Positions 1 through 64,000 of a DNA stretch of 64,000 nt are shown here, piece by piece. The stretch covers positions 124,001-188,000 of the forward strand of contig NZ_JAHLYP010000038.1 in NCBI RefSeq assembly GCF_025127995.1, read 5' to 3'. Source of the stretch: Synechococcus sp. CS-1332 (GTDB lineage: Bacteria; Cyanobacteriota; Cyanobacteriia; PCC-6307; Cyanobiaceae). The notes beneath the pieces are model-generated. The model saw nothing but the letters and a program-made list of their open reading frames with translations. It was not told the DNA's origin and made no database searches. The position numbers were made by a program, and so were the translations under genes. Every line of letters begins with the position of its first letter. Within the stretch, counting starts at the first letter, position 1.

Positions 1-25
1 CCATCGGATCGCACGGGATGAGTTG

Positions 26-943
26 ATGGCGGATCGCATGCTGAGGGCCACCGGTGCCGGCGGCGGCATCCGCTTGGTGGCGGTCACCACCACGTCAGCC
101 AGCCGTCAGGCCAGCGAGCGGCACGGGCTCTCCTTCCTCACGACGGCCCTTCTGGGCCGGGCCATGACGGCCGCCCTGTTGCTGGCCAGCTCGATGAAGG
201 TGGCCCATGGTCGGGTCAATCTGCGCATCCAGTCCGACGGCCCCCTGCGCGGCCTGATGGTGGACGCGGGCCGGGATGGCACCGTGCGGGGCTACGTGGG
301 CCGGCCGGAGCTGGAGCTGGATCTGTTGACCGATGCGGACGGTGGCCACCGGTTCGACTTCCGCCGCGCCACCGGCACCGGTTACCTGCACGTGGTGCGG
401 GACCGGGGCCAGGGGGAACCCTTCAGCAGCACCGTGGAGCTGGTGAGTGGCGGCATCGGTGAAGACGTGGCCTCCTATCTGCTCCACTCGGAGCAGACCC
501 CTTCGGCCCTGTTCGTCGGGGAGACGATCGACAGCACCGGCGTGCGCTGTGCCGGGGGGGTGCTGGTGCAGGTGCTGCCGAAGGCGGCGCGGGAACCGGC
601 TCTGGTGGCGCTACTGGAGGAGCGCTGCCGGGAAATCACTGGATTCAGCGATCGGCTCGCCGCCAATGCCGACCAACTCCATGCCCTGTTCGAGGACATC
701 TTCCCGGACCTCGATCCCCAGCCCCTCGGTGTGGGCTCCGTCGAGCAGCCCGTTCAGTTCCACTGCCCCTGCAGCCGCTATCGCAGCGTCAGTGCCCTCA
801 AGCTGCTGGGCCGTGATGAACTCACCGCCATGCTGGACGAGGACGGTCAGGCGGAACTGACCTGCCATTTCTGCAATGAGGTGTATCGGGTGGAGGCCGC
901 TGAGTTGCAGGAGCTGATTGATGAGCTGGCCCCTGTGGTCTGA
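26..943 (+). CDS. hslO: Redox-regulated holdase chaperone Hsp33
   Basis: Hsp33 binds unfolding proteins during oxidative stress in the cytoplasm; zinc release and disulfide formation switch it on. The protein of about 305 residues has the usual family length. The C-terminal redox switch is intact: Cys247-x-Cys249 (in HCPCS) and Cys280-x2-Cys283 (in CHFC), the CxC...CxxC zinc ligands. I chose the ATG at 26, which is followed by [14 protein letters not shown] lies one codon upstream, but ATG fits the family N-terminus better. The gene is convergent with the CPP1-like gene, and the two share a hairpin terminator at 947-983. Nothing unusual is seen. Confidence 0.96.
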
Positions 944-946
944 GCC

Positions 947-983
947 CTGCTGATCGCCTAAGCAGAACTCAGGCGATCAGCAG
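947..983. terminator. Bidirectional hairpin terminator between convergent genes
   Basis: A perfect 13-bp inverted repeat, CTGCTGATCGCCT (947-959) with AGGCGATCAGCAG (971-983), encloses an 11-nt loop. It begins three bases after the hslO stop. The stop codon of the convergent CPP1-like gene (969-971) lies in the loop and right arm. No long U-run follows on either strand, so termination strength is uncertain. Confidence 0.6.
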
Positions 984-1655
984 AGCGCCCAGCAACAGCA
1001 GCAGGATGGCTGGGATGCTCTGGAGCTGCAGGGTGTTGATCGGCAGGGACTGGCTGAGGGAAGCTCCCAGCCCACCAGCCAGCAGACCGCCAAGGACCAG
1101 ACCCAGGCAGAGAAGCGCGAAGGACCAGCCCACCGCCCCCAGGAAACGCCCATGGCGCCGCTGCAGGTTGAGCACGGTGACCCCGGTGGCCAGCGCCGTC
1201 AAGAGTTCGGGGGCGGCCCCGGGCATCAGCACGAGCAGCACCAGCAGCACCCCATCGGCCGCCAGAGGAAACCAGAGGTCCCGGCCGCTGGCCAGCTGCA
1301 GCTGGGGCAGGGAGAAGCTGGGTCGGGGAAGGCGTGAGGGGGGAAGCTGGGGCAGGCTCGGCAGGGCGGAGAGTGCCGGACGGCTCGGAGGCGGGGACGC
1401 CTGCTCCCTCTGGGAGGCCGAGCGGGCGGCGCTGCTGACCCTGCCCTGCTGGCGTTCCTTCAGCCGATCCATCAGCACCGCGTCGTAGGCCGACTCAATG
1501 CGAGAACGAACCAACGGATCATCACCGGCCTCTCCCAGCCGAGCCAACTTGGCCTCCTGGACCGTGTCGAAGGAGGCATCAGGGGCGACCCCGAGCCGCT
1601 CGTACGGATCGGAAGCGTCAGGGGACGGTTGGGGCTGGGCAGATCCTTGGTTCAT
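969..1655 (-). CDS. CPP1-like (DUF3353) J-like membrane protein
   Basis: This resembles the cyanobacterial/plastid CPP1-like family, whose plant member stabilises protochlorophyllide oxidoreductase. Residues about 16-73 (DPYERLGVAPDAS onward) form a J-domain-like helical region, but the HPD tripeptide of true DnaJ proteins is absent, as expected for this family. A Ser/Pro-rich linker follows (about 75-130), then three or four hydrophobic segments up to the C-terminus (about 131-226), so the J-like part probably faces the cytoplasm from a membrane anchor. The ATG at 1655 is the only sensible start. The role in chlorophyll synthesis or import is inferred from the plant homologue. Confidence 0.8.
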   Translation of the reverse strand: MNQGSAQPQPSPDASDPYERLGVAPDASFDTVQEAKLARLGEAGDDPLVRSRIESAYDAVLMDRLKERQQGRVSSAARSASQREQASPPPSRPALSALPSLPQLPPSRLPRPSFSLPQLQLASGRDLWFPLAADGVLLVLLVLMPGAAPELLTALATGVTVLNLQRRHGRFLGAVGWSFALLCLGLVLGGLLAGGLGASLSQSLPINTLQLQSIPAILLLLLGALLIA

Positions 1656-1679
1656 GCCATCGAGCGTATCGAGGCGAGG

Positions 1680-1961
1680 CTAAAAAAGCGGTTCGCTGCG
1701 GTGATATCCCGCTTCCTGTTGCAGTCGGCGCGTGCAGGCCTCGGCCTCCTCAATAGCCAGCGAACGGCGCCGTTTGAGCAGAGGCATCTGGGGAGGCAGG
1801 TGGCTGCCTTCGCGCATCTCCACTGCCCCTTGCGAGGGCTGGAAACTGACGTAATCACTGCCCCCGTCGCTGCGGGGACGCACCAGCCAGAGCGGGAGTG
1901 GCGTCACGGATCGAGGCATCGCTGTGACCGTCCGTTGCGGCGTGACGAATTGTTGCTTCAT
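1680..1961 (-). CDS. Small DUF1651-like protein of picocyanobacteria
   Basis: A 93-residue soluble protein. The C-terminal part (PLLKRRRSLAIEEAEAC onward) resembles the DUF1651 pattern of a basic LLK-x-RR segment, an amphipathic helix and a short aromatic tail. The family has no known function. I start it at the ATG at 1961 because a strong purine-rich ribosome-binding site (AGAGGGGGCAGA) directly precedes it; the frame stays open upstream but that part looks non-coding. It lies 70 nt downstream of prfC on the same strand and may be cotranscribed. The family assignment is by eye and moderate. Confidence 0.6.
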   Translation of the reverse strand: MKQQFVTPQRTVTAMPRSVTPLPLWLVRPRSDGGSDYVSFQPSQGAVEMREGSHLPPQMPLLKRRRSLAIEEAEACTRRLQQEAGYHRSEPLF

Positions 1962-2031
1962 TCTGCCCCCTCTGATCGCCTGACGCGAGGGAGGGTTCCC
2001 CTCCGTTGCGGCCGCAGCCAGGAGGCCCGGC

Positions 2032-3684
2032 TCAGAGGGCAATCGGTTCCACACCGCTCACCACAGGCGCCACCCCATGCAATTCCAACTGGGGATGGTC
2101 CTCCTGCAACTGGTGCAGGTTCCAGTCGTTGCGGAACAGCAGCACCGGCCGGTCCCAGGCGTCTCGGACCGTCTTGCAGTTGAACAGGCGGCCGACGCTT
2201 TCGAGGGCCGGCCAGCCTCCGCTCACCCAGCGGGCGACGCTGAATTCGAGAGGTTCGAGCCGGCTGGTGACGCCGTACTCGTTCTCCAGCCGGTACTGAA
2301 CCACTTCGAGCTGCAGCTGGCCCACCGCCGCCAGGATCGGATCCCGCTTGCTCGGGTCGGTGTCGTAGAGGACCTGAACGGCCCCCTCCTCGCGCAACTC
2401 GTTCACCCCCTTGCGGAAACTCTTGAACGCCGAGGGATTGGGATTGCGCAACCAGGCGAAGATCTCCGGGCTGAAGCAGGGAATCCCTTCGTATTCCACC
2501 CGGGAACCGGTGTAGAGGGTGTCGCCGATGGCGAACATGCCGGGGTTGTTGAGGCCGATCACATCGCCGGGATAGGCGTCGTCCACTACCTCCCGGTCCT
2601 GGCCGAACAGCTTCTGGGGGCGAGACAGGCGGATGGTGCGCCCGCTGCGGGCGTGGCGCACGTTCATGTCCTTCTCGAAGCGGCCGCTGCAGACCCGAAC
2701 GAAGGCCACCCGGTCCCGGTGGCGGGGGTCCATGTTGGCCTGCAGCTTGAAGACGAAGCCGCTGAACTCCGGCCGCAGCGGATCCACCGGTCCCTGGTCG
2801 CTCTCCCTGGCCACCGGGGGCTGGGCCAGTCCCAGGAAGGCATCAAGGAAGGGACGCACCCCGAAATTGGTCATCGCTGAGCCGAAGAAGACCGGACTCA
2901 GCTCACCGGCATGCACCCGCTCCAGATCCAGTGCTGCTCCGGCGCCCTCCACCAGCTCCAGTTCCTCCAGGGCCTGCTCCAGCAACTCGGCTTCCACCCG
3001 CTGAGCGCGGTCGGGATCGCCGGGGGCGAGGCGCCGCTCCAGGCTCTGCCGGCCCCGTTCGGCGCGCTCGAACAGCAGCAGATCCTGGGAGCGCCTGTCG
3101 ATCACCCCACGGAACCGGTCGCCGCTGCCGATCGGCCAGTTCACCGGCCAGCAGGCCAGTCCCAGCTCCTGCTCGATTTCATCGATCAGCTCCAGGGGTT
3201 CTCGCCCCGGCCGATCCATCTTGTTGATGAAGGTGAAGATCGGGATCCGCCGCATCCGGCAGACCTCGAACAGCTTGCGGGTCTGAGGTTCCAATCCCTT
3301 GGCCGCATCCACCAGCATGACGGCGTTGTCGGCAGCGGCCAGAGTCCTGTAGGTGTCCTCCGAGAAGTCCTGGTGCCCTGGGGTGTCGAGCAGGTTGATC
3401 GTGCTGCCGGCGTAGTCGAACTGGAGCACCGTGGAGGTGATCGAAATGCCGCGCTGCTTCTCCAGCTCCATCCAGTCGGAGGTCACCTTGCGTTGCTCCC
3501 CTTTGGCCTTCACCGCCCCGGCCTGCTGGATGGCCCCCCCGTAGAGCAGCAGCTTCTCGGTAAGGGTGGTCTTGCCCGCGTCAGGGTGCGAAATGATGGC
3601 GAAGTTGCGTCGTCTCGACACCGCCTCCGCCAGCGCGGCAGCGTCGGGATCAGGGGCACTGGCAGAGGGAGGAGGGGAGATCAT
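2032..3684 (-). CDS. prfC: Peptide chain release factor 3 (RF3 GTPase)
   Basis: RF3 is a translational GTPase that removes RF1/RF2 from the ribosome after peptide release. The 550-residue protein carries the P-loop SHPDAGKT (32-39), the switch II motif DTPGH (100-104) and the NKMD guanine-specificity motif near residue 155. Elongation-factor-like domains II and III follow. Length is near that of E. coli RF3 (529) with a short Ala/Pro-rich N-terminal extension. The ATG at 3684 (MISPPPSAS) was chosen; the 33 codons upstream in frame look like leader. The gene is divergent from the ParA-like gene at 3831. Confidence 0.96.
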
Positions 3685-3830
3685 CAAACCAGCCTGCCAG
3701 GCTGACGGGCCAGGCAGGAAGGCCGAGTGCGCCCAGGGGAGGCGCAGAGGTCGTTGACGGTCGGGGGTGGAACCTGATTGCATGGTCAGGCACGCTCGGA
3801 TTCACCGTCGGCGGGAGAACAGGGATTCTG

Positions 3831-4616
3831 ATGTCGAAGCCTCGAATTATTGCCACGCACAGCTATCGAGGTGGAACAGGAAAATCGAATGTTACAGCCA
3901 ATATTGCCATTGAATTTGCTCGATTAGGTTTGCGTGTTGGCATCGTAGATACCGACCTGCCGTCCCCAGGAATTCATATTCTATTTGGTCAGGATCAGCC
4001 TCTGAAAACCGTCAATGGAGTTCTTCAAAAAAGGTATCCTTTGCATGAAGCGATTGTGGATGTTACTCCGGAAACAATCCAGAGTCAGGGCGCTGTTCTA
4101 TTGCTTCCCGGAAGTCCAAAGCCAGGAGATATTGCCCAAATCGTCAAAGAATCCTATTCCATGGAGGCCATGGTTGATATCTACAGGGATTACATCAAGT
4201 CGGCGGCACTCGATCTTCTGCTGATTGACACCCATCCAGGGCTCAATGAGCCGACGCTCTACTCGATCACGGTATCTGATTTGCTGATCATGGTCTTACG
4301 GCCTGATCGGCAGGACTATCAAGGTACAGCGGTCGCCATCGATGTGGCAAGGAAGCTTGGTGTTCCCGCCATCAGTCTGCTGGTCAACAAGGCGTTGACC
4401 TCTTCGGACTGGCCTCAACTGAAGACCACCATCGAAGGCACCTATGGTGAAAGGTGCCTGGGCATCCTGCCCCAGTCCGATGACATTATCCGTTACGGGG
4501 GAACGGGTCTGTTCTGCCTGCAGGAGCCCAACCATCCACTCGCCCGTGGTCTTCAGATGATGTCTGCGGCGATTCTTGAGTTGCTGGACATCAAGGTTGA
4601 AAACGTCGCCCCATGA
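3831..4616 (+). CDS. ParA/MinD-like P-loop ATPase, unknown role
   Basis: A 261-residue SIMIBI-class ATPase. The deviant Walker A loop is RGGTGKS (13-19); the usual signature lysine of ParA/MinD (KGG) is arginine 13. DTDLPSPG (40-47) is the Walker A' region, and LLLIDTHPG supplies Walker B. Such proteins position chromosomes, plasmids, pili or protein arrays. No clear C-terminal amphipathic membrane-targeting helix is seen, but the next gene overlaps by four bases (ATGA) and encodes a membrane protein that could anchor it. The codons are markedly AT-richer than those of prfC or nrdJ, suggesting transfer or relaxed composition. The function is not known. Confidence 0.85.
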   Translation: MSKPRIIATHSYRGGTGKSNVTANIAIEFARLGLRVGIVDTDLPSPGIHILFGQDQPLKTVNGVLQKRYPLHEAIVDVTPETIQSQGAVLLLPGSPKPGDIAQIVKESYSMEAMVDIYRDYIKSAALDLLLIDTHPGLNEPTLYSITVSDLLIMVLRPDRQDYQGTAVAIDVARKLGVPAISLLVNKALTSSDWPQLKTTIEGTYGERCLGILPQSDDIIRYGGTGLFCLQEPNHPLARGLQMMSAAILELLDIKVENVAP

Positions 4617-5512
4617 GTCTGCTCCTCCCTGTCGCAGCCGTTCGGGGCGCGTTCGATTCCCTAGCCACGGCTTTGATGGTGGTCCCGTCGGCGGAAGCGA
4701 CCTCGCTGAAGTCAATGCCACCTGCGGCGTCACTCAGTCTGATGGTCCTGTATAGCTTGCTGTTGGTCTTTGGATTTTGTGCGCCGATGATCAATCGATC
4801 GATTAATCGCAGCAAGGATAGCTCTTTGCCGAAACACCGTTCCTGGCCCTTCGCGATCAGATCCTTTGCCGGCGGAATGGCGGCTTCCTATGTTTTCATC
4901 CTGTTGATCCCAGAGATGGGGCTTTTCAACAGCGAGATCAAGATCCCCTTTTTTAACACCTACTCCCTGGCCTTGCTGGGGTTACTGATTTTCAAAGGGC
5001 TGCAGCATTACTGTCGACATCTGGCCGAGGAGCGGACCAGAAGTATGGAGGAATGGGCATTCGTTCATTCCAAATCCCATGAAAAGCATTTAGCCTTCAG
5101 AATTTCTGGATATGTTTTTATTGCCTATTCGTCGCTCATCCTGCTGACCCTTCCTTACCAAGTCAGCCATCTGGCCCCAGGGATGGGAGTCTTTCTGTAT
5201 CTAGTCACCTTTTCATTTCATCTCTGCTTTGAATTATTGAGTCTGAATGATGAAGGTGTCAAGCACTACAATCAGTATGTCCCCATTCCGTTGGCCATTT
5301 CGCTGACGGCGGCTCTTGGGCTCGCGCTCAGCGAGGCCATGCCGCAAGCCTATTTGCTGGCATGCATCTCGCTTCTGGCTGGGATCATTATTTATAACGT
5401 CTTTCTCGTTGAGTTGCCCAATCCAGATCGGTCTTCCTATGTCTGGTTTTTGGTTGGAGCCGTTACGTTCGTTTTGCTGAATTCACTGACTCTGCGTTCG
5501 GTGCCTCACTGA
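4613..5512 (+). CDS. Polytopic membrane protein coupled to the ParA-like gene
   Basis: A 299-residue hydrophobic protein with about seven or eight predicted membrane spans, roughly at 41-60, 80-98, 110-130, 168-185, 190-212, 228-246, 248-266 and 275-293. The soluble stretch at about 135-165 is charged and contains His and Glu. The ATG overlaps the stop of the ParA-like gene (ATGA), so the two are probably translationally coupled and may work together. I do not recognise the family; a transporter or a 7TM-type receptor would both fit. Base composition is AT-rich, like its partner. Confidence 0.8.
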   Translation: MSLLLPVAAVRGAFDSLATALMVVPSAEATSLKSMPPAASLSLMVLYSLLLVFGFCAPMINRSINRSKDSSLPKHRSWPFAIRSFAGGMAASYVFILLIPEMGLFNSEIKIPFFNTYSLALLGLLIFKGLQHYCRHLAEERTRSMEEWAFVHSKSHEKHLAFRISGYVFIAYSSLILLTLPYQVSHLAPGMGVFLYLVTFSFHLCFELLSLNDEGVKHYNQYVPIPLAISLTAALGLALSEAMPQAYLLACISLLAGIIIYNVFLVELPNPDRSSYVWFLVGAVTFVLLNSLTLRSVPH

Positions 5513-5545
5513 ACGATGTCACTGTGGCTGGCTGTGGCCAGGCAC

Positions 5546-6301
5546 TTAGAGACCCTCCCGGCTGCGGGAGCGAATGCTTTGGGCCTTACCAAGCAGATCC
5601 AGAAAGCCTTCGGCATTGGAGATCTCTTCCACCTCCAGCTGGGCGCGGGCATGGTCGATTTCGATGCTGAGCGTGCGGATCTTTTGCTGAAGCTCATGCT
5701 CCCGTTGTTTAACTCTCTCGAACATCTGTGTGAATGAGGCCCGCGCATTCATGATGGAAGTGTCGCCACCATCAGCGGTCTCGTTGATGTATCTCTGCAC
5801 ATCCCCGTAGCTTCCGGAGGCGATCATCTGAGTCAGATTGCTGAATTCATCAATGTAGGCAAGCATGCTGCGTGATCGCTGAATCAGTGCGCTGAACAAT
5901 GAATCCCGCAACTTCAGATTTCGATCCAACAGACTGATGGCGATCGCATTGGAAAAGCTCAGCAATGAGGCCTCATCGCTCTCAACAGCGCAGGACGCTG
6001 ATCGTGTCTTTTCGCCAAATAGGGTCATCTCTCCGATGATGCTGTCAGCCCCCAGGCTGGCAATGGTGATTTCCTGCCCACTTGCATTCTGGATGAACAC
6101 CCGGATACGGCCTGACTCAAGCAGATACAAGGAGTCAGTGGGATCACCTTCGCGAAACAGCAATTCATTCTTTTTGATCACGACCAATCCCTTGCTATCG
6201 TTCGCGCTGGATCGAAACAAGTCTGCCAATTCCGATGTCAGGGAATTGGTTGAAACGGGAACGGATGCCAGCCTGGACATGGGCGGAATCTGCTGATCCA
6301 T
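5546..6301 (-). CDS. cNMP-binding protein without DNA-binding domain
   Basis: A protein of about 251 residues. Residues about 25-125 form a cyclic-nucleotide-binding beta-roll with a recognisable phosphate-binding cassette (GEMTLFGEKTRSA; Glu91, Arg100 and Ser101 are present), so cAMP or cGMP binding is plausible. Unlike CRP, there is no helix-turn-helix. The C-terminal half is helical with a charged probable coiled coil (about 183-225), suggesting a signalling scaffold or partner-binding protein. In-frame ATGs at 6334 and 6280 are alternatives; none has a strong ribosome-binding site. It converges on the ParA-like/membrane pair, 33 bp away, and shares their AT-rich composition. Confidence 0.85.
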   Translation of the reverse strand: MDQQIPPMSRLASVPVSTNSLTSELADLFRSSANDSKGLVVIKKNELLFREGDPTDSLYLLESGRIRVFIQNASGQEITIASLGADSIIGEMTLFGEKTRSASCAVESDEASLLSFSNAIAISLLDRNLKLRDSLFSALIQRSRSMLAYIDEFSNLTQMIASGSYGDVQRYINETADGGDTSIMNARASFTQMFERVKQREHELQQKIRTLSIEIDHARAQLEVEEISNAEGFLDLLGKAQSIRSRSREGL

Positions 6302-6412
6302 GCCTACACCGTTCTCCAGCGGGTCTGCGGTCATGACGTTATCGGTGGGGGGAGCTGAGTGACATGGCGTTGCTCCGGCCGATCCGCACCATGGCCTGGC
6401 TTGAATCGTACG

Positions 6413-6433
6413 TTGATCCTGGGTGAGGATCAA
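6413..6433. repeat. Perfect inverted repeat upstream of the cNMP gene
   Basis: TTGATCCT (6413-6420), a 5-nt spacer, then AGGATCAA (6426-6433). It lies about 80-130 bp upstream of the possible starts of the cNMP-binding gene. It has the size and symmetry of an operator, though a small hairpin is equally possible. No U-run follows on either strand. Confidence 0.4.
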
Positions 6434-6570
6434 TCGGTAGGGCGGCGATCCACCCGGAACCGGCCGACTCGGATCGGGGCGTTGGGCCCCGTTTTGGTGG
6501 ACCTGTCGTGGGGGCGATCAGGAGGTCGCGCCATGGGAAGGCCTGGGGGTTGGGCCCCCCCCTTCGGCGC

Positions 6571-7248
6571 TCACTCCAGTCTCCCGTGGATCTCCAGGTA
6601 GCGGTCCTCCACCTCTTGCACCTCCAGCCCATCCAGCCCGGCGGCCTTGAGTTGTCCCATCACGTCGGCCCGGGTGAAGGCCGCCCGCAGTGAATGGGCG
6701 TAGTCCCGCCGCAGCACCTCCGGGGCCGAGGCGGCATGGCGGCACACCAGGGCCTCCAGCTCCGCCAGGGTGGCGGGCCGCCGCAGATCCCTCACATAGA
6801 GCTGGGTGCCTGGCGCAGACAACTGCCGCACGCTCCGCCAGAACACGCCTGGCTCATGCAGATGGTGCAGCAGGCTGTTGCTGACCACAGCACTGCAGGG
6901 TCCCTGCAGCTGGGGGCTCGGCAGAACCAGTTGCCGGAATCGCAGGCGCCGCATGGCGGTGGGATCTCCGTGTTGCCTCCGCTCGGCGATGGCCAGCATC
7001 GCCGCAGAGCCATCGAGGCCCAGCACGCTGGCCCCGGGCCATCGCCCGGCCAGCAGAAAGCTGATGTTGCCGGGACCGCAGCCCAGATCCACAAAGCTCA
7101 TTCCTTCCCCGTCCCCCTCCCCCCGGGGACCCAGGAGAGCTTCGATCCTTTCGAGCACGGCCCTGTCACCACGCGAGAAATCCGCCGCTGCATAGGCCTC
7201 GGCCTGCAGGACGTCCTCCATCAGCTCCGGTTCACAGATCCGCTCCAT
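6571..7248 (-). CDS. Class I SAM-dependent methyltransferase
   Basis: A 225-residue Rossmann-fold methyltransferase. Motif I, FVDLGCGPGN, lies at about residues 51-60, followed by LGLDGSAAML (acidic residue for the SAM ribose) and the conserved stretch SNSLLHHLHEP. The substrate cannot be told; the overall shape resembles small-molecule or tRNA-type methyltransferases of the Methyltransf_11/25 kind. The ATG at 7248 is preceded by GGAG at a good distance; a GTG seven codons upstream is the alternative. It is divergent from nrdJ and has the normal high GC of the window. Confidence 0.82.
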   Translation of the reverse strand: MERICEPELMEDVLQAEAYAAADFSRGDRAVLERIEALLGPRGEGDGEGMSFVDLGCGPGNISFLLAGRWPGASVLGLDGSAAMLAIAERRQHGDPTAMRRLRFRQLVLPSPQLQGPCSAVVSNSLLHHLHEPGVFWRSVRQLSAPGTQLYVRDLRRPATLAELEALVCRHAASAPEVLRRDYAHSLRAAFTRADVMGQLKAAGLDGLEVQEVEDRYLEIHGRLE

Positions 7249-7338
7249 GGCTCCAGCCCCGTTGTCCACCCCGCCGTGTTCTACCCAGCCGGGGGGCCGT
7301 CAGCCGCAGCAGGCACCGTGGCTGGTGGGGGGGTGCCG

Positions 7339-7366
7339 TTGCAGACCCTACGGGTGGCGTTATGGT
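7339..7366 (+). promoter_or_regulatory. Candidate sigma70-type promoter of nrdJ
   Basis: TTGCAG (7339-7344), a 16-bp spacer, then TATGGT (7361-7366) lie in the short divergent gap before nrdJ. Transcription would start near 7373, leaving about 20 nt of leader to the GTG at 7394. I see no cobalamin riboswitch in the remaining space. Inferred from consensus only. Confidence 0.4.
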
Positions 7367-7393
7367 TTCCAGCACGCATCGGCCGTACCCACC

Positions 7394-9751
7394 GTGACCC
7401 TGTCCGCCGCCCGTCCAGCCACGTCCGCCGAGGCGGTGATGTCCTCCGCAGGCGACGGGACCCTCACGCCGGCGGCTGATTTTCCGCTGACCGCCCCAGC
7501 GGCCTATCCAGTCTTCTACCGCACGTACAGCCGCAAGACCCCAAGTGGTGGTAGGGAGAGCTGGCATGAGGTGGCTGAGCGCAACCTCGAAGGGCTGCGG
7601 GTGCTGGGTTCCCTCTCCATGGACGAGGTGGAGCTGATCCGGCGCATGCAGCGCCACCAGATGGCCCTCCCTTCTGGCCGCTGGTTGTGGATCGGGGGCA
7701 CCGAGTGGATCGAGCAAGCCGAGAACTTCTCCGGTGCCTACAACTGCACCTCCACCAACCTGGTGGATTGGGAAGCCTTCGCCTTGATGATGGATCTGGC
7801 GATGATGGGCTGTGGCACCGGCGCCATCATCGAGCCCCATCTGATCAGCCGGCTGCCGAAGGTGCGCAACACCCTCGTCATCGATGCCGTCACAGACATC
7901 GGCGTCACCCCGATCGGATCCCGCCAGCAGCAGACCACCCACCAGATCGAGGGTCAGCAGGTCAGCGTGCGGGTGGGTGACACCCGATCCGGCTGGGTGG
8001 AGAGCTACAGGCTGCTGCTCAACCTCTGCAGCGATGAGCGTTTCGACGGCCCCGTCCACGTGTCGGTGGATCTTTCTGACGTGCGGCCCGTGGGCGAAAC
8101 TCTCAAGGGTTTCGGCGGCATGGCCAACCCCGTGAAGCTGCGGGATCTCTACGGCCGCGTCGCCCAGATCCTCAACAAGGCCAAGGGCCGTCAGCTGACT
8201 TCAGTGGAGTGCTGCCTGCTGATCGATGAGGCGGCGGTGACGATCGTGGCCGGCAACATTCGCCGTAGCGCCGGCATGCGCCAGTTCTGCGCCGACGATA
8301 ATTCCGCCCTCGGTGCCAAGGAGAATCTGTGGCAACAGGATGCCCAGGGCCATTGGCGCATCGATCCCGAGCGCGATGCCCTGCGCATGGCCAATCACAC
8401 GCGGGTGTTCCATGGGCGCCCCAGCCGTGAGGTGGTGTTGGAGGCCGTCAACAAGCAATTCCAGTCGGGTGAGGGAGCCATCCAGTTCGCCCCCGAGGCG
8501 ATTGCCCGCTCCAACGCCGACCTGCTCACCACTCCCCAGCTGCGCACCGAATTCATCGGCATCTACTGCGACCAGGGCAAGGAAGAGGCTGGACGCTGGT
8601 TGCAGCTTCACCATCCGGAGATCGGTGAGGCTGAGCTGGACCATCGTCTCGGCCGCTACGGACTCAATCCCTGCGGTGAGATCCTCGGTGCCGATTTCCA
8701 CTGCAACCTGGCCGAGATCCACCTCAACCGGATCGATCCCCACGATCACCAGGCCCAGGCGGACGCCTTCAAGGCCGGAGGACTGGCGGTGGCCTGCCTC
8801 CTGAACCACCGTTTTGAGGTCGAGCGCTACCGCCAGAGCCGCGCCTGGGATCCGATCGTGGGTGTCAGCTTCACGGGCCTGTTCGATTTCTTCGTGCACG
8901 CCTTCGGCACCCCCTGGCTGCGGTGGTGGGAAGCCGGACGCCCCGACACGGAAGAGGGTCGCTCCTTCCGGGCCGAGGAAGAGGCCTACCTCACGCGCTG
9001 GAAGCAAAGCGTCCATGATGCGGTGTGGGACTACTGCGATCGCCACGGCATGCGTCGTCCCAACCGCTGCACCACAGTTCAACCGGCCGGTACCAAGAGC
9101 CTGCTCACTGGAGCCAGCCCCGGTTGGCATCCCCCCAAGGCCCAGAGGTTCATCCGTCGCATCACCTTCCGCAAGAACGACCCGGTGGCCCTGGCCTGCA
9201 TGGACTATGGCTACGCCATCGTTCCCTCCCAGTCGGACAAGGATGAGCAGGGACGTCTGCTGAATGATCCCTTTGATCCGCGCTGCACCGAGTGGCTCGT
9301 CGAGATCCCCACCGAGGTCAGTTGGGCCAACCTGCCGGGAGCCGATCAGGTGGAGATCAACAACTTCTCCGCCCTGGCCCAGTTCGATTTCTACATGCAG
9401 GTGCAACGCCACTTCACCACCCACAACACCTCAGCGACCGTCGAGTTCCGTGAGCATGAAATCGGTGCCCTAGCCACCGCGATCCATCAAGCTATCGAGA
9501 ATGGTGAGGGATACATCTCAGCCGCTCTTCTTGCCCGGTTTGATGCCAATGCCACCTTCCCCAGATTGCCCTTTGAGCCGATTGATCAGGCCACCTATCA
9601 TCAGATGGTTGGTGAGGTTGAGCAGCGTCGCCAGTGCGGTGACTTCTTCCTTGCTTTGCAGAAGTATGACCGCGGCGAGCTGATCGAAGCCGGTCCCGCT
9701 GGCTGCGACTCTGATAAGTGTCTGCTGCCTCTGGCCAAGCCCGAGAACTGA
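7394..9751 (+). CDS. nrdJ: B12-dependent class II ribonucleotide reductase
   Basis: NrdJ reduces ribonucleotides to deoxyribonucleotides with adenosylcobalamin as radical source and works without oxygen. The 785-residue protein matches the monomeric class II type. Key cysteines are present: Cys118 (in AYNCTS), Cys427 in the radical loop NPCGEI, Cys437 ten residues later, and the C-terminal thiol shuttle Cys771/Cys776 (GCDSDKC). These correspond to the five cysteines of the Lactobacillus leichmannii enzyme. I chose the GTG at 7394, which places Cys118 next to the family position; the ATG at 7439 is an alternative. It is convergent with the sia operon, with a hairpin between them. Confidence 0.95.
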   Translation: MTLSAARPATSAEAVMSSAGDGTLTPAADFPLTAPAAYPVFYRTYSRKTPSGGRESWHEVAERNLEGLRVLGSLSMDEVELIRRMQRHQMALPSGRWLWIGGTEWIEQAENFSGAYNCTSTNLVDWEAFALMMDLAMMGCGTGAIIEPHLISRLPKVRNTLVIDAVTDIGVTPIGSRQQQTTHQIEGQQVSVRVGDTRSGWVESYRLLLNLCSDERFDGPVHVSVDLSDVRPVGETLKGFGGMANPVKLRDLYGRVAQILNKAKGRQLTSVECCLLIDEAAVTIVAGNIRRSAGMRQFCADDNSALGAKENLWQQDAQGHWRIDPERDALRMANHTRVFHGRPSREVVLEAVNKQFQSGEGAIQFAPEAIARSNADLLTTPQLRTEFIGIYCDQGKEEAGRWLQLHHPEIGEAELDHRLGRYGLNPCGEILGADFHCNLAEIHLNRIDPHDHQAQADAFKAGGLAVACLLNHRFEVERYRQSRAWDPIVGVSFTGLFDFFVHAFGTPWLRWWEAGRPDTEEGRSFRAEEEAYLTRWKQSVHDAVWDYCDRHGMRRPNRCTTVQPAGTKSLLTGASPGWHPPKAQRFIRRITFRKNDPVALACMDYGYAIVPSQSDKDEQGRLLNDPFDPRCTEWLVEIPTEVSWANLPGADQVEINNFSALAQFDFYMQVQRHFTTHNTSATVEFREHEIGALATAIHQAIENGEGYISAALLARFDANATFPRLPFEPIDQATYHQMVGEVEQRRQCGDFFLALQKYDRGELIEAGPAGCDSDKCLLPLAKPEN

Positions 9752-9793
9752 ACGATCTGGATGGTTTCAGATCACTCTCTTCATCGCTTTGCG

Positions 9794-9817
9794 CTCCCCT
9801 CAGGAAGCCTGGGGGAG
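9794..9817. terminator. Hairpin between convergent nrdJ and siaD
   Basis: CTCCCC-T-CAGG (9794-9804) pairs with CCTG-GGGGAG (9808-9817): ten base pairs with one bulged T and a 3-nt loop. It lies in the 85-bp gap between two convergent genes, so it may terminate both. No U-run is present. Confidence 0.5.
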
Positions 9818-9836
9818 ATTGAAGGGGGAAGAGAAG

Positions 9837-10694
9837 TTACTCAACACCAGAAACTAGGGCGCTGATCTCCCGATGGGTGAGGGGATCGTCTGGGTCAATC
9901 ACCATCAACCTGTCACGGCCTGCATTTTTGGCCATGAGCAGGGCTTTGTCGGCACGCCGGAACGTGGCATCGTAGTTCTCATCTGGCTTGTGCTCTGTCA
10001 AACCTAGGCTGGCCGTCAGACTCAACTCCATGTCGTCGATGGACACTCGCATGCTGCGAATGTTTGCCAACATTCGCTTGGCCACAATTTCAGCTGTGGA
10101 GAGATCGGCATCAATCAGTAAGGCCATGAATTCTTCCCCACCCCATCGGGCAATGATGTCGTAGTGACGCAGGCTGCTGGAGAGGGCCTTGACGAAATCA
10201 ACCAGCATCATATCGCCGGTAGCATGCCCATAGTCGTCGTTGATCAGTTTGAAGTGATCCACATCAAGAATGATCATCGAATAGGTAGAGCCATGCCTGG
10301 AGGCTCTTTGGTCTTCTTCGAGGCACCGTTCCGCCATAAAGCGGCGGTTTGATATCCCCGTCAGAGAATCATGGGTAGAGGCCTCAAAGAGCGAAAGATT
10401 CGACTCTTTTAATGAGGCCTGATACAAATCGGAGATCCGCACAACTCGCTTGATCTGGCGCAACTGCTTCTCGTAGCGATTCGTCAGACTGCGGTTGCTT
10501 TCGAGCACATGCGATTGGTAAAGATCAGAGATGTCAGCGACTCTCTCCAAACGTTCAACCTGATCTTCAATGCGGTTCCACAAGCGAGCTAGCAGATGAC
10601 GCACCGGGTCATCATCATACCGACTGTCTGCCAGAATCGCCATGACTTCCTGCTCTAACTGATTATCGGATTTGGGGCAGGACGGGTCAGCCAT
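9837..10694 (-). CDS. siaD: Diguanylate cyclase SiaD
   Basis: Makes c-di-GMP from two GTP. The 285-residue protein has a helical N-terminal stalk (1-105) and a GGDEF domain with active-site GGEEF (185-189). An inhibitory I-site RHYD (176-179) lies exactly five residues upstream, so product inhibition is likely. No membrane span is present. The stalk holds a duplicated motif, ISDLYQ at 55-60 and again at 87-92. In Pseudomonas aeruginosa the SiaD stalk is bound and activated by unphosphorylated SiaC; the same gene order here supports that role. The ATG follows the siaC stop by one base, so the genes are cotranscribed. AT-rich compared with nrdJ. Confidence 0.9.
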   Translation of the reverse strand: MADPSCPKSDNQLEQEVMAILADSRYDDDPVRHLLARLWNRIEDQVERLERVADISDLYQSHVLESNRSLTNRYEKQLRQIKRVVRISDLYQASLKESNLSLFEASTHDSLTGISNRRFMAERCLEEDQRASRHGSTYSMIILDVDHFKLINDDYGHATGDMMLVDFVKALSSSLRHYDIIARWGGEEFMALLIDADLSTAEIVAKRMLANIRSMRVSIDDMELSLTASLGLTEHKPDENYDATFRRADKALLMAKNAGRDRLMVIDPDDPLTHREISALVSGVE

Positions 10695-10695
10695 G

Positions 10696-11091
10696 TTAGG
10701 CGTTGATCGAGAGGATCAAGAATGGGAAAGTGTAATCTTCCTTGAACTCCGCGCCGAGTTCGGCTGAACGAGGATTCCTATCATCGAACATCCACTGCAC
10801 CAACACTTCCTTGCCACTCTCAAAGGCAGACTGCAACAAGTCGAAAATATCTATCATGAAACGAATGCTGCTCGTATTGAGGTAGTTCAAATGCAACTCC
10901 AGTGTCAGGGAATGTTCGGCACTGTTGAGGTAGCTGTCAATCCATTGAATCAGCTGGTCGTAGAGTTCGAACGAATTCTCCGGATAGGACTCGCCACTCA
11001 TAACCACAACACCCGCCTTCCAATCCGCCCGGATCGAGGGACTTGATTGGGAGCCGGGTACGGAGAGATTGAGTTCTTCGCTGCTACTCAT
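10696..11091 (-). CDS. siaC: SiaC-type regulatory phosphoprotein (DUF1987)
   Basis: A 131-residue protein of the DUF1987/SiaC family. In Pseudomonas SiaC is phosphorylated on a threonine by SiaB and dephosphorylated by SiaA; the unphosphorylated form activates the cyclase SiaD. The conserved segment LNYLNTSSIR is present, with Thr73 in NTSS as the probable phosphosite. The fold should be a STAS-like alpha/beta domain. The ATG at 11091 lies four bases after the siaB stop; the open frame upstream overlaps siaB in another frame and is not coding. Identification rests on the motif, the length and the neighbouring siaA, siaB and siaD. Confidence 0.9.
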   Translation of the reverse strand: MSSSEELNLSVPGSQSSPSIRADWKAGVVVMSGESYPENSFELYDQLIQWIDSYLNSAEHSLTLELHLNYLNTSSIRFMIDIFDLLQSAFESGKEVLVQWMFDDRNPRSAELGAEFKEDYTFPFLILSINA

Positions 11092-11095
11092 GGGA

Positions 11096-11644
11096 TCAGA
11101 TGATGGCCCGAAGGCTAAAGAAGGCACGACCGTGCTCAAGGGGATCAAGGGAGGCCTCCATGGGTTGGCTTGAGCGTCTGGCGATCTCGATGAGACCCAG
11201 ACCTGCTCCCTGCCCGGGGGTCTGGGCGTGGGGCTGGCGCAACTGCTTTTTGTAGAGCTGCTTGAGCTGGGCCTTGTCACAGTCCGCGAGGTCGTGGATC
11301 CGTTCCAGTAGGGCCTGACCGTCCCCCATTTCTACGAGGTTACCTGCACACACAGCGTAATGGCCAGCCTCAGCTGCCGCTATGACGACGGTGGCTGAGG
11401 ATTCGGAATCGCTCAAGCCATGACTTGTTGCATAATTCTTGATATTCTGACTCATTTCGATATAGACACTGAACACATCCATGACCTCCAGTTCGGGAGC
11501 GTGATTGGATTCAATGTGTTCTTTCAAAGCTGATCCTATCTCCCCGATCACGGTGGTGGAGATCGGCCCGTTGAAGCAAATGAGGATCTGATGATTGCTG
11601 AAAAACTCTCTCAGCGAGATCAGGCTGGTGGTGCTGATGGTCAT
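11096..11644 (-). CDS. siaB: SiaB-type protein kinase (DUF6272)
   Basis: A 182-residue protein with a GHKL/histidine-kinase-like ATPase fold: an N-box-like EMSQNIKNYA (63-72) and the glycine-rich lid motif GQGAGLGL (144-151). SiaB of Pseudomonas is a threonine kinase of SiaC, not a histidine kinase. Switch-type anti-sigma kinases use the same fold. The ATG at 11644 gives MTISTTSLISLREFF, which matches where family members begin, and leaves 88 nt after siaA. The upstream open frame overlapping siaA is discounted. It lies in the operon siaA-siaB-siaC-siaD on the minus strand. Confidence 0.88.
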   Translation of the reverse strand: MTISTTSLISLREFFSNHQILICFNGPISTTVIGEIGSALKEHIESNHAPELEVMDVFSVYIEMSQNIKNYATSHGLSDSESSATVVIAAAEAGHYAVCAGNLVEMGDGQALLERIHDLADCDKAQLKQLYKKQLRQPHAQTPGQGAGLGLIEIARRSSQPMEASLDPLEHGRAFFSLRAII

Positions 11645-11732
11645 CGCATCGTGTCCGAAGCGCACATTGGACTTGTCTTGATCAGAGGAGAGCTGGGGCT
11701 GCTGTTGTTCAGCGGGGACATCAAGGAACTCC

Positions 11733-12938
11733 CTAGGAGAAGCGGAAGGATAAGATCGTGATGTCGTCCCGCTGCGGGTACCGTCCGCGGAACTGTTCCA
11801 GGGCATCGGCGAGGGCTTGACGCTGCTGCTCCAAGGGCTGCCGGGCCAACTGGATCAGCCATTGCTTGAATTTCTGGGTACCCAGCGAGAAACCGTCTTC
11901 GCCGCCCGATTGATCCAGCAATCCATCGGTGGTCAGGTAGTACGTACAGTCAGGCTGCAACGGTACGTCGTGGTCCGTGTAGGCACCAACGCGCTGATCA
12001 CAGATCGCCCGGTGGTCTCCCCTGAGCATGTGCATGGTGTGCCCATCACTCCAATAGAGACTGATCTTTGCACCAGAGAATCTAAGCGTTCTGGCTTCAA
12101 AGTCAAGGCGCACAAGCCCAATGTCCATGCTGGTCGCGATGGACTTGCTCATCCTGGCCCCATGCAGCAGCGTTCGCATGGCGGTATCGGTGCAGCTCAG
12201 AATGGCGGCAGGGGAGGTGATGCCCACCTCCATGATGGAGCGATCAATCCCTGCCCTCGCCAGCATGGTCATCATCGCCCCTGACACCCCATGCCCGGCG
12301 CAGTCGGCCACGCCTGCAAGGCAATGACCACCTTCGGAGTGGAAGATGTAGTAGTCACCTCCAACTGTGTCTCGGGGCAGCCAGAGGATGAAGTAATTGT
12401 TTCCAAACGTTTCCTGGAGCTGGCGATCCGGCAGGATTGATCGCTGCAGCAGGCCGGCGTAGTTGATGGAGGCCTCGATCTGCCGATTGGCTTCCGACAA
12501 TTGCTGATTGCTGGCTTCCCCAGCAACCAGTGCCTGCCGCATCTTGACGAGCACGACGTTGAAGGCCTGAGCCAGTTTCGAGATTTCGTCGTTGCTTCGG
12601 ATCGTCAGCAGGCTGGTCATGTCATCACTCTCGATCTCACTGGCTTCGCGGACAAGGCGAGCGATCGGAAGGATGATTCGCCTGGTGATGATCTGGTACG
12701 AAATGATCGCCAGGATGACCAGCAGCAGCGTGAGAATCAATGAGACATAGATCTCGGCAGAATGGACGCCGGGAACCATCAGCAGCTGGACGGCCGCGAT
12801 AACCAGGTACAGAAGAACGAGCCCATTGACAATCGCGATGAGCGTGAAGACCTGCTGGATGGAGGCCACCGTGCGTCTGGATGAGGAGGGATGACTCATC
12901 CCCTTGTTGTTGGTCTCACCGTTGGAATTAGGCTCCAT
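11733..12938 (-). CDS. siaA: SiaA-type membrane PP2C phosphatase with HAMP
   Basis: Dephosphorylates SiaC to switch on c-di-GMP synthesis. The protein of about 401 residues has two membrane helices (about 28-52 and 62-84), a HAMP linker (85-138), a short helical stretch and a PPM/SpoIIE phosphatase domain (about 175-400). Metal-binding and core motifs are visible: DTVGGDYY, ADCAGHGVSGAMMTML, TDGLLDQ and RDDIT. The Pseudomonas protein (about 660 residues) has a large periplasmic sensor; here the loop between the helices is only about ten residues, so the input signal must differ. ATGs at 12968, 12938 and 12899 are all possible starts. First gene of the operon, divergent from cax. Confidence 0.88.
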   Translation of the reverse strand: MEPNSNGETNNKGMSHPSSSRRTVASIQQVFTLIAIVNGLVLLYLVIAAVQLLMVPGVHSAEIYVSLILTLLLVILAIISYQIITRRIILPIARLVREASEIESDDMTSLLTIRSNDEISKLAQAFNVVLVKMRQALVAGEASNQQLSEANRQIEASINYAGLLQRSILPDRQLQETFGNNYFILWLPRDTVGGDYYIFHSEGGHCLAGVADCAGHGVSGAMMTMLARAGIDRSIMEVGITSPAAILSCTDTAMRTLLHGARMSKSIATSMDIGLVRLDFEARTLRFSGAKISLYWSDGHTMHMLRGDHRAICDQRVGAYTDHDVPLQPDCTYYLTTDGLLDQSGGEDGFSLGTQKFKQWLIQLARQPLEQQRQALADALEQFRGRYPQRDDITILSFRFS

Positions 12939-13193
12939 GGCGTCAGGCCCCAGGGCTGGGATTTTCATCGCCGGAGGCTTCTTTGAGCCCAAGGCGGCCT
13001 GCAGGGTGTCGGGCAATCAGGAGAATGCTGCTCAAGACATTCTGGGCAGAAAGTCCCTGATGCGCAGTCAACAGCACGACGGTGCATGGCGTAAGGCCTG
13101 ACCAATCTCGTCGAGATCGCGTTGATGGCTGGCTGGGCCATGGACTCACTGGTCACCTGTCGGTCACAATGGGGCTGATCAATCCTCCGCTCC

Positions 13194-14309
13194 ATGCCTG
13201 CTCGCCTGCGCATCGCCATCGGCCTGCTGGCGATGCTGCCGGTCGCCGCTGCCGCTGACCGGTTCCATTGGGGGGATGGATTCGTCTTCATTGCCTCCAT
13301 CCTGTCGATCATTCCACTGGCGATCCTGCTGAGCACCGCCACCGAGGAGCTGTCCCTCACTCTCGGCCCCTCCATCGGGGCCCTGCTCAATGCCCTCTTC
13401 GGCAACGCCACCGAACTGATCATTGCCCTGGCGGCCCTGCGGGCCGGCCTGGTGGACATCGTCAAGGCCAGCATCACGGGCACGGTCATGGCCAACCTGT
13501 TGCTGGCCCTTGGCCTCTCGATGCTGGTGGGGGGCATCGGCCGCAGTGAGCAGCGTTTCCAGCCGGTGGTGGCCCGGGTCAACGGTTCGGCCATGACCCT
13601 GGCCGTGCTCGCGATCCTGATCCCGAGCCTGCGGGGGATGGTGGGCGGCGATGCGGGCGGGTTGGACGCGGGCGCCGCGGAGTCCTTCTCCCTGTTCGTG
13701 GCCTGGGTGTTGCTGGCCGTCTACGGCCTGACCCTGCTGTTTTCCCTGGGGACCCACCGCACCCTCTATGCCGTGGCAGAAGCGGACCTGCTCGTGGAGG
13801 GAGAGGATCCGGGCCACGACGGTGAAAGCGGCCATCGGCCGCCGTTGCTGCCCTGGGTGGCTGTGCTGCTGGCAGCCACCGTGGGCCTGGCCTATGCCTC
13901 CGAGCTGTTCGTGGGCGTCGTGGAGACCGTCACCGAGTCCCTGGGCCTCTCCGCGCTGTTCACTGGTGTGGTGCTGCTCCCCCTGCTGGGCGGCGCTGCC
14001 GAATACCTCACCGCGGTGAGCATGGCGCGCAAGGACAAGATGGATCTCGCGGTCTCGGTGGCCATGGGCTCCACCCTGCTGGTGGGGCTGCTGGTGGTGC
14101 CGGTACTGCTGCTGGTGGCCCCCCTGCTCGGCCACCCCCTCGATCTCAGCTTCAACGTCTACGAGGTCGTGGCGGTGGCCACGGCCGTGCTGGTGAGCAA
14201 TCTGGTCAGCCTCGACGGCCGCTCCGACTGGCTCGAAGGTGTGCTCCTGCTGGCGGCCTACGCCATCCTCGCGGCCGGGTTCTTCTTCCAGAGCAGCTCC
14301 CTGTCATGA
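13194..14309 (+). CDS. cax: Ca2+/H+ antiporter (CaCA family)
   Basis: Inner-membrane exchanger exporting calcium in return for protons. The 371-residue protein has about eleven hydrophobic segments in two homologous halves, each with a characteristic alpha-repeat: GNATEL (70-75) and GGAAE (266-270); these hold the acidic cation ligands. A short acidic loop (about 200-220, EGEDPGHDGE) separates the halves, as in other Cax proteins. The ATG at 13194 opens directly into the first segment. The stop overlaps the start of the next gene (ATGA), implying coupled translation. Length and motifs are typical; the ion is inferred from the family. Confidence 0.92.
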   Translation: MPARLRIAIGLLAMLPVAAAADRFHWGDGFVFIASILSIIPLAILLSTATEELSLTLGPSIGALLNALFGNATELIIALAALRAGLVDIVKASITGTVMANLLLALGLSMLVGGIGRSEQRFQPVVARVNGSAMTLAVLAILIPSLRGMVGGDAGGLDAGAAESFSLFVAWVLLAVYGLTLLFSLGTHRTLYAVAEADLLVEGEDPGHDGESGHRPPLLPWVAVLLAATVGLAYASELFVGVVETVTESLGLSALFTGVVLLPLLGGAAEYLTAVSMARKDKMDLAVSVAMGSTLLVGLLVVPVLLLVAPLLGHPLDLSFNVYEVVAVATAVLVSNLVSLDGRSDWLEGVLLLAAYAILAAGFFFQSSSLS

Positions 14310-15484
14310 GCCCGAAGCCGGACGATCGCTCCCTTGCCGCTGCTTCCCCGCCCGTTGCGCTGCGGGCCGGTGGCGCCTGGACGCGCTTGCGCCATGGGGC
14401 CGGTCTGCAGCTGCTGCTCACACTCTTGATCCTGCTGGCAGCCCTGCTGCTGGGACTGGCCTGGCTGGCCCTGCTTGCCGCCCTGCTGACCGTGGCTCTG
14501 GCCCTGCGCCAGCTTCTGCCACCGCTCTGGCAGCTTCTGGTCCGCCACCTCGAAGACCCCCCCACGGTCCGGCTGGTGGCAACCCTGGCACTGGTCCTGG
14601 CCCTGCTCTCGATTCCCCTGGCCCTCGGCTGGCTAGACCCACTGCTGGCGATCTACCGCAACGGGGACTGGGAGGCGATCGGTGCCTTCGGCGAGGGGGT
14701 GATCGGGGCCGTTGGCTCGATCCTGGTGGCCCTGGTGGCCCTGATGATCGCCTGGCGCCAGGTGATGGTGGATCAGCGGCTCACCACCCAGCAGAACCGC
14801 ATCACCCAGGCCCAGACGATCGACAGCTTCATCCATGGCATCTCGGAGCTGATCAGCGACGAGGAGGGCCTGCTGGAGGACTGGCCCCTTGAGCGCATGC
14901 TGGCGGAGGGACGCCTGGCGGCGGTTTTGAGCAGCATCGATGGCGACGGCAAGGCCAGGATCCTGCGCTTTCTCTCCCACGCCAGGCTGCTCACCCCCCT
15001 GCGCCGCGACCAGCGCCTGGGGCGCGCCATCCTCGATGGCGAGGGCAGCTACGAGGAGGACCGACCGAGGGGGGTTCCCGTGATCCGCCTGCAGAGCATG
15101 CTCAGGGGTGCCGATCTCGCCGGCACCGACCTGCGCGCCATCGACTTCAATGGCGCCGATCTCTCCGGCGCCGACCTCTCCGGTGCCGATCTAGCCGAAG
15201 CCAACATGGCCGCTGTGAATCTCGCCGGTGCCAACCTCCAGGGCGCCTGCCTCCAGGCGACGCGTTTCTTTTACGGAGAGGCGCTGGCGGCTTCCCCGCA
15301 CCAGGCCCAGCAGTCGCCGGATCACATCGGTGGCGCAGGCACCGGGGCCTTGGTGGAGAACGTCAATCTCTCCGGTGTGCGGCAGCTGGATCCCGACAAC
15401 CGCGCCTACCTGGCCGCCTGGTGCGGTGTCCGCTCCCGCCAGACCCTGCCCGGAGGCGTCAAGGGGCTCCCCAACCGGCTGTAA
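14306..15484 (+). CDS. Membrane-anchored pentapeptide-repeat protein
   Basis: A 392-residue protein of unknown function. The N-terminal half holds three or four hydrophobic helices (about 33-72, 88-110 and 128-152), followed by a charged helical region. Residues about 266-318 carry some ten pentapeptide repeats of the A(D/N)LxG type, forming a right-handed quadrilateral beta-helix that faces the cytoplasm or lumen. The tail contains a Gly/Ala-rich insert and single cysteine. Its start overlaps the stop of the Ca2+/H+ antiporter, so the two may act together, perhaps in transporter regulation; that is inference from coupling only. Confidence 0.82.
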   Translation: MSPKPDDRSLAAASPPVALRAGGAWTRLRHGAGLQLLLTLLILLAALLLGLAWLALLAALLTVALALRQLLPPLWQLLVRHLEDPPTVRLVATLALVLALLSIPLALGWLDPLLAIYRNGDWEAIGAFGEGVIGAVGSILVALVALMIAWRQVMVDQRLTTQQNRITQAQTIDSFIHGISELISDEEGLLEDWPLERMLAEGRLAAVLSSIDGDGKARILRFLSHARLLTPLRRDQRLGRAILDGEGSYEEDRPRGVPVIRLQSMLRGADLAGTDLRAIDFNGADLSGADLSGADLAEANMAAVNLAGANLQGACLQATRFFYGEALAASPHQAQQSPDHIGGAGTGALVENVNLSGVRQLDPDNRAYLAAWCGVRSRQTLPGGVKGLPNRL

Positions 15485-15502
15485 GGTCGGGCCGTCCAGC
15501 CT

Positions 15503-15587
15503 GGAGGGGTGGTCGAGTGGTTGATGGCTCCGGTCTTGAAAACCGGCGAATCGCAAGATTCCGTGGGTTCGAATCCCACCCCCTCCG
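15503..15587 (+). tRNA. trnS: tRNA-Ser (anticodon UGA)
   Basis: An 85-nt class II tRNA. Acceptor arm GGAGGGG (15503-15509) pairs with CCCCTCC (15580-15586), with discriminator G. The anticodon stem CCGGT/ACCGG encloses loop CTTGAAA, giving anticodon TGA. A long variable arm follows, and the T-loop GGTTCGAATCC is intact. CCA is not encoded. It is read with the codon group UCN, mainly UCA. Confidence 0.97.
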
Positions 15588-15631
15588 TCTTTCTCTCCAC
15601 CACCGGCACTGGCCCCAGCGCCTTAAGCGCC

Positions 15632-18142
15632 TCAGGGCCCCTCGGCGCGCTCCGCCTGTTGCCGCAGCTTCTGGAGCCGCTCCAGCAGCGTTTCATTGCT
15701 CATGCGGTTGTTGAGCCGCTCCGCCAGCAAAGGGAAGGCCATCGGACCGGGCCGAGGCAGGTGCCGCTGCAGCCACTCGCTCCCCTGCAGCCGCTGCAGG
15801 GTGCTGAGCAGGCGCCCGAGGTCGAGTTGCTCCTCCAGCACTTCGCTCCTGGCCTGGGCCAGCAGCAGGTTGCCGGGTTCATGGCGCTCGAAGACATCGA
15901 AGAGCAGGCCGGCGCTGATCTGCAGCTGGCCGCCGGAGCGCGCCTGGCCGGGGTAACCGTTCACCACCAGGCCGCTCACCTGGGCGATGGAACGGAAGCG
16001 GCGGCGGCACAACTCCGACAGGTTGACCGCCCGCTCCAGATCCTCCAGCAGGCCTTCAGGATCCAGCAGGGTCTGGCCATGGAGCTCGAGCAGCTCCTCG
16101 AAGGGGTAGTCCCGGGCCGCCAGCAGCTCAAAGCCGTAGTCGTTCACCGACACCGTGAAGGTGCCGCGATTGTGGCGGGCCAGCCGCCAGGACCAGAGGA
16201 AGCCCAGGCCCTCATGCACGAAGCGGCCTTCGAAGGGAAAGGCGTACAGGTGGCTGCCTTCCCTGGTGTGGCACACCTCCACCAGAAACTGCTGCTGCCG
16301 CGGCAGGGCGGAGAGCAGCACCTGGCGCTCCAGCAGCGGTCGCAGGGCCTGCAGTTCGGCGGTGTCGAGCGCGAAACCCTCCTCCCCATCGAGGGCGCGG
16401 GCGCAGCGATCCACCTCCTTGCGCAGATGGGCGCTGAGCAGATCGGAGAGGGCCATCTGGCCCCCGCCCCAGGCGGGCACCATGGCGCTGCGGCGCGTCG
16501 TGGCCTTGACCATCGCGGTCATCTCCCGCAGCCGCACGAACTCCAGCTGCCGGCCGGCAAAGAAGAACACATCTCCCGGTTTGAGCCGCCCGATGAACAC
16601 CTCCTCCACGTGGCCCAGCACGGCCCCACGCACGAAGCGCACGGTCACGGCCCGATCGGCGCTGATCGTGCCGATGTTGAGCCGGTGCAGGCGGGCCACG
16701 GCCTGCTCCCGCACCACGAAGCGCTGGGATACCCCACCGCCGGCCTCCGGCGGCTCCCGTTCCAGCTTGCGGTAGCGCGGGTAGGCCCCCAGGCAGTCAC
16801 CACCGTCCTCGAGAAAGCGCAGACACCAGTCCCAGCGGCTCCGCTCCAGCTGGCGGTAGCTCCAGGTGCGGCGCACGGCCTCAAAGGTGGCTTCGGGCTC
16901 AAAGCCAGGACCGCAGGCCAGGGAGACCAGATGCTGCAGCAGCACATCGAGCGGTTCCTGGGGCGGGCGGCGGTGTTCCACCAGCCCCTCTCCCAGCCCC
17001 CGCCGCATCGCTGACACCTCCAGTAATTCCAGGGCGTTGGTAGGCATGAACAGCACCTGGGCGGTGCCGCCGGGGGCATGGGCCGAACGGCCCGCCCGCT
17101 GCAGCAGCCGGGCCAGGTTCTTGGCACTGCCGATCTGCACCACCCGTTCCACCGGCTGGAAGTCGACCCCCAGATCAAGGGAGCTGGTGCAGACCACCCA
17201 GCGGATCGCGGCGGCCTTCACCCCCGCCTCGATGGCTTCGCGGGCGGCCCGGTCGATGGCGCTGTGGTGCAGGGCCAGGGAGCCTTCCATCTCCGGGCAG
17301 GCGAAGCGCAGGCACTGGTGCCAGCGTTCGGCCTGGTTGCGGGTGTTGGTGAACAGCAGCGTGGAGACATCCGGCTCCATGGCCGCCACCAGCTCCTCGT
17401 ACATGCGCAGGCCCAGATGGCCGGCCCATGGGAAGCCGTCGATCGTGTCGGGCAGCAGGCTGCGGATCTGGGTGTCCCGGCGGATCCGGGCCGTGATGAT
17501 GCGCGGCTCGACACCCACGCCCACCGCAGCCCGGGCCGCCTCCTCGAGGTTGCCGATGGTGGCGCTGATCGCCCAGGTGCGCAGGGCCGGACGCTGGCCC
17601 CGCAGCCAGCTCAGGCAGAGCTCGCTCTGGGAGCCGCGTTTGCTGCCCATCAGCTCATGCCATTCGTCGATCACGACCGCCTCGAGGTCCGCGAACAGCG
17701 CCTCGGCCCTGGGGTTGGCCAGAAGCAACGAGAGGGATTCGGGGGTGGTGATCAGGATCTGCGGCGGTGCCTTCAGCTGCTTGCCGCGTTCATGGCTGCT
17801 GGTGTCGCCGTTGCGCAGTCCCACCCGCAGCGGCCAGGCCATGCTGTCGATCGGCTCCCGGATCGCCAGCAGCAGGTCGCGGCTCAGGGCCCGCAGGGGC
17901 GTCAGCACCAGCAGGCGCAGTCCGCCATCCGGTCCGGCGCCCCCCTTCTCGGCCAGCATCGCCGCGATCGGCCCCATCACGGCGGCGTAGGTCTTGCCGG
18001 AGCCGGTGGGCACCTGGATCAGGCCGCTGGCCCCCTCCAGATAGGCCTGCCAGCATTGCCGCTGGAACGGCATCGGCCGCCAGCCGCGGCGGCAGAACCA
18101 GGCCTCGATCGGGCGCAGCGCTGCCGCAAAGGGACGGGTCAA
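15632..18142 (-). CDS. Ligase-associated DEXH-box helicase (Lhr-like)
   Basis: An 836-residue superfamily 2 helicase of the Lhr-core type found with ATP-dependent DNA ligases in bacterial damage-response clusters. Walker A is PTGSGKT (45-51), the DEXH box is DEWH (159-162) and motif III is SAT (193-195); the C-terminal RecA domain includes the QRAGRSAH motif. A winged-helix and Lhr-type beta domain follow. The start is a TTG at 18142, giving TRPFAAALRPIEAWFCRRGW, which matches where family members begin; no ATG lies before the helicase core except at codon 24. It ends downstream of DUF350 on the same strand. Its expected partners, ligase and exonuclease, lie at 21.9-24.6 kb. Confidence 0.9.
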   Translation of the reverse strand: MTRPFAAALRPIEAWFCRRGWRPMPFQRQCWQAYLEGASGLIQVPTGSGKTYAAVMGPIAAMLAEKGGAGPDGGLRLLVLTPLRALSRDLLLAIREPIDSMAWPLRVGLRNGDTSSHERGKQLKAPPQILITTPESLSLLLANPRAEALFADLEAVVIDEWHELMGSKRGSQSELCLSWLRGQRPALRTWAISATIGNLEEAARAAVGVGVEPRIITARIRRDTQIRSLLPDTIDGFPWAGHLGLRMYEELVAAMEPDVSTLLFTNTRNQAERWHQCLRFACPEMEGSLALHHSAIDRAAREAIEAGVKAAAIRWVVCTSSLDLGVDFQPVERVVQIGSAKNLARLLQRAGRSAHAPGGTAQVLFMPTNALELLEVSAMRRGLGEGLVEHRRPPQEPLDVLLQHLVSLACGPGFEPEATFEAVRRTWSYRQLERSRWDWCLRFLEDGGDCLGAYPRYRKLEREPPEAGGGVSQRFVVREQAVARLHRLNIGTISADRAVTVRFVRGAVLGHVEEVFIGRLKPGDVFFFAGRQLEFVRLREMTAMVKATTRRSAMVPAWGGGQMALSDLLSAHLRKEVDRCARALDGEEGFALDTAELQALRPLLERQVLLSALPRQQQFLVEVCHTREGSHLYAFPFEGRFVHEGLGFLWSWRLARHNRGTFTVSVNDYGFELLAARDYPFEELLELHGQTLLDPEGLLEDLERAVNLSELCRRRFRSIAQVSGLVVNGYPGQARSGGQLQISAGLLFDVFERHEPGNLLLAQARSEVLEEQLDLGRLLSTLQRLQGSEWLQRHLPRPGPMAFPLLAERLNNRMSNETLLERLQKLRQQAERAEGP

Positions 18143-18155
18143 GGGGCGCGGCGGG

Positions 18156-18365
18156 TCAGGTGGAGAGCACCGCCACCACCACGGCGGCGATGGCCAGGAT
18201 CACCGCCCCCAGCACCACACCGGCGGCAATGTTGCCGCGGCGGATCTCGGCGCGATAGTCGATCGGGGAAAGTCGATCGAAGAGCAGCAGCCCGAGGTAG
18301 ATGAGGATGATGCCCAGAAAGGTCCAGCCGACCATCAGCAGCATCTGGAGCAGTGGTTTGACCAT
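18156..18365 (-). CDS. DUF350 small membrane protein
   Basis: A 69-residue protein with two membrane helices (about 8-28 and 46-67) joined by a polar loop containing the family signature FDRLSPIDYRAEIRRGN. DUF350 proteins often sit beside DUF4178 and membrane-bound spermidine-synthase-like genes, as here. The function is unknown. It lies 13 bp upstream of the Lhr-like helicase on the same strand and is divergent from the unknown membrane gene at 18420, so a shared promoter region of 54 bp is likely. Confidence 0.85.
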   Translation of the reverse strand: MVKPLLQMLLMVGWTFLGIILIYLGLLLFDRLSPIDYRAEIRRGNIAAGVVLGAVILAIAAVVVAVLST

Positions 18366-18419
18366 CCCCTCGTTTCAACGCCGCCCCCACCGTAGGGATC
18401 CACAGGAGGCCAGCCGCTG

Positions 18420-19454
18420 ATGGGGTCGTCATCCCTGGGCGGGCGGCGGGATCCGGCCGTGTTGCTCTGGCCCCTGGCCAGCCTGCTGCTGCCGCTGCTG
18501 CCCCTGATGGTGCTGCTGGTGTCGGCCTTGGAGTGGCCTCGCCGGCTGGTGATGGTGGTGCCCGAGGGTCAGCGGGTGCTGAGTGCCCCCTTCGAGCTGC
18601 AGGACGGCTGGCTGGGCAGCCCCCGGCTGGCGCTGACGGCCGAGATACCTCCCAACAGCACGATCGAGCTGGATGTGGCCCTCCTCGATGGGAACGGCCG
18701 CACCGTACTGACTCTCACCAAGGACGGATGGCGGGCCAGTGGCACCTGGGCCGAGGAGGGGGAGAGCGGCACCTGGGAGGAAGACGATGCGGGACTGGCG
18801 CTGGCCATGCGGCCCGGGCAGAGCGGTCGCTTCCAGCTGGCCGTGCAGCTGCAGGATCTGCTCGATGAAGCGGGCCAACCTCTGCCCAACCCGGTTGTCG
18901 TGCGCGGCAGCGTCAGCAACCACAGCGTCGATGCTCCCCTGTTGTGGTTCACCGCTTTGCTGACGCTGGCGTTGGCGCAGGTGCTGCTGCTGGCCTGCTA
19001 CGGCGTCAGCCGGGGCCGCTGGGTCCAGCGCAGCCAGCAGGCCAGTGCCGCGATCCGTTGTGAGGCCGGTGGCCCTGGACTGCTCCGGTTGGTTGTGGTG
19101 GCGCGTTGGGAGTTGCCCCACGACAATCCACCCCTGGGGCAGCCCCCAGACCCGGCGGCCCTGGAGCTGCGGGTGAGCGATGCCCAGGGGCGCATCCGCC
19201 TGCAGCATCGGGAGATGGTGGCGGTGGCCCACCGCTCCAATGATGGCGACCACTGGTTGTCCGTTCGCCACACCCTGCACCTGCGGCTTCCGGAGCGCGG
19301 CAGCTACCGCTTCCGGCTGCAGCTGCCGGAGGAGTTCCGCGTTGATGGCGACACCTGGGACATCGAATGGCTGCAGCTCAGCGTCGAGGACGGTCGGATG
19401 ACCGCCTGGCCGGTGTCCGTTCTGCCCCTGGATGGGGCGGTGGAGGGCCGCTGA
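18420..19454 (+). CDS. Membrane protein of the DUF350/DUF4178 module
   Basis: A 344-residue protein that I cannot assign to a named family. It has an N-terminal membrane helix (about 17-37), a predicted beta-rich extracytoplasmic domain (40-165), a second helix (about 171-193) and a second beta-rich domain on the cytoplasmic side (about 215-340). No cysteine motif or catalytic triad stands out. It is the first gene of a tight plus-strand operon with the small protein at 19456, the aminopropyltransferase-like protein and DUF4178, so it probably works with them at the membrane. Confidence 0.75.
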   Translation: MGSSSLGGRRDPAVLLWPLASLLLPLLPLMVLLVSALEWPRRLVMVVPEGQRVLSAPFELQDGWLGSPRLALTAEIPPNSTIELDVALLDGNGRTVLTLTKDGWRASGTWAEEGESGTWEEDDAGLALAMRPGQSGRFQLAVQLQDLLDEAGQPLPNPVVVRGSVSNHSVDAPLLWFTALLTLALAQVLLLACYGVSRGRWVQRSQQASAAIRCEAGGPGLLRLVVVARWELPHDNPPLGQPPDPAALELRVSDAQGRIRLQHREMVAVAHRSNDGDHWLSVRHTLHLRLPERGSYRFRLQLPEEFRVDGDTWDIEWLQLSVEDGRMTAWPVSVLPLDGAVEGR

Positions 19455-19455
19455 G

Positions 19456-19685
19456 ATGGCCGATGAACGCGGGGTGATGCTGGTGCTCGCCGTGGCGGTG
19501 GTCGCCATCGGCACCGTCACGGCCGTGACCCGCCCCGGCCTCTGGCGCCTTGGCCAGGACGGCACCCCCGCCGCCGGCAGCGGTGTGCGCTACGGCGGCA
19601 GCTACCGGGCCGGGCGGTGGGTGGCGGCCCCCCCCCGCCGGCAGGATTGGTCCGGCTTCCAGGGGCGTGGACCGGGCTCAGCCAA

Positions 19686-19689
<4 letters not shown>
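19456..19689 (+). CDS. Small Gly/Arg-rich single-span membrane protein
   Basis: A 77-residue protein with one N-terminal membrane helix (about 7-26) and a Gly/Arg/Tyr-rich tail. The ATG at 19456 follows the previous stop by one base, and its own stop overlaps the ATG of the next gene (ATGA at 19686). That tight packing, with membrane helix and basic tail, argues that it is real. No family is recognised. A structural partner of the neighbouring membrane proteins is possible. Confidence 0.6.
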
Positions 19690-21233
<1,544 letters not shown>

Positions 21234-21295
21234 TCAGTGCCTGCGTCCATAAGCTGAGCCAGCCGGCCTCGATGGTCCGGCCACCGAGCACAACG

Positions 21296-21889
21296 ATGGC
21301 TGTCTGGTTCCTTCTGCCCCTGCTGCTGCTGGCCGCCGTTGCCCTGCTGCTGCTGCGGCGCTCGCGCCTGCGCCGCCAGGCGCCCAAGCTCCTGGGCCGC
21401 ACCCTGTTCAACCTGACCACCGGCGACATCGTCCAGTACGACGGCCGCGACTGGGTGGTGGAGGACCGGCTCCTTTACGACGACGCCGGCTTCCAGTGGC
21501 TGGAGTACCTGCTGCGGGACGGCGGCGATGGCCGTTGGCTCAGCGTCTGCGAGGACGACTGGCTGGAGGTGAGCTGGCTGGAGGACGCCCCGGCCACGGA
21601 GCTGGAGGGTCTGACCGCCGACTTCCCCGATCACCTGCGCTGTCGCGGCCAGCTGTATCAACTCAAGGAAACGGGCCGGGCCTCGGTGAGCGCCGCCGCC
21701 CGGGTGATGAACCGGCGCATGCAGGGCTGTCGCTTCGGCGATTACGAGGGGGAGGAGGGCCGCGTGCTCTCGCTGGAGCGCTGGGCGGAAGGGGACGATC
21801 CTGGCCAGCCGGAGCTCAGCCTGGGCCGGCGCATCGACCCGGCCGCCCCGGTGCTGCTTCCCGGCGATGGACGCACGGTCTATCGCTGA
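21296..21889 (+). CDS. DUF4178 membrane-anchored protein
   Basis: A 197-residue protein with one N-terminal membrane helix (about 2-20) and a DUF4178 domain marked by FNLTTGDIVQYDGRDWVV and the downstream LSVCEDDWLEV. DUF4178 domains are beta-rich and of unknown role, and occur with DUF350 and membrane aminopropyltransferases. I chose the ATG at 21296 because GAG lies at a good distance upstream; the ATG at 21272 would add eight residues. Last gene of the plus-strand module, convergent with the ligase gene, whose end overlaps this one by ten bases. Confidence 0.82.
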   Translation: MAVWFLLPLLLLAAVALLLLRRSRLRRQAPKLLGRTLFNLTTGDIVQYDGRDWVVEDRLLYDDAGFQWLEYLLRDGGDGRWLSVCEDDWLEVSWLEDAPATELEGLTADFPDHLRCRGQLYQLKETGRASVSAAARVMNRRMQGCRFGDYEGEEGRVLSLERWAEGDDPGQPELSLGRRIDPAAPVLLPGDGRTVYR

Positions 21890-23544
21890 GCAGTTGATCG
21901 CTGAGCAGCTGGATCCTCCAGCAGGGCCAGGGCACTGCTGAGGCTGTCGGCCGATTCGGGGGTGCGGTCGCGACGCCAGCGCAGGATGCGTGGGAAGCGC
22001 ACGGCCAGGCCGCTGCGGTGGCGGCTGGAGCGTTGCAGGCCCTCGAAGCCCAGGGTGAAGACCTGCAGCGGATCGACGGCCCGCACCGGGCCAAAGCGCT
22101 CGGTGGTGTGGCGGCGGATCCAGCGGTCCAGCTCGTTGATCTCGCTGTTGTCGAGCCCCGAATAGGCCTTGGCAAAAGTGACCAGATGGCCGTCCCCATC
22201 CCAGAGACCAAAGGTGTAATCGGTGTAGAGGTTGGCGCGGCGGCCGCTGCCGGCCTGGGCGTAGAGCAGCACCGCATCGAGCTCCATCGGCTCCAGCTTG
22301 TGTTTCCACCACAGCCCGCGGCGCCGTCCGACGCCATAGGCCGAATCGAGGGCCTTGAGCATCAGCCCCTCGGCGCCCACTGAGCGGGCCTGCTGCCGCA
22401 GCGCTTGCAGCTCGTCCCAGCTCCCCAGCGGCAGCACCGGGGAGAGGCGCAGGAGCCCGGCGGCGGGGGTGGCAACCGCCTCCTGCAGCTCCTGCACCAG
22501 AGCCTCCAGGGCGGTGCGGCGTTGGCTCAAGGGCTCGGGCCGCAGGTCCTGTGCCCCCCTTTCCAGCAGGTCGTAGGCAATGAAGGCCGCTGGGCACTCC
22601 CGCAGCAGGGCGGCACCGGGCTTCTGGCGCCCCAGCCGCCGCTGCAGGGGGCCGAAACCGGCGGGTTGGGGCGCCTGCGCCAGCCAGACGGTGAGCTCCC
22701 CATCCAGCACCGTGCCCGGCTCCAGCCGCTCGGCCATTCCCTCCAGCTCGGGGAAGCTGGCATTGATCAGCTCCTCGCCGCGGCTCCAGAGGAAGGTCTG
22801 GCCGCTGCGCCGGATCAGCTGGGCCCGGATTCCGTCCCACTTCCACTCCACCTGCCAGCCGGCGGGGTCGGTGGCGGCCAGGTGCTCCGGCTCCAGCGGC
22901 GAGGCCAGGCAGAAGGGATAGGGACGGCTGATCGGGGCGGCCGCGCCGTCCTCGATGGGCGCCAGCAGGGCCTCCATCGCCGCGGCGGAGGGGTCGAATC
23001 CGCCCATCAGCCGATGGGCCAGCTCCGCCTCCTCCAGCCCTGACACCTGGGCCAGCGCCCTGGTGACCAGGCCAGCGGCCACGCCCACCCGGAAGCCGCC
23101 GGTGAGCAGCTTGTTGAACAGGAAGCACTGGCCGTCCGGCAGGGCCGCCCAGATCGCCAGCACCGCCTCTGCCTGCGCCTCAGACTCCAGAGCGGCCAGG
23201 GCCGGCAGCCGCGTTTCCATCCATGTGGCCAGGGACAGCTCCAGGGGTGGGGCCGGCGGCAGGGCCAGTTCGGGGAGCAACAGGGCAATGGTCTCGGCCG
23301 AGTCCCCCACCTGGGCGTGGCAGGAGTCGAACAACCACTCCGGCAGCCCCGAGCGTTCCAGGCAGATCTGCCGCAGCCGCCGGCCTGTGATCAGCCGCCG
23401 CCGCCGCTTGCCCAGCAACAGGGCCAGGGCCCAGGCGCCATCGGCCGCCTCGGCCGCCTGGAGATGGGTCGCCAGCGCCGTCACCCGGTCTTTCGTTCCG
23501 GCACTGCGCTCCAGCTGCTGGATGAGGTCGGCGAAGGCCTGCAT
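21880..23544 (-). CDS. ATP-dependent DNA ligase
   Basis: A 554-residue ligase sealing nicks with ATP. Domains in order: N-terminal DNA-binding domain (1-205), adenylation domain with the nucleotidyl lysine in KWDG (Lys235), and an OB-fold C-terminus containing RFPRILRWRRD. This corresponds to the ligase found beside Lhr-like helicase and MBL exonuclease. The ATG at 23544 (MQAFADLIQQLE) lies four bases after the exonuclease stop, so the two are cotranscribed; the upstream in-frame stretch overlaps the exonuclease gene. Cyanobacteria replicate with the NAD-dependent LigA, so this one is probably for repair. Confidence 0.93.
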   Translation of the reverse strand: MQAFADLIQQLERSAGTKDRVTALATHLQAAEAADGAWALALLLGKRRRRLITGRRLRQICLERSGLPEWLFDSCHAQVGDSAETIALLLPELALPPAPPLELSLATWMETRLPALAALESEAQAEAVLAIWAALPDGQCFLFNKLLTGGFRVGVAAGLVTRALAQVSGLEEAELAHRLMGGFDPSAAAMEALLAPIEDGAAAPISRPYPFCLASPLEPEHLAATDPAGWQVEWKWDGIRAQLIRRSGQTFLWSRGEELINASFPELEGMAERLEPGTVLDGELTVWLAQAPQPAGFGPLQRRLGRQKPGAALLRECPAAFIAYDLLERGAQDLRPEPLSQRRTALEALVQELQEAVATPAAGLLRLSPVLPLGSWDELQALRQQARSVGAEGLMLKALDSAYGVGRRRGLWWKHKLEPMELDAVLLYAQAGSGRRANLYTDYTFGLWDGDGHLVTFAKAYSGLDNSEINELDRWIRRHTTERFGPVRAVDPLQVFTLGFEGLQRSSRHRSGLAVRFPRILRWRRDRTPESADSLSSALALLEDPAAQRSTAQR

Positions 23545-23548
23545 CGGC

Positions 23549-24598
23549 TCAGGCCACAGAGGGCGCTGCCGCCCCTTCCAGCTCACCCTCCTCGCTCCGC
23601 TGCCCCACGAACGCCCGCCCCAGCGGCTCCGCCGCCAGGCCTCGCTCCTCCCGCAGAAAACGGGCCAGTCCGTCGCTGTTGCCGTGGGTGACGTACACCT
23701 GGCGGGCACCGCAGTCGTGGACGCTGCGCAGCAGGCCGTCCCAGTCGGCGTGGTCGCTGAGGGCGAATCCCCGCTCGAAGCCCCGCCGCCGCCTGGCTCC
23801 CCGCACCGCCATCCAGCCGCTGACGAAGGCCGTCTGGGGAGCCTTGAACCGCTTCATCCAGGGGGAGCGATGGGCCGAAGGCGGTGCGATCACCAGGCGC
23901 CCCGCCAGCGATTCGCCGCGGGGGAGTTCGCTCAGCGGCCGCGTCGGGGGCAGTACAACCCCTGCGCTCCTGTAGGGCGCCATCAGCGTCTGCACCGCCC
24001 CGTGCAGCAGCACCTCCTCCTCCACCCCCAGGGCGGCCAGTTCCGCCAACAGCCGCTGGGCCTTACCGAAGGCATAGGCGAACAGCAGCGAGGGTCGCTG
24101 GGGGGCCTCGCGCCACCAGGACAGGATCTCGGCGGCCACCTGCCTGCCGGGTCGCCAGCGGTAGATCGGCAGCCCGAAGGTGGCCTCGGTGATCAGCACA
24201 TCGGCGGTCACCGGCTCAAACGGGGCGCAGCTGGGGTCGTCATCCCGCTTGTAGTCCCCACTGATCAGCCAGGTCTCGTCGCCTGCCGTGATCCGGATCT
24301 GGGCCGAGCCCAGCACGTGCCCGGCGGAATGGAACGACACCAGCGCCTCGCCGAGGCGCAACTCCTCGCCGTAGCCCACCCCCGTCAGGGCAATGCCGGA
24401 CCCCAGCCGTTGCCGCAACACGCCTTCGCCGCTCCGCACCGCCCAGTACGCGCCGCAGCCCGGTCGGGCGTGGTCGGCGTGGCCGTGGGTGATCAGGGCC
24501 CGGCTCACCGGCCGCCAGGGATCGATCCAGGCGTCTGCGGCTGGGCAGTAGAGCCCCTGGGGGGTGAGTTGGATCAGGCCGTCGCCCGGCAGGGCCAT
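23549..24598 (-). CDS. Ligase-associated MBL/beta-CASP DNA exonuclease
   Basis: A 349-residue metallo-beta-lactamase-fold nuclease with the metal motif HGHADH (38-43), further ligands in SAGHVLGSAQ and SGDYKRDD, and a beta-CASP-type C-terminal part ending with SDHADW and YVTHG. This is the ligase-associated exonuclease type, often mislabelled as an mRNA 3'-processing factor. The ATG at 24598 gives MALPGDGLIQLTPQGLYCP, the usual family beginning. It is followed by the ligase, with a 4-nt gap, and is divergent from the aldolase gene. No PdeM-type phosphoesterase, the fourth member elsewhere, lies adjacent. Confidence 0.9.
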   Translation of the reverse strand: MALPGDGLIQLTPQGLYCPAADAWIDPWRPVSRALITHGHADHARPGCGAYWAVRSGEGVLRQRLGSGIALTGVGYGEELRLGEALVSFHSAGHVLGSAQIRITAGDETWLISGDYKRDDDPSCAPFEPVTADVLITEATFGLPIYRWRPGRQVAAEILSWWREAPQRPSLLFAYAFGKAQRLLAELAALGVEEEVLLHGAVQTLMAPYRSAGVVLPPTRPLSELPRGESLAGRLVIAPPSAHRSPWMKRFKAPQTAFVSGWMAVRGARRRRGFERGFALSDHADWDGLLRSVHDCGARQVYVTHGNSDGLARFLREERGLAAEPLGRAFVGQRSEEGELEGAAAPSVA

Positions 24599-24716
24599 GG
24601 TGCGCGCAGGCTGCGATGGCGCCGCTGACGGGGAAGGCCCGCATCCTGGCGAGCCAGGCCCGTTGACGGCGGGGGCGCGCCCCCTTAGCCATGGGTCAGG
24701 CATCTCCACGGGCCCC

Positions 24717-25802
24717 ATGACACTCGACACCCACCGCGAGGAACTGGAGGCCACCGCCATCGCCCTGGCCCGGCCGGGCACCGGCCTGCTGGCGGCCGAT
24801 GAATCCACCGGCACCATCGGCAAGCGCTTCGAGGCGATCGGGCTGGCGAACAGCGAGGACAACCGCCGTGCTTACCGCACCCTGCTGGCCACGGCCCCCG
24901 GCCTCGGCGAGACGATCAGCGGCGTGATCCTCTACGAGGAAACTCTGTTTCAGGAGGTCGCCGCCCTTCCGGGCCAGTCGGGGGGATCGATCCTCGAGCT
25001 CTTCCAGGCCCAGGGGCTGGTGGCTGGGATCAAGCTGGATCTGGGCGTGGAGCCCCTGGCGGGAGGCCTGCCCGGCGAGACCTGGTGCACCGGACTGCAG
25101 GGGCTGCGGGAGCGGGCGGCCCGCGCCTATGCCCAGGGTGCCCGCTTCGCCAAATGGCGGGCGGTGCTGCGCATCAGCGCCGATGGCTGCCCCTCGGAGC
25201 TGTGCGTGCGCGAGAACGCCTGGGGGCTGGCCCGCTACGCCCGCACCGCCCAGGAGGAGGGACTGGTGCCCATCGTGGAGCCGGAGATTCTGATGGATGG
25301 CGACCACGACATCCTCACGACTGCGGCGGTGCAGGAGTGGGTGTTGCGCAGCGTCTACGAGGCCCTGGGCCAGAACGGGGTGTTTCTGGAGGGCACCCTG
25401 CTCAAACCGTCGATGACCCTCCCCGGCGCCGACGGCCCCGAGCGTCCCACCCCCGAGCAGGTGGCCGACTTCACCGTGCGCACCCTGCGGCGCAGCGTGC
25501 CGCCGGCCGTGCCGGCGATCCTGTTCCTCTCAGGCGGCCTGGGTGAGGAGGAGGCCAGCGTGTTCCTTTCGGCGATCCACCACGCCGCCCACGACGCCCC
25601 CTGGCACCTGGGCTTCTCCTATGGCCGGGCCCTGCAGCACTCCTGCCTCAGCCACTGGCAGGGAACCGATACGGCGGCGGGTCAGGCGGCCCTGCTGGCC
25701 CGCGCCCGGGCCAATGGGGCGGCCGCCCGCGGGACCTACCTGGCCGGGTCCGAACCCTCCGATGACGCCGCCTCTCTGTTTGTGGCCAACTACAGCTATT
25801 GA
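24717..25802 (+). CDS. Class I fructose-bisphosphate aldolase
   Basis: Cleaves fructose 1,6-bisphosphate and serves glycolysis and the Calvin cycle. The 361-residue protein has the length of metazoan/plant class I aldolases. The Schiff-base lysine is Lys230 in EGTLLKPSM, almost the same position as rabbit Lys229; LLAADESTGTIGKR (about 19-32) and FAKWRAVLRI are further signatures. The ATG at 24717 gives MTLDTHREELEATA. Picocyanobacteria commonly carry this class I enzyme as well as or instead of class II. It is divergent from the exonuclease gene, with 118 bp between them. Confidence 0.93.
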   Translation: MTLDTHREELEATAIALARPGTGLLAADESTGTIGKRFEAIGLANSEDNRRAYRTLLATAPGLGETISGVILYEETLFQEVAALPGQSGGSILELFQAQGLVAGIKLDLGVEPLAGGLPGETWCTGLQGLRERAARAYAQGARFAKWRAVLRISADGCPSELCVRENAWGLARYARTAQEEGLVPIVEPEILMDGDHDILTTAAVQEWVLRSVYEALGQNGVFLEGTLLKPSMTLPGADGPERPTPEQVADFTVRTLRRSVPPAVPAILFLSGGLGEEEASVFLSAIHHAAHDAPWHLGFSYGRALQHSCLSHWQGTDTAAGQAALLARARANGAAARGTYLAGSEPSDDAASLFVANYSY

Positions 25803-25817
25803 GGCAGAAGCCGTACC

Positions 25818-26822
25818 TCAGGCACTCATCGCCAACATGCGCTCGATCGGCACCAGGGCCTGGCGGCGGATGTCCTCGTCGAGTTCGAGGGCCGGCGCCA
25901 TGGTCTCCAGGCACTGCCACAGCTTCTCCAGCGTGTTCAGCCGCATGTAGGGGCAGGCGTTGCAGCTGCAGCCATCGGCCCCGGGGACCTCGTAGAGGGT
26001 CTTGCTGGGGGAGCGGCGTCGCATCTGATACAGGATGCCTGGCTCTGTGAGCACGATGAAGGAGGGGGCGGCACTGGTTTCAGTGCGCTGCAGGAGCTTG
26101 CTGGTGGAGCCGATGAAGTCGGCCAGATCCAGCAGATGCTGCTGACACTCCGGATGGGCGATCACCTCGGCTTCGGGGTGTTCCAGGCGCAGCCGCAACA
26201 GGGCCTGCTCACTGAAGGTTTCGTGGACGATGCAACTGCCCGGCCAGAGGGTCAGCTCCCGGCCGCTTTCTCGGGCCACCCAGCGACCCAGGTTCTGGTC
26301 GGGGGCGAACAGGATCGGGCGATCGGCCGGCAGCTGCTGCACCAGCTGCACGGCGTTGCTGCTGGTGCAGATCAGGTCGCTCTGGGCCTTCACGGCCGCA
26401 GAGCAGTTGATGTAGCTCACCACGATGTGCTCCGGGTGCCGGCGGCGGAAGTCGGCGAAGGCGTCTGCAGGACAGGCATCGGCCAGGCTGCAACCGGCCT
26501 CCAGATCGGGCAGCAGCACGGTCTTGCCCGGGTTGAGGATCTTGGCGGTCTCGGCCATGAAGTGAACGCCACAGAAGACGATCACCTCGGCTTCTGTGCT
26601 GGCCGCCCTGCGGGAGAGCTCGAGGGAATCGCCGATGAAATCGGCGCTGTCCTGGATGGCGTCGTCCTGGTAATAGTGGGCCAGGATGATGGCCCTGCGC
26701 TCCTTCTTGAGCGTTTGGATCGCGGCAGCCAGGTCCGCCGGGTCAGCCAGATTCCGGCCAATCTCTGGGGGTGTCTGGGTCAGCGTCTGCGTGAAGACCA
26801 ACCGATGCCCCGTCCCATGCAC
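25818..26822 (-). CDS. nadA: Quinolinate synthase A
   Basis: Condenses iminoaspartate with dihydroxyacetone phosphate to quinolinate in NAD synthesis, using an oxygen-sensitive 4Fe-4S cluster. The 334-residue protein has the three-fold repeated fold of the family, with cluster-type cysteines in [15 protein letters not shown] and the C-terminal [16 protein letters not shown] and FIGDSLELS are typical N-terminal motifs. Start: GTG at 26822; a TTG at 26801 is an alternative that would leave more room for the divergent promoter. Only 29 bp separate it from the divergent phosphoesterase gene. Confidence 0.94.
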
Positions 26823-26851
26823 GATGATCCCACTCTAGGAAGCGGTTGGTA

Positions 26852-27727
26852 TTGGCTGAGCTGAACATCGCCATCGCGGGGGATCTGCACGATCAATGGG
26901 ATCGGAGCGACCACGACGTGCTCGATCTGATCCGTCCCGATGCCCTGCTGTTGGTAGGTGATTTCAGCGACGGCAAGAGCCGCATCCCCGAACTCCTCGC
27001 CACCTTGGAGCTGCCTCTGGCCTGCGTGCTCGGGAACCACGACGCGGGCAAGGACGGCAGCGGCCGCACCCTGCGGCACCAGCTGGAGCTGCTGGGAGAT
27101 CGGCACTGTGGCTGGGGGCTCAGGGAGCTACGTCCCCCCGGCCTCGCGGTGGTGGGGGCCCGTCCGGGGACTGCCGGCGGTGGCTACCACCTCTCCAAGG
27201 CCGTCAGAGCCGTCTATGGGCCGGTGGGACTTCATGAGTCCGCTGAACGCATCACCCGGGCGGCCCTGTCAGCCGATCCGCAGCTGCCGCTGGTTCTGCT
27301 GGCCCACTCCGGCCCCAGTGGCCTGGGCACCCAGGTGGACGACCTCTGCGCCCGCGACTGGAAGGCTCCCGCCTGCGACTGGGGGGATCAGGATCTGGCC
27401 CTGGCGTTGGATCAGATCCGTCGTCGCCGCCCACTGCCCCTGGTGATCTTCGGTCACATGCACCATGCCTTGTGCCATCACCAGGGGGAGCGACGCAGCT
27501 TCCGCCGCGACGCCCAGGGCACCGCTTTCCTCAACACCGCCTCTGTTCCCCGTCACGGTGTGGACCAGCAGGGTCGGGCCCTGCGCCACTTCAGCTGGGT
27601 CGTCTTCTCAGGCGGTGACCTGCGCCACATCAGCCACCGCTGGTACGGCATCGATGGCGCCCTCCACTACGAGCAGACCCTGTGGAGAGCGGCCCTGCCG
27701 GCGGCGGGCGTCCTCAGCCCTTGCTGA
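26852..27727 (+). CDS. Calcineurin-like metallophosphoesterase, cyanobacterial type
   Basis: A 291-residue phosphoesterase with the di-metal motifs in order: GDLHDQW near residue 9, VGDFSDG near 36, GNHDAGKDG near 60, HSGPSG near 150 and GHMHHALC near 205. This matches the cyanobacterial/plant subfamily of unknown substrate (TIGR04168 type). I take the TTG at 26852, which has AGGAAG nine bases upstream; the TTG at 26846 is too close to that site. Its end overlaps the next gene. Divergent from nadA. Cytoplasmic: no signal peptide. Confidence 0.85.
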   Translation: MAELNIAIAGDLHDQWDRSDHDVLDLIRPDALLLVGDFSDGKSRIPELLATLELPLACVLGNHDAGKDGSGRTLRHQLELLGDRHCGWGLRELRPPGLAVVGARPGTAGGGYHLSKAVRAVYGPVGLHESAERITRAALSADPQLPLVLLAHSGPSGLGTQVDDLCARDWKAPACDWGDQDLALALDQIRRRRPLPLVIFGHMHHALCHHQGERRSFRRDAQGTAFLNTASVPRHGVDQQGRALRHFSWVVFSGGDLRHISHRWYGIDGALHYEQTLWRAALPAAGVLSPC

Positions 27728-28821
27728 TTTACGCCTGCATCAGCAGCCATGGCTTCGGCCACGGCTCTCGCACGGCCTCGGTACTCGCTGAACTGGCCTC
27801 TTTGAAGCCCGACTGGCGCCTGGTGCTCTCCACTGGACTGCCGCGAGCGTTTCTGAAGCTTTCGCTCGGCCCGGTGCCCTTTGAGCATCGCCCCTGCCGG
27901 TGGGACGTGGGGGTGATCCAGGCGGATGCCCTGGGTGCCGACGCCCCCGCCACCCTGGCAGCCCTCGAAGACCTGGACGGGAGCCTGCCGGGGCTGGTCG
28001 AGGCCGAAGCCACCTGGCTGGAGGCCCAGCACCAGCCGCTACTGGTGCTGGGTGATGTGCCGCCGGCGGCGGCCCTGCTGGCCCGACGGCTGCAGGTGCC
28101 GCTGGTGTGGTTGGCCAGCTTCGGCTGGGACACGATTCACGCTCCCATGGGCTCGGGCTTCCAGCCCTGGGCAGAACGACACCGGCAGCTGTACGCCCAG
28201 GGGGATCTGCTGCTGCGCTGCCCCCTGTCCCTGCCGATGGACTGGGGCCTGCCGGAGGTGCGGCTGGGCCTGACGAGCTCCAGTCCGCGGCTCGACCTGG
28301 AGTGGCTGGCCCAGGATCTGGCCCTGCCGCCGGATCGGGAGCAGGTGGTGCTGGTGAGCTTCGGTGGCCTTGGCATGGCCATGGACCCGGCCCTGCTGAC
28401 CCTTTGGCCGGAGCACGTGTTCATCGGTCCGGATCCCCTGCTGGCGACGGTGCCCAACGGCCGTTGCCTGCCGGCCGGGGTGCGCCCCCTCGACCTGATG
28501 CCCCTGACGGGACGGCTGATCACGAAACCCGGCTACAGCAGCTTCTGCGAGGCCTTCAGCCAGGGCGTGGGGATCCACCTGGTGCACCGGAGCGGATTTG
28601 CTGAGGCGCCTGTGCTGGAGGAGGACCTGCGCAACCACGGCTGGCATCGGCTGCTGAGCCAGGAGGCGTTCCGCCGGGGCGACTGGCAGCTGGATCAACC
28701 CCTGGAGCCCCCCCGGCGCGGCCCCCTGGCGGTGGATGGGGCCACAACCGCAGCGCGGGCCCTCATTTCGCTGCTGGAGGGACGATCAGCACTGCCTATG
28801 GGGCCTGGCTTCAGGATTTGA
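27721..28821 (+). CDS. Glycosyltransferase-like protein (GT1/GT28 fold)
   Basis: A 366-residue protein opening with IYACISSHGFGHGSR, the HGFGH loop found in GT28/MurG-like transferases and in the N-terminal domain of arabinokinase-type proteins. The second Rossmann half has VVLVSFGGLGM and the donor-site-like segment ITKPGYSSFCEAFSQG, matching the GGxxT/E-type nucleotide-sugar pocket only loosely. The sugar donor and acceptor are unknown. The start is probably the TTG at 27721, overlapping the previous stop by seven bases; a GTG at 27682 would overlap it by 46. Coupled to the phosphoesterase gene. Confidence 0.72.
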   Translation: MLIYACISSHGFGHGSRTASVLAELASLKPDWRLVLSTGLPRAFLKLSLGPVPFEHRPCRWDVGVIQADALGADAPATLAALEDLDGSLPGLVEAEATWLEAQHQPLLVLGDVPPAAALLARRLQVPLVWLASFGWDTIHAPMGSGFQPWAERHRQLYAQGDLLLRCPLSLPMDWGLPEVRLGLTSSSPRLDLEWLAQDLALPPDREQVVLVSFGGLGMAMDPALLTLWPEHVFIGPDPLLATVPNGRCLPAGVRPLDLMPLTGRLITKPGYSSFCEAFSQGVGIHLVHRSGFAEAPVLEEDLRNHGWHRLLSQEAFRRGDWQLDQPLEPPRRGPLAVDGATTAARALISLLEGRSALPMGPGFRI

Positions 28822-28918
28822 TCATCTGTTCATCGACGTCGAAGAACTTCAGTGCCTGGCTGTAACTCGAATGCAAAGCGTCATTCTTGATACCAGTAGA
28901 CAGTTGTTCGACCGTCAC
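28811..28918 (-). CDS. Possible micro-ORF, 35 residues
   Basis: A short minus-strand frame starting with GTG at 28918 and ending in TGA at 28811, overlapping the convergent glycosyltransferase end by 11 bases. The peptide (ending ALKFFDVDEQMIKS) is polar and helical with balanced charges and looks more protein-like than a random frame of this GC. No clear ribosome-binding site. It could also be the tail of a decayed gene. Weak evidence. Confidence 0.25.
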   Translation of the reverse strand: MTVEQLSTGIKNDALHSSYSQALKFFDVDEQMIKS

Positions 28919-29122
28919 TTACACCGAATCGTTTCGGCGCATTCATCGGCAAATTACCGCCAAGTCTCGGTGCAAGGAATCACTATTCCTCGCCACGGGA
29001 TCACTGGTTCTTCCTGATGCCGTTCCCCAGAAGACCTGGTCACACCAAGCACATTCCGTCGGATTAATTCCGTTATCCATCTAGCGGATTTTTCCCCCAC
29101 TTGTCCTTCACGACCGTTTCTC
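28822..29122. other. 300-bp AT-richer intergenic stretch
   Basis: The longest gene-poor gap in the window, clearly AT-richer than both flanks. On the minus strand it contains a 45-codon frame beginning with ATG at 29080 (stop 28943-28945) with a Cys-x2-Cys pair, a 21-codon frame directly behind it and the 35-residue frame listed separately. None has a convincing ribosome-binding site. On the plus strand it must hold the promoter of the GH104-like gene. I see no tRNA, terminator or repeat. Confidence 0.5.
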
Positions 29123-29869
29123 TTGCCGAACCTTCAGCTCCGTCCCCTCGTCCTCGCCATCGCCGGCCTGACCCTGGCAGGCCCAGTCAGTGCCGCTGAG
29201 GCCTCTGGCGCCTGGCAGCTGGGTCCTGAGGCCCGTGTGGCCCCCGCTCGGGTCGCGATGCTGACGCCGCTGCCGGCAGCGCCCCGCGTGTTCGCGATCA
29301 CGCCCGAGCGACGGGCGCTGCTCAACACCATCCGCTACGCCGAAGGGACCTGGGCCAACGGCCAAGAGGTCGGGTACCGCATCTTGTTCGGCGGCAGCCT
29401 CTTCCATTCCCTCGATCGCCATCCCAATCGGGTGATGCGCACAGCCCGCTACGCCAGCGCGGCGGCGGGTGCCTACCAGTTCATGCCCTTCACCTGGGAC
29501 ATGGTCACCCGGGCCCTGGGTATGCCCGATTTCGGTCCTGAGTCCCAGGACCAGGCCGCCCTGTTCCTGGTGCAGCGCCGCGGTGCCCTGCACCTGGCTG
29601 ATCGCGGTGAGTTGAGCCCCGACCTGGCGGCCCGTCTGGCCCCTGAATGGGCGTCTTTCCCGACCCTGGCCGGCCGCAGCTACTACGGACAACCCGTCAA
29701 GCGCCTCAATGACCTGCGCCGTTTCTACGAGGAGAATCTGGCCCAGCTGCGCAACGAATCCTCTGCCGTCTGGGAAAACGTGGCCATTCGTCAGGTGCCC
29801 CCGCCCTGCAGCGATGACAGCCTCAGCTGCCAGCTGGAGCGGGTGAGTGGTCCGTCAACCGCCCGCTGA
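29123..29869 (+). CDS. Exported GH104/lysozyme-like hydrolase
   Basis: A 248-residue secreted protein with a signal peptide (about 1-24). The lysozyme-like domain starts at RRALLNTIRYAEGT, where Glu74 is the likely catalytic acid; YRILFGG, the AAGAYQFMPFTWDMV segment and the DFGPESQDQAALFLVQRRGAL segment fit the GH104/phage-lysozyme-like pattern. It may trim peptidoglycan in the periplasm. The only start in frame near the signal peptide is TTG at 29123. Convergent with the Psb32-like gene, with 28 bp between them. The chemistry is inferred from the fold. Confidence 0.85.
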   Translation: MPNLQLRPLVLAIAGLTLAGPVSAAEASGAWQLGPEARVAPARVAMLTPLPAAPRVFAITPERRALLNTIRYAEGTWANGQEVGYRILFGGSLFHSLDRHPNRVMRTARYASAAAGAYQFMPFTWDMVTRALGMPDFGPESQDQAALFLVQRRGALHLADRGELSPDLAARLAPEWASFPTLAGRSYYGQPVKRLNDLRRFYEENLAQLRNESSAVWENVAIRQVPPPCSDDSLSCQLERVSGPSTAR

Positions 29870-29897
29870 GCCGGATCCTCGACCCACTCCGGGGCGT

Positions 29898-30797
29898 TCA
29901 GCCTTCGCCCTTGCCCTGCAGGCGCACGCCGCCCAGGGTTTTCTGGGCAATCAGGTAGGCCACCACTGAAGCTCCGAGGAACCCCAGCACGTTGCGCAGC
30001 AACGGCAGCACGTCGTTGGTGCGCGTGATGATCGGCCCCATGCCAAGGGCCACGAACAGGATCAACCAGAGGGGAGAGAGCAGCAACACCCAGGTCCATT
30101 CGACCCGGCGGCCCTCCTGACGTGGGAAGGCGGCGAACCCCACGATCAGACCGCCCAGGATCGACGTGCAGAGCGTGAGGATCCACTGCTCCTGGGGCAA
30201 GCCCGGCACCACCTGGCAACCACCGATGGCCAGGCATCCCTTCACGGCATGGATGGCCGACAAGATTGAGCCATCCTCCCCGTGGTCCCGCACATAGAAC
30301 TGGTTGCCGTAACGGGTCTGAAGTTCCACCCAGAAGGTGCGGGGCATCAGGGCGAAGAGGGCCTCACCCACGTTGAAGTTCAACAAGTTGCCGCCACGGG
30401 GATCGGCAACCAGCAGCAGGCTGCGCTCGTCCAGGTCCCAGAACCCCTTGACCGCCAGGCCGGGGGTGCGCTCGTACTGGGTCAGCACCCTGAGCTTCCA
30501 GCCGCTGGTGGTTTCGAAACTCTCCAGTTCAGCCTCCAGTTCGCCACGCTCACCGTCGGTGAGGGCCTTGGCCAGGTCGATCACCGGGGTGGGGTGATCG
30601 GGCAGCAGCTGGGGGTTGTCAGCGGCGTAGGCGGTCGCCCCCAGCCCCGGCAGCAGCCAGGTCACGAGCACCAGGGTGAGGGTGGCCAGGCCGGCCCCCA
30701 GCCGCCGACCGAGTCCGCCACACCAGCCACGCCCCCGCTGATCCCGTTGCGTTCCCGCCGCTACCGGTGTGCCTGTCGCCATCGCTCGTGCTCCCAT
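29898..30797 (-). CDS. psb32: TPM-domain membrane protein, Psb32-like
   Basis: A 299-residue protein with an N-terminal signal or anchor helix (about 36-57), a TPM domain (about 65-200: VIDLAKALTDGERGELEAEL, then the WDLDERSLLLVADPRGG segment) and two or three C-terminal membrane helices (about 205-290). This architecture matches cyanobacterial Psb32 and plant TLP18.3, which protect photosystem II and speed its repair in the thylakoid. The ATG at 30797 is used; ATG at 30782 is also possible. The gene symbol is by architecture, not by alignment. Divergent from the MidA-like gene. Confidence 0.78.
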   Translation of the reverse strand: MGARAMATGTPVAAGTQRDQRGRGWCGGLGRRLGAGLATLTLVLVTWLLPGLGATAYAADNPQLLPDHPTPVIDLAKALTDGERGELEAELESFETTSGWKLRVLTQYERTPGLAVKGFWDLDERSLLLVADPRGGNLLNFNVGEALFALMPRTFWVELQTRYGNQFYVRDHGEDGSILSAIHAVKGCLAIGGCQVVPGLPQEQWILTLCTSILGGLIVGFAAFPRQEGRRVEWTWVLLLSPLWLILFVALGMGPIITRTNDVLPLLRNVLGFLGASVVAYLIAQKTLGGVRLQGKGEG

Positions 30798-30832
30798 CGT
30801 TCAGCATTCTCACTGAGTCACCCTGACGCCGC

Positions 30833-32023
30833 GTGCTGACCCCCCATCGACGCTCCACGCCGGTTCCCGATTGGCTCCTGCGGCGGTTGCGGGCGGCGGG
30901 TGGTTCGGTGCCGTTCCAGGACTACATGGAATGGGTCCTGCACGATCCGGACCACGGGGCCTACGGCAGCGGCCGCCTGGCCATCGGCCCCCGAGGGGAC
31001 TTCGCCACTGCCCCCTCGCTCGGGGCGGACTTCGCCCAGCTGCTTGCCCCCCAGGTGGCCCAGTGGCTGGCCCTGCTGCCGGCGCAGGCCCCCCTGGCCC
31101 TGGTGGAGACCGGACCGGGTGAGGGGCACCTGGCCCAGCAGTTGGCCGAGGCGCTCCACGCCGGCTGGCCCGAACTGGCCGGGCGCACCGAACTGGTGCT
31201 CGTGGAGCCAAATGCGGGCATGGCCCAGCGGCAGCGGCAGCGGCTCAATGCGTGTCCGCTGGCGGTGCGCTGGATCGATTTCTGCGCCTTGGCCAGCGCC
31301 CCCCTGCGGGGCATCGTGCTGGCCCACGAAGTGCTCGACGCCCTTGCCATCGAGCGGATCGAGCGCCGGGACGATCACTGGTGCCGCCAGCGGGTCGTTC
31401 TGCGGGGGGACAGCCTGAGCCTGGAGGCCGCTGAACCCCTGGACGGGCCCGTGCTCGAGCAACTGGCATCCCTCGGCCTGCTCCCCCTGGATGGGAGCCG
31501 CCCTCAGGGCTGGAGCACGGAGCTCCACCCAGGGCTGGAGCCCTGGCTGGCCGCCTGCGGTGGAGCACTGAGCGAGGGGTGGTTGCTGGTGATCGATTAC
31601 GCCCACGAGGCCCGTCGCTACTACGCGCCCCAGCGCTCCGGCGGCACCCTGATGGCCTACCGGCGCCAGCAGGCCAGCGATGATCCCCTTCTGGAGCCTG
31701 GTCTGTGGGACCTGACCGCCCATCTCTGTCTCGAGAGCCTGGAAACAGCAGCCCGGGCCGCAGGCTGGCAGCCCCTGGGCGGATGCCGCCAGGGAGAGGC
31801 CCTGCTGGCGCTTGGTCTTGCCAGTCGCCTGCATGCGCTTCAGCAGGAGCCGGCCTCTCGGCTGGCGGAGCTGCTGCAACGGCGGGAAACCCTGCTTCGG
31901 CTGGTGGATCCCGCCGGGCTCGGTGCCTTTCGCTGGCTGGCCTTCCGCCGGGATCCACCGGGGCAAGGGATGGCCGAAACGCTGCAGCCAACGCCCCTGT
32001 TTCTGAGCCTGCCGTCGCCCTGA
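30833..32023 (+). CDS. MidA/NDUFAF7-like SAM-dependent methyltransferase
   Basis: A 396-residue class I methyltransferase of the COG1565 (DUF185) family. Signatures: IPFxDYMEWVLHDPDHGAYG-like segment near 25-45, the GDFATAPSLGADFAQLLA region, SAM motif I LVETGPGEGHLA near 85-96, and AHEVLDALAIE near 165. In mitochondria the homologue methylates a complex I arginine; the bacterial target is unknown, though the cyanobacterial NDH-1 complex would be a reasonable guess. Starts with GTG at 30833, 35 bp from the divergent Psb32-like gene. Confidence 0.85.
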   Translation: MLTPHRRSTPVPDWLLRRLRAAGGSVPFQDYMEWVLHDPDHGAYGSGRLAIGPRGDFATAPSLGADFAQLLAPQVAQWLALLPAQAPLALVETGPGEGHLAQQLAEALHAGWPELAGRTELVLVEPNAGMAQRQRQRLNACPLAVRWIDFCALASAPLRGIVLAHEVLDALAIERIERRDDHWCRQRVVLRGDSLSLEAAEPLDGPVLEQLASLGLLPLDGSRPQGWSTELHPGLEPWLAACGGALSEGWLLVIDYAHEARRYYAPQRSGGTLMAYRRQQASDDPLLEPGLWDLTAHLCLESLETAARAAGWQPLGGCRQGEALLALGLASRLHALQQEPASRLAELLQRRETLLRLVDPAGLGAFRWLAFRRDPPGQGMAETLQPTPLFLSLPSP

Positions 32024-32080
32024 TCGATGCCGACCCCTTTACATCTCCACATGAAATCTTGAGCATTCCTGCTCAATCGT

Positions 32081-32087
32081 GGAGGAG
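32081..32087 (+). promoter_or_regulatory. Strong ribosome-binding site deciding a GTG start
   Basis: GGAGGAG lies six bases upstream of GTG at 32094 and sets the start of the small cysteine-motif protein. The frame is open further upstream from a GTG at 32079, but that codon would lie before the site itself. Confidence 0.65.
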
Positions 32088-32093
32088 AAACCT

Positions 32094-32366
32094 GTGGCTA
32101 ACGGTAGGGTGAAATCCCAATCGGAAGGCGTGGTGATGGGAATGGCAATGGACAATGTTCTTGGTGACCAGACGGTGGCTCAGTTTGTTGGTGCAACGTT
32201 CCATCTCGACCCAGAATCTTCAAGCAGCATTGATGCTCTCAGTGCCGACGTTGATGGGATGGGCGACGATCCCGTCGAGACTTACTTCGCCTGCATCACC
32301 ACGTGCTCCCTTGATGACGGTGACTGCATCACCGTCTGCACCGAGCAACTGCGGGAGAGCCACTGA
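32094..32366 (+). CDS. Small acidic protein with twin CX3C motif
   Basis: A 90-residue protein whose C-terminus carries Cys67-x3-Cys71-x6-Cys78-x3-Cys82 within an acidic helical pair (ACITTCSLDDGDCITVC). A twin CX3C arrangement can form two disulfides that clamp a helical hairpin, as in small Tim proteins, or bind metal. The N-terminal 65 residues are Ser/Asp/Gly-rich. No signal peptide is seen. A similar short cysteine-rich ending occurs, as I recall, in uncharacterised picocyanobacterial proteins; a RiPP precursor was considered, but no maturase gene is near. Convergent with the DUF4912 gene, 6 bp apart. Confidence 0.72.
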   Translation: MANGRVKSQSEGVVMGMAMDNVLGDQTVAQFVGATFHLDPESSSSIDALSADVDGMGDDPVETYFACITTCSLDDGDCITVCTEQLRESH

Positions 32367-32372
32367 GGCGGT

Positions 32373-33461
32373 TCAGAACCACTCCGACTGGGCTTGCTCC
32401 TTGGGATTGACGTTGGCGTTGGGGGTCGTGCGGCGGAACTCCATGGTGATGCTGCGCTTCTGCTCCCCATCGGCCGCTAGGGCTTCGATCGGATAGAGCT
32501 GCTGGCCATCCCGGAAAGGCACCTGGAGGCGAAACGTGCCATCGGAGGAGAGGGGAATCTCCTCGCCGCCGATGCTCAGGCGGGCGGAGGGGTCGGTGGC
32601 GCCATAGACGATCAGTTCGGCATCGGCCACCAGCCAGAAAGAGCGCTGGCGGGCGGCCACGCCACCGATGCCGGAGCCGCTGCGCCCGGACGCCCACGGG
32701 CCCGCGCCGGAGGCGGAGAAGTCGGAACCGCCCTGCAACCCAGAGGCGGAATCGATCTCATGGAAGGCCTCCGAACCGCGGCCGAGACGGCGCCAGGGGC
32801 TGGTGGCGCTCTGGTAAAGCCGCTCGTGCAGGTCGTTGATGATCTCCCTGGTCGGAGCCGGTGCGGGAACGCCCTCCGCCGACGAAGGCATGGTGAAGGC
32901 CACGAAGGGATCGGGCATGCTGACGATCGGGCTGTCCAGGACAGGAACATGGGCTGTCGCGGAGAAAGCCAGGGACATCCAGCCGCCGCGGCCACCCTTG
33001 CGGAAGCCAAGCTCCACCCTGTAATCACGACCGGACAGGGGCACCGGCAGGTACCACTCGCTGGCCTGGCTTTCGACCACCACCTCCTGCAGGGTGTGGG
33101 GATGGGTGGACCCCCCGTCGAGTCCAGTCACGTCGGCAACACGGAGGCAAAGCTGGGTCGCCCCATCGGCCTGGGCCCGGAGCCTGTCGGCCGGGGTAAT
33201 GGCCCAGCGCACCTGGGACCACTGGGGATCGCGTGGCAGAAAGGCGACCCATGTGCTTCCCCCGCCGCCCCCGCTCGGCGCCGCTACGGCAGGGCTGGCG
33301 GGGATTGGGGACGCTGCCGCAGGGGAGGGATCCTGAGCGGGCGATGACGCCGGCCCGGCGGGCTCGTCCCGGCCCCCGAGACCGATGGTCCTGGCCAGGG
33401 CGCCGAGTCGTCGCAGGGGCTGGCTCAGAAAGGTGTTGAACCAGCTTGGGCGACTGCTCAT
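32373..33461 (-). CDS. DUF4912-domain protein
   Basis: A 362-residue protein. After a Pro/Ala/Gly-rich linker (about 30-68) a DUF4912 beta-sandwich is visible: WVAFLPRDPQWSQVRWAI (about 70-88), TQLCLRVADVTG, SEWYLPVPLSGRDYRVELGF. A second, smaller beta domain near the C-terminus reads VADAELIVYGATDPSARLSIGGEEIPL. DUF4912 proteins are common in cyanobacteria and have no established role; the fold suggests binding of sugar or protein. No signal peptide. It lies 64 bp downstream of aroB on the same strand. Confidence 0.8.
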   Translation of the reverse strand: MSSRPSWFNTFLSQPLRRLGALARTIGLGGRDEPAGPASSPAQDPSPAAASPIPASPAVAAPSGGGGGSTWVAFLPRDPQWSQVRWAITPADRLRAQADGATQLCLRVADVTGLDGGSTHPHTLQEVVVESQASEWYLPVPLSGRDYRVELGFRKGGRGGWMSLAFSATAHVPVLDSPIVSMPDPFVAFTMPSSAEGVPAPAPTREIINDLHERLYQSATSPWRRLGRGSEAFHEIDSASGLQGGSDFSASGAGPWASGRSGSGIGGVAARQRSFWLVADAELIVYGATDPSARLSIGGEEIPLSSDGTFRLQVPFRDGQQLYPIEALAADGEQKRSITMEFRRTTPNANVNPKEQAQSEWF

Positions 33462-33525
33462 GGGCCGTGAGGAATAAAAACCTTCCGGTGATGGTCCCCG
33501 ATCTTGGGGGCCCGCGCCTTGCCTG

Positions 33526-34668
33526 TCAGCGAAAGGCCACGTTCGAAGCGGCGGCCGCGAGGGCGGCCCTGATCGTGGCGGGATCGACGTCGTCGCGGAT
33601 CGTGACCGATCCCACGCCGGTCGGCAGCACGAAGCGCACTTTCCCCTGACGCACCTTCTTGTCCGCCTGCAGGGAGGTCAGCACCGCTTCCGGATCGAGG
33701 GCCGGCCAGCCCATCGGCAGCCCAGCGGCCGCGACCAGGCGGCGCTGCCTGTTCTGATCCGCCTGACTCCACAGACCCATCGCTACGGCGATGTCACCGG
33801 CAGCCAGCATGCCCAGACCCACGGCCTCTCCGTGCAGCCAGCTGCCGTAGCCGCTGAGGTTCTCCACCGCATGGCCCAGGGTGTGGCCGTAATTAAGGAT
33901 CGCCCGCAGGCCCCCTTCCCGTTCGTCGGCGGCCACCACCCGGGCCTTGGCGGCTGCCGAGCGCTCCAGCAGGCGTTGCAGCAGCTCGGGGCCGATGGCT
34001 TCGCGGCTGGCCAGACCACCCTGGGGATCCCGGCCGGCGGCCTGCTCCAGGTCGTCGAAGAGCTGCCCATCGCCGATGACCGCGTACTTGATCACCTCCG
34101 CCATGCCGGCGCGGAACTCCCTCTCCGGCAGGGTATCCAGCACCCGCGGGTCGATCAGCACCAGCTTCGGTTGGTGGAAGGCGCCAATCAGGTTCTTGCC
34201 CCCTGGATGGTTCACCCCGGTCTTGCCACCAATGGCGGCGTCCACCATCGCCAGCAGGGTGGTGGGAACCTGGACCACGGCGATGCCCCGCAACCAGGTG
34301 GCGGCAGCGAAGCCGGCCATGTCTCCCACCACACCGCCCCCGAGGGCGACGATCAGGGAGCCGCGCTCCAGACGGTGATCAAAGGCGGCGTCGTAGATCG
34401 CCGTCACGGTGGCCGGGGTCTTGAGCTCCTCCCCGGCCTCCAGCACCAGGCTTCGCACGGCGTACCCGCTGGCCTCGAGGCTCGTCAGTGCCTCGGCACC
34501 ATGGAAGCCCTGCACGTCGGGGTTGGTCACCACCAGCACCCGGGTGCCGCTCTGGAATCCACGCTCGATCAGAAACGAGCCCAGGCGGCCGAGCAGGCCC
34601 TCGCCGATCAGGATCGGATAGGGATCGGCGGCAAGGGACACCGTGATGGTGCGGATCTCCTGCGGCAC
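33526..34668 (-). CDS. aroB: 3-dehydroquinate synthase
   Basis: Second step of the shikimate pathway: cyclises DAHP to dehydroquinate with NAD+ and a divalent metal. The 380-residue protein carries the family motifs [47 protein letters not shown] and the metal-ligand stretch [11 protein letters not shown]. Length is standard. The start is GTG at 34668 ([12 protein letters not shown]). It lies 27 bp downstream of recQ on the same strand. Confidence 0.96.
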
Positions 34669-34695
34669 GGACGGGGCGTCAAGGGTGGGCTGAGG

Positions 34696-36531
34696 CTAGG
34701 CCGGTGCCGTCTGGCTCCCGACCACCGCCAGCACCGCTTCGCCATAGCTGGCGAGCTTGGCCCTGCCGATGCCGGTGATGCCGGCCAGGTCCTCCAGGGC
34801 CGTGGGACGGCGTTCGGCAATGGCGATCAGGGTGCGGTCGTGAAAGACCACGTAGGGCGGCAGCCCCTGTTGGCGGGCCTGTTCCAGCCGCCAGGCCTTC
34901 AGGGCCGCCAGGAGATCCGGATCGGCGTTGTCCGCTGTGGCGGCCGCGGTCGCTCCGGGCCCGCCCCCTGCCGCCGCGCCCCGTCGCTCCTTCGCCACCG
35001 GGGGCAGACGGATCTCCAGGCGGATCTCGCCGCGCAGCAGGGGTCTGACCAGGGCGTCGTCGCCGAACTGCAGGCCCCCATGGCCGTCGGCGGCCGCCAC
35101 CAGGTACCCCCTGGCGCTGAGCTGGCGGAACAAGCTGCGCCACTGGCCCCGATCCAGCTCCTTGCCGATCCCATGCACTCCCAGCTGATCGTGGCCGAGG
35201 CTGCGGATCCGGGCCGTCGCGCCCCCCAGCAGCACGTCCACCAGGTGGGCGGCGCCAAAACGCCCCCCGGTCCGGTAGACAGCGGAGAGGGCCTTGCGGG
35301 CCGGTTCGGTCATGTCCGCACCCTGGTTCGGCTCCAGGCAGACGTCACAGTTGCCGCAGTCGCTGCCGTCCGCCTCGCCCAGGTAGCTGAGCAGGATCCG
35401 CCGGCGGCAGCTGGAGGCCTCGGCGAAGCCGATCAGGGATTCGAGGCGGCCGTGCTCGATCCGCTTCTGGGCCGGATCGGCATCGGAGTCGTCGATGAAG
35501 CGACGCAACGGCGGCACGTCACCGGAGCCGTGCACCATCCAGGCAACGGCCGGCAGGCCATCACGGCCCGCCCGGCCCGTCTCCTGGTAGTACGCCTCCA
35601 GGCTCTTGGGCAGGTCGACATGGGCCACGAAGCGCACGTCTGGCTTGTCGATGCCCATACCGAAGGCGATGGTGGCCACCACGATCACGCCACTGCCAAG
35701 GCGGAAGTGCTCCAAGGCGTCGCTGCGTCTCTCCGGCGAGAGCCCGGCGTGGTAGGGCAGGGCGTCGTGGCCAGCGGCCTTCAGGGCGGCAGCGAAGTCG
35801 TCTACTCGCTTGCGGGAGCGGGCGTAGACGATGCCGGAGTGGCCTTGCTGGGTGGCGAGAAATTCGAGCAGCTGGCGCTTGGGTTCGCTCTTGTCGCGCA
35901 GCAGGTAGCGGATGTTGGGCCGATCGAAGCTGGCGATGAAGGTGGCCGCCTGCTCCAGGCTCAGGCGCGCCACGATCTCGGCCCGGGTGCGGGGATCGGC
36001 GGTGGCGGTGAGGGCGATGCGGGGAATCGCGGCGAAGCGCTCGGCAAGCACCGCCAGCTGTAGATACTCGGGCCGGAAATCGTGGCCCCACTGGGAGACG
36101 CAGTGGGCCTCATCAATGGCGAACAGGGCCAGGGGCAGCGCCGCGAGGCGCTCGATCAGATCGCCACCCAGGAGTCGCTCAGGGGAGACGTACAGCAGAT
36201 CGAGCTGCCCGGCCTGGAGCTCCCGCCAGGTGGCCGCCGCCGCGTCGCTGCTTTCGGCCGAATGCAGGGCGGCTGCCCGCACGCCCGCCTGCCGCAGGGC
36301 GCCCACCTGGTCCTGCATCAGGGCGATCAGCGGCGACACCACCACCGCCGTTCCCGGCCGGCAGAGCGCCGGGATCTGATAGCAGAGGGATTTGCCGCCT
36401 CCGGTGGGCATCAGCACCAGGGCCGAGCCCCCCGCGCAGACGTGCTCAACGATGGCGGCCTGGGGACCTCGGAAGGCGTCATAGCCGAAGACGTCCCGCA
36501 GCACCTGCTTCGGATTCGCCGTCATCGGCAT
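34696..36531 (-). CDS. recQ: RecQ-type ATP-dependent DNA helicase
   Basis: A 3'-5' helicase for recombination and fork repair. The 611-residue protein has Walker A MPTGGGKS (41-48), DEAH (140-143), TATADP (motif III), the YYQETGRAGRDG motif VI, an RQC zinc site (SCRRR near 380 and CGNCDVC near 400) and an HRDC domain at the C-terminus (about 535-605). The ATG at 36531 is followed by another at 36525. Divergent from the ABC permease, with 91 bp between them. Confidence 0.95.
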   Translation of the reverse strand: MPMTANPKQVLRDVFGYDAFRGPQAAIVEHVCAGGSALVLMPTGGGKSLCYQIPALCRPGTAVVVSPLIALMQDQVGALRQAGVRAAALHSAESSDAAAATWRELQAGQLDLLYVSPERLLGGDLIERLAALPLALFAIDEAHCVSQWGHDFRPEYLQLAVLAERFAAIPRIALTATADPRTRAEIVARLSLEQAATFIASFDRPNIRYLLRDKSEPKRQLLEFLATQQGHSGIVYARSRKRVDDFAAALKAAGHDALPYHAGLSPERRSDALEHFRLGSGVIVVATIAFGMGIDKPDVRFVAHVDLPKSLEAYYQETGRAGRDGLPAVAWMVHGSGDVPPLRRFIDDSDADPAQKRIEHGRLESLIGFAEASSCRRRILLSYLGEADGSDCGNCDVCLEPNQGADMTEPARKALSAVYRTGGRFGAAHLVDVLLGGATARIRSLGHDQLGVHGIGKELDRGQWRSLFRQLSARGYLVAAADGHGGLQFGDDALVRPLLRGEIRLEIRLPPVAKERRGAAAGGGPGATAAATADNADPDLLAALKAWRLEQARQQGLPPYVVFHDRTLIAIAERRPTALEDLAGITGIGRAKLASYGEAVLAVVGSQTAPA

Positions 36532-36622
36532 GGCGGATCGAACGGCGGCTGATCAAGCGGCATCAGTGGTCTCCAGCCTCCGCTCCGATTGTGCAACGCT
36601 CCACCTCCGGCAGGATGCACCG

Positions 36623-37519
36623 ATGGCCACACCCTTCCCTTCCGCCCCAGCTCCCAGCCGCTCTGCCTGGGCGTTTCTGGCCCCCGCCCTGCTGCTGCTG
36701 GCGGTGTCGGTGCTGATTCCGGCGGCTATGGCCCTGGTGATCAGCTTCACCCGCACGGGACTGGATGTGAGCGAGCCGCTCACCTTCGTGGGCCTGGCCA
36801 ATTTCCGCCGGCTGGTGGCCGATCCGATGCTGCTGCGGGTCACCGGCACCACCTTTCTCTATCTGGTAGGGGTGGTGCCGCCGATCGTCCTGGGGGCCCT
36901 CGGCCTGGCGGTGCTGGTCAATCGCCAGCTGCCTGGCATCCACTGGTTCCGCGGCGCCTTCTACACCCCGGTGCTGGTGTCCCTGGTGGTAGCGGCGATC
37001 GCCTTCCGCTGGCTCTATGCCGAAAACGGTCTGGTCAATGGTTGGCTCGGCGCTCTGCTGGGCGATCGCTTCACGCCGATCGGCTTCCTGACCTCCACGG
37101 GCCTGGCCCTGCCTTCGGTGATGCTGGTCACCCTCTGGAAGGGCCTCGGTTACTACATGGTCATCTTCGTGGCCGGACTGCAGGGGATCTCCGCCGATCT
37201 CTACGAGGCGGCGGCCCTGGATGGCAGCGAGGGCTGGCGTCGCCACATGGACATCACCCTGCCCCAGCTGCGCCCGTACATCACCCTGGTGGCGGTGATT
37301 TCGGCGATCGGGGCCACCAAGGTGTTTGAGGAGGTGTACCTGATGACCCAGGGAGGTCCGGCCGACAGCACCCGCACGATCGTTTACTACGTGTACGACC
37401 AGGCTTTTTCGGAGCTGGAGATCAGCTACGCCTGCACCGTCGGCCTGGCACTGTTTCTGATCGTGCTGCTGCTCAGCCTGCTCCGCTACGCCTTCGCCGC
37501 CGAGAATCCTCTGCAGTGA
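36623..37519 (+). CDS. Sugar ABC transporter permease, MalF/UgpA type
   Basis: A 298-residue inner-membrane permease with six spans (about 16-38, 73-97, 107-130, 158-180, 206-225 and 262-285) and the EAA loop EAAALDGSEGWRRHMDITLP near 200-220 that contacts the ATPase. This is the first of the two permeases normally found together in carbohydrate importers; no partner, ATPase or binding protein lies beside it. It is followed by purK. The ATG at 36623 gives MATPFPSAPAPS. Substrate unknown. Confidence 0.88.
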   Translation: MATPFPSAPAPSRSAWAFLAPALLLLAVSVLIPAAMALVISFTRTGLDVSEPLTFVGLANFRRLVADPMLLRVTGTTFLYLVGVVPPIVLGALGLAVLVNRQLPGIHWFRGAFYTPVLVSLVVAAIAFRWLYAENGLVNGWLGALLGDRFTPIGFLTSTGLALPSVMLVTLWKGLGYYMVIFVAGLQGISADLYEAAALDGSEGWRRHMDITLPQLRPYITLVAVISAIGATKVFEEVYLMTQGGPADSTRTIVYYVYDQAFSELEISYACTVGLALFLIVLLLSLLRYAFAAENPLQ

Positions 37520-37595
37520 GGCCCGGCACCAGCTTCCGGGGTGGGCCCCGACGCCCTGGTGGCAGGCTGGTGCCCGGTTCGAACGACCACCCAGG

Positions 37596-38876
37596 GTGCA
37601 GACCACCGCTGACCCCGATCCCCAGGCCACAGCCGCTGCGAGCGATGCGATCGGCATCGTGGGGGGCGGCCAGTTGGCCTGGATGCTGGCCCAGGCCGCC
37701 AGGGAGCTCGGCGTCGCCCTGCATGTGCAGACTCCCGGGGCCGATGATCCGGCCACCCGCGAGGCGGTCAGTGTGGTGCTGGCGCCCGTCGATGACGTGG
37801 CCGCCACCCGGGAGCTGGCCAGCCGCTGCCAGGCCATCAGCTTCGAAAACGAGTGGATTCCGCTGGAGGCCCTGCGGACGCTGCAGGGGCCTGGCCTGCA
37901 GTTTCTGCCGGGGCTCGACGCCCTCCAGCCCCTGCTGAGCAAGGCGGGCCAGCGGCGCCTCCTGGGTGACCTTCACCTGCCGGCCCCCCGCTGGTTCCCC
38001 CTGGCGGATGTCCTTCAGCCCGCGGCGCCTACCCCAGCGGACGGGGGTGAAGGCGCGCTGGCGTGGGGCTCCCCGCGCTCCCTGCGGTCGCCAGCCTCTC
38101 CCCGCCTGCCTGAGGGCTTCGACTTTCCGATGATGGCCAAGGCCAGCCATGGGGGCTACGACGGCCGGGGAACGATCCCCCTGGTCGATCTGGCCGCGCT
38201 TGAGGGGCTGCTCGCCAGCGTCGACCCCGACGACTGGATCCTTGAGGAACTGGTGCGCTTCGATCAGGAGCTGGCGCTGGTTGCTTGCCGCGACCGGCAC
38301 GGCACGGTGTCCTGCTACCCCCTGGTGCAGACCCACCAACACTGCCGCGTCTGCGACTGGGTGCTCTTTCCCGCCCCGGTGGATCACCGGGTCGAGGTGT
38401 TTGCGCGCAACGTGGCCGCCTCCCTGCTCACCGCGCTCGACTATGTGGGTGTGCTGTCGATCGAGTTCTTCTATGGGCCCTCGGGCCTGCAGGTCAACGA
38501 GCTGGCCCCCCGCACCCACAACTCCGGCCATCTGACCATCGAGGCCTGCCGCACCAGCCAGTTCGCCCAGCAGGTGCGCATCGTTGCCGGTCTGCCGATG
38601 GGAGGCACCGAGGCGGTGGTTCCTGGCGCCTTGATGGTGAATCTGCTGGCTCCAGAGGGCGGCGATGCCGACCAGCTGGATCGGCGCCGGGCCCTTGAGG
38701 CGCTCCCCGGAGCCCACCTTCACTGGTATGGCAAGCACGGGGGTAGGGCCGGCCGCAAGCTGGGCCATCTCACCCTGCTGCTGGAGGGCCGCACGGACGG
38801 GGTGCGAGAGCTGGAAAAGCAGCGCCGGCTGGCAGAGGTGCGGGCCATCTGGCCGCTGCCCTGTTCACCCACTTAG
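37596..38876 (+). CDS. purK: N5-carboxyaminoimidazole ribonucleotide synthase
   Basis: ATP-grasp enzyme of purine synthesis converting AIR and bicarbonate to N5-CAIR for PurE. The 426-residue protein opens with IGIVGGGQLAWMLAQAA and contains the ATP-grasp segment FPMMAKASHGGYDGRG and the C-terminal NELAPRTHNSGHLTIEAC motif. Between about 139 and 172 it has a Pro/Ala/Ser-rich insertion not needed for the fold. Starts with GTG at 37596. The gene is directly followed by the 6S RNA, an arrangement also described in other cyanobacteria. Confidence 0.94.
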   Translation: MQTTADPDPQATAAASDAIGIVGGGQLAWMLAQAARELGVALHVQTPGADDPATREAVSVVLAPVDDVAATRELASRCQAISFENEWIPLEALRTLQGPGLQFLPGLDALQPLLSKAGQRRLLGDLHLPAPRWFPLADVLQPAAPTPADGGEGALAWGSPRSLRSPASPRLPEGFDFPMMAKASHGGYDGRGTIPLVDLAALEGLLASVDPDDWILEELVRFDQELALVACRDRHGTVSCYPLVQTHQHCRVCDWVLFPAPVDHRVEVFARNVAASLLTALDYVGVLSIEFFYGPSGLQVNELAPRTHNSGHLTIEACRTSQFAQQVRIVAGLPMGGTEAVVPGALMVNLLAPEGGDADQLDRRRALEALPGAHLHWYGKHGGRAGRKLGHLTLLLEGRTDGVRELEKQRRLAEVRAIWPLPCSPT

Positions 38877-38885
38877 GATGCAGTT

Positions 38886-39061
38886 GGACTGCTGTGTTGG
38901 TGACTGCCTTTCACAGTTTTCTGATCTGACTCCCTTTCGACGCGGGGGGTCTTCAGCGACGGCAACGTATACCGGCTTCACGGCCGGAAACGAAGCCCCG
39001 CCCCTGACTCCCCACCTGGTTCATCCAGGTCGAACACTGGGGCAAGACGGCACGGCGGTCC
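38886..39061 (+). ncRNA. ssaA: 6S RNA
   Basis: A 176-nt structured region just after purK. The ends pair over eleven positions: GGACTGCTGTG (38886-38896) with CACGGCGGTCC (39051-39061), with two G-U pairs. Further in, the 3' side holds a small hairpin CCTGG-TTCAT-CCAGG opposite an unpaired 5' stretch, giving the open central bubble of 6S RNA, and the apical part ends in CCGGC...GCCGG with a G-run/C-run stem below it. 6S RNA mimics an open promoter and sequesters RNA polymerase. Size, shape and location next to purK all fit. The ends are approximate. Confidence 0.75.
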
Positions 39062-39093
39062 ACCCCCTTTCCGTAGCGATCAGCGGGTTTCGA

Positions 39094-39741
39094 TCAGAGG
39101 GTCTCAATCAGATCCTCTGCGGAGTAGCGCACCTTCGCGAGAGCTGCATAGCGGTCCTCGGGGTCGCGATAGCCCGCTGCACAGACCACACAGCTCCGGT
39201 AGGGGCTGGTGTCCAGCTTGAGAATGCTGTCGTAGTCGGCCGGTGAGAAGCCTTCGATCGGGCAGGTGTCCACGGACAACAGCGCTGCCGCCGTCAGAAA
39301 GGTGCCGAGGGCGATGTACACCTGGTTGCTGGCCCAGCGATCGATCACCGCGCTGCGGGGACCATGGATCAGATCTTTTTCCATCATTCCCCGGTAGGGG
39401 GCCAGCTGGTCCGGGTTCAGCCCCCTGGCTCCAGCCGTGGCCTGGATCAGCCGATCCAGATCGGCCTCCTCGATCGTCCGCCGGGCCAGAAACACCACCA
39501 GATGGGAGCAGTCCGTGATCTGGGATTGGTCCCAGGAGTGGGGTTTCAGGGTCGTGCGAAGGGATGGGTCCTCAATCACGAGAAACTTCCAGGGCTGCAG
39601 TCCGTAGCTGGAAGGGCTCTGCACCAGGGCGTCCTCCAGGGCAGACCAGGTGGCTGACGGAATGCGGGCACCGGCCTGAAAACTCTTGGTGGCGTAGCGC
39701 CAGCGCAGGGCGCCGGAGAGGTCCTCAGGGGTGAAGGCCAT
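39094..39741 (-). CDS. Nitroreductase-family flavoprotein
   Basis: A 215-residue FMN oxidoreductase: ALRWRYATKSF near residue 10, the SPSSYGLQPWKFLV segment (FMN phosphate region) near 40, and a C-terminal DPEDRYAALAKVRY stretch that replaces the usual GYxxP..K/R end. NfsB-like enzymes reduce quinones and nitro compounds with NAD(P)H. The natural substrate is unknown. The ATG at 39741 (MAFTPEDL) fits the family start; ATGs at 39768 and 39765 are also in frame. It converges on the 6S RNA gene. Confidence 0.88.
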   Translation of the reverse strand: MAFTPEDLSGALRWRYATKSFQAGARIPSATWSALEDALVQSPSSYGLQPWKFLVIEDPSLRTTLKPHSWDQSQITDCSHLVVFLARRTIEEADLDRLIQATAGARGLNPDQLAPYRGMMEKDLIHGPRSAVIDRWASNQVYIALGTFLTAAALLSVDTCPIEGFSPADYDSILKLDTSPYRSCVVCAAGYRDPEDRYAALAKVRYSAEDLIETL

Positions 39742-39788
39742 GGGAAAGGGGCTGGGGACCCGCATCATGACGGGCTCATCCGGCAGGC

Positions 39789-40265
39789 ATGCTGGTGGAA
39801 CGTCCATCCGCCGCCGTGATCAGCGAGCCTCTGAGCTTCCAGCAGTCCTTCGAGCGGCTGCTCGCCCGTGCCCCGGGCCCCGTGTTTCCCCGTGCCCGGG
39901 CGCTCTATCTGCAGAAATATCCCCTGGAAGGGGAGAGCCAGGACGACTTCCGCACCTTTCTGCTGGAGGAGGAGATCCAGGAGAGCCCGGCCGGTGCCCT
40001 GCGGATCCGGGCCCTGGCCCTAGCCATTGTGGCCTGGGGCCAGCCGTGTTTCGAGCCCGCCGCGGCGTCTGCCTACCTCGAGCGGCGCTGGGGGCTCCGT
40101 CCCCACGACCTCCAGGAGGTGGAAGGGGCGAGCTGGTTCCGGGAGTCCGGTCCCTTTGGCCGCTTCCGCACCCTGGCTGTCTACGAACGGGTCGCCCCCA
40201 CCAGCCTGCTCAGTTCGTCAGCCGATCCAACTCCTCCTGCAGCTGATCCCGGCTCAAGCGGGTGA
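39789..40265 (+). CDS. Conserved-looking cyanobacterial protein, unknown
   Basis: A 158-residue protein without a family I recognise. Residues 15-140 look globular and largely helical, with FPRARALYLQKYPLEGESQDDFRTF-type charged helices and a YLERRWGLRPHDLQEV segment. The last 17 residues are Ser/Pro/Ala-rich and lie over the end of the convergent DUF2103 gene (56-base overlap), so the tail may be poorly constrained. No signal peptide or membrane helix. Starts with ATG at 39789, 47 bp from the divergent nitroreductase. Confidence 0.62.
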   Translation: MLVERPSAAVISEPLSFQQSFERLLARAPGPVFPRARALYLQKYPLEGESQDDFRTFLLEEEIQESPAGALRIRALALAIVAWGQPCFEPAAASAYLERRWGLRPHDLQEVEGASWFRESGPFGRFRTLAVYERVAPTSLLSSSADPTPPAADPGSSG

Positions 40266-40485
40266 CCACGAAGACTTCCTGGGCCGTGGTGCCCCTGCGG
40301 GCCAGCAGCTTGTGGCCTCCGGTGATCGGGCTCGACACCCGCAGCCGCAGCCCGATGCTGCGGCCCTTCACCCGTGAGATCACCGCCGGGGTGATCGTGT
40401 CGATGTCCGACAAGGTGGCCAGCCGCCTCAGCAACGGGATCAGGCCCTCCACGTAGGTGCTGTGGGTGATCACGAGCCGGGCCAT
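40210..40485 (-). CDS. DUF2103 small protein
   Basis: A 91-residue basic protein resembling the DUF2103 family of predicted metal-binding proteins. It begins MARLVITHSTYVEGLIPLLRRL and continues with a central RVKGRSIGLRLRVSSPI region and a conserved GGHKLLARRGTTAQEVFV segment. The histidines at about 8 and 58 could bind metal or nucleic acid; the basic centre favours nucleic acid. It lies nine bases downstream of clpS on the same strand. Confidence 0.75.
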   Translation of the reverse strand: MARLVITHSTYVEGLIPLLRRLATLSDIDTITPAVISRVKGRSIGLRLRVSSPITGGHKLLARRGTTAQEVFVVTRLSRDQLQEELDRLTN

Positions 40486-40494
40486 GGCCGTTCC

Positions 40495-40788
40495 TCAGCC
40501 CGGGCCCAGGGGGGCCATCGTCAGCCCCTCGGCGCTGAGCAGCTGGTGGTAGAGCTCGCCCTGTTCCAGGGGACCACTCCAGACCACCGCCGACCCCTGC
40601 CCATCGATGCGGTGGGCCAGATCCCAGGCCTTATCGGGCTGCATGCCGGGAAGGTGCCGCACGAGGACCTCCACCACGTGCTGGAAGGTGTTGACGTCGT
40701 CGTCGAGGACGATCACGTTCACGTTGGGGTAGCGCTCCTGGAGGCGCTGCCCTGCCTGGGCGGGACTTCTCGATGGAGCAACGACCAT
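40495..40788 (-). CDS. clpS: ClpS adaptor of the Clp protease
   Basis: Adaptor that delivers N-degron substrates to ClpC/ClpP. The 97-residue protein has the family core VIVLDDDVNTFQHVVEVLVRHLPGM, where the acidic residues bind the substrate amino terminus, and ends in ELYHQLLSAEGLTMAPL. It looks like the ClpS1 type of cyanobacteria. Starts with ATG at 40788; divergent from petN with 64 bp between them. A clpP gene lies 2.6 kb away on the other strand. Confidence 0.92.
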   Translation of the reverse strand: MVVAPSRSPAQAGQRLQERYPNVNVIVLDDDVNTFQHVVEVLVRHLPGMQPDKAWDLAHRIDGQGSAVVWSGPLEQGELYHQLLSAEGLTMAPLGPG

Positions 40789-40852
40789 GGGGCCTGCAAC
40801 GGCTGCCGGTCACCAGCGTAGGTAACATGCGCTCACCCATGAGTCGGGCTCG

Positions 40853-40954
40853 ATGTTGATCACCCTTGGTTGGTCCGCTTTGGCGGCCATCTTCACCTTC
40901 TCGATCGCCATGGTGGTGTGGGGCCGCAACGGTGACAACAGCATCGGTTTCTGA
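40853..40954 (+). CDS. petN: Cytochrome b6f subunit PetN
   Basis: A 33-residue single-span subunit of the cytochrome b6f complex in the thylakoid. The sequence matches the family almost end to end: a start like [10 protein letters not shown], then [20 protein letters not shown] at 40853, stop 40952-40954. A possible -10 element TAACAT lies at 40823-40828. It is divergent from clpS, and its 3' end overlaps a second small membrane-protein gene by 23 bases. Confidence 0.95.
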
Positions 40955-41099
40955 GCTGGCCTTCCCCACCACCACCCTGCTGGCGGTTCTGGCCTCCGCG
41001 CTTCTCCTTTTTGTGAGCGTTGGAGTGATTTATCTCTCCACCGTCGAATGGCGAGATCGACGTCGCCGTCGTGCGGCCGAAGGTCGCTCCCGCTCCTGA
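40932..41099 (+). CDS. Small single-span protein overlapping petN
   Basis: A 55-residue protein with one membrane helix (about 12-33, [20 protein letters not shown]) and a very basic C-terminus ([17 protein letters not shown]). It is read in another frame from a GTG at 40932 inside petN, an overlap of 23 bases. Position and topology suggest a conserved cyanobacterial companion of petN, cotranscribed with it. No function is known. A later start would remove little of the helix. Confidence 0.6.
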
Positions 41100-41216
41100 G
41101 TCCCTTTGCTGGCCTCTGGGTCTTTACGACCCCCCTCTCTGGGGCTGGATGAGCTTCGTTTGATCAGGGGGGGGGCAGCGCACCAACCACCACGGCCGAA
41201 CCTTGTCGGCGTTTCC

Positions 41217-42632
41217 ATGAGCCGCCCGTCAGATCTGCTGCGACGTTCTCTGGTGGCACCGGCCCTGACGCGGCTGCCATGGTCACTGCCACGGTCACTG
41301 CCACGGTCACTGCCCCCGTTGCCGCTCACCACCGCCACGCTGCTGCTGTTGCTGCTGCTGCCGGGCTTGGTTCTGTGGCGCTGGCCCAGGCCGAGGGCCC
41401 AGGGACTGGAGCAGCTGATGGCGGTCAGCAGCCTGCTGCAGAGTTTCCCGGCCAGCCCAGGCAGGCCCGTGCCGGCCCTCTGGCAGGAACGTTTCGGATC
41501 AGCTGGGGCCACCCGTCTCTGGCGGGAACAACGCCGCACCTGGTGGCAGTTCTGGGGCCCCCATGCCGAAGGGGGGGCCTTTCTGGCGGTGCAGGACAAC
41601 GTCAGCGGTGGATCCAAGCGGCCCCTGCCCGCCAATGGCCTGCGGGTGGGGAATCTGGTGGTGGTGGCACCGGATCCCCTCTCGCGGCGACTCCTCCAGG
41701 ACTTGCTGCGACCGGATCAACGGGCCGGTCGAGGGCTGTACAGCACGTGTCTGCCGAGACTGGAGAGTGGACAGGGGGTGTTCTGGAACGCCTCAGGGCT
41801 CGGGGCGCTGGTGGGGCCCCTGGCCCCACTCCTGGAGGCCTACCAGGAGGGTTGTCTCTCGCTCACGCTGGGGGGCACTGAGCTGAGCTGGCGCGGCGAA
41901 GCCTCTGACCGCGTCGCTTCATTAGGCCCCGCAAAAGCCGTACAGGCCCCTGAAGGCCCGTCGTCGACCCTGCCGCCGCTTGCCGCCGACCTGCTTCTGG
42001 AACTCCAGGGCTCTTCCCTGGAGCAGTTGTTCCGTGGGCTGCTGGCGCGCCAGCTGATCCGGGATCCCCTGGCGGCGCGCTACGGCATCGACACCAAGGG
42101 CCTGACCCTGTTGCGGCGTTCCCCTTTCCGGCTGAGGCTCCAGCCCCAGGCCAGCGGCCCCTTCCAGGCCTCGCTGGAGCTTCAGGTGGCCGTGGGAGCT
42201 GACCGGCAGGCCTGGCGCCAGCTGTTGCTCGGCCTGGCCCGCTCCCTGCAGGCCCAGGCCCTTCAGGATGGGTCTGGTTCTGGGCCTGCAGGGAGCGGGT
42301 CGTCCCAAGCCCAGGTGGCTACGTGGCGCCGCGAGGATGGCGTGGTCCTTGGTGGCTGGCGCTGGATCGGGGAGACCGGTCCCACGCCCCAGCTGCTGCT
42401 GTTCCTCGGCCCGGCGCCGGCCCGCTGGCAGACCATGGCCACCGCCGGTGAACAGGCCCCGGGATCCGGGGAGCTATGGCTGCGGGTGCGTCCCCAGGGG
42501 CTGGATCAGCTGGGCCTGCTCCCCGAGCCCCTTCCGGAGTTGGTGCGCCGCGCTGACCAGCTCGCGATGGAAGCCGCTCCTGGCAGCGGCGGGATTAGCT
42601 GGCTGAAGGGACGCCTTCGGGTGATCCCGTGA
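41217..42632 (+). CDS. DUF3352-type membrane-anchored protein
   Basis: A 471-residue protein resembling the cyanobacterial DUF3352 family. A short basic N-terminus carries an SLPR repeat (encoded by a 12-bp tandem repeat) and leads into a membrane helix (about 36-53). The rest is a large extracytoplasmic domain with alternating beta strands and a LASSLG/ARSLQAQ helical pattern. No catalytic motif is visible. ATG at 41217; the frame is open to 41106 but that part looks like leader. Convergent with psb29, overlapping it by 38 bases. Confidence 0.75.
   Translation: MSRPSDLLRRSLVAPALTRLPWSLPRSLPRSLPPLPLTTATLLLLLLLPGLVLWRWPRPRAQGLEQLMAVSSLLQSFPASPGRPVPALWQERFGSAGATRLWREQRRTWWQFWGPHAEGGAFLAVQDNVSGGSKRPLPANGLRVGNLVVVAPDPLSRRLLQDLLRPDQRAGRGLYSTCLPRLESGQGVFWNASGLGALVGPLAPLLEAYQEGCLSLTLGGTELSWRGEASDRVASLGPAKAVQAPEGPSSTLPPLAADLLLELQGSSLEQLFRGLLARQLIRDPLAARYGIDTKGLTLLRRSPFRLRLQPQASGPFQASLELQVAVGADRQAWRQLLLGLARSLQAQALQDGSGSGPAGSGSSQAQVATWRREDGVVLGGWRWIGETGPTPQLLLFLGPAPARWQTMATAGEQAPGSGELWLRVRPQGLDQLGLLPEPLPELVRRADQLAMEAAPGSGGISWLKGRLRVIP
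41281..41314 (+). repeat. 12-bp tandem repeat, 2.8 copies
   Basis: GGTCACTGCCAC at 41281-41292 and 41293-41304, then a partial third copy (41305-41314), in frame, encoding repeated Ser-Leu-Pro-Arg before the membrane helix. Copy number can change without a frameshift. Confidence 0.8.
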
Positions 42633-43290
42633 TCTCCTGCCGTTCGCGTCGCCGCCGTTCAGCGGCCACGGTTTCTTCCATGAGCTCAACAGCCATGGAC
42701 ATCTTTTCAAGGTTGCTCGCGTAGAGCGAGAGGTCTTTATCGAGACGGTCCCGCAGCAGGCCGATCGACGCACCGATCTCGTGGGCGAGCTGGCGCAGGG
42801 CCTGGGGCTCCATGGCATCGTCGGCGAGGGCCTGCTCCAGCAGGGCAAGCAGGCCGACCGCCATCAGGCGGGAGTAGTGGAAATCAGGGCGACGGATGCT
42901 GGCCAGGGCGGTGGCCACCGGAGCGGGAGCCCCTTCCCCCTGCGCCTCGATCCACTGGCGCACGTCGTCCTGGCTGTGGCGCCCCATGGCCGCGAGGGCG
43001 TCGCTGCACTGGCGACGCAGGTCGGTGCCGTCGAAACCGGAGGACGCGCAGAGGGCTTCGAACAGGGGGGGCTTCTGATCCTCGGGGCGGTAGCCGCGGG
43101 CAAAGCCGTCGAAGACCTGAACCAGCCCTACGGCGAACAGGGGATCAGCCTGGAAACCCTTCTGGCGGCTGAGCAGATGGAGCTCTACCAGCAACTCGTC
43201 GACCATGCGCCGGTAGAGGGGACCGATGACATGGGGGAAGGCGCCATGGAAGGCACGCTTGCTGTCAGCGACGGTGAGAGCAGCGCTCAC
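42595..43290 (-). CDS. thf1: Psb29/Thf1 photosystem II biogenesis protein
   Basis: A 231-residue helical protein of the Psb29/Thf1 family, which binds FtsH2/FtsH3 complexes in thylakoids and supports photosystem II repair. Signatures: [35 protein letters not shown] at the N-terminus and the [13 protein letters not shown] helix; the C-terminus is a charged coiled coil (about 190-222). The start is the GTG at 43290 ([14 protein letters not shown]), which is the family beginning, not the TTG 26 codons upstream. Divergent from clpP, with 86 bp between; ftsH follows clpP. Confidence 0.92.
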
Positions 43291-43376
43291 GCAGTTGGAT
43301 TCTTCGTTGCTGCGACCATAGCGCTGCAGGCACTCGACCCGATCCGCGGCTGGGTAAGATCGTTTCAATCGCCTGT

Positions 43377-43976
43377 ATGGAGCCCATGATCCCGATCGTT
43401 ATCGAGGAGTCGGGTCGCGGTGAAAGAGCCTTCGACATCTATTCCCGCCTGCTGCGGGAGAGGATCATCTTCCTCGGAGAACCCGTCACAGCGGAATCTG
43501 CCAACCGTGTGGTGGCTCAGTTGCTGTTTCTGGAGGCGGAGGATCCAGAGAAAGATATCTTCCTCTATGTCAATTCCCCGGGGGGGTCGGTCTACGACGG
43601 CCTCGGCATCTTCGACACCATGCAGCACATCAAACCCGATGTGCAGACCGTCTGCATTGGCCTGGCCGCCAGCATGGGCGCCTTCCTGCTCTGCGCCGGA
43701 GCCAAGGGCAAGCGCAGCAGCCTGACCCACTCCCGCATCATGATCCATCAGCCCCTGGGTGGGGCGCGCGGTCAGGCCAGCGACATCCGCATCCAGGCCG
43801 ATGAGATCCTGTACCTCAAGGACAAGCTCAACCGGGAGCTGGCCAGCCGCACCGGACGGGATCTCGAGCAGATCCAGGTCGACACTGATCGCGACTTTTT
43901 CATGTCCCCGGCCGAAGCGATGGCCTACGGCCTCATCGACAAAGTGATTGAAAAGCGTCCCATCCGTCCGGTCTGA
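43377..43976 (+). CDS. clpP: ATP-dependent Clp protease subunit ClpP
   Basis: A 199-residue serine peptidase forming the proteolytic chamber of Clp. The triad is intact: Ser99 in GLAASMGAF, His124 in MIHQP and Asp173 in DRDFFMS. Length is standard and the propeptide is short. ATG at 43377. Cyanobacteria have several ClpP paralogues; the position between psb29 and ftsH is typical of the ClpP2-type copy in Synechococcus, but I do not fix the number. Convergent with ftsH through a strong terminator. Confidence 0.95.
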
Positions 43977-44036
43977 CTCTGACCGGCTGTCAAAGCCGGA
44001 GACTGGAGTCGATCCCCAGGATTGAATCATCCATAA

Positions 44037-44062
44037 AAAAGGCCTGCGTGAGCAGGCCTTTT
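44037..44062. terminator. Bidirectional Rho-independent terminator
   Basis: AAAAGGCCTGC (44037-44047), a 4-nt loop GTGA, and GCAGGCCTTTT (44052-44062): an 11-bp stem with a U-run on both strands. It lies between convergent clpP and ftsH and should end both. Confidence 0.9.
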
Positions 44063-44098
44063 CCATGAGCGTTGTGGGGGTGGGGAAAACTCCCAGCT

Positions 44099-46078
44099 TC
44101 AGGACGCCTCGGCAGCATCCGCGACGACAGCGTCCTGATGGGTGGCGGACGACGACAGATCCGCAGCCATGAGCAGGGGCGAGAAGCGATCTTTATCGGG
44201 AATGGAAGCAAACTCCGAGACGATCAGCCTGAACTCATCACCATCAAGGCTTTCCTTCTCGATCAACAGTTCCACCAGTCGATCCATGCAGGCGCGGTGC
44301 TCGGCCACCAACTTGACAGTATCGGTGTAGCAGTTCTGAACGATCTGACGTACAGCCCCATCGATCTTGTTGGCGATGGCATCGGAAACGTCGCTTCGGG
44401 TCATCAGGTCGCGGCCCAGAAACACCTCCTGGTTGCCGGCCTCCAGAGACATGGGGCCCAGTTCGCTCATGCCGAATCGGGTGACCATCTGCCTCGCCAT
44501 CGAGGCCACCTGCTGGATGTCACCACCGGCACCGGTGGTGACTTCCGAATGGCCAAAGACCACATCCTCCGCCGCCCGGCCACCGAGGGCGCCCATGATG
44601 CGAGCCTTGAGCTGGGCGCGGCTGACGAGCATCTGCTCCTCATCGGGAGCAAACCAGGTCAGGCCCTGGGCCTGGCCCCTGGGGATCAGGGTGACTTTCT
44701 GGACGGGGTCATGCTGCTTCACCAGGGTGCCCACCAGAGCGTGGCCGACTTCGTGATAAGCGATGAGCCGTTTGCTGCGGCCGTCGGTGAGGGGCTTGCC
44801 CTCCATCCCGGCGATGATCCGATCGACAGCGTCATCAATCTCAGCCAATCCTGTGGCCTCTTTACGGCGGCGGGCCGTCAGGATCGCCGCTTCGTTGAGC
44901 AGGTTGGCCAGGTCGGCGCCGGTGAAGCCGGGCGTGCGGCGGGCAATCATCTCGAGGGAGACATCGTCGGCGAGTTTCTTGTTGCGGCTGTGCACCTTCA
45001 GGATCGAGAGGCGCCCCTTGATGTCGGGAGCATCCACCTGGACCTGACGATCGAAACGACCGGGACGCATCAGGGCTGAATCGAGGACGTCGGGGCGGTT
45101 GGTGGCCGCGATGATGATGATGCCGCTGTTGCCCTCAAATCCATCCATCTCGGTGAGGAGCTGGTTGAGGGTTTGCTCCCGCTCGTCATTGCCGCCACCG
45201 ATCCCTGCGCCGCGCTGACGTCCGACGGCATCAATTTCATCGATGAAGATCAGGCAGGGGCTGTTCTCTTTGGCCCGCTTGAAAAGGTCACGGACGCGAC
45301 TGGCGCCGACACCCACGAACATTTCGACGAACTCCGAACCCGACAAGGCGAAGAAGGGCACACCGGCCTCGCCGGCGATGGCCTTGGCCAGAAGGGTCTT
45401 GCCCGTACCTGGAGGGCCGACAAGGAGCACACCCCTGGGGATTTTGGCCCCAACGGACGTGAAGCGCTCAGGGGTCTTGAGGAAGGTGACAACCTCCTGC
45501 AGATCCTGCTTGGCCTCTTCGACACCGGCAACGTCATCGAACTTGACACCGGTATCCGCTTCCATGGCGAAGCGGGCCTTGGTTTTCCCGAACTGCATCG
45601 CCTGGCCAGGGCCGCCGGGCATGCCCGAGGAACGCCGAGCCAGGAAAATCAATGATCCGATCAGCAGCAGTGGGAACAGCAGGTTGCCCAGCAGTCCCAG
45701 GGCCGGCGGGGTGGCTTTGGGGGGATGAACATCGAAGCTGATGCCTTGATCCTTGAGCTTGTTGATCAGCTCTGGCGCGACTCCGGGAAGATCGACTCGC
45801 AGCCGCTGCACTCGGTTGTCGAGATCGGGATCCACCGCCTCGATCACCGCTGTGCGGCCACCGTCATAGATATCCACCGCCGTGACACGGCCCGCCTCGA
45901 CGTAATCGAGGAAGCGGCCATAACTCATGCGTGCCACCGCGGCATTCCGGGGCGAGGTGGTGTCGCCTGTGGGCCCGGGCGCCAGTCGTCCCCCTGAACT
46001 CAGCAGCTGCCAGCCAAGGAAAACGGCCACGGCGACCGGTAACAGCCACAGGGCAAGGACACGCCAGCGCTGATTCAT
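44099..46078 (-). CDS. ftsH: Membrane AAA+ zinc protease FtsH
   Basis: A 659-residue thylakoid/plasma-membrane protease. Two membrane helices (about 6-26 and 130-150) flank a lumenal domain; the AAA+ module has Walker A GPPGTGKT (221-228), Walker B (FIDEIDA) and the second region of homology; the zinc site is HEVGH (442-446). The ATG at 46078 ([13 protein letters not shown]) is the start; a TTG nine codons upstream is in frame. Cyanobacterial FtsH2/FtsH3 remove damaged D1; the nearby psb29 makes this a candidate for that complex, but which paralogue it is cannot be fixed by eye. Confidence 0.95.
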
Positions 46079-46182
46079 GGTTGTGAAGCTGAAGCTTTTG
46101 AACAACCTTAAGAGCGGGCGGGCCAGCTTCGGGAGCTCCCGGCGTCAAGGTTGAAGTCTTCTGCGGCAAGCTCCGGAACAGC

Positions 46183-46506
46183 TCAGCCGGCCTGAAGCCA
46201 GGGGTTGGCTTCGATGCCGCCCACGGCAAGCTCGGGGCTGCCTGGGGCAGGTTCTGTAATGGGGGCGGATTCCATGACCAGTTCGCGGGCTTCGATCGAC
46301 TCGAGCAGCTCGGGGCCGCCGAGACCGTGGGTCCAGATCTCCACCTCGCTCCGTTCTGGACAATGAAACGTCAGGAGTTCAAACGGAAAGACGACCCGTT
46401 CCAGGAAGAACTGCTCCGGCCCGATGCAGCGAAGGATGATCATGCGGTCGGAACCGTTCCGGTAGCCGCAATCCACCTGTTCCGTCCTGGCCAGCTGGTC
46501 CAACAC
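46183..46506 (-). CDS. DUF1830 domain protein
   Basis: A 107-residue protein with the DUF1830 core: VDCGYRNGSDRMIILRCI, followed by FLERVVFPFELLTFHCP and VEIWTHG. The family is restricted to cyanobacteria, soluble and of unknown function; some members flank photosynthesis or stress genes. The C-terminal 35 residues are acidic and Pro-rich. Starts with GTG at 46506. It lies about 105 bp downstream of ftsH's start on the same strand. Confidence 0.8.
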   Translation of the reverse strand: MLDQLARTEQVDCGYRNGSDRMIILRCIGPEQFFLERVVFPFELLTFHCPERSEVEIWTHGLGGPELLESIEARELVMESAPITEPAPGSPELAVGGIEANPWLQAG

Positions 46507-46615
46507 CCTGTTCCTGCATCTTGTTCACCATCAAGACAGTCCGGCTGTGGGGATTTGGTGACGAAGGCGACGGATTGCCACTCTTAATCATTTCTTCTGA
46601 TAAGGGCGGTTCCGG

Positions 46616-47845
46616 TCAGAGGCTTCTCAGGGCCGCGATCGGATCCAGCCGCGCCGCCCGCCGCGCCGGCACCACGCCGAAGAACAGACCGATCGAGCCG
46701 GAAAGACCCACCGTCAGCAGCACCGTGCTGGCCTCGATCGTGGCCGGCAGGGGCGTCAAGGCTCCAACCAGGGCTACCGTCCCCAGCCCCAGGGCACTGC
46801 CGATGACGCCGCCGAGGCTGGCGAGCACTAGTGACTCCACCAGGAACTGGAGCAGCACGTCACTGCTGCGGGCGCCGAGGGCCTTGCGCAGACCGATCTC
46901 CTCGGTGCGTTCGCTCACCGACACCAGCATGATGTTCATGATGCCGATTCCTCCCACCAGCAGGGACACGGCGCCGATGGCCCCCAGCATCAGCGTCAGG
47001 CCGCCGGTGATCGTGCCCACGATGGTGAGGGCATCTTTCTGAGAGCGCACGGCGAAATCGTCTTCCCGCAGCAGGCGGTGACGCTGACGCAGCAGGTTGG
47101 TGATCTGGAAGGCTGCAGCCCCTGTGCTGGCTTCGTCGCGGGCCTCGACGCTGATGAAGGTGAGGCTGATGCCGAAGGTGGGATCCCGCCCACTCAGCTG
47201 GCTCACCATGGTGGTGAGCGGGATGTAAGCGTTCTCATCCTGGTTGGAGCCGAACACGGCCCCCTTCGGTGCCAGCACACCGATCACCTCGAACGACTTG
47301 TCACGAATCCGCAGCTGGCGGCCTAGGGCTTCCCCCGTGGGCATCAGCTTTTCCTGCAGGTCGGGCCCGATCACGACCACGTTGCGGGCGCCCTGCACGT
47401 CGCGCTTGTCGATGAAGCGGCCCCTGGCCACCTCAAAGCTGCGTACCGGCAGGAATTCCGGCGTCACCCCAGAAACCGACACCGAGGAGCTGAAGCCGCC
47501 GGCTTGGGCCACTTCATTGAGGGTGATCTGGGGGGCGACCCGGCGCACGCTCGGTACCTGTTCGGCGATGGCCTTGGCGTCCTCAAGCACCAGGGTGCGG
47601 GGCATTTCGATCCCCTGGCGTCGCGTGTCGTTGTTGCCGGGCACCACGAACAGCACGTTGGCGCCCAGGGTGCTGAGCTGGCTCTCGGCCAGGTTCTGGG
47701 CACCCCGGCCCACCCCCACCAAGGTGATCACCGAGGCGTTGCCGATGACGATGCCCAGCATGGTGAGCAGGCTTCGCAGGCGGTTGGAGCGCAGCGTCAG
47801 CAACGCCATGGCCACCGTTTCGCTCAGGGGCAGCTTGGAGGCCAT
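46616..47845 (-). CDS. MacB-type ABC transporter permease
   Basis: A 409-residue permease with MacB/FtsX topology: membrane helix 1 (about 22-42), a large periplasmic domain (about 50-265) and three C-terminal helices (about 280-305, 335-355 and 370-395) with the motif ERTEEIGLRKALGAR before them. Such permeases pull lipoproteins, peptides or toxins rather than carry substrates across. Neither the ATPase nor a membrane-fusion partner is adjacent. ATG at 47845. It lies 27 bp downstream of pyk on the same strand. Confidence 0.88.
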   Translation of the reverse strand: MASKLPLSETVAMALLTLRSNRLRSLLTMLGIVIGNASVITLVGVGRGAQNLAESQLSTLGANVLFVVPGNNDTRRQGIEMPRTLVLEDAKAIAEQVPSVRRVAPQITLNEVAQAGGFSSSVSVSGVTPEFLPVRSFEVARGRFIDKRDVQGARNVVVIGPDLQEKLMPTGEALGRQLRIRDKSFEVIGVLAPKGAVFGSNQDENAYIPLTTMVSQLSGRDPTFGISLTFISVEARDEASTGAAAFQITNLLRQRHRLLREDDFAVRSQKDALTIVGTITGGLTLMLGAIGAVSLLVGGIGIMNIMLVSVSERTEEIGLRKALGARSSDVLLQFLVESLVLASLGGVIGSALGLGTVALVGALTPLPATIEASTVLLTVGLSGSIGLFFGVVPARRAARLDPIAALRSL

Positions 47846-47872
47846 GGCGGCGCAGCTGTAAGGGCTTCGGTT

Positions 47873-49657
47873 CTAGAGGAAGGAGGGCACCGCCGAGGGG
47901 TGGGTGCTCTGGGGACCACGGTGCACCACTCCCTCCTGCACTTCCAGGGTGACCACTTCCCCCATGCGCAGTTCCGAGGTGGCGTTGGCCACCCCCACGA
48001 TCACGGGCACCCCCAGCCGCTGGCCGATCACGGCCGCATGGCTCTGGCGTCCCTCCTCCTCGGCGATCACCCCGCGGGCCTTGCGGATCGCCTCCAGGTA
48101 GGCGGCGCTGGTTTCCCGCACCACCAGGATTTCGCCGGCCTCCACACGGGACGCCTCTTCCGGGGTGCTCGCCAGCCGCACCTTGCCGCTGATGGTGCCG
48201 GTGCCGATGCCGACACCACGGCCCATGACGGCGGAGACGATGCCCACCTTGATCAGGTCGGTGGAGCCACTCACCCCTTCGAGGGTGCCGGCGGTCTGGA
48301 CGACCAGATCACCGGCGCCCAGCAGCCCCTGCTCCTGGGCGGCGGCCATGGCGACGCTGAAGGTGCGGCTGCTGCTCGGCTCATCGTGGATCAGCAGTGG
48401 ATTGACCCCCCACACCAGCTGCAGTTGGCGGGCCACCGTGACGTCGGACGTGATGGCCAGGATCGGCGTGCTGGGGCGGAACTTGCTGACGTTGCGCGCC
48501 GTGGAGCCGCTCTTGGTGAGGGGCAGGATCGCCGCAGCGTTGAGCTGGCGGGCGATGCTGCTGACCGCCTGGCAGATGGCGTTGGGGATGGTGGTGGCCA
48601 TGTGGCTGTCCAGCACCCGCTGGGGATAGTCGCGCTCGATGCGGCGGGCGATCTGGTCCATGGTGGCCACGGCTTCCACGGGATAGTCGCCGACGGCGGT
48701 TTCGTTGGAGAGCATCACCGCGTCGGTGCCGTCGAGGATGGCGTTGGCCACATCGCTCACCTCGGCCCGGGTGGGCCGGGGGCAGGAGGCCATCGAATCG
48801 AGCATCTGGGTGGCGGTGATGATCGGGATGCCGAGGCTGTTGGCCTTGCGGATCAGCTCCTTCTGCAACAGGGGCACCTCCTCGGCGGGCATCTCCACCC
48901 CGAGGTCGCCCCGGGCCACCATCACCCCGTCACAGAGGGGAAGGATGGCGTCGATGGCATCGATCGCCTCGAACTTCTCAATCTTGGCCACCACCGGGGT
49001 GTCGTGGCCCTGGCTGCGGATCAGCTCGCGGATCTCCAGCATGTCGGAGGGATTGCGCACGAAGCTGAGGGCCACCCAGTCGACCCCCTGCTGCAGACCG
49101 AAGGTCAGGTCGCGGCGGTCCTTGGGGGTCAGGGCCCGGATCGAGAGCTGCACGTCGGGGAAATTGACCCCCTTGTTGTTGGAGAGCACCCCACCCACGG
49201 TGACCCTGCATTTCAGGGTCTGCCCGGGGCCGTCGACCTCCACCACCACCATCTCCACCCGGCCGTCGTCGAGCAGGATGCGGCTGCCATTGGTCACCTC
49301 ATCCGCCAGCCGTTCGTAGGTGACCGTGGCGATGGTGTTGTCGCAGTCGACGGCGCGGGAGGTGAGCGAGAACAGATCCCCCTTGGCCAGGGTGATGGGA
49401 CCGGCCTGGAAGCGGCCCAGGCGGATCTTGGGGCCCTGCAGGTCCTGGAGAATGCCGATGTGGACGCCCAGTTCGTGGGCCACCTGGCGGATGGTGGCGA
49501 TCCGATCGGCGTGGTCGCTGTGGTCGCCGTGGGAGAAGTTGAGACGGAAGGTGGTGGCGCCGGCGGCGATCAGCTGCCGCAGCACCTCTGGAGACTCGGT
49601 AGCCGGTCCGATCGTGGCCACGATCTTTGTGCGACGCATGAGATCGTGAGGGGCCAT
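47873..49657 (-). CDS. pyk: Pyruvate kinase
   Basis: Makes pyruvate and ATP from phosphoenolpyruvate. The 594-residue protein begins MAPHDLMRRTKIVATIGPATESP; the catalytic core carries RLNFSHGDHSDH, KIEKFEAIDAID and MVARGDLGVEMP. The C-terminal extra domain (about 475-590, with GTISGKVRLAS and SHAAVIGQRLGVPVIVG) is the PEP-utiliser-like extension typical of cyanobacterial and Bacillus enzymes, which explains the length. ATG at 49657 has AAGG 12 bases upstream. Divergent from the MazG-like gene, 59 bp between. Confidence 0.95.
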   Translation of the reverse strand: MAPHDLMRRTKIVATIGPATESPEVLRQLIAAGATTFRLNFSHGDHSDHADRIATIRQVAHELGVHIGILQDLQGPKIRLGRFQAGPITLAKGDLFSLTSRAVDCDNTIATVTYERLADEVTNGSRILLDDGRVEMVVVEVDGPGQTLKCRVTVGGVLSNNKGVNFPDVQLSIRALTPKDRRDLTFGLQQGVDWVALSFVRNPSDMLEIRELIRSQGHDTPVVAKIEKFEAIDAIDAILPLCDGVMVARGDLGVEMPAEEVPLLQKELIRKANSLGIPIITATQMLDSMASCPRPTRAEVSDVANAILDGTDAVMLSNETAVGDYPVEAVATMDQIARRIERDYPQRVLDSHMATTIPNAICQAVSSIARQLNAAAILPLTKSGSTARNVSKFRPSTPILAITSDVTVARQLQLVWGVNPLLIHDEPSSSRTFSVAMAAAQEQGLLGAGDLVVQTAGTLEGVSGSTDLIKVGIVSAVMGRGVGIGTGTISGKVRLASTPEEASRVEAGEILVVRETSAAYLEAIRKARGVIAEEEGRQSHAAVIGQRLGVPVIVGVANATSELRMGEVVTLEVQEGVVHRGPQSTHPSAVPSFL

Positions 49658-49716
49658 TGGACGACCTTGTACTGGGCCGGAAACTACCATCCGGACTTGC
49701 CCGGAGCGAGCTTGGA

Positions 49717-50046
49717 ATGGACTTTCAGGACTACCAGCAACGCTCCCGTGAGACGGCGCGCTACCCGGATGTGGGCGCCAATATCCTTTACCCCACGCTG
49801 GGATTATGCGGCGAGGCGGGCGAGGTGGCCGACAAGGTGAAGAAGGTGCTGCGGGACCGGGGCGGTGACTTCGGTCCCGATGTCCGTGACGACCTGCGAC
49901 TGGAGTTGGGGGACGTGCTCTGGTACGTGGCCCAGCTGGCCACGGAGCTGGGGCTTGATCTCGACGACGTGGCGGGCGCCAATCTCGCCAAACTGGCCAG
50001 CCGCGCGGACCGTAACGTGATCGGAGGCAGCGGCGATCGGCGGTGA
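49717..50046 (+). CDS. MazG-like nucleotide pyrophosphohydrolase
   Basis: A 109-residue all-alpha NTP pyrophosphohydrolase. Metal-binding glutamates are in GLCGEAGEVADKVKK and in LRLELGDVLWYVAQLATELG. It probably removes unwanted nucleotides. The ATG at 49717 gives MDFQDYQQRSRETARY, the family beginning; the open frame upstream overlaps the pyk promoter. Its stop overlaps the GTG of the next gene (GTGA). Confidence 0.85.
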   Translation: MDFQDYQQRSRETARYPDVGANILYPTLGLCGEAGEVADKVKKVLRDRGGDFGPDVRDDLRLELGDVLWYVAQLATELGLDLDDVAGANLAKLASRADRNVIGGSGDRR

Positions 50047-50543
50047 AGCAGCGAAGGACCGCCTGGACAACCCTGGCCCGACTGTTCTCCGGGTGGTTAC
50101 TGGGTCTCTTGATCCTGCTGATCGGTCCCGCTCTGGCAGCCGCCACCGACCTCAAGGTTTCGGACGTGGTGCTCGAGCCCTGCCCCGCCGGTGATCAGGG
50201 CACGCAGCCGGAGCTGGCCCGTCCCAGCGGTGCCAGCTGCTGGGCCCTGCGGGGCGTGGTGGTGAACCCCGGCGCCAAGCCCGTCATGGACACCGATGTG
50301 TTCGGCCTGATCCTCGATTCCAGCGGTGAACCGGTGCTGCCGAACCGCACCCGGGTGGGATCGATCGGCGACGTGCCGCCTGGTCGCTCCAATTTCGCCC
50401 TGAGGCTGGCGGTGCCGGCCGGGACCCCTGGCCCGCTCGGCACCCGCAGCGTCAAGGCGAGGGGGTTCAGCTCCCCTGTGCGCACCCGGGCCGGGATCGA
50501 CGACGAGCTGCTGCCCCTGGAGGAGGCCCTGGAGCCTCAGTAG
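50043..50543 (+). CDS. Exported protein of unknown function
   Basis: A 166-residue protein with a clear signal peptide (basic start, hydrophobic helix about 17-32, cleavage near LAAATD). The mature part is a predicted beta-rich domain with two cysteines (about 47 and 66; one in LEPCPAG) that could form a disulfide in the periplasm. No family is recognised. Starts with GTG overlapping the MazG-like stop. Convergent with the yggT gene, overlapping its stop by seven bases. Confidence 0.65.
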   Translation: MKQRRTAWTTLARLFSGWLLGLLILLIGPALAAATDLKVSDVVLEPCPAGDQGTQPELARPSGASCWALRGVVVNPGAKPVMDTDVFGLILDSSGEPVLPNRTRVGSIGDVPPGRSNFALRLAVPAGTPGPLGTRSVKARGFSSPVRTRAGIDDELLPLEEALEPQ

Positions 50544-50830
50544 GGCAGACCGCCAGAGGAGAGGGTGGCGATCGAGGCCCCCAGCAGGCTCTGGGCCAGT
50601 TGCAGGGCGATGAAGGCCACCAGCGCCGACAGGTCGATGCCGCCAAGCGGTGGAATCAGGCCGCGGAAGGCGTTGAGGTAGGGGTCGGTGATGGCGCTGA
50701 CGCTGGAGAGCAACGGGTTGCTCCAGTCAAGATTGGGGAACCAGCTCAGCAGCACCCGAACCAGCAGCACGAGCAGGTAGATGCTCAGGGTCTGGGCCAG
50801 CACCTGGAGCAGAAAGACGAGGATGTTCAT
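50537..50830 (-). CDS. YggT-family membrane protein
   Basis: A 97-residue protein with two pairs of hydrophobic segments and the YggT signatures VRVLLSWFPNLDWSNPL and TDPYLNAFRGLIPPLGGIDLS. In plastids and cyanobacteria YggT/YlmG proteins affect nucleoid or thylakoid organisation and heme attachment. The ATG at 50830 is used. It lies 41 bp downstream of scpB on the same strand. Confidence 0.9.
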   Translation of the reverse strand: MNILVFLLQVLAQTLSIYLLVLLVRVLLSWFPNLDWSNPLLSSVSAITDPYLNAFRGLIPPLGGIDLSALVAFIALQLAQSLLGASIATLSSGGLPY

Positions 50831-50871
50831 GGAAAGGGTCGAGGGGGTGGGGCTGCATCCGTCAGCCAACT

Positions 50872-51438
50872 CTATGGATCCGGTTCATCCTCGGGCGTCG
50901 GCGGGCTCGCGTCTGTCTCGGCGGCCGCCAGGCGCGAGCCCAGGGCCGCCAGATCGTCCGCCTTCAGAGAGAAGGTGCGGTGGAACTTCTCGCTCAGGCT
51001 GAGCCAGTAGGAGCGCCCATCACTCTGGCGGCGCCGTTCAATGAAGTCCTGGGCCAGCAGCTCCTTGATGTGCTCGTAGGCCCCCGAGCCGCGCAGCTCC
51101 ACCAGCTCCGACTGCAGCAGACGCTTCTTGAGGGCGATGGTGGCGAGGGTGCGCAGGGAGGCGATGGACAGGTCCACCGGCAACAGGTTCTGCACCAGGT
51201 CCCCCAGGCCGGCGCGCAACTGCAGGGCGTAGCGCTGACCCTCCTGATGGATCTCCAGGGCGGTGTCCCGGTGGGCGTAGTCGGCCATCAGGGTGATCAG
51301 GGCCAGCTCGGTCGCGTCCCGCTCGATGCCGGCGATGGCGGCCAGTTCCCCCAGCTCCAGCGGCCGACCCTTGAGGTACAGGATCGCCTCCAGCCGCGCC
51401 GGCAGGGAGAGTCCGCAGAAGGGTTCGGGTTCAGCCAT
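50872..51438 (-). CDS. scpB: Segregation and condensation protein B
   Basis: A 188-residue kleisin-associated protein with tandem winged helices, partner of ScpA and SMC in chromosome condensation. Recognisable: LPARLEAILYLKGRPLELGELA at the N-terminus and the SIASLRTLATIALKKRLLQSELVELRG stretch, with GSGAYEHIKELLAQDFI after it. The ATG at 51438 overlaps the ilvA stop by eight bases, so it is coupled to ilvA. Confidence 0.92.
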   Translation of the reverse strand: MAEPEPFCGLSLPARLEAILYLKGRPLELGELAAIAGIERDATELALITLMADYAHRDTALEIHQEGQRYALQLRAGLGDLVQNLLPVDLSIASLRTLATIALKKRLLQSELVELRGSGAYEHIKELLAQDFIERRRQSDGRSYWLSLSEKFHRTFSLKADDLAALGSRLAAAETDASPPTPEDEPDP

Positions 51439-53044
51439 GGGGACGTTCGACTTGACGGGGCGGAAGCGTGCGGCCCACTTCACCCAGGAACAGCTGGTAG
51501 GCGGGGTTGTTGGTCTCCTCCCAGTGTTGGTAAGGGAGATCGGCGAGGAAGGCCTGCCAGGCCTCCAGTTCCGCCGGCGGCACCTGCACTCCCACCACGA
51601 TGCGCCCCACGTCGGCGCCGTGGTTGCGGTAATGGAAGATGCTGATGTTCCAGTTGGGATGCAGGGCGGTCACGAAGGCCATCAGGGCCCCGGGCCGCTC
51701 CGGGAACACGAAGCGATAGAGGCGCTCCTCCCCCTGGTCCAGGGCCGCCCCGGCGCTGGCCGGCAGTCGGCCCCCGACCATGTGGCAGAGATGGAGCTTG
51801 GCGAGCTCGTCGCCGCTCAGGTCGAGGCAGGGGAAGCCATGGGCCTCCAGGGCGTCCATCAGCCGGTGGGTGTCCTGGTGGTCGCTGATCTGCACCCCCA
51901 CGAAGATGTGGGCCAGCTGCGGGTCGGCCAGGCGGTAGCTGAACTCGGTCAGGCTGCGCTGGCCAAGGACGGCGCAGAACCGCGCCAGGCTGCCGGGTTG
52001 CTCCGGGATCTCCACCGCCAGCAGGGCTTCGCGCTCCTCGCCCAGTTCGGCCCGCTCCGCCACGAAAGCCAGCCGGTCGAAATTCATGTTGGCGCCGCAG
52101 GCCACCGCCACCAGGGTCCGGTCCCGGAGGTGACGCTGGGCCACATCCTTCTTCATGCCCGCCACCGAGAGGGCGCCCGCCGGCTCCAGGATGGAGCGCG
52201 TGTCTTCAAAGACATCTTTGATCGCGGCGCAGATCTCATCGGTGTCCACCGTGACCATGCGATCCACGCAGCGTTGGGCCAGGGCGAAGGTGTGTTCACC
52301 CACCTGGCGCACGGCCACACCGTCGGCGAACAGGCCCACCTGGTCGAGCCGCACCCGCTGACCCACGGCCAGGGAGCGGGTCATGGCATCGGCATCGCTC
52401 GGCTCGACCCCCACCACCTCCACCTGGGGCCAGAGGCTCTTGACATAGGCGCCAATGCCCGCAATCAGCCCGCCACCGCCCACCGCCACGTAGATCGCAT
52501 CGGGGGGATCGGAGCACTGGCGCAGGATCTCCAGGCCGATCGTGCCCTGGCCGGCGATCACATCCGGGTCGTCGAAGGGATGGATGTAGGTGAGTCCCCG
52601 CTGCCGCTGCAGCCGGTGGGCTTCCTCGCAGGCCTCGTCGTAGGTGTCGCCGTGGAGCACCACTTCGGCGCCGCGGGCCGCCACCGAGCGCACCTTCATC
52701 TCCGGTGTGGTGACGGGCATCACGATCACGGCCGTGCAGCCGAGTCGCTGGGCGGCCAGAGCCACCCCCTGGGCATGGTTACCGGCGCTGGCGGCGATCA
52801 CCCCCCGGTCGAGCTCCTCCCGCTCCAGGCCCACCATTTTGTTGTAGGCGCCGCGCAGCTTGAAGCTGAACACGGGCTGGAGATCCTCCCGTTTGAGCAG
52901 CACCTGGTTGTGCAGCCGGCGGGAGAGGTTGGGGGCCGGATCGAGGGGGGATTCAATCGCCACGTCGTACACCCGGGCCCGCAGAATTCGTTGCAGATAG
53001 TTGGTCGCCTCGGGAAAGGCGTCGTCGTGGGCGGCCAAGGTCAT
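51431..53044 (-). CDS. ilvA: Threonine ammonia-lyase (biosynthetic)
   Basis: Deaminates threonine to 2-oxobutanoate, first committed step to isoleucine. The 537-residue protein has the PLP lysine in FSFKLRGAYNKM (Lys62, the same number as in E. coli), the phosphate-binding GGGGLIAGIG loop and two C-terminal ACT-like domains (about 335-510) for isoleucine/valine control. ATG at 53044. Followed by scpB, with a short overlap; divergent from dxs. Confidence 0.95.
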   Translation of the reverse strand: MTLAAHDDAFPEATNYLQRILRARVYDVAIESPLDPAPNLSRRLHNQVLLKREDLQPVFSFKLRGAYNKMVGLEREELDRGVIAASAGNHAQGVALAAQRLGCTAVIVMPVTTPEMKVRSVAARGAEVVLHGDTYDEACEEAHRLQRQRGLTYIHPFDDPDVIAGQGTIGLEILRQCSDPPDAIYVAVGGGGLIAGIGAYVKSLWPQVEVVGVEPSDADAMTRSLAVGQRVRLDQVGLFADGVAVRQVGEHTFALAQRCVDRMVTVDTDEICAAIKDVFEDTRSILEPAGALSVAGMKKDVAQRHLRDRTLVAVACGANMNFDRLAFVAERAELGEEREALLAVEIPEQPGSLARFCAVLGQRSLTEFSYRLADPQLAHIFVGVQISDHQDTHRLMDALEAHGFPCLDLSGDELAKLHLCHMVGGRLPASAGAALDQGEERLYRFVFPERPGALMAFVTALHPNWNISIFHYRNHGADVGRIVVGVQVPPAELEAWQAFLADLPYQHWEETNNPAYQLFLGEVGRTLPPRQVERPHG

Positions 53045-53060
53045 GGCCCCAGTGTCGCAA

Positions 53061-53100
53061 CCCGACCCTGGAACGGTCGCGTTCGCCGCCCTGGGTCGGG
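53061..53100. repeat. Inverted repeat in the ilvA-dxs gap
   Basis: CCCGACCC (53061-53068) and GGGTCGGG (53093-53100) are perfect complements separated by 24 bp, in the 96-bp region between two divergent genes. A possible operator or a leader hairpin of ilvA. TAGATT at 53111-53116 could be the -10 element of dxs. Confidence 0.4.
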
Positions 53101-53140
53101 GCGAACCCCGTAGATTGGCCGTCTGGAAGCAAGGAACGGC

Positions 53141-55060
53141 ATGCATCTGAGCGAGCTGAGCCATCCGAATCAGCTGCACGGCCTGAGCACCGCTGAACTC
53201 GAGGCCATGGCTCGCCAGATTCGCGAGAAGCACCTGGAGGTCGTGGCCACCAGCGGCGGCCACCTCGGTCCGGGGCTGGGGGTCGTCGAACTCACCCTCG
53301 CCCTCTACCAAACCCTCGACCTCGACCACGACCGGGTGGTGTGGGATGTGGGCCACCAGGCCTATCCCCACAAGCTGGTCACGGGCCGGTACAAGGATTT
53401 CCACACCCTGCGCCAGAGGGGCGGTGTGGCGGGCTATCTCAAACGCAGCGAGAGCCGGTTCGACCACTTCGGCGCCGGCCACGCCTCCACCAGCATCTCG
53501 GCCGCCCTGGGCATGGCCCTGGCCCGTGACCGCCGCGGCGAAGACTTCAAATGTGTCGCCGTGATCGGCGATGGCGCCCTGACCGGCGGCATGGCCCTGG
53601 AAGCGATCAACCATGCGGGCCACCTGCCGCGCACGAAGCTGCTGGTGGTGCTGAACGACAACGACATGTCGATCTCAGCGCCGGTGGGGGCCCTCTCCAC
53701 CCACCTGAACCGCATGCGGCTCAGCAAGCCGGTGCAATTCCTCTCCGGCAGCGCCGAGGAGGCGGTGAAGCACCTGCCCTTCCTGCATGGGGAGCTGCCC
53801 ACGGAGCTCAAGACCCTCAAAGAAAGCATGAAGCGGCTGGCGGTGCCCAAGGTGGGGGCCGTGTTTGAGGAGTTGGGCTTCACCTATGTGGGCCCAATAG
53901 ACGGCCACGACATCCCCGAGATGGTGCGCACCTTCCAGGCGGCCCACCGCTGTGAGGGCCCGGTGCTGGTGCACGTGGCCACCACCAAAGGCAAGGGCTA
54001 TCCCTATGCCGAAGCCGACCAGGTGGGCTACCACGCCCAGTCGGCCTTCGACCTGGCCACCGGCAAGGCCTACCCCTCCAGCAAGCCCAAGCCACCCAGC
54101 TGGAGCAAGGTCTTCGGCCAGACGCTCGTCAAGATCTGCGAGCAGGATTCCAGGGTGGTGGGCATCACCGCCGCCATGGCCACCGGCACGGGACTGGATC
54201 TGCTGGAGAAGGCGCTGCCCCAGCAGTACTTCGATGTTGGGATCGCTGAGCAGCACGCCGTCACCATGGCGGCGGGCATGGCCTGCGAAGGCCTGCGGCC
54301 GGTGGTGGCCATTTACAGCACGTTCCTGCAGCGCGCCTATGACCAGCTCATCCATGACGTGGGCATCCAGAAGTTGCCAGTCACCTTTGTGCTCGACCGT
54401 GCCGGCATCGTCGGCGCCGACGGCCCCACCCACCAGGGCCAGTACGACATCAGCTACCTGCGGGCCGTGCCGAATTTCACGGTGATGGCGCCGAAAGATG
54501 AAGCCGAACTGCAACGCATGCTGGTCACCTCGATCGCCCACGACGGCCCCTGCGCCATCCGCATTCCCCGGGGCGAAGGGGAAGGGGTGCCCCTGATGGA
54601 TGAGGGCTGGCAGCCCCTGGAGATCGGCCGTGGTGAGCTGCTCGCCGATGGCGACGACGTGCTGATCGTGGCCTATGGCTCCATGGTGGCGCCGGCCATG
54701 GCCACCGCCGGACTGCTCCAGGAGAAGGGCCTCCGGGCCGCGGTGGTCAATGCCCGTTTCCTTCGGCCCCTCGATGAGGTTCTGATCCTGCCCCTGGCGC
54801 GGCGCATCGGCCGGGTCGTGACGATGGAGGAAGGCGCCCTCCCCGGTGGCTTCGGCGCGGCGGTGGTGGAAACTCTCAACGACCACGAGCTGGCTGTCCC
54901 GGTCCTGCGCATCGGCATCCCGGACGTCCTGGTGGACCATGCCAGTCCCGACCAGAGCAAGGAACGGCTGGGCCTCACCCCCGCCCAGATGGCCGATCGG
55001 ATCTACGAGCGTTTCGGCCCCATCTTCCGCGCCAGCGTTCCCACCGCCCTTGCCGTCTGA
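53141..55060 (+). CDS. dxs: 1-deoxy-D-xylulose-5-phosphate synthase
   Basis: First enzyme of the MEP isoprenoid pathway: condenses pyruvate and glyceraldehyde 3-phosphate with thiamine diphosphate. The 639-residue protein has the usual length. Motifs: [17 protein letters not shown], the ThDP-binding [18 protein letters not shown] and the transketolase-like region [21 protein letters not shown] at 53141 with AAGGAAC directly upstream. The next gene overlaps its end by 11 bases. Confidence 0.97.
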
Positions 55061-56291
55061 GACCTCCCTCCGCTGCCAGGTGCTGGTGGTGGGGGCCGGT
55101 CCGGCCGGCGGTCACCTGGCCCGGCGTCTGGCCCTTCAGGGCGTGGATGTCGTCCTGGTCGACCGGCTCGGCGACTTGGGTCGCTCCGCCTTCAGCAGCG
55201 CGGCCCTGCCGATCGCGTCCATGGAGGCCTTCGGCCTGCCGGCGGAGGTGGTGGGCAGTCGCTGGCGCCAATGGCAGTTGATCGGGCCAGGCAGCGCCAC
55301 CCGTTCCTGGGCCTCACCCCAGCCCCTTGGCGTGGTGCTGGATTTCGGCGCGCTACGCCGGTGGCAGGCCGACCAGTGCAGTCGTTGGGGTGGGCGCGTA
55401 CATCTGGGGCTGCAGGCCTGCTCCAGTCACCAGGAGGGCGAGCGGATGGTCACCCTCCTGCGCCGCTCCGATGGCACCACGCTGCGGGTCACCAGCGACT
55501 GGACCGTGGATGCCAGCGGCCAGGCGCGGGCCCTGCTCGGGGATCCGCCGCCGGCCCAGCGTCCGCGGGATGGGCTGGTGCGGGCCGCCGGCCTGGAATG
55601 GCTGTTGCGCGTGTCTCCCGCCTGCTGGGAGCGCTGGGCCGATCGGCTCAGCTTCTGCCTCGGCAGCGACTGGGTGCCCCAGGGCTACGGCTGGATCTTT
55701 CCGATGCAGCCAGGGGTGCTGAAGCTCGGGGTGTGCCGCCTGGTCGATCCCCAGCGCCAGCAGCCGCCCCTAGGGGGCCTGATCACGGAGCTGGGCCGGC
55801 GCCTTCTGGCTGACGGAGTGGCTGGAGAGTCCTTCGATGTCCTGGACCGCCATGGCGGGCTGGTGCGCAGCTCAATCCGGCGGCTGGAACCCCACCAGCG
55901 GGGCCGGTTGGTGGGCCTGGGCGATGCGGTCAGCACGGCCAACCTGCTGGGCGGCGAAGGGATCCGCCACGCCCTCACCAGCAGCGCCGTGCTGGCTCCC
56001 CTGCTGCAGCAGGCCCTGGCAGCGTCAGGGGGGCAGGCTTCAGCGCAGCGGTCCTTGCAGGACTATGCGCCCCAATTAAGGCAAGCCCTGGGATGGCGCT
56101 GGTCCCTCAGCGGCCGGCTGGCGCGCCGCACCTGGCTGGGCTTGCACGGACCGAAGGCCGATGGGCGTCTCGACCAGGTGCTGCGGGGGCTGGAAAGGCG
56201 CAGGGCGGAGGATCTCTCGGCCCTGCTGTTTGGCTATCGCTTCGAGCGCTACGGCCTCAGGGCCATGCCGTACCTGCTCGGCTGGCGCTGA
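55050..56291 (+). CDS. Geranylgeranyl-reductase-like FAD oxidoreductase
   Basis: A 413-residue flavoprotein. The FAD-binding [14 protein letters not shown] lies near residue 17; the middle has [17 protein letters not shown] and the C-terminal half [21 protein letters not shown], both typical of the geranylgeranyl-reductase/lycopene-cyclase superfamily. It is not ChlP itself, as far as can be seen. It starts with TTG at 55050 inside dxs, or GTG at 55080. Overlap with dxs suggests an isoprenoid or carotenoid substrate. Convergent with psaK. Confidence 0.82.
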
Positions 56292-56295
56292 GGCG

Positions 56296-56553
56296 TCAGA
56301 GGACGCCGCGGGAGGCCAGACCCAGGATCGCGCCCATGCCGAGGATGTGGCCCAGGCTGGTGGTGCCGAGCATGGCGCCGTGGCTGAAGCCGCCGAAGAA
56401 GGAGTTGTTGGGCAGTTGCAGTCCCACGTTCTGTTGCTGGATGGTGGCCTTGCCGATGGCGATGGCGATGACGTTGCAGACGATCATGACCAGGGCCACC
56501 TTGGGAGACCAACTGATCGACGCGGGAGCCATGGCCAGGAGGGGAGCGATCAT
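56296..56553 (-). CDS. psaK: Photosystem I subunit PsaK
   Basis: An 85-residue PSI subunit with two membrane helices (about 18-35 and 58-80) joined by the conserved loop GLQLPNNSFFGGFSHGAMLGTTSLGH, the best-known part of the family. It links antenna chlorophylls on the PSI edge. ATG at 56553. It ends five bases from the convergent flavoprotein gene. DUF3593 and DUF2499 lie upstream on the same strand. Confidence 0.95.
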   Translation of the reverse strand: MIAPLLAMAPASISWSPKVALVMIVCNVIAIAIGKATIQQQNVGLQLPNNSFFGGFSHGAMLGTTSLGHILGMGAILGLASRGVL

Positions 56554-56619
56554 GATGCACTTGCTGACGCCCCATCTTCCGGGTCAAGGCGTGCTGTGCC
56601 CCGCCCCCTTAAGACTTGT

Positions 56620-57009
56620 TCACCTGGGGGCGTCGGGCGGCTGCTGTTCTTCGGATGGGGATGGCACTGATGGGGCGGCACGCGGTTGAAGCGGCGGGGT
56701 CTGCTCTGGCCGAAATCCCAGCAGCACCACCAGGTTGCTGAGGGTCAGGAAGGCTTCAGCGCCACCGTGGAGGGGATCCACATCGGCCAGCTGCCGGCCG
56801 TAGGCCAGCTGGGCCACCACGGCGGCGGCAATCGTGACCGCCACGAACAGCAGCGTCAACTGGAACCCCCGCAGCGCCAGGCGCGGAAAGGCCCTCACCT
56901 TCTGGGCCCACCACAGGAAGGCCAGGTAGGGCAGGAGGGAGAGGACGAAGAACGGAGAGGGATCGACGCCACCGAGGCGCTGAAACCATTCGGCCAGGGG
57001 GACGGTCAC
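56620..57009 (-). CDS. DUF3593 membrane protein
   Basis: A 129-residue protein with about three hydrophobic segments and the family core DPSPFFVLSLLPYLAFLWWA, RGFQLTLLFVAVTI and DPLHGGAEAFLTLSNLVVLLGF. The family is found in cyanobacteria and plastids with no known function. GTG at 57009 overlaps the DUF2499 stop (GTGA), so the pair is coupled. It may be part of a thylakoid complex. Confidence 0.85.
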   Translation of the reverse strand: MTVPLAEWFQRLGGVDPSPFFVLSLLPYLAFLWWAQKVRAFPRLALRGFQLTLLFVAVTIAAAVVAQLAYGRQLADVDPLHGGAEAFLTLSNLVVLLGFRPEQTPPLQPRAAPSVPSPSEEQQPPDAPR

Positions 57010-57323
57010 GGGGGCCCGTCCTCCGGGCTGAGCCGCTGCAGGCGCAGCAGGTTCCAGGCGGCCAGGGCCAGGGCCCCGTTGCCCAGGGCGGTGAGACCGG
57101 CCTGCAGCACCACCAGTCCCTTGAGGGCCTCACTGTTGTCGAACAGATGCCAGGTGCAGGCCGCCATGGCGCTCACCAGGGCCGGCACCATGGCCAGCGC
57201 CAGCCAGCGCCAGCCCCCTTCCCGCCGCAGTCGGCCGTAGGCCTGAACGGCGAGGATCGCCAGCATCCACTCGAGCACCGAGGTGATGTGGATCCACCAG
57301 GTGGGCAGCGACAGCGCGTGCAT
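57006..57323 (-). CDS. DUF2499 (Ycf49-like) membrane protein
   Basis: A 105-residue protein with three hydrophobic helices. It begins MHALSLPTWWIHITSVLEWMLA, the Ycf49 family signature, and has MAACTWHLFDNSEALKGLVVLQAGLTALGN. Members are encoded in some algal plastids. Function unknown. ATG at 57323, divergent from csaB; coupled to DUF3593 through a 4-base overlap. Confidence 0.88.
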   Translation of the reverse strand: MHALSLPTWWIHITSVLEWMLAILAVQAYGRLRREGGWRWLALAMVPALVSAMAACTWHLFDNSEALKGLVVLQAGLTALGNGALALAAWNLLRLQRLSPEDGPP

Positions 57324-57378
57324 GGAGAAAGCCTGGTGCGATCCGTAATGTACGGAGCCGGAACTACCGCTGCGTCGG

Positions 57379-58410
57379 ATGCGTGCTCTGATCTGCGGGT
57401 ACTACGGCGAGCACAACCTCGGCGATGACGCCCTGCTCCAGGTGCTGCTGGGCCAGCTGCCCGCCGGCTGTCAGCCTGTGGTCACGGCCCACGACCAGGC
57501 CCTGGTGCGCGAACGCTTCGGGGTGGAAACGACCGATCGCCGCCGCCTGGGGTCGGTGCTGGCCGCCCTCAGCCGCTGCGAGGCCCTGGTGCTCGGCGGC
57601 GGCAGCCTGCTCCAGGACACCACCAGTTTCCAGAGCCTGCTCTACTACGGCGCCCTGATGCTGGCGGCTCGGGTCCGGGGCCTGCCCGTGATCCTCTGGG
57701 GCCAGGGGCTGGGTCCCCTGCACCGCCGCCGCAGCCGGGCCCTGGTACGGGGGTTGCTCCCCCTGGCCACGGCGATCAGCTGGCGTGATACCGCTTCCGC
57801 TGGCCAGGCGAGGGCCTGGGGGGTGGAGGCCTCCGTCGGCAGTGATCCGGTGTGGGGCCTGCCGGCCCAGGCCTGGAGCGGCCGCGGTGGGCCGATCGTG
57901 CTCTGCTTCCGGCCGGTGCAGCAGCTGGGTGGTGCGGCCTGGGTGCCCTACTTGCAAGCCCTCGAACGTCTGGCGGAGGCGGCCGACCGGGAGGTGCTGT
58001 GGCTCCCCTTCCATCAGGATCAGGACCGGGGTCTGCTGGCGAGTCTCACCCAGCAGGGTCTGGTGGGCCCGGCGCTCGCGGGCCGCAGCCGCGAACTGTC
58101 GGTCCAGACCCCTGAGGAGGCCATGGGCGTCTTCCGGCAGGCGGGTCTGGTGCTCGCCATGCGGTTGCATGGGTTGATCCTGGCGGCACTGGCAGGAAGC
58201 CCCTGTGTCGCCCTCAGCTATGACCCCAAGGTGGGCGCCGCGGCGGCGGGCATCGGCTGTCCCTGTCAGGACCTCGATGCCACACCCTCAGGACCCTTCC
58301 TGGCGAGCTGGGCCGCCGTGCTCGACACGCCGCCAGTCGGTGCTGGCACGGCCGCTCTGCAGCGCGGCAGCCAGGTGCACCGGGAGGTACTGGCGGCCCT
58401 GAAGGCCTGA
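57379..58410 (+). CDS. csaB: Polysaccharide pyruvyl transferase CsaB
   Basis: Adds a pyruvyl ketal to cell-wall polysaccharide, which lets S-layer or SLH-domain proteins bind. The 343-residue protein opens with YYGEHNLGDDALLQVLL and carries LVLGGGSLLQDTTS, ILWGQGLGPL and the C-terminal AMRLHGLILAALAGSPCVALSYDPKV; all are CsaB marks. Cyanobacterial cells use SLH-domain porins anchored this way. ATG at 57379. No transferase acceptor gene is near. Confidence 0.93.
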   Translation: MRALICGYYGEHNLGDDALLQVLLGQLPAGCQPVVTAHDQALVRERFGVETTDRRRLGSVLAALSRCEALVLGGGSLLQDTTSFQSLLYYGALMLAARVRGLPVILWGQGLGPLHRRRSRALVRGLLPLATAISWRDTASAGQARAWGVEASVGSDPVWGLPAQAWSGRGGPIVLCFRPVQQLGGAAWVPYLQALERLAEAADREVLWLPFHQDQDRGLLASLTQQGLVGPALAGRSRELSVQTPEEAMGVFRQAGLVLAMRLHGLILAALAGSPCVALSYDPKVGAAAAGIGCPCQDLDATPSGPFLASWAAVLDTPPVGAGTAALQRGSQVHREVLAALKA

Positions 58411-58431
58411 TTCCCGCCGCGGGGCTCGGCA

Positions 58432-59289
58432 TCAGTCGGGCCGTAGCAGCACCGCTTGGTCGATCCGACGGCCCTGGCTGTCCCAGGCCTCGAGGCGCAT
58501 CCGGTCAGGGGTGGCGCTGACTTCAGCGAAGCCGTAGGTGCTCAGGGCTCGGGTGGTGTTGGCGTTGGGCAGCACGGCTCGCAGCTGGGCACCGCCGTTG
58601 CCCACCGTGAGGTAGGTGGTGCCATCGATCGGGCGGGTGCGCTCGTAGTGGTGGTCGTGGCCATTGATGTACAGCTGCACCCCGTAGCGGCGGAACAGGG
58701 GCGTGAGCCGGGCGATGGCCGCCGGATCATTGCCATAGAAGCCGGACGAGTGGATCGGGTGATGCCCCACCACCACCTTCCAGGGGGCCGTGCTGGCGGC
58801 CAGAGCCTGCTGCAGCCAGGGCCTCTGATGCTGCCAGCGGGCGTTGACGTTGGTGTCCAGCAGGAAGAACTGCACCGGCCCGCGCCGCAGGGTGTACCAG
58901 CGGCCCTTCATGCCGAAGGGGGGGAACGCGATCTGCGGCTCACCGTTGGCGGTGCGGATGTCGTGGTTGCCGAGGACGGCGTGGAAGGGGACCCCGGCCC
59001 GCAGCAGGGTGGCATAGGGCCTGCGGAAGGTGCTCTCCACCAGGGCCAGGTCGCCGGAGGGGTAGATGTTGTCGCCAGCCAGGAGCACCAGATCCACCGG
59101 CGCGCGCCGATGGGCGTCGGCCATCCGCTGGCCCACCGCCCGCTGGTGGGCATTGCCGCTGCCGCTGTCTCCGGTGGCCAGGAAGCGCAGGCTGTCAGCG
59201 GAGGGATCGCCATGGCCTGACAACGCCAGCAGCGGCAGGCCAACGAACGTGGCTCCGATCAGGCCCAGGAGGCGCCGGCGCCAGATCAA
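58432..59289 (-). CDS. Exported purple-acid-phosphatase-like phosphoesterase
   Basis: A 285-residue metallophosphatase with an N-terminal signal/anchor (about 5-25). Motifs in order: GDSGSGN, AGDNIYPSG, GNHD, GHHPIHS and GHDHHYER; this combination is of the purple-acid-phosphatase-like type. A phosphate-scavenging role in the periplasm is plausible. The start is TTG at 59289, overlapping the stop of the peroxiredoxin gene (TTGA), so the two are coupled. Confidence 0.85.
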   Translation of the reverse strand: MIWRRRLLGLIGATFVGLPLLALSGHGDPSADSLRFLATGDSGSGNAHQRAVGQRMADAHRRAPVDLVLLAGDNIYPSGDLALVESTFRRPYATLLRAGVPFHAVLGNHDIRTANGEPQIAFPPFGMKGRWYTLRRGPVQFFLLDTNVNARWQHQRPWLQQALAASTAPWKVVVGHHPIHSSGFYGNDPAAIARLTPLFRRYGVQLYINGHDHHYERTRPIDGTTYLTVGNGGAQLRAVLPNANTTRALSTYGFAEVSATPDRMRLEAWDSQGRRIDQAVLLRPD

Positions 59290-59855
59290 AGCGCGCTCTC
59301 CCCCTGCAGCCTGGCCAGCTCCGCCAGCACCTCCTGGCTGTGGCCGGAGGGCCTGACCGCCACCCAGCTGGCCCTCAGGACACCCTCCGGATCGATCAGG
59401 AAGCTATGGCGGGCCGAGAAGGGGGCCAGCCAGGAGCCGAAGCGCCGGCTGACAAGCCCGCCGGGGTCGGAGAGCAGTGGGTAGGCCAAACCCTCGCTGC
59501 CGCAGAAGGAGAGATGGGCCTCGGCGTCATCGGCACTCACGCCCACCACCTCGGCGTTGCGGGCATGGAAGCTGGCCAGGTCGCGCTGGAAGCCGCGGGC
59601 CTCCAGGGTGCAGCCGCTGGTGAAATCCTTGGGATAGAAGTAGAGCGCCATCCAGCGGCCCTGGAACTCTCCGGTGGAGAGGTGGGTCTCCCTTACCGCC
59701 CCATCGGGCCCCGGTGCCACACCGTCGAGATCAAAGAGAGGGGCTGGTTGGCCGATCTCCGGCAAGGTGCCGCCGATGGCCCCGGCTCGGGATGGACGCA
59801 CCAGCAGGCCGATGCTGGCCAGCGCCGCTCCACCTAAAAATATGCGACGCTCCAC
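59286..59855 (-). CDS. PrxQ/BCP-type peroxiredoxin, exported
   Basis: A 189-residue peroxiredoxin with a signal peptide (about 1-25), so it acts in the lumen or periplasm. The peroxidatic cysteine is Cys82 in DFTSGCTLEARGF. In PrxQ proteins of the C-x4-C type the resolving cysteine sits five residues on; here that position is Arg87. Cys118 (SFCGSEG) is the only other cysteine and might resolve the disulfide instead. Starts with GTG at 59855. Coupled with the phosphatase behind it. Confidence 0.87.
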   Translation of the reverse strand: MERRIFLGGAALASIGLLVRPSRAGAIGGTLPEIGQPAPLFDLDGVAPGPDGAVRETHLSTGEFQGRWMALYFYPKDFTSGCTLEARGFQRDLASFHARNAEVVGVSADDAEAHLSFCGSEGLAYPLLSDPGGLVSRRFGSWLAPFSARHSFLIDPEGVLRASWVAVRPSGHSQEVLAELARLQGESAL

Positions 59856-59927
59856 GAGCTTGACTGCATCAGGAGTGGACCCTAGCGATGCTTCAGGCCT
59901 ACCCCGGGGCTGTGGATCTACGCCGGT

Positions 59928-60164
59928 TCAGATCTTGGCCAGGTTGACACCCAATTCCTTGGCATAGGTGCCGAGGCCTTTCTTCAGGATGGTCTTGAGG
60001 GCCTTGGTGGACACCCGCAGCTTGATGAAGCGATTGCCCTCGGCCCACCACAGCCGACGCTCCTGCAGATTCACCTGCTGCAGCTTCTTGGTGCGCACGT
60101 GGGAATGGCTGACGGCCATGCCGTTGTTGGCGCGCTTGCCGGTGAGCTGACAGACCCGGGACAT
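59928..60164 (-). CDS. rpmB: 50S ribosomal protein L28
   Basis: A 78-residue basic ribosomal protein. [21 protein letters not shown] at the N-terminus and the [23 protein letters not shown] stretch are family signatures; only one N-terminal cysteine of the zinc-ribbon type is kept. ATG at 60164. A possible -10 element TAAACT lies upstream. The peroxiredoxin gene follows 72 bp downstream. Confidence 0.96.
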
Positions 60165-60246
60165 GACGTTGTGACGACGGTGGACGATGCAGGCCTGAGC
60201 CAGCCTGAGAGTTTACCAAATGGTGTCTGGCTCGGCCCCGTGGCCG

Positions 60247-61242
60247 TCAGTGAAGGAGTCTGGCGCCGCTCTGGGGATCGAACCACAGTTCGTGCTGCCG
60301 CTGCCAGCTCAGTCGCGGTTCCTGGGGCGTCGCTGTCTCGGGGGCGGTGAGCACCCGCAGGGTGCCCCACTGGCTGTCGAGCCAGAGGAGTTGCTGGTGG
60401 CCCCACCACTCACGGCGCAGCAACCGTGCCGCCACGGCACCGTCCTCGCTCAGGTGCAGGTGCTCGGGCCGCAGGCCGAGCTGGCGTCCGGGCTCGATCG
60501 ACAGCAGGTTGATCGCTGGCCGGCCCAGAAACGAGGCAACGAATCGGTTGGCGGGGTTGGTGTAGAGCTCCCGCGGGCTGCCCACCTGCTGCAGCCGGCC
60601 TGCCTCGAGCAGGGCGATGCGGTCGGCCATGCCCACGGCCTCCTGCTGGTCGTGGGTCACGTAGATCACCGGTTGCTCCCGGCCGCAAAGCAGCCGCCGC
60701 AGTTCCGGTCGCAGGTCCTCCCGCAGCTGGGCGTCGAGGTTGCTCATCGGCTCATCCAGCAGAACGATCCGTGGTTGGCGGAGCAGGGCCCGGGCCAGGG
60801 CCACCCGCTGGCGCTGGCCGCCGGAGAGCTGGGCGGGCCGGCGATGGCGCAGCTCCCCGAGCTGCAGCAGGTCGAGGGTGGCGTCGATGCGTCGCTGGCG
60901 CTCGCGGACGGCCATCCCGCGCACCTGCAGGCCCAGCTCCAGGTTGCCCGCCACGCTCAGGTGGGGGTAGAGGGCGTAACTCTGGAAGACCATCGCCACC
61001 TGCCGTTCGCCTGGGCCCCGCTCGCTGAGATCCTCCCCGTCAAGGAGCACCTGTCCTCCGCTGGCTGGATCCAGCCCCGCCACCAGGCGCAGGGTGGTGG
61101 ACTTGCCGCAGCCGCTGGGTCCCAGCAGGGCGACGCATTCGCCGGGGGCGACGTGCAGGTCGAGCCGATCCAGCAACCGCCGTTCCCCCACTTCGCGGCA
61201 CAGCTGCCGCAGTTCCAGACCGGCGCCGGAGGCGGTGCTCAT
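60247..61242 (-). CDS. Carbohydrate ABC transporter ATPase, UgpC/MalK type
   Basis: A 331-residue ATPase with Walker A GPSGCGKST (41-49), the LSGGQRQRVALARALL signature near 138, DEPMSNLD near 160, and a C-terminal TOBE-like regulatory domain (about 240-330). It powers the importer whose two permeases and binding protein lie directly upstream in the same operon; the ATG at 61242 overlaps the stop of the second permease (ATGA). The four-gene set resembles the glucosylglycerol/sucrose/trehalose (Ggt-type) importer of cyanobacteria, but the substrate is inferred. Confidence 0.9.
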   Translation of the reverse strand: MSTASGAGLELRQLCREVGERRLLDRLDLHVAPGECVALLGPSGCGKSTTLRLVAGLDPASGGQVLLDGEDLSERGPGERQVAMVFQSYALYPHLSVAGNLELGLQVRGMAVRERQRRIDATLDLLQLGELRHRRPAQLSGGQRQRVALARALLRQPRIVLLDEPMSNLDAQLREDLRPELRRLLCGREQPVIYVTHDQQEAVGMADRIALLEAGRLQQVGSPRELYTNPANRFVASFLGRPAINLLSIEPGRQLGLRPEHLHLSEDGAVAARLLRREWWGHQQLLWLDSQWGTLRVLTAPETATPQEPRLSWQRQHELWFDPQSGARLLH

Positions 61243-62033
61243 CCCTTCACCGCCCCACGGGTGAGTCCCGAGACGATCGACCTCTGGGCCAGCAACACCA
61301 AAACAAGCAGGGGCAGGCTGCCCAGCACGGTGGCAGCGGCGAAGGCGCCGTAGGGGATGGTGAACACCGAGCCGCCCCCGATCCGGGCGATGGCGATCGG
61401 CAGGGTGAGCAGATCGTCGCGGCTGATCCAGGTGAGCGCGATGGCGTACTCGTTCCAGCTGGCCAGGAAGACCAGGATGGCCGTGCTGGCCAGGGCCGGC
61501 CCCAGCAGGGGGAGAAGAACGAATCGGAGCCGCTGACCCAGATGGAGGCCCTCCAGCCGCGCGGCATCCTCCAGCTCCCCGGGAAGGTCGGCGAGGGCGG
61601 CCCGCAGCAGCAGCACGGCCAGGGGCAGGGACAAGGCCGTGTAGGGCAGGCTGAGGGTGAGCAGGTTGTTGGCCAGGCCGAAGCTCCGGGCCATCTCCAG
61701 CAGCGCCAGGAACAGCAGCACGGTGGGGAACATGGCCGCCGCCACCAGAGCCAGGCCCACCCCCCAGCGCAAGGGCCCCCCTTGCTTCTGCAAGCCGTAG
61801 GCGCAGGGCACCGCCAGCAGCAGGGTGAGCAGGGTGGTGGCCAGACCCACCAGGGCGCTGTTGCCCAGGTACCGCCAGAAGGGGGGGTCGCCGGAGAGCA
61901 CCAGCTGGTAGTTGGCCAGTGTCCAGGGGTTGCCCTCCAGCAGGGGCGCCACCAGGGCTTCCGGGCGCAGCAGGGAGGTACGCAGCTGCCAGAGCAGGGG
62001 CCCCAGGCTCCAGAGCAGCACAAGCAGCCTCAT
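61239..62033 (-). CDS. Carbohydrate ABC transporter permease 2
   Basis: A 264-residue permease of the MalG/UgpE type with six spans and the EAA loop EDAARLEGLHLGQRLRFVLLPLL near 152-174. The first span is short, starting at MRLLVLLWSLGPLLWQ. The ATG overlaps the stop of permease 1 (ATGA), and its own stop overlaps the ATPase start. Works as a heterodimer with permease 1. Confidence 0.9.
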   Translation of the reverse strand: MRLLVLLWSLGPLLWQLRTSLLRPEALVAPLLEGNPWTLANYQLVLSGDPPFWRYLGNSALVGLATTLLTLLLAVPCAYGLQKQGGPLRWGVGLALVAAAMFPTVLLFLALLEMARSFGLANNLLTLSLPYTALSLPLAVLLLRAALADLPGELEDAARLEGLHLGQRLRFVLLPLLGPALASTAILVFLASWNEYAIALTWISRDDLLTLPIAIARIGGGSVFTIPYGAFAAATVLGSLPLLVLVLLAQRSIVSGLTRGAVKG

Positions 62034-62917
62034 GCCGCCCGCTCCGTCGTTCGCTCCAGGCCAGCGCGCCGCAGCAGCAGCCAGCCGCCGCCGAGCGGCA
62101 CCAGTAACAGCAGGAACGTGGCGAGCATCACCGTGCTGGCGTAGCCGAAGTCCAGGAAACGCATGGCATTGAGATAGGCATAAAGGGCCAGGCTCTCGGT
62201 GCTGCCGGCAGGCCCGCCGCCCGTGAGCACCTGGATCAGGTCAAACACCCCGAGGGCCTGGGCGAGTCGGAACAGCACGGCCAGGGTGATGTAGGGCACC
62301 AACAGCGGCAGGGTGAGGCGGCGCAGGATCTGGAGGCGGCTGGCCCCCTCCAGGCGCAGGGCCTCCTCCAGGTCCACTGGAATCGTTTGCAGCCCCGCCA
62401 GCAGCAGCAGGGCCACGAACGGCATGGTCTTCCAGACATCCGCCAGCACCACAAAGAACCAGGTGGTGGCCGGGGTGGAGAGAAAGCCATAGCTGCTGCC
62501 GCCCAGGGAGCGGATGGCGGCGTTGAGCGGTCCATGGGGATCGTTGAGGATCCAGCGCCAACCCAGGGCCATCACCGTGGTGGGCAGGGCCCAGGGCAGC
62601 AGGGTCAGGGCCCGCAGGGGGCCGCGGCCCCGCAAGGGGCGGTGCAGCAGCAGGGCCAGGGCCAGGCCCCCCAGCAGTTCCAGGGCCACCGAGCAGATGG
62701 CGAACCTCAGGGTCTGGCCCGCATCCGTCCAGAAGCGGACGTCATCGAGCAGACGGCCCCAGTTGGCGCCTCCATTCGGGACGGGCACCAGCCCGGTGAG
62801 CACCGAGCTGGCGTGGAAGCTCAGCCAGCCGTAGCGCAGCAGGGGATAGAGAAACACCGCCGCCAGCAGGACCAGCGCCGGCAGTATCAACAGAAGCGAA
62901 CTGCTGCGGGTTCTCAT
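62030..62917 (-). CDS. Carbohydrate ABC transporter permease 1
   Basis: A 295-residue permease of the MalF/UgpA type with six membrane spans. The EAA loop reads EEALRLEGASRLQILRRLTLPLL near 184-206. ATG at 62917 overlaps the stop of the binding-protein gene. Compare the lone permease at 36623-37519, which is of the same MalF type but has no partner. Confidence 0.91.
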   Translation of the reverse strand: MRTRSSSLLLILPALVLLAAVFLYPLLRYGWLSFHASSVLTGLVPVPNGGANWGRLLDDVRFWTDAGQTLRFAICSVALELLGGLALALLLHRPLRGRGPLRALTLLPWALPTTVMALGWRWILNDPHGPLNAAIRSLGGSSYGFLSTPATTWFFVVLADVWKTMPFVALLLLAGLQTIPVDLEEALRLEGASRLQILRRLTLPLLVPYITLAVLFRLAQALGVFDLIQVLTGGGPAGSTESLALYAYLNAMRFLDFGYASTVMLATFLLLLVPLGGGWLLLRRAGLERTTERAA

Positions 62918-64000
62918 GGGCTTCGGGGAGGGCTTCCCGGAGGGCTGCCTGGGGTGCCCGCGACCGAGCGCAGCACCTGGAGGCTCTGGCGCTGGGCGGT
63001 GGCCATGGTCTGGTCGGGCCCCGCCTGGCCGGTGAGCATGCCGTTCACCTGGCGGGCCAGCAGATCACTGAGCTGGGCATAGGCGGGCGTGAGTGGCCGC
63101 AGCTGGGGATGTCGCAGGGCCTGCCGCTGCACCGCCAGGAGAGGGGCGCGGCGTTGCAGGTCCGGGTCGTCGTAGAGCCGGCTCCAGGTGGGGGCATAGC
63201 CCTGCTCGATGGCAAGCTGGCGCTGCACAACGGGGCCGGTGAGCCAGCGGATCACCGCCACCGCCTCCTCGGGATGGGGGCTGCCCTTGATCAGGGAGAG
63301 CCCCCAGGTGCCAAGGGTGCCGCCTCCCTGCTCCCCCGGGGCCCCCACCATGGACGTCACACCCACCTTGCCCTTCACCGGCCCTCCGCCCTTCTCGATC
63401 TCCCGCCAGGCGTAGGGCCAGTTGCGCAGGAAGGCGGCCTCACCGGCGGCGAAGGACTGCAGGGCATCATTTTCGGCGTAGTTGGCCACCGCCTTGGGGC
63501 TGACCCCGTCGCGCAGCAGGGCGTCGAGCCATCCGGCGGCCGCCACGGCCTGCGGACTGTCCAGCACCGTCCGTGCGGTGGCGTCATCCCACCAGCGGGC
63601 GCCGAAGCCCTGCAGCATCTCCACCATCACGCAGCTCAGCCCCTCGTACTGGCGCCCCTGCCAGAGATAGCCCCAGCGCACCCTGCCGCGGCGCTGCAGA
63701 TCGCGGGAGATGGCCACCAGCTCCTCGGTGTCACGGGGCGGTCGCTCCATCAGGTCGGTGCGCCAGTAGAGCAGGCCCGTGTCGCCGGTGAGGGGCATGC
63801 GCCAGAGGTGCTCCCCCAGGCCATTGCCCAGGCGGGCGCCGGGCTCCATGGCCGCCAGCACCTCCGGGCCGAACCACCGTTCCAACGGCAGGAACCAGCC
63901 GGCAGCCACGTACTTGGCCAGCCAGCTCACATCCACCAGCAGCAGATCGAAGGGGGCTTCGCCCAGCAGCAGGCTGCTGATGGCCAGGTCGGAGATGGTC
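62914..64000 (-). CDS. Carbohydrate/osmolyte-binding protein (5' end cut off)
   Basis: The C-terminal 361 or so residues of an extracellular solute-binding protein (SBP family 1); the frame stays open to the right edge (ISSLLLGEAPFDLLLVDVSWLAKY), so the signal peptide and first lobe lie outside the window. Visible parts are PLTGDTGLLYWRTDLMERPP, LRNWPYAWREIEKGGG and the TWGLSLIKGSPHPEEAVAVIRWL stretch, all typical of maltose/osmolyte-binding proteins. First gene of the ABC operon. A GgtB-like glucosylglycerol-binding role is a guess from gene order. Confidence 0.85.
   Translation of the reverse strand, partial: TISDLAISSLLLGEAPFDLLLVDVSWLAKYVAAGWFLPLERWFGPEVLAAMEPGARLGNGLGEHLWRMPLTGDTGLLYWRTDLMERPPRDTEELVAISRDLQRRGRVRWGYLWQGRQYEGLSCVMVEMLQGFGARWWDDATARTVLDSPQAVAAAGWLDALLRDGVSPKAVANYAENDALQSFAAGEAAFLRNWPYAWREIEKGGGPVKGKVGVTSMVGAPGEQGGGTLGTWGLSLIKGSPHPEEAVAVIRWLTGPVVQRQLAIEQGYAPTWSRLYDDPDLQRRAPLLAVQRQALRHPQLRPLTPAYAQLSDLLARQVNGMLTGQAGPDQTMATAQRQSLQVLRSVAGTPGSPPGSPPRSP

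Follow-up and report, generated by a model that had tools for sequence, protein, structure and literature searches.

A probable SiaABCD-type c-di-GMP switch in small cyanobacteria with a membrane hairpin in place of the SiaA sensor

How does a partner switch that governs c-di-GMP synthesis receive its cue when its phosphatase lacks a sensor? The question is raised by a locus of Synechococcus sp. CS-1332 within the 64,000-nucleotide stretch of DNA analyzed here (the window). The list of open reading frames and profile searches placed orthologues of siaA, siaB, siaC, and siaD in A-B-C-D order, all on the minus strand, at 9837-12968 (Table 1). This full set had been proposed from the DNA letters (the original prediction), and Pfam and NCBIfam searches bore it out, with SiaA matching its NCBIfam model partially and below the cut-off. 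The genes are separated by 88 nt (A-B), 4 nt (B-C), and 1 nt (C-D), the latter two being the 1-4 bp gaps noted originally. From gene order on one strand, siaA-siaD is a candidate co-transcribed unit; promoter and terminator predictions across 9700-13300 were close to chance (2 versus 1.5 ± 1.1 in shuffled sequence, and 3 versus 2.2 ± 1.5).

Table 1. Features of the sia locus and its neighbors, with positions in the window
Feature	Position	Strand	Basis
B12-dependent ribonucleotide reductase	7247..9751	+	Pfam RNR-II insertion domain; tail-to-tail with siaD
siaD, SiaD-type diguanylate cyclase, 285 aa; N-terminal SiaC-binding stalk (predicted) and GGEEF domain	9837..10694	-	diguan_SiaD; 7e6g_A
SiaD I-site RHYD, R176-D179	10158..10169	-	Residue mapping; R and D in 30/30 cyanobacterial rows
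SiaD second predicted SiaC-binding motif, S88...Q92	10419..10433	-	Mapped to P. aeruginosa S82/Q86 (PMC8457831, excerpt)
SiaD first predicted SiaC-binding motif, S56...Q60	10515..10529	-	Mapped to P. aeruginosa S50/Q54 (PMC8457831, excerpt)
siaC, DUF1987/SiaC phosphoprotein, 131 aa	10696..11091	-	PF09345; phos_prot_SiaC; 6k4f, 6kko
SiaC N72-T73-S74-S75 codons (NTSS)	10867..10878	-	Residue alignment; T73 is the counterpart of P. aeruginosa phospho-Thr68
siaB, SiaB-type protein kinase, 182 aa	11096..11644	-	NCBIfam kinase_SiaB; 6kko_A; E63, N67 kept
siaA, sensor-less SiaA-type phosphatase, 411 aa: TM hairpin, HAMP, coiled coil, PP2C	11733..12968	-	Pfam HAMP and SpoIIE; NCBIfam; phmmer
SiaA PP2C/SpoIIE domain, residues 213-410 in Pfam	11739..12332	-	Pfam; metal-site residues kept
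SiaA HAMP domain, residues 94-140	12549..12689	-	PF00672, 39.5 bits
SiaA two-helix membrane hairpin and short loop, residues 35-95, replacing a sensor of ~290 residues	12684..12866	-	Hydropathy, conservation, model
Sodium/calcium exchanger-type transporter	13194..14309	+	PF01699; divergent from siaA

Profile searches had been named beforehand as the check that could overturn the prediction, and they upheld it. The 182-residue protein falls within the SiaB family (kinase_SiaB, NF038264, 246.9 bits, cut-off 225; Pfam DUF6272, 130 bits; chain 6kko_A, 193 bits) and the 131-residue protein within DUF1987 (PF09345, 124 bits; phos_prot_SiaC, NF038265, 186.5 bits, cut-off 150), the latter also matching the solved P. 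aeruginosa chains 6k4f and 6kko. SiaD likewise exceeds the cut-off of its model (diguan_SiaD, NF038266, 303.7 bits against 290) and matches Pfam GGDEF (140 bits) and, over residues 11-264, 7e6g_A (239 bits). Solved P. aeruginosa chains cover most of the cytoplasmic parts of the Sia proteins.

The residues on which the switch depends could be compared across 30 cyanobacterial rows, two loci (L065, at a contig end, and L072, broken) being excluded from these counts and from those of the hairpin below. The predicted NTSS phosphosite is present at SiaC 72-75, and its N72, T73, and S74 are kept in 30/30 cyanobacterial and 39/39 other rows; in the window, Q15, Y36, Y70, I76, D84, R108, L112, E115, and D119 are kept as well. 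Two SiaC contacts are changed in every cyanobacterial row (P. aeruginosa D29 to E34 and M75 to I80), and SiaB E63 is K in one of the 30. SiaD has the GG(D/E)EF motif and metal/GTP residues of an active cyclase (GGEEF at 185-189, D144, D161, K256) together with the RHYD I-site at 176-179, both as originally read. V84, R86, I87, D89, Y91, and R207 are also kept in the window; among the SiaC-SiaD contacts, P. aeruginosa R74, R84, and M88 are replaced by Q80, L90, and S94, and K77, R90, and D91 are conservatively replaced by R83, K96, and E97 (R90 to K96 in 24 of 30 rows). The published SiaD numbers R125 and D254 fell one residue off the matching letter in our mapping and were left unused.

SiaA is the divergent member of the set. 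It bears Pfam HAMP and SpoIIE (75 bits) domains and matches the PP2C chain of P. aeruginosa SiaA, 6k4e, at 297 bits (phmmer), yet it scores 416.4 bits against NCBIfam prot_phos_SiaA (NF038263), short of the cut-off of 700. The match covers model positions 261-657 of 658, that is, only the HAMP-PP2C half, because the periplasmic sensor is absent, as had been suspected; the protein accordingly lacks the full-length sensor-HAMP-PP2C architecture. Its metal-site residues are kept (D222, G225, D348, G349, D401, and D205 just ahead of the Pfam match), counterparts of the P. aeruginosa catalytic residues D457, D474, G477, D600, G601, and D653 are present in all 30 rows, and the window protein further retains C223, D282, and D352.

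Seven chosen pairs show purifying selection on each of the four genes (dN/dS 0.02-0.15; 3 of 28 values not computable), and the A-to-D order on one strand recurs at 32/32 family loci, comprising the window and 31 relatives, one of them truncated where its contig ends and another broken. Because SiaB, SiaC, and SiaD exceed NCBI equivalog cut-offs, most mechanistic residues are kept, selection is purifying, and gene order is conserved, we consider it probable that the locus encodes a functional SiaABCD-type partner switch that controls a single diguanylate cyclase and receives an altered input; the original proposal of such control appears likely on sequence grounds. The changed SiaC-SiaD contacts, the row with K at SiaB E63, the SiaA score below its cut-off, and the patchy occurrence of the module described below weigh against this reading. 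By orthology with P. aeruginosa, SiaB would phosphorylate SiaC at Thr73 and hold it away from SiaD, and the SiaA phosphatase would strip that phosphate; unphosphorylated SiaC would bind both motifs of the SiaD stalk, and the resulting SiaC-bound SiaD would be an active dimer that raises c-di-GMP, its I-site capping the product. In P. aeruginosa the sia genes bear the locus numbers PA0172-PA0169. SiaB there is PA0171 (PMC7647112, excerpt), and the mechanism is described in excerpts of PMC8457831 and PMC7647112 and in PMC7278518.

What, then, replaces the sensor? The expectation that the input must differ can be sharpened: wherever cyanobacterial SiaA was readable (30 proteins), hydropathy and conservation reveal a two-helix hairpin in its stead. 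The transmembrane helices of the window protein are separated by 13 residues by hydropathy and by 6 in a structure model (helices 37-64 and 71-114), against 280-298 residues at 57 of 62 non-cyanobacterial loci, a comparison drawn from the best 80 of at least 552 confirmed loci by SiaC similarity, plus Azospirillum. The new element of the cyanobacterial module is this conserved hairpin, joined to HAMP where the sensor would sit. Hairpin dN/dS is 0.08-0.13 in six of seven pairs and 0.29 in the seventh, and the PP2C part is the more constrained in all seven. The preceding 34-residue tail is nearly unconstrained (0.34-0.88 in the six computable pairs), so the start codon is uncertain; the ATG at 12968 aligns with an ATG in several relatives. 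With the outside-facing sensor lost, the cue should originate in the membrane or in another protein, and a membrane state or a membrane partner may signal to the phosphatase via hairpin and HAMP.

A specific version of this best explanation is that the hairpin itself reads membrane state (temperature, light-driven lipid change, or surfactant), DesK-like and free of ligand, which we hold to be possible but tentative. Q38 and N48 in the first helix are polar and conserved in 30/30 proteins and S36 in 28/30; with I37, F41, L52, and L55, which are also invariant, the first helix (36-58) has six invariant positions, whereas the second has two (L83, S90) and the loop lacks any. This pattern, and constraint on a hairpin that follows a nearly free tail, suggest sensing within the membrane, as does the report that P. 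aeruginosa SiaA responds to membrane perturbation and has a DesK-like polar motif in its first helix (PMC12834913, excerpt). The same excerpt, however, places sensing in the SiaA sensory domain, absent here, and polar conservation may reflect dimer packing alone. The weaker constraint on the hairpin than on PP2C also argues against such sensing, as does the absence of the cyanobacterial motif from the first helix of 12 proteobacterial SiaA N-termini with an unbroken frame. That Cyanobiaceae SiaA is a minimal intramembrane sensor whose Q38/N48 hairpin senses the membrane, drives a Ser/Thr switch on c-di-GMP, and lets membrane state (temperature or light-driven lipid change) set aggregation is rather unlikely. 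If true, Cyanobiaceae would offer a known switch with its sensor naturally deleted, the first of its sort from cyanobacteria in the literature searched; our literature searches found no publication on sia genes in cyanobacteria.

The sensor may instead have moved to another gene, whose membrane or periplasmic product docks on the hairpin or HAMP. Retention of HAMP and a coiled coil suggests an upstream conformational input, but no sensor gene adjoins siaA in the window, where the upstream neighbor is the divergent ion exchanger; this statement is limited to the window, upstream genes at other sia loci having been grouped by similarity only. A search of the host genome with the hairpin-HAMP piece also returned a single weak second match (21% identity over the part from the second helix to HAMP), and we judge a separate partner rather unlikely. 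On the same result, we rejected the idea that the hairpin is common to another protein of this genome. Partner switches can also be set by nucleotide ratio or by expression, and SiaA, its sensor absent, might be a constitutive phosphatase in a switch set by operon expression or by SiaB (for example, through ATP/ADP). We regard this as rather unlikely, because such an enzyme would hardly need the hairpin, HAMP, and coiled coil that are retained, hairpin and HAMP being under purifying selection.

A listing of sia loci across cyanobacteria, as originally proposed, showed that the locus is not a singleton. SiaC was detected in 32 of 400 genomes of the family, representing 6 of 59 genera; within the window's genus it is found in 19 of 42 genomes, the module being missing from the other 23, and a survey of 386 genomes of the phylum gave strong matches from that genus alone. 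One genome (G231) has a broken copy and another (G001) a siaD remnant only. The module is lost in relatives and, given these absences and broken copies, is dispensable. The reductase gene adjoins siaD at 28 of 32 loci and is a marker of the conserved site, outside the switch; the exchanger-type gene, beside siaA at 16 of 32, marks the other edge and directly adjoins the reductase in four sia-less genomes (reductase flanks viewed at 30 of 44 places). In a quick tree with SH-aLRT support only, from which L065, L072, L140, L146, L147, and near-duplicates (k-mer filter) were excluded, the cyanobacterial modules form one clade. Phage carriage was rejected, since zero viral contigs encoded a relative, as was plasmid carriage, plasmid matches being distant (19 records, best 41% identity). 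That the module is non-functional, either decaying or recently imported, would fit its G+C, which is below that of the flanks at 30/30 loci (L065 and L072 excluded), and the copies in G001 and G231. This is very improbable, however, given intact active sites, low dN/dS, which argues against decay in particular, the same place in the chromosome at 28 of 32 loci, and a single clade.

One earlier expectation failed: the module had been thought notable on the ground that c-di-GMP genes are usually sparse in small planktonic cyanobacteria. The host genome has 18 GGDEF matches, EAL at 8 places, and 6 PilZ matches, and sia-bearing members of the genus have 12-31 GGDEF matches (median 17, n = 19) against 1-28 in those without sia (median 5, n = 23, G001 with its siaD remnant included), kinship being uncorrected. 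The picture of c-di-GMP-poor small cyanobacteria is corrected accordingly. Two of the PilZ matches are GT2-PilZ, cellulose-synthase-like proteins; the output of the switch may include these enzymes, in which case the controlled trait would be aggregation or exopolysaccharide.

Our findings extend partner-switch control of c-di-GMP, known from P. aeruginosa, to small cyanobacteria of one defined clade, which has close relatives without the module at the corresponding site. The two modules share four orthologues in the same order, the Thr phosphosite, kinase and phosphatase residues, two SiaC-binding motifs, GGEEF, and the I-site, but cyanobacterial SiaA has no sensor between its transmembrane helices, a different first helix, and lineage-wide contact changes. 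This natural loss parts two roles confounded in Pseudomonas, that of the periplasmic domain and that of the membrane helices. Halomonadaceae, Stutzerimonas, Telmatospirillum, and others likewise have all four genes (62 of 62 non-cyanobacterial loci), whereas their SiaA keeps the sensor, with a frame of at least 612 aa in 60 of 62; in L140 and L146 the sensor is encoded in another frame, that is, siaA is broken or mis-read. In HsbA-HsbD of P. aeruginosa and BgrSTUWV-BgrR of Sinorhizobium, a small partner-switch-controlled protein also sets diguanylate cyclase activity (PMC8457831, excerpt), but the partners there are STAS-domain proteins and the window's is DUF1987/SiaC. In Thermosynechococcus, SesABC-Tll0007 brings c-di-GMP to bear on a PilZ-bearing cellulose synthase and leads to aggregation; its input passes via blue-light and accessory photoreceptors (PMC12430437, excerpt), in contrast to the Ser/Thr partner switch of the window, for which a similar output would link sia to cyanobacterial aggregation.

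Four open reading frames (ORFs) on the minus strand of the window, arranged in the order A-B-C-D and separated by intergenic gaps of 88, 4, and 1 nt, encode proteins whose resemblance to the SiaABCD system is far above chance level. The original prediction had proposed a complete set on one strand with gaps of 1–4 bp among the last three genes (B-C, 4 nt; C-D, 1 nt), and the Pfam and NCBIfam assignments agree on both its content and its order. The Pfam searches suggested with that prediction matched HAMP and SpoIIE in the first ORF, followed by DUF6272, SiaC (PF09345), and GGDEF. SiaB, SiaC, and SiaD exceed the equivalog cut-offs of NCBIfam; SiaA scores 416 against a cut-off of 700, because its match is confined to positions 261–657 of a 658-position model. 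Judged from these scores, three of the four proteins would already be nameable by NCBI models. Phmmer additionally matched Pseudomonas aeruginosa chains in structures 6k4e (SiaA PP2C), 6kko (SiaB and SiaC), 6k4f (SiaC), and 7e6g (SiaD). Our search of open-licence papers turned up none that describes sia genes in cyanobacteria.

Coordinates of the sia module, its neighbors, and other features (window positions unless stated)
Feature	Location	Strand	Remark
siaA	12968-11733	minus	
siaB	11644-11096	minus	
siaC	11091-10696	minus	
siaD	10694-9837	minus	
B12-dependent ribonucleotide reductase	7247-9751	plus	
Sodium/calcium exchanger-type gene	13194-14309	plus	
Cyclic-nucleotide-binding-domain protein	5546-6433	minus	low G+C
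tRNA-Ser (TGA)	15502-15589	plus	overlapping long ORFs probably spurious
6S RNA	38883-39065	plus	Rfam RF00013, 86 bits
Frameshifted siaD, genome G001	L204: 7543-8237		beside reductase
GT2-PilZ cellulose-synthase-like protein, L156	own genome C21:29936-30226		
GT2-PilZ cellulose-synthase-like protein, L157	own genome C35:15219-15509		

PF09345 occurs once in the window's own genome, in 19 of 42 genomes of its genus, and in 32 of 400 Cyanobiaceae genomes, spread over 6 of 59 genera. Across a phylum sample of 386 genomes, strong matches were present in five, all of the window's own genus, and two others matched weakly (≤24.5 bits). All 32 family loci (the window and 31 fetched) carry A, B, C, and D on one strand in that order, with siaA cut by a contig end at locus L065. 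The module of genome G231 (L072), in which siaA is frameshifted and a stop lies within siaC, is either a decaying copy or an assembly error.

The chromosomal setting is also largely shared. The reductase gene lies tail-to-tail with siaD in 28 of 32 loci, and the ion exchanger adjoins siaA in 16. Within the stretches retrieved, just 3 of the 32 loci have the cyclic-nucleotide-binding-domain protein close to sia. We inspected reductase flanks at 30 loci, covering 13 genomes of the genus that lack an intact module. Four of these (G030, G007, G029, and G034) have an empty site where reductase and exchanger directly adjoin, as seen in wider stretches for two of the four. In eight, neither sia nor exchanger was seen in the ≤1.5 kb of reductase flank. 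The last, G001, keeps only a frameshifted siaD, with siaABC not found within the 19 kb examined (L203 and L204), and in the reductase tree it sits within a group of genomes that carry sia; it represents loss of sia in progress.

A concatenated sia tree, built by a quick method from 30 cyanobacterial rows and 39 others and displayed with Azospirillum set as the outgroup, has a branch of SH-aLRT 100 that separates the cyanobacteria from the remaining rows. The outgroup itself carries a variant module on Azospirillum lipoferum 4B plasmid AZO_p3 (L170), in which a HAMP histidine kinase comes after A-B-C and precedes a diguanylate cyclase. On the reductase tree, sia status has to change at least five times; of its 41 rows, 28 carry the module, 12 lack it, and 1 has a remnant. 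Within the window's clade this tree shares the pairs G017/G014, G016/G012, and G004/G015 with the sia tree. At all 30 loci compared, the sia block is poorer in G+C than the flanking DNA. We read this as a single old acquisition followed by mostly vertical descent and losses, with a source that was probably proteobacterial, the direction of transfer being read from distribution. Deeper branches of the two trees disagree, for example in the placement of L071/L074, and in the sia tree G008, G022, G026, and G027 fall outside the group formed by the other genus members, so some transfer between members of the family may have occurred.

The module had been considered notable on the grounds that small cyanobacteria are poor in c-di-GMP genes, yet the window's own genome contains 18 GGDEF matches, 9 EAL matches at 8 places, and 6 PilZ matches. 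Two of the PilZ proteins are GT2-PilZ, cellulose-synthase-like proteins and likely c-di-GMP targets. Genus genomes bearing sia have 12–31 GGDEF matches (median 17, n = 19) versus 1–28 (median 5, n = 23) in those without, a difference with Mann-Whitney p ~1e-5 over the 42 genomes and p = 0.002 among genomes ≥95% complete (16 versus 13), both statistics ignoring kinship. G018 and G019 have 28 and 27 GGDEF matches, yet lack sia. At least two PilZ matches occur in 19 of 19 sia-bearing genomes, and any PilZ in 13 of the 23 others. Given these counts, the earlier reason for surprise does not apply to this genus. They fit a statement in PMC4284465 that, among genomes it examined, c-di-GMP domains are missing only from Prochlorococcus, some Synechococcus, and UCYN-A.

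The SiaA model matches only from position 261 onward, bearing out the earlier claim that the sensor is missing: SiaA of the window is a sensor-less variant. We compared it with 62 non-cyanobacterial loci drawn from the best 80 of at least 552 confirmed loci by SiaC similarity. Within this set, the SiaA frame reaches ≥612 residues in 60, and hydropathy scans place two transmembrane (TM) helices 280–298 residues apart in 57; the spacing is ~195 in two Caballeronia proteins, one helix was resolved in L094, and L140 and L146 encode the sensor part in another frame. Azospirillum SiaA has 564 residues with helices ~128 apart. The sensor is absent from 30 of 30 readable cyanobacterial proteins, 29 of which have helices spaced 13–24 residues by hydropathy, with one helix resolved in L045. 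An AlphaFold2 model of the window protein (mean pLDDT 73, pTM 0.57, 15-row alignment) places helices at 37–64 and 71–114, then a helix at 128–177, then PP2C fold elements. I37, Q38, F41, N48, L52, and L55 of TM1 are invariant in 30 of 30 cyanobacterial rows, a conservation exceeding what hydrophobicity alone requires. For the two-helix hairpin (residues 35–95), six of the seven pairs give a dN/dS of 0.08–0.13 and the remaining pair 0.29, compared with 0.03–0.10 for the PP2C part (190–411) and 0.34–0.88, where computable, for residues 1–34; the hairpin is thus clearly under selection, less tight than on the enzyme part. Sensing within the membrane is one reading for which PMC12834913 offers a lead, describing a DesK-like polar motif in TM1 of P. 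aeruginosa SiaA; the same text speaks against it, because it credits the response of that protein to membrane perturbation to the sensory domain.

Beyond the sensor, we mapped onto the sensor-less variant and its partners the residues named in PMC8457831 and PMC7647112. P. aeruginosa SiaA D457, D474, C475, G477, D534, D600, G601, D604, and D653 have identical counterparts in the window. SiaB E61 corresponds to E63 (E in 29 of 30 cyanobacterial rows), and SiaC N67-T68-S69 to N72-T73-S74; SiaC Q10, Y31, Y65, I71, D79, R103, L107, E110, and D114 are all kept, with M75 changed to I80. SiaD retains both SiaC-binding motifs (S50/Q54 and S82/Q86) as well as V78, R80, I81, D83, Y85, D138, D155, R170/D173, E181, R201, and K250; its changes are R74 to Q80, R84 to L90, and M88 to S94, plus the conservative K77 to R83, R90 to K96, and D91 to E97. 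At the position of SiaC D29 (window residue 34) all 30 cyanobacterial rows have E, and at that of SiaD R90 24 of 30 have K. The paper that names these residues counts R90 among those facing D29 across the SiaC-SiaD contact, making this a paired conservative swap over one contact in most of the cyanobacterial clade; the swaps possibly represent one single event. We infer the cellular role of the switch in this host; the SiaABCD-type switch itself is real, complete, and probably working.
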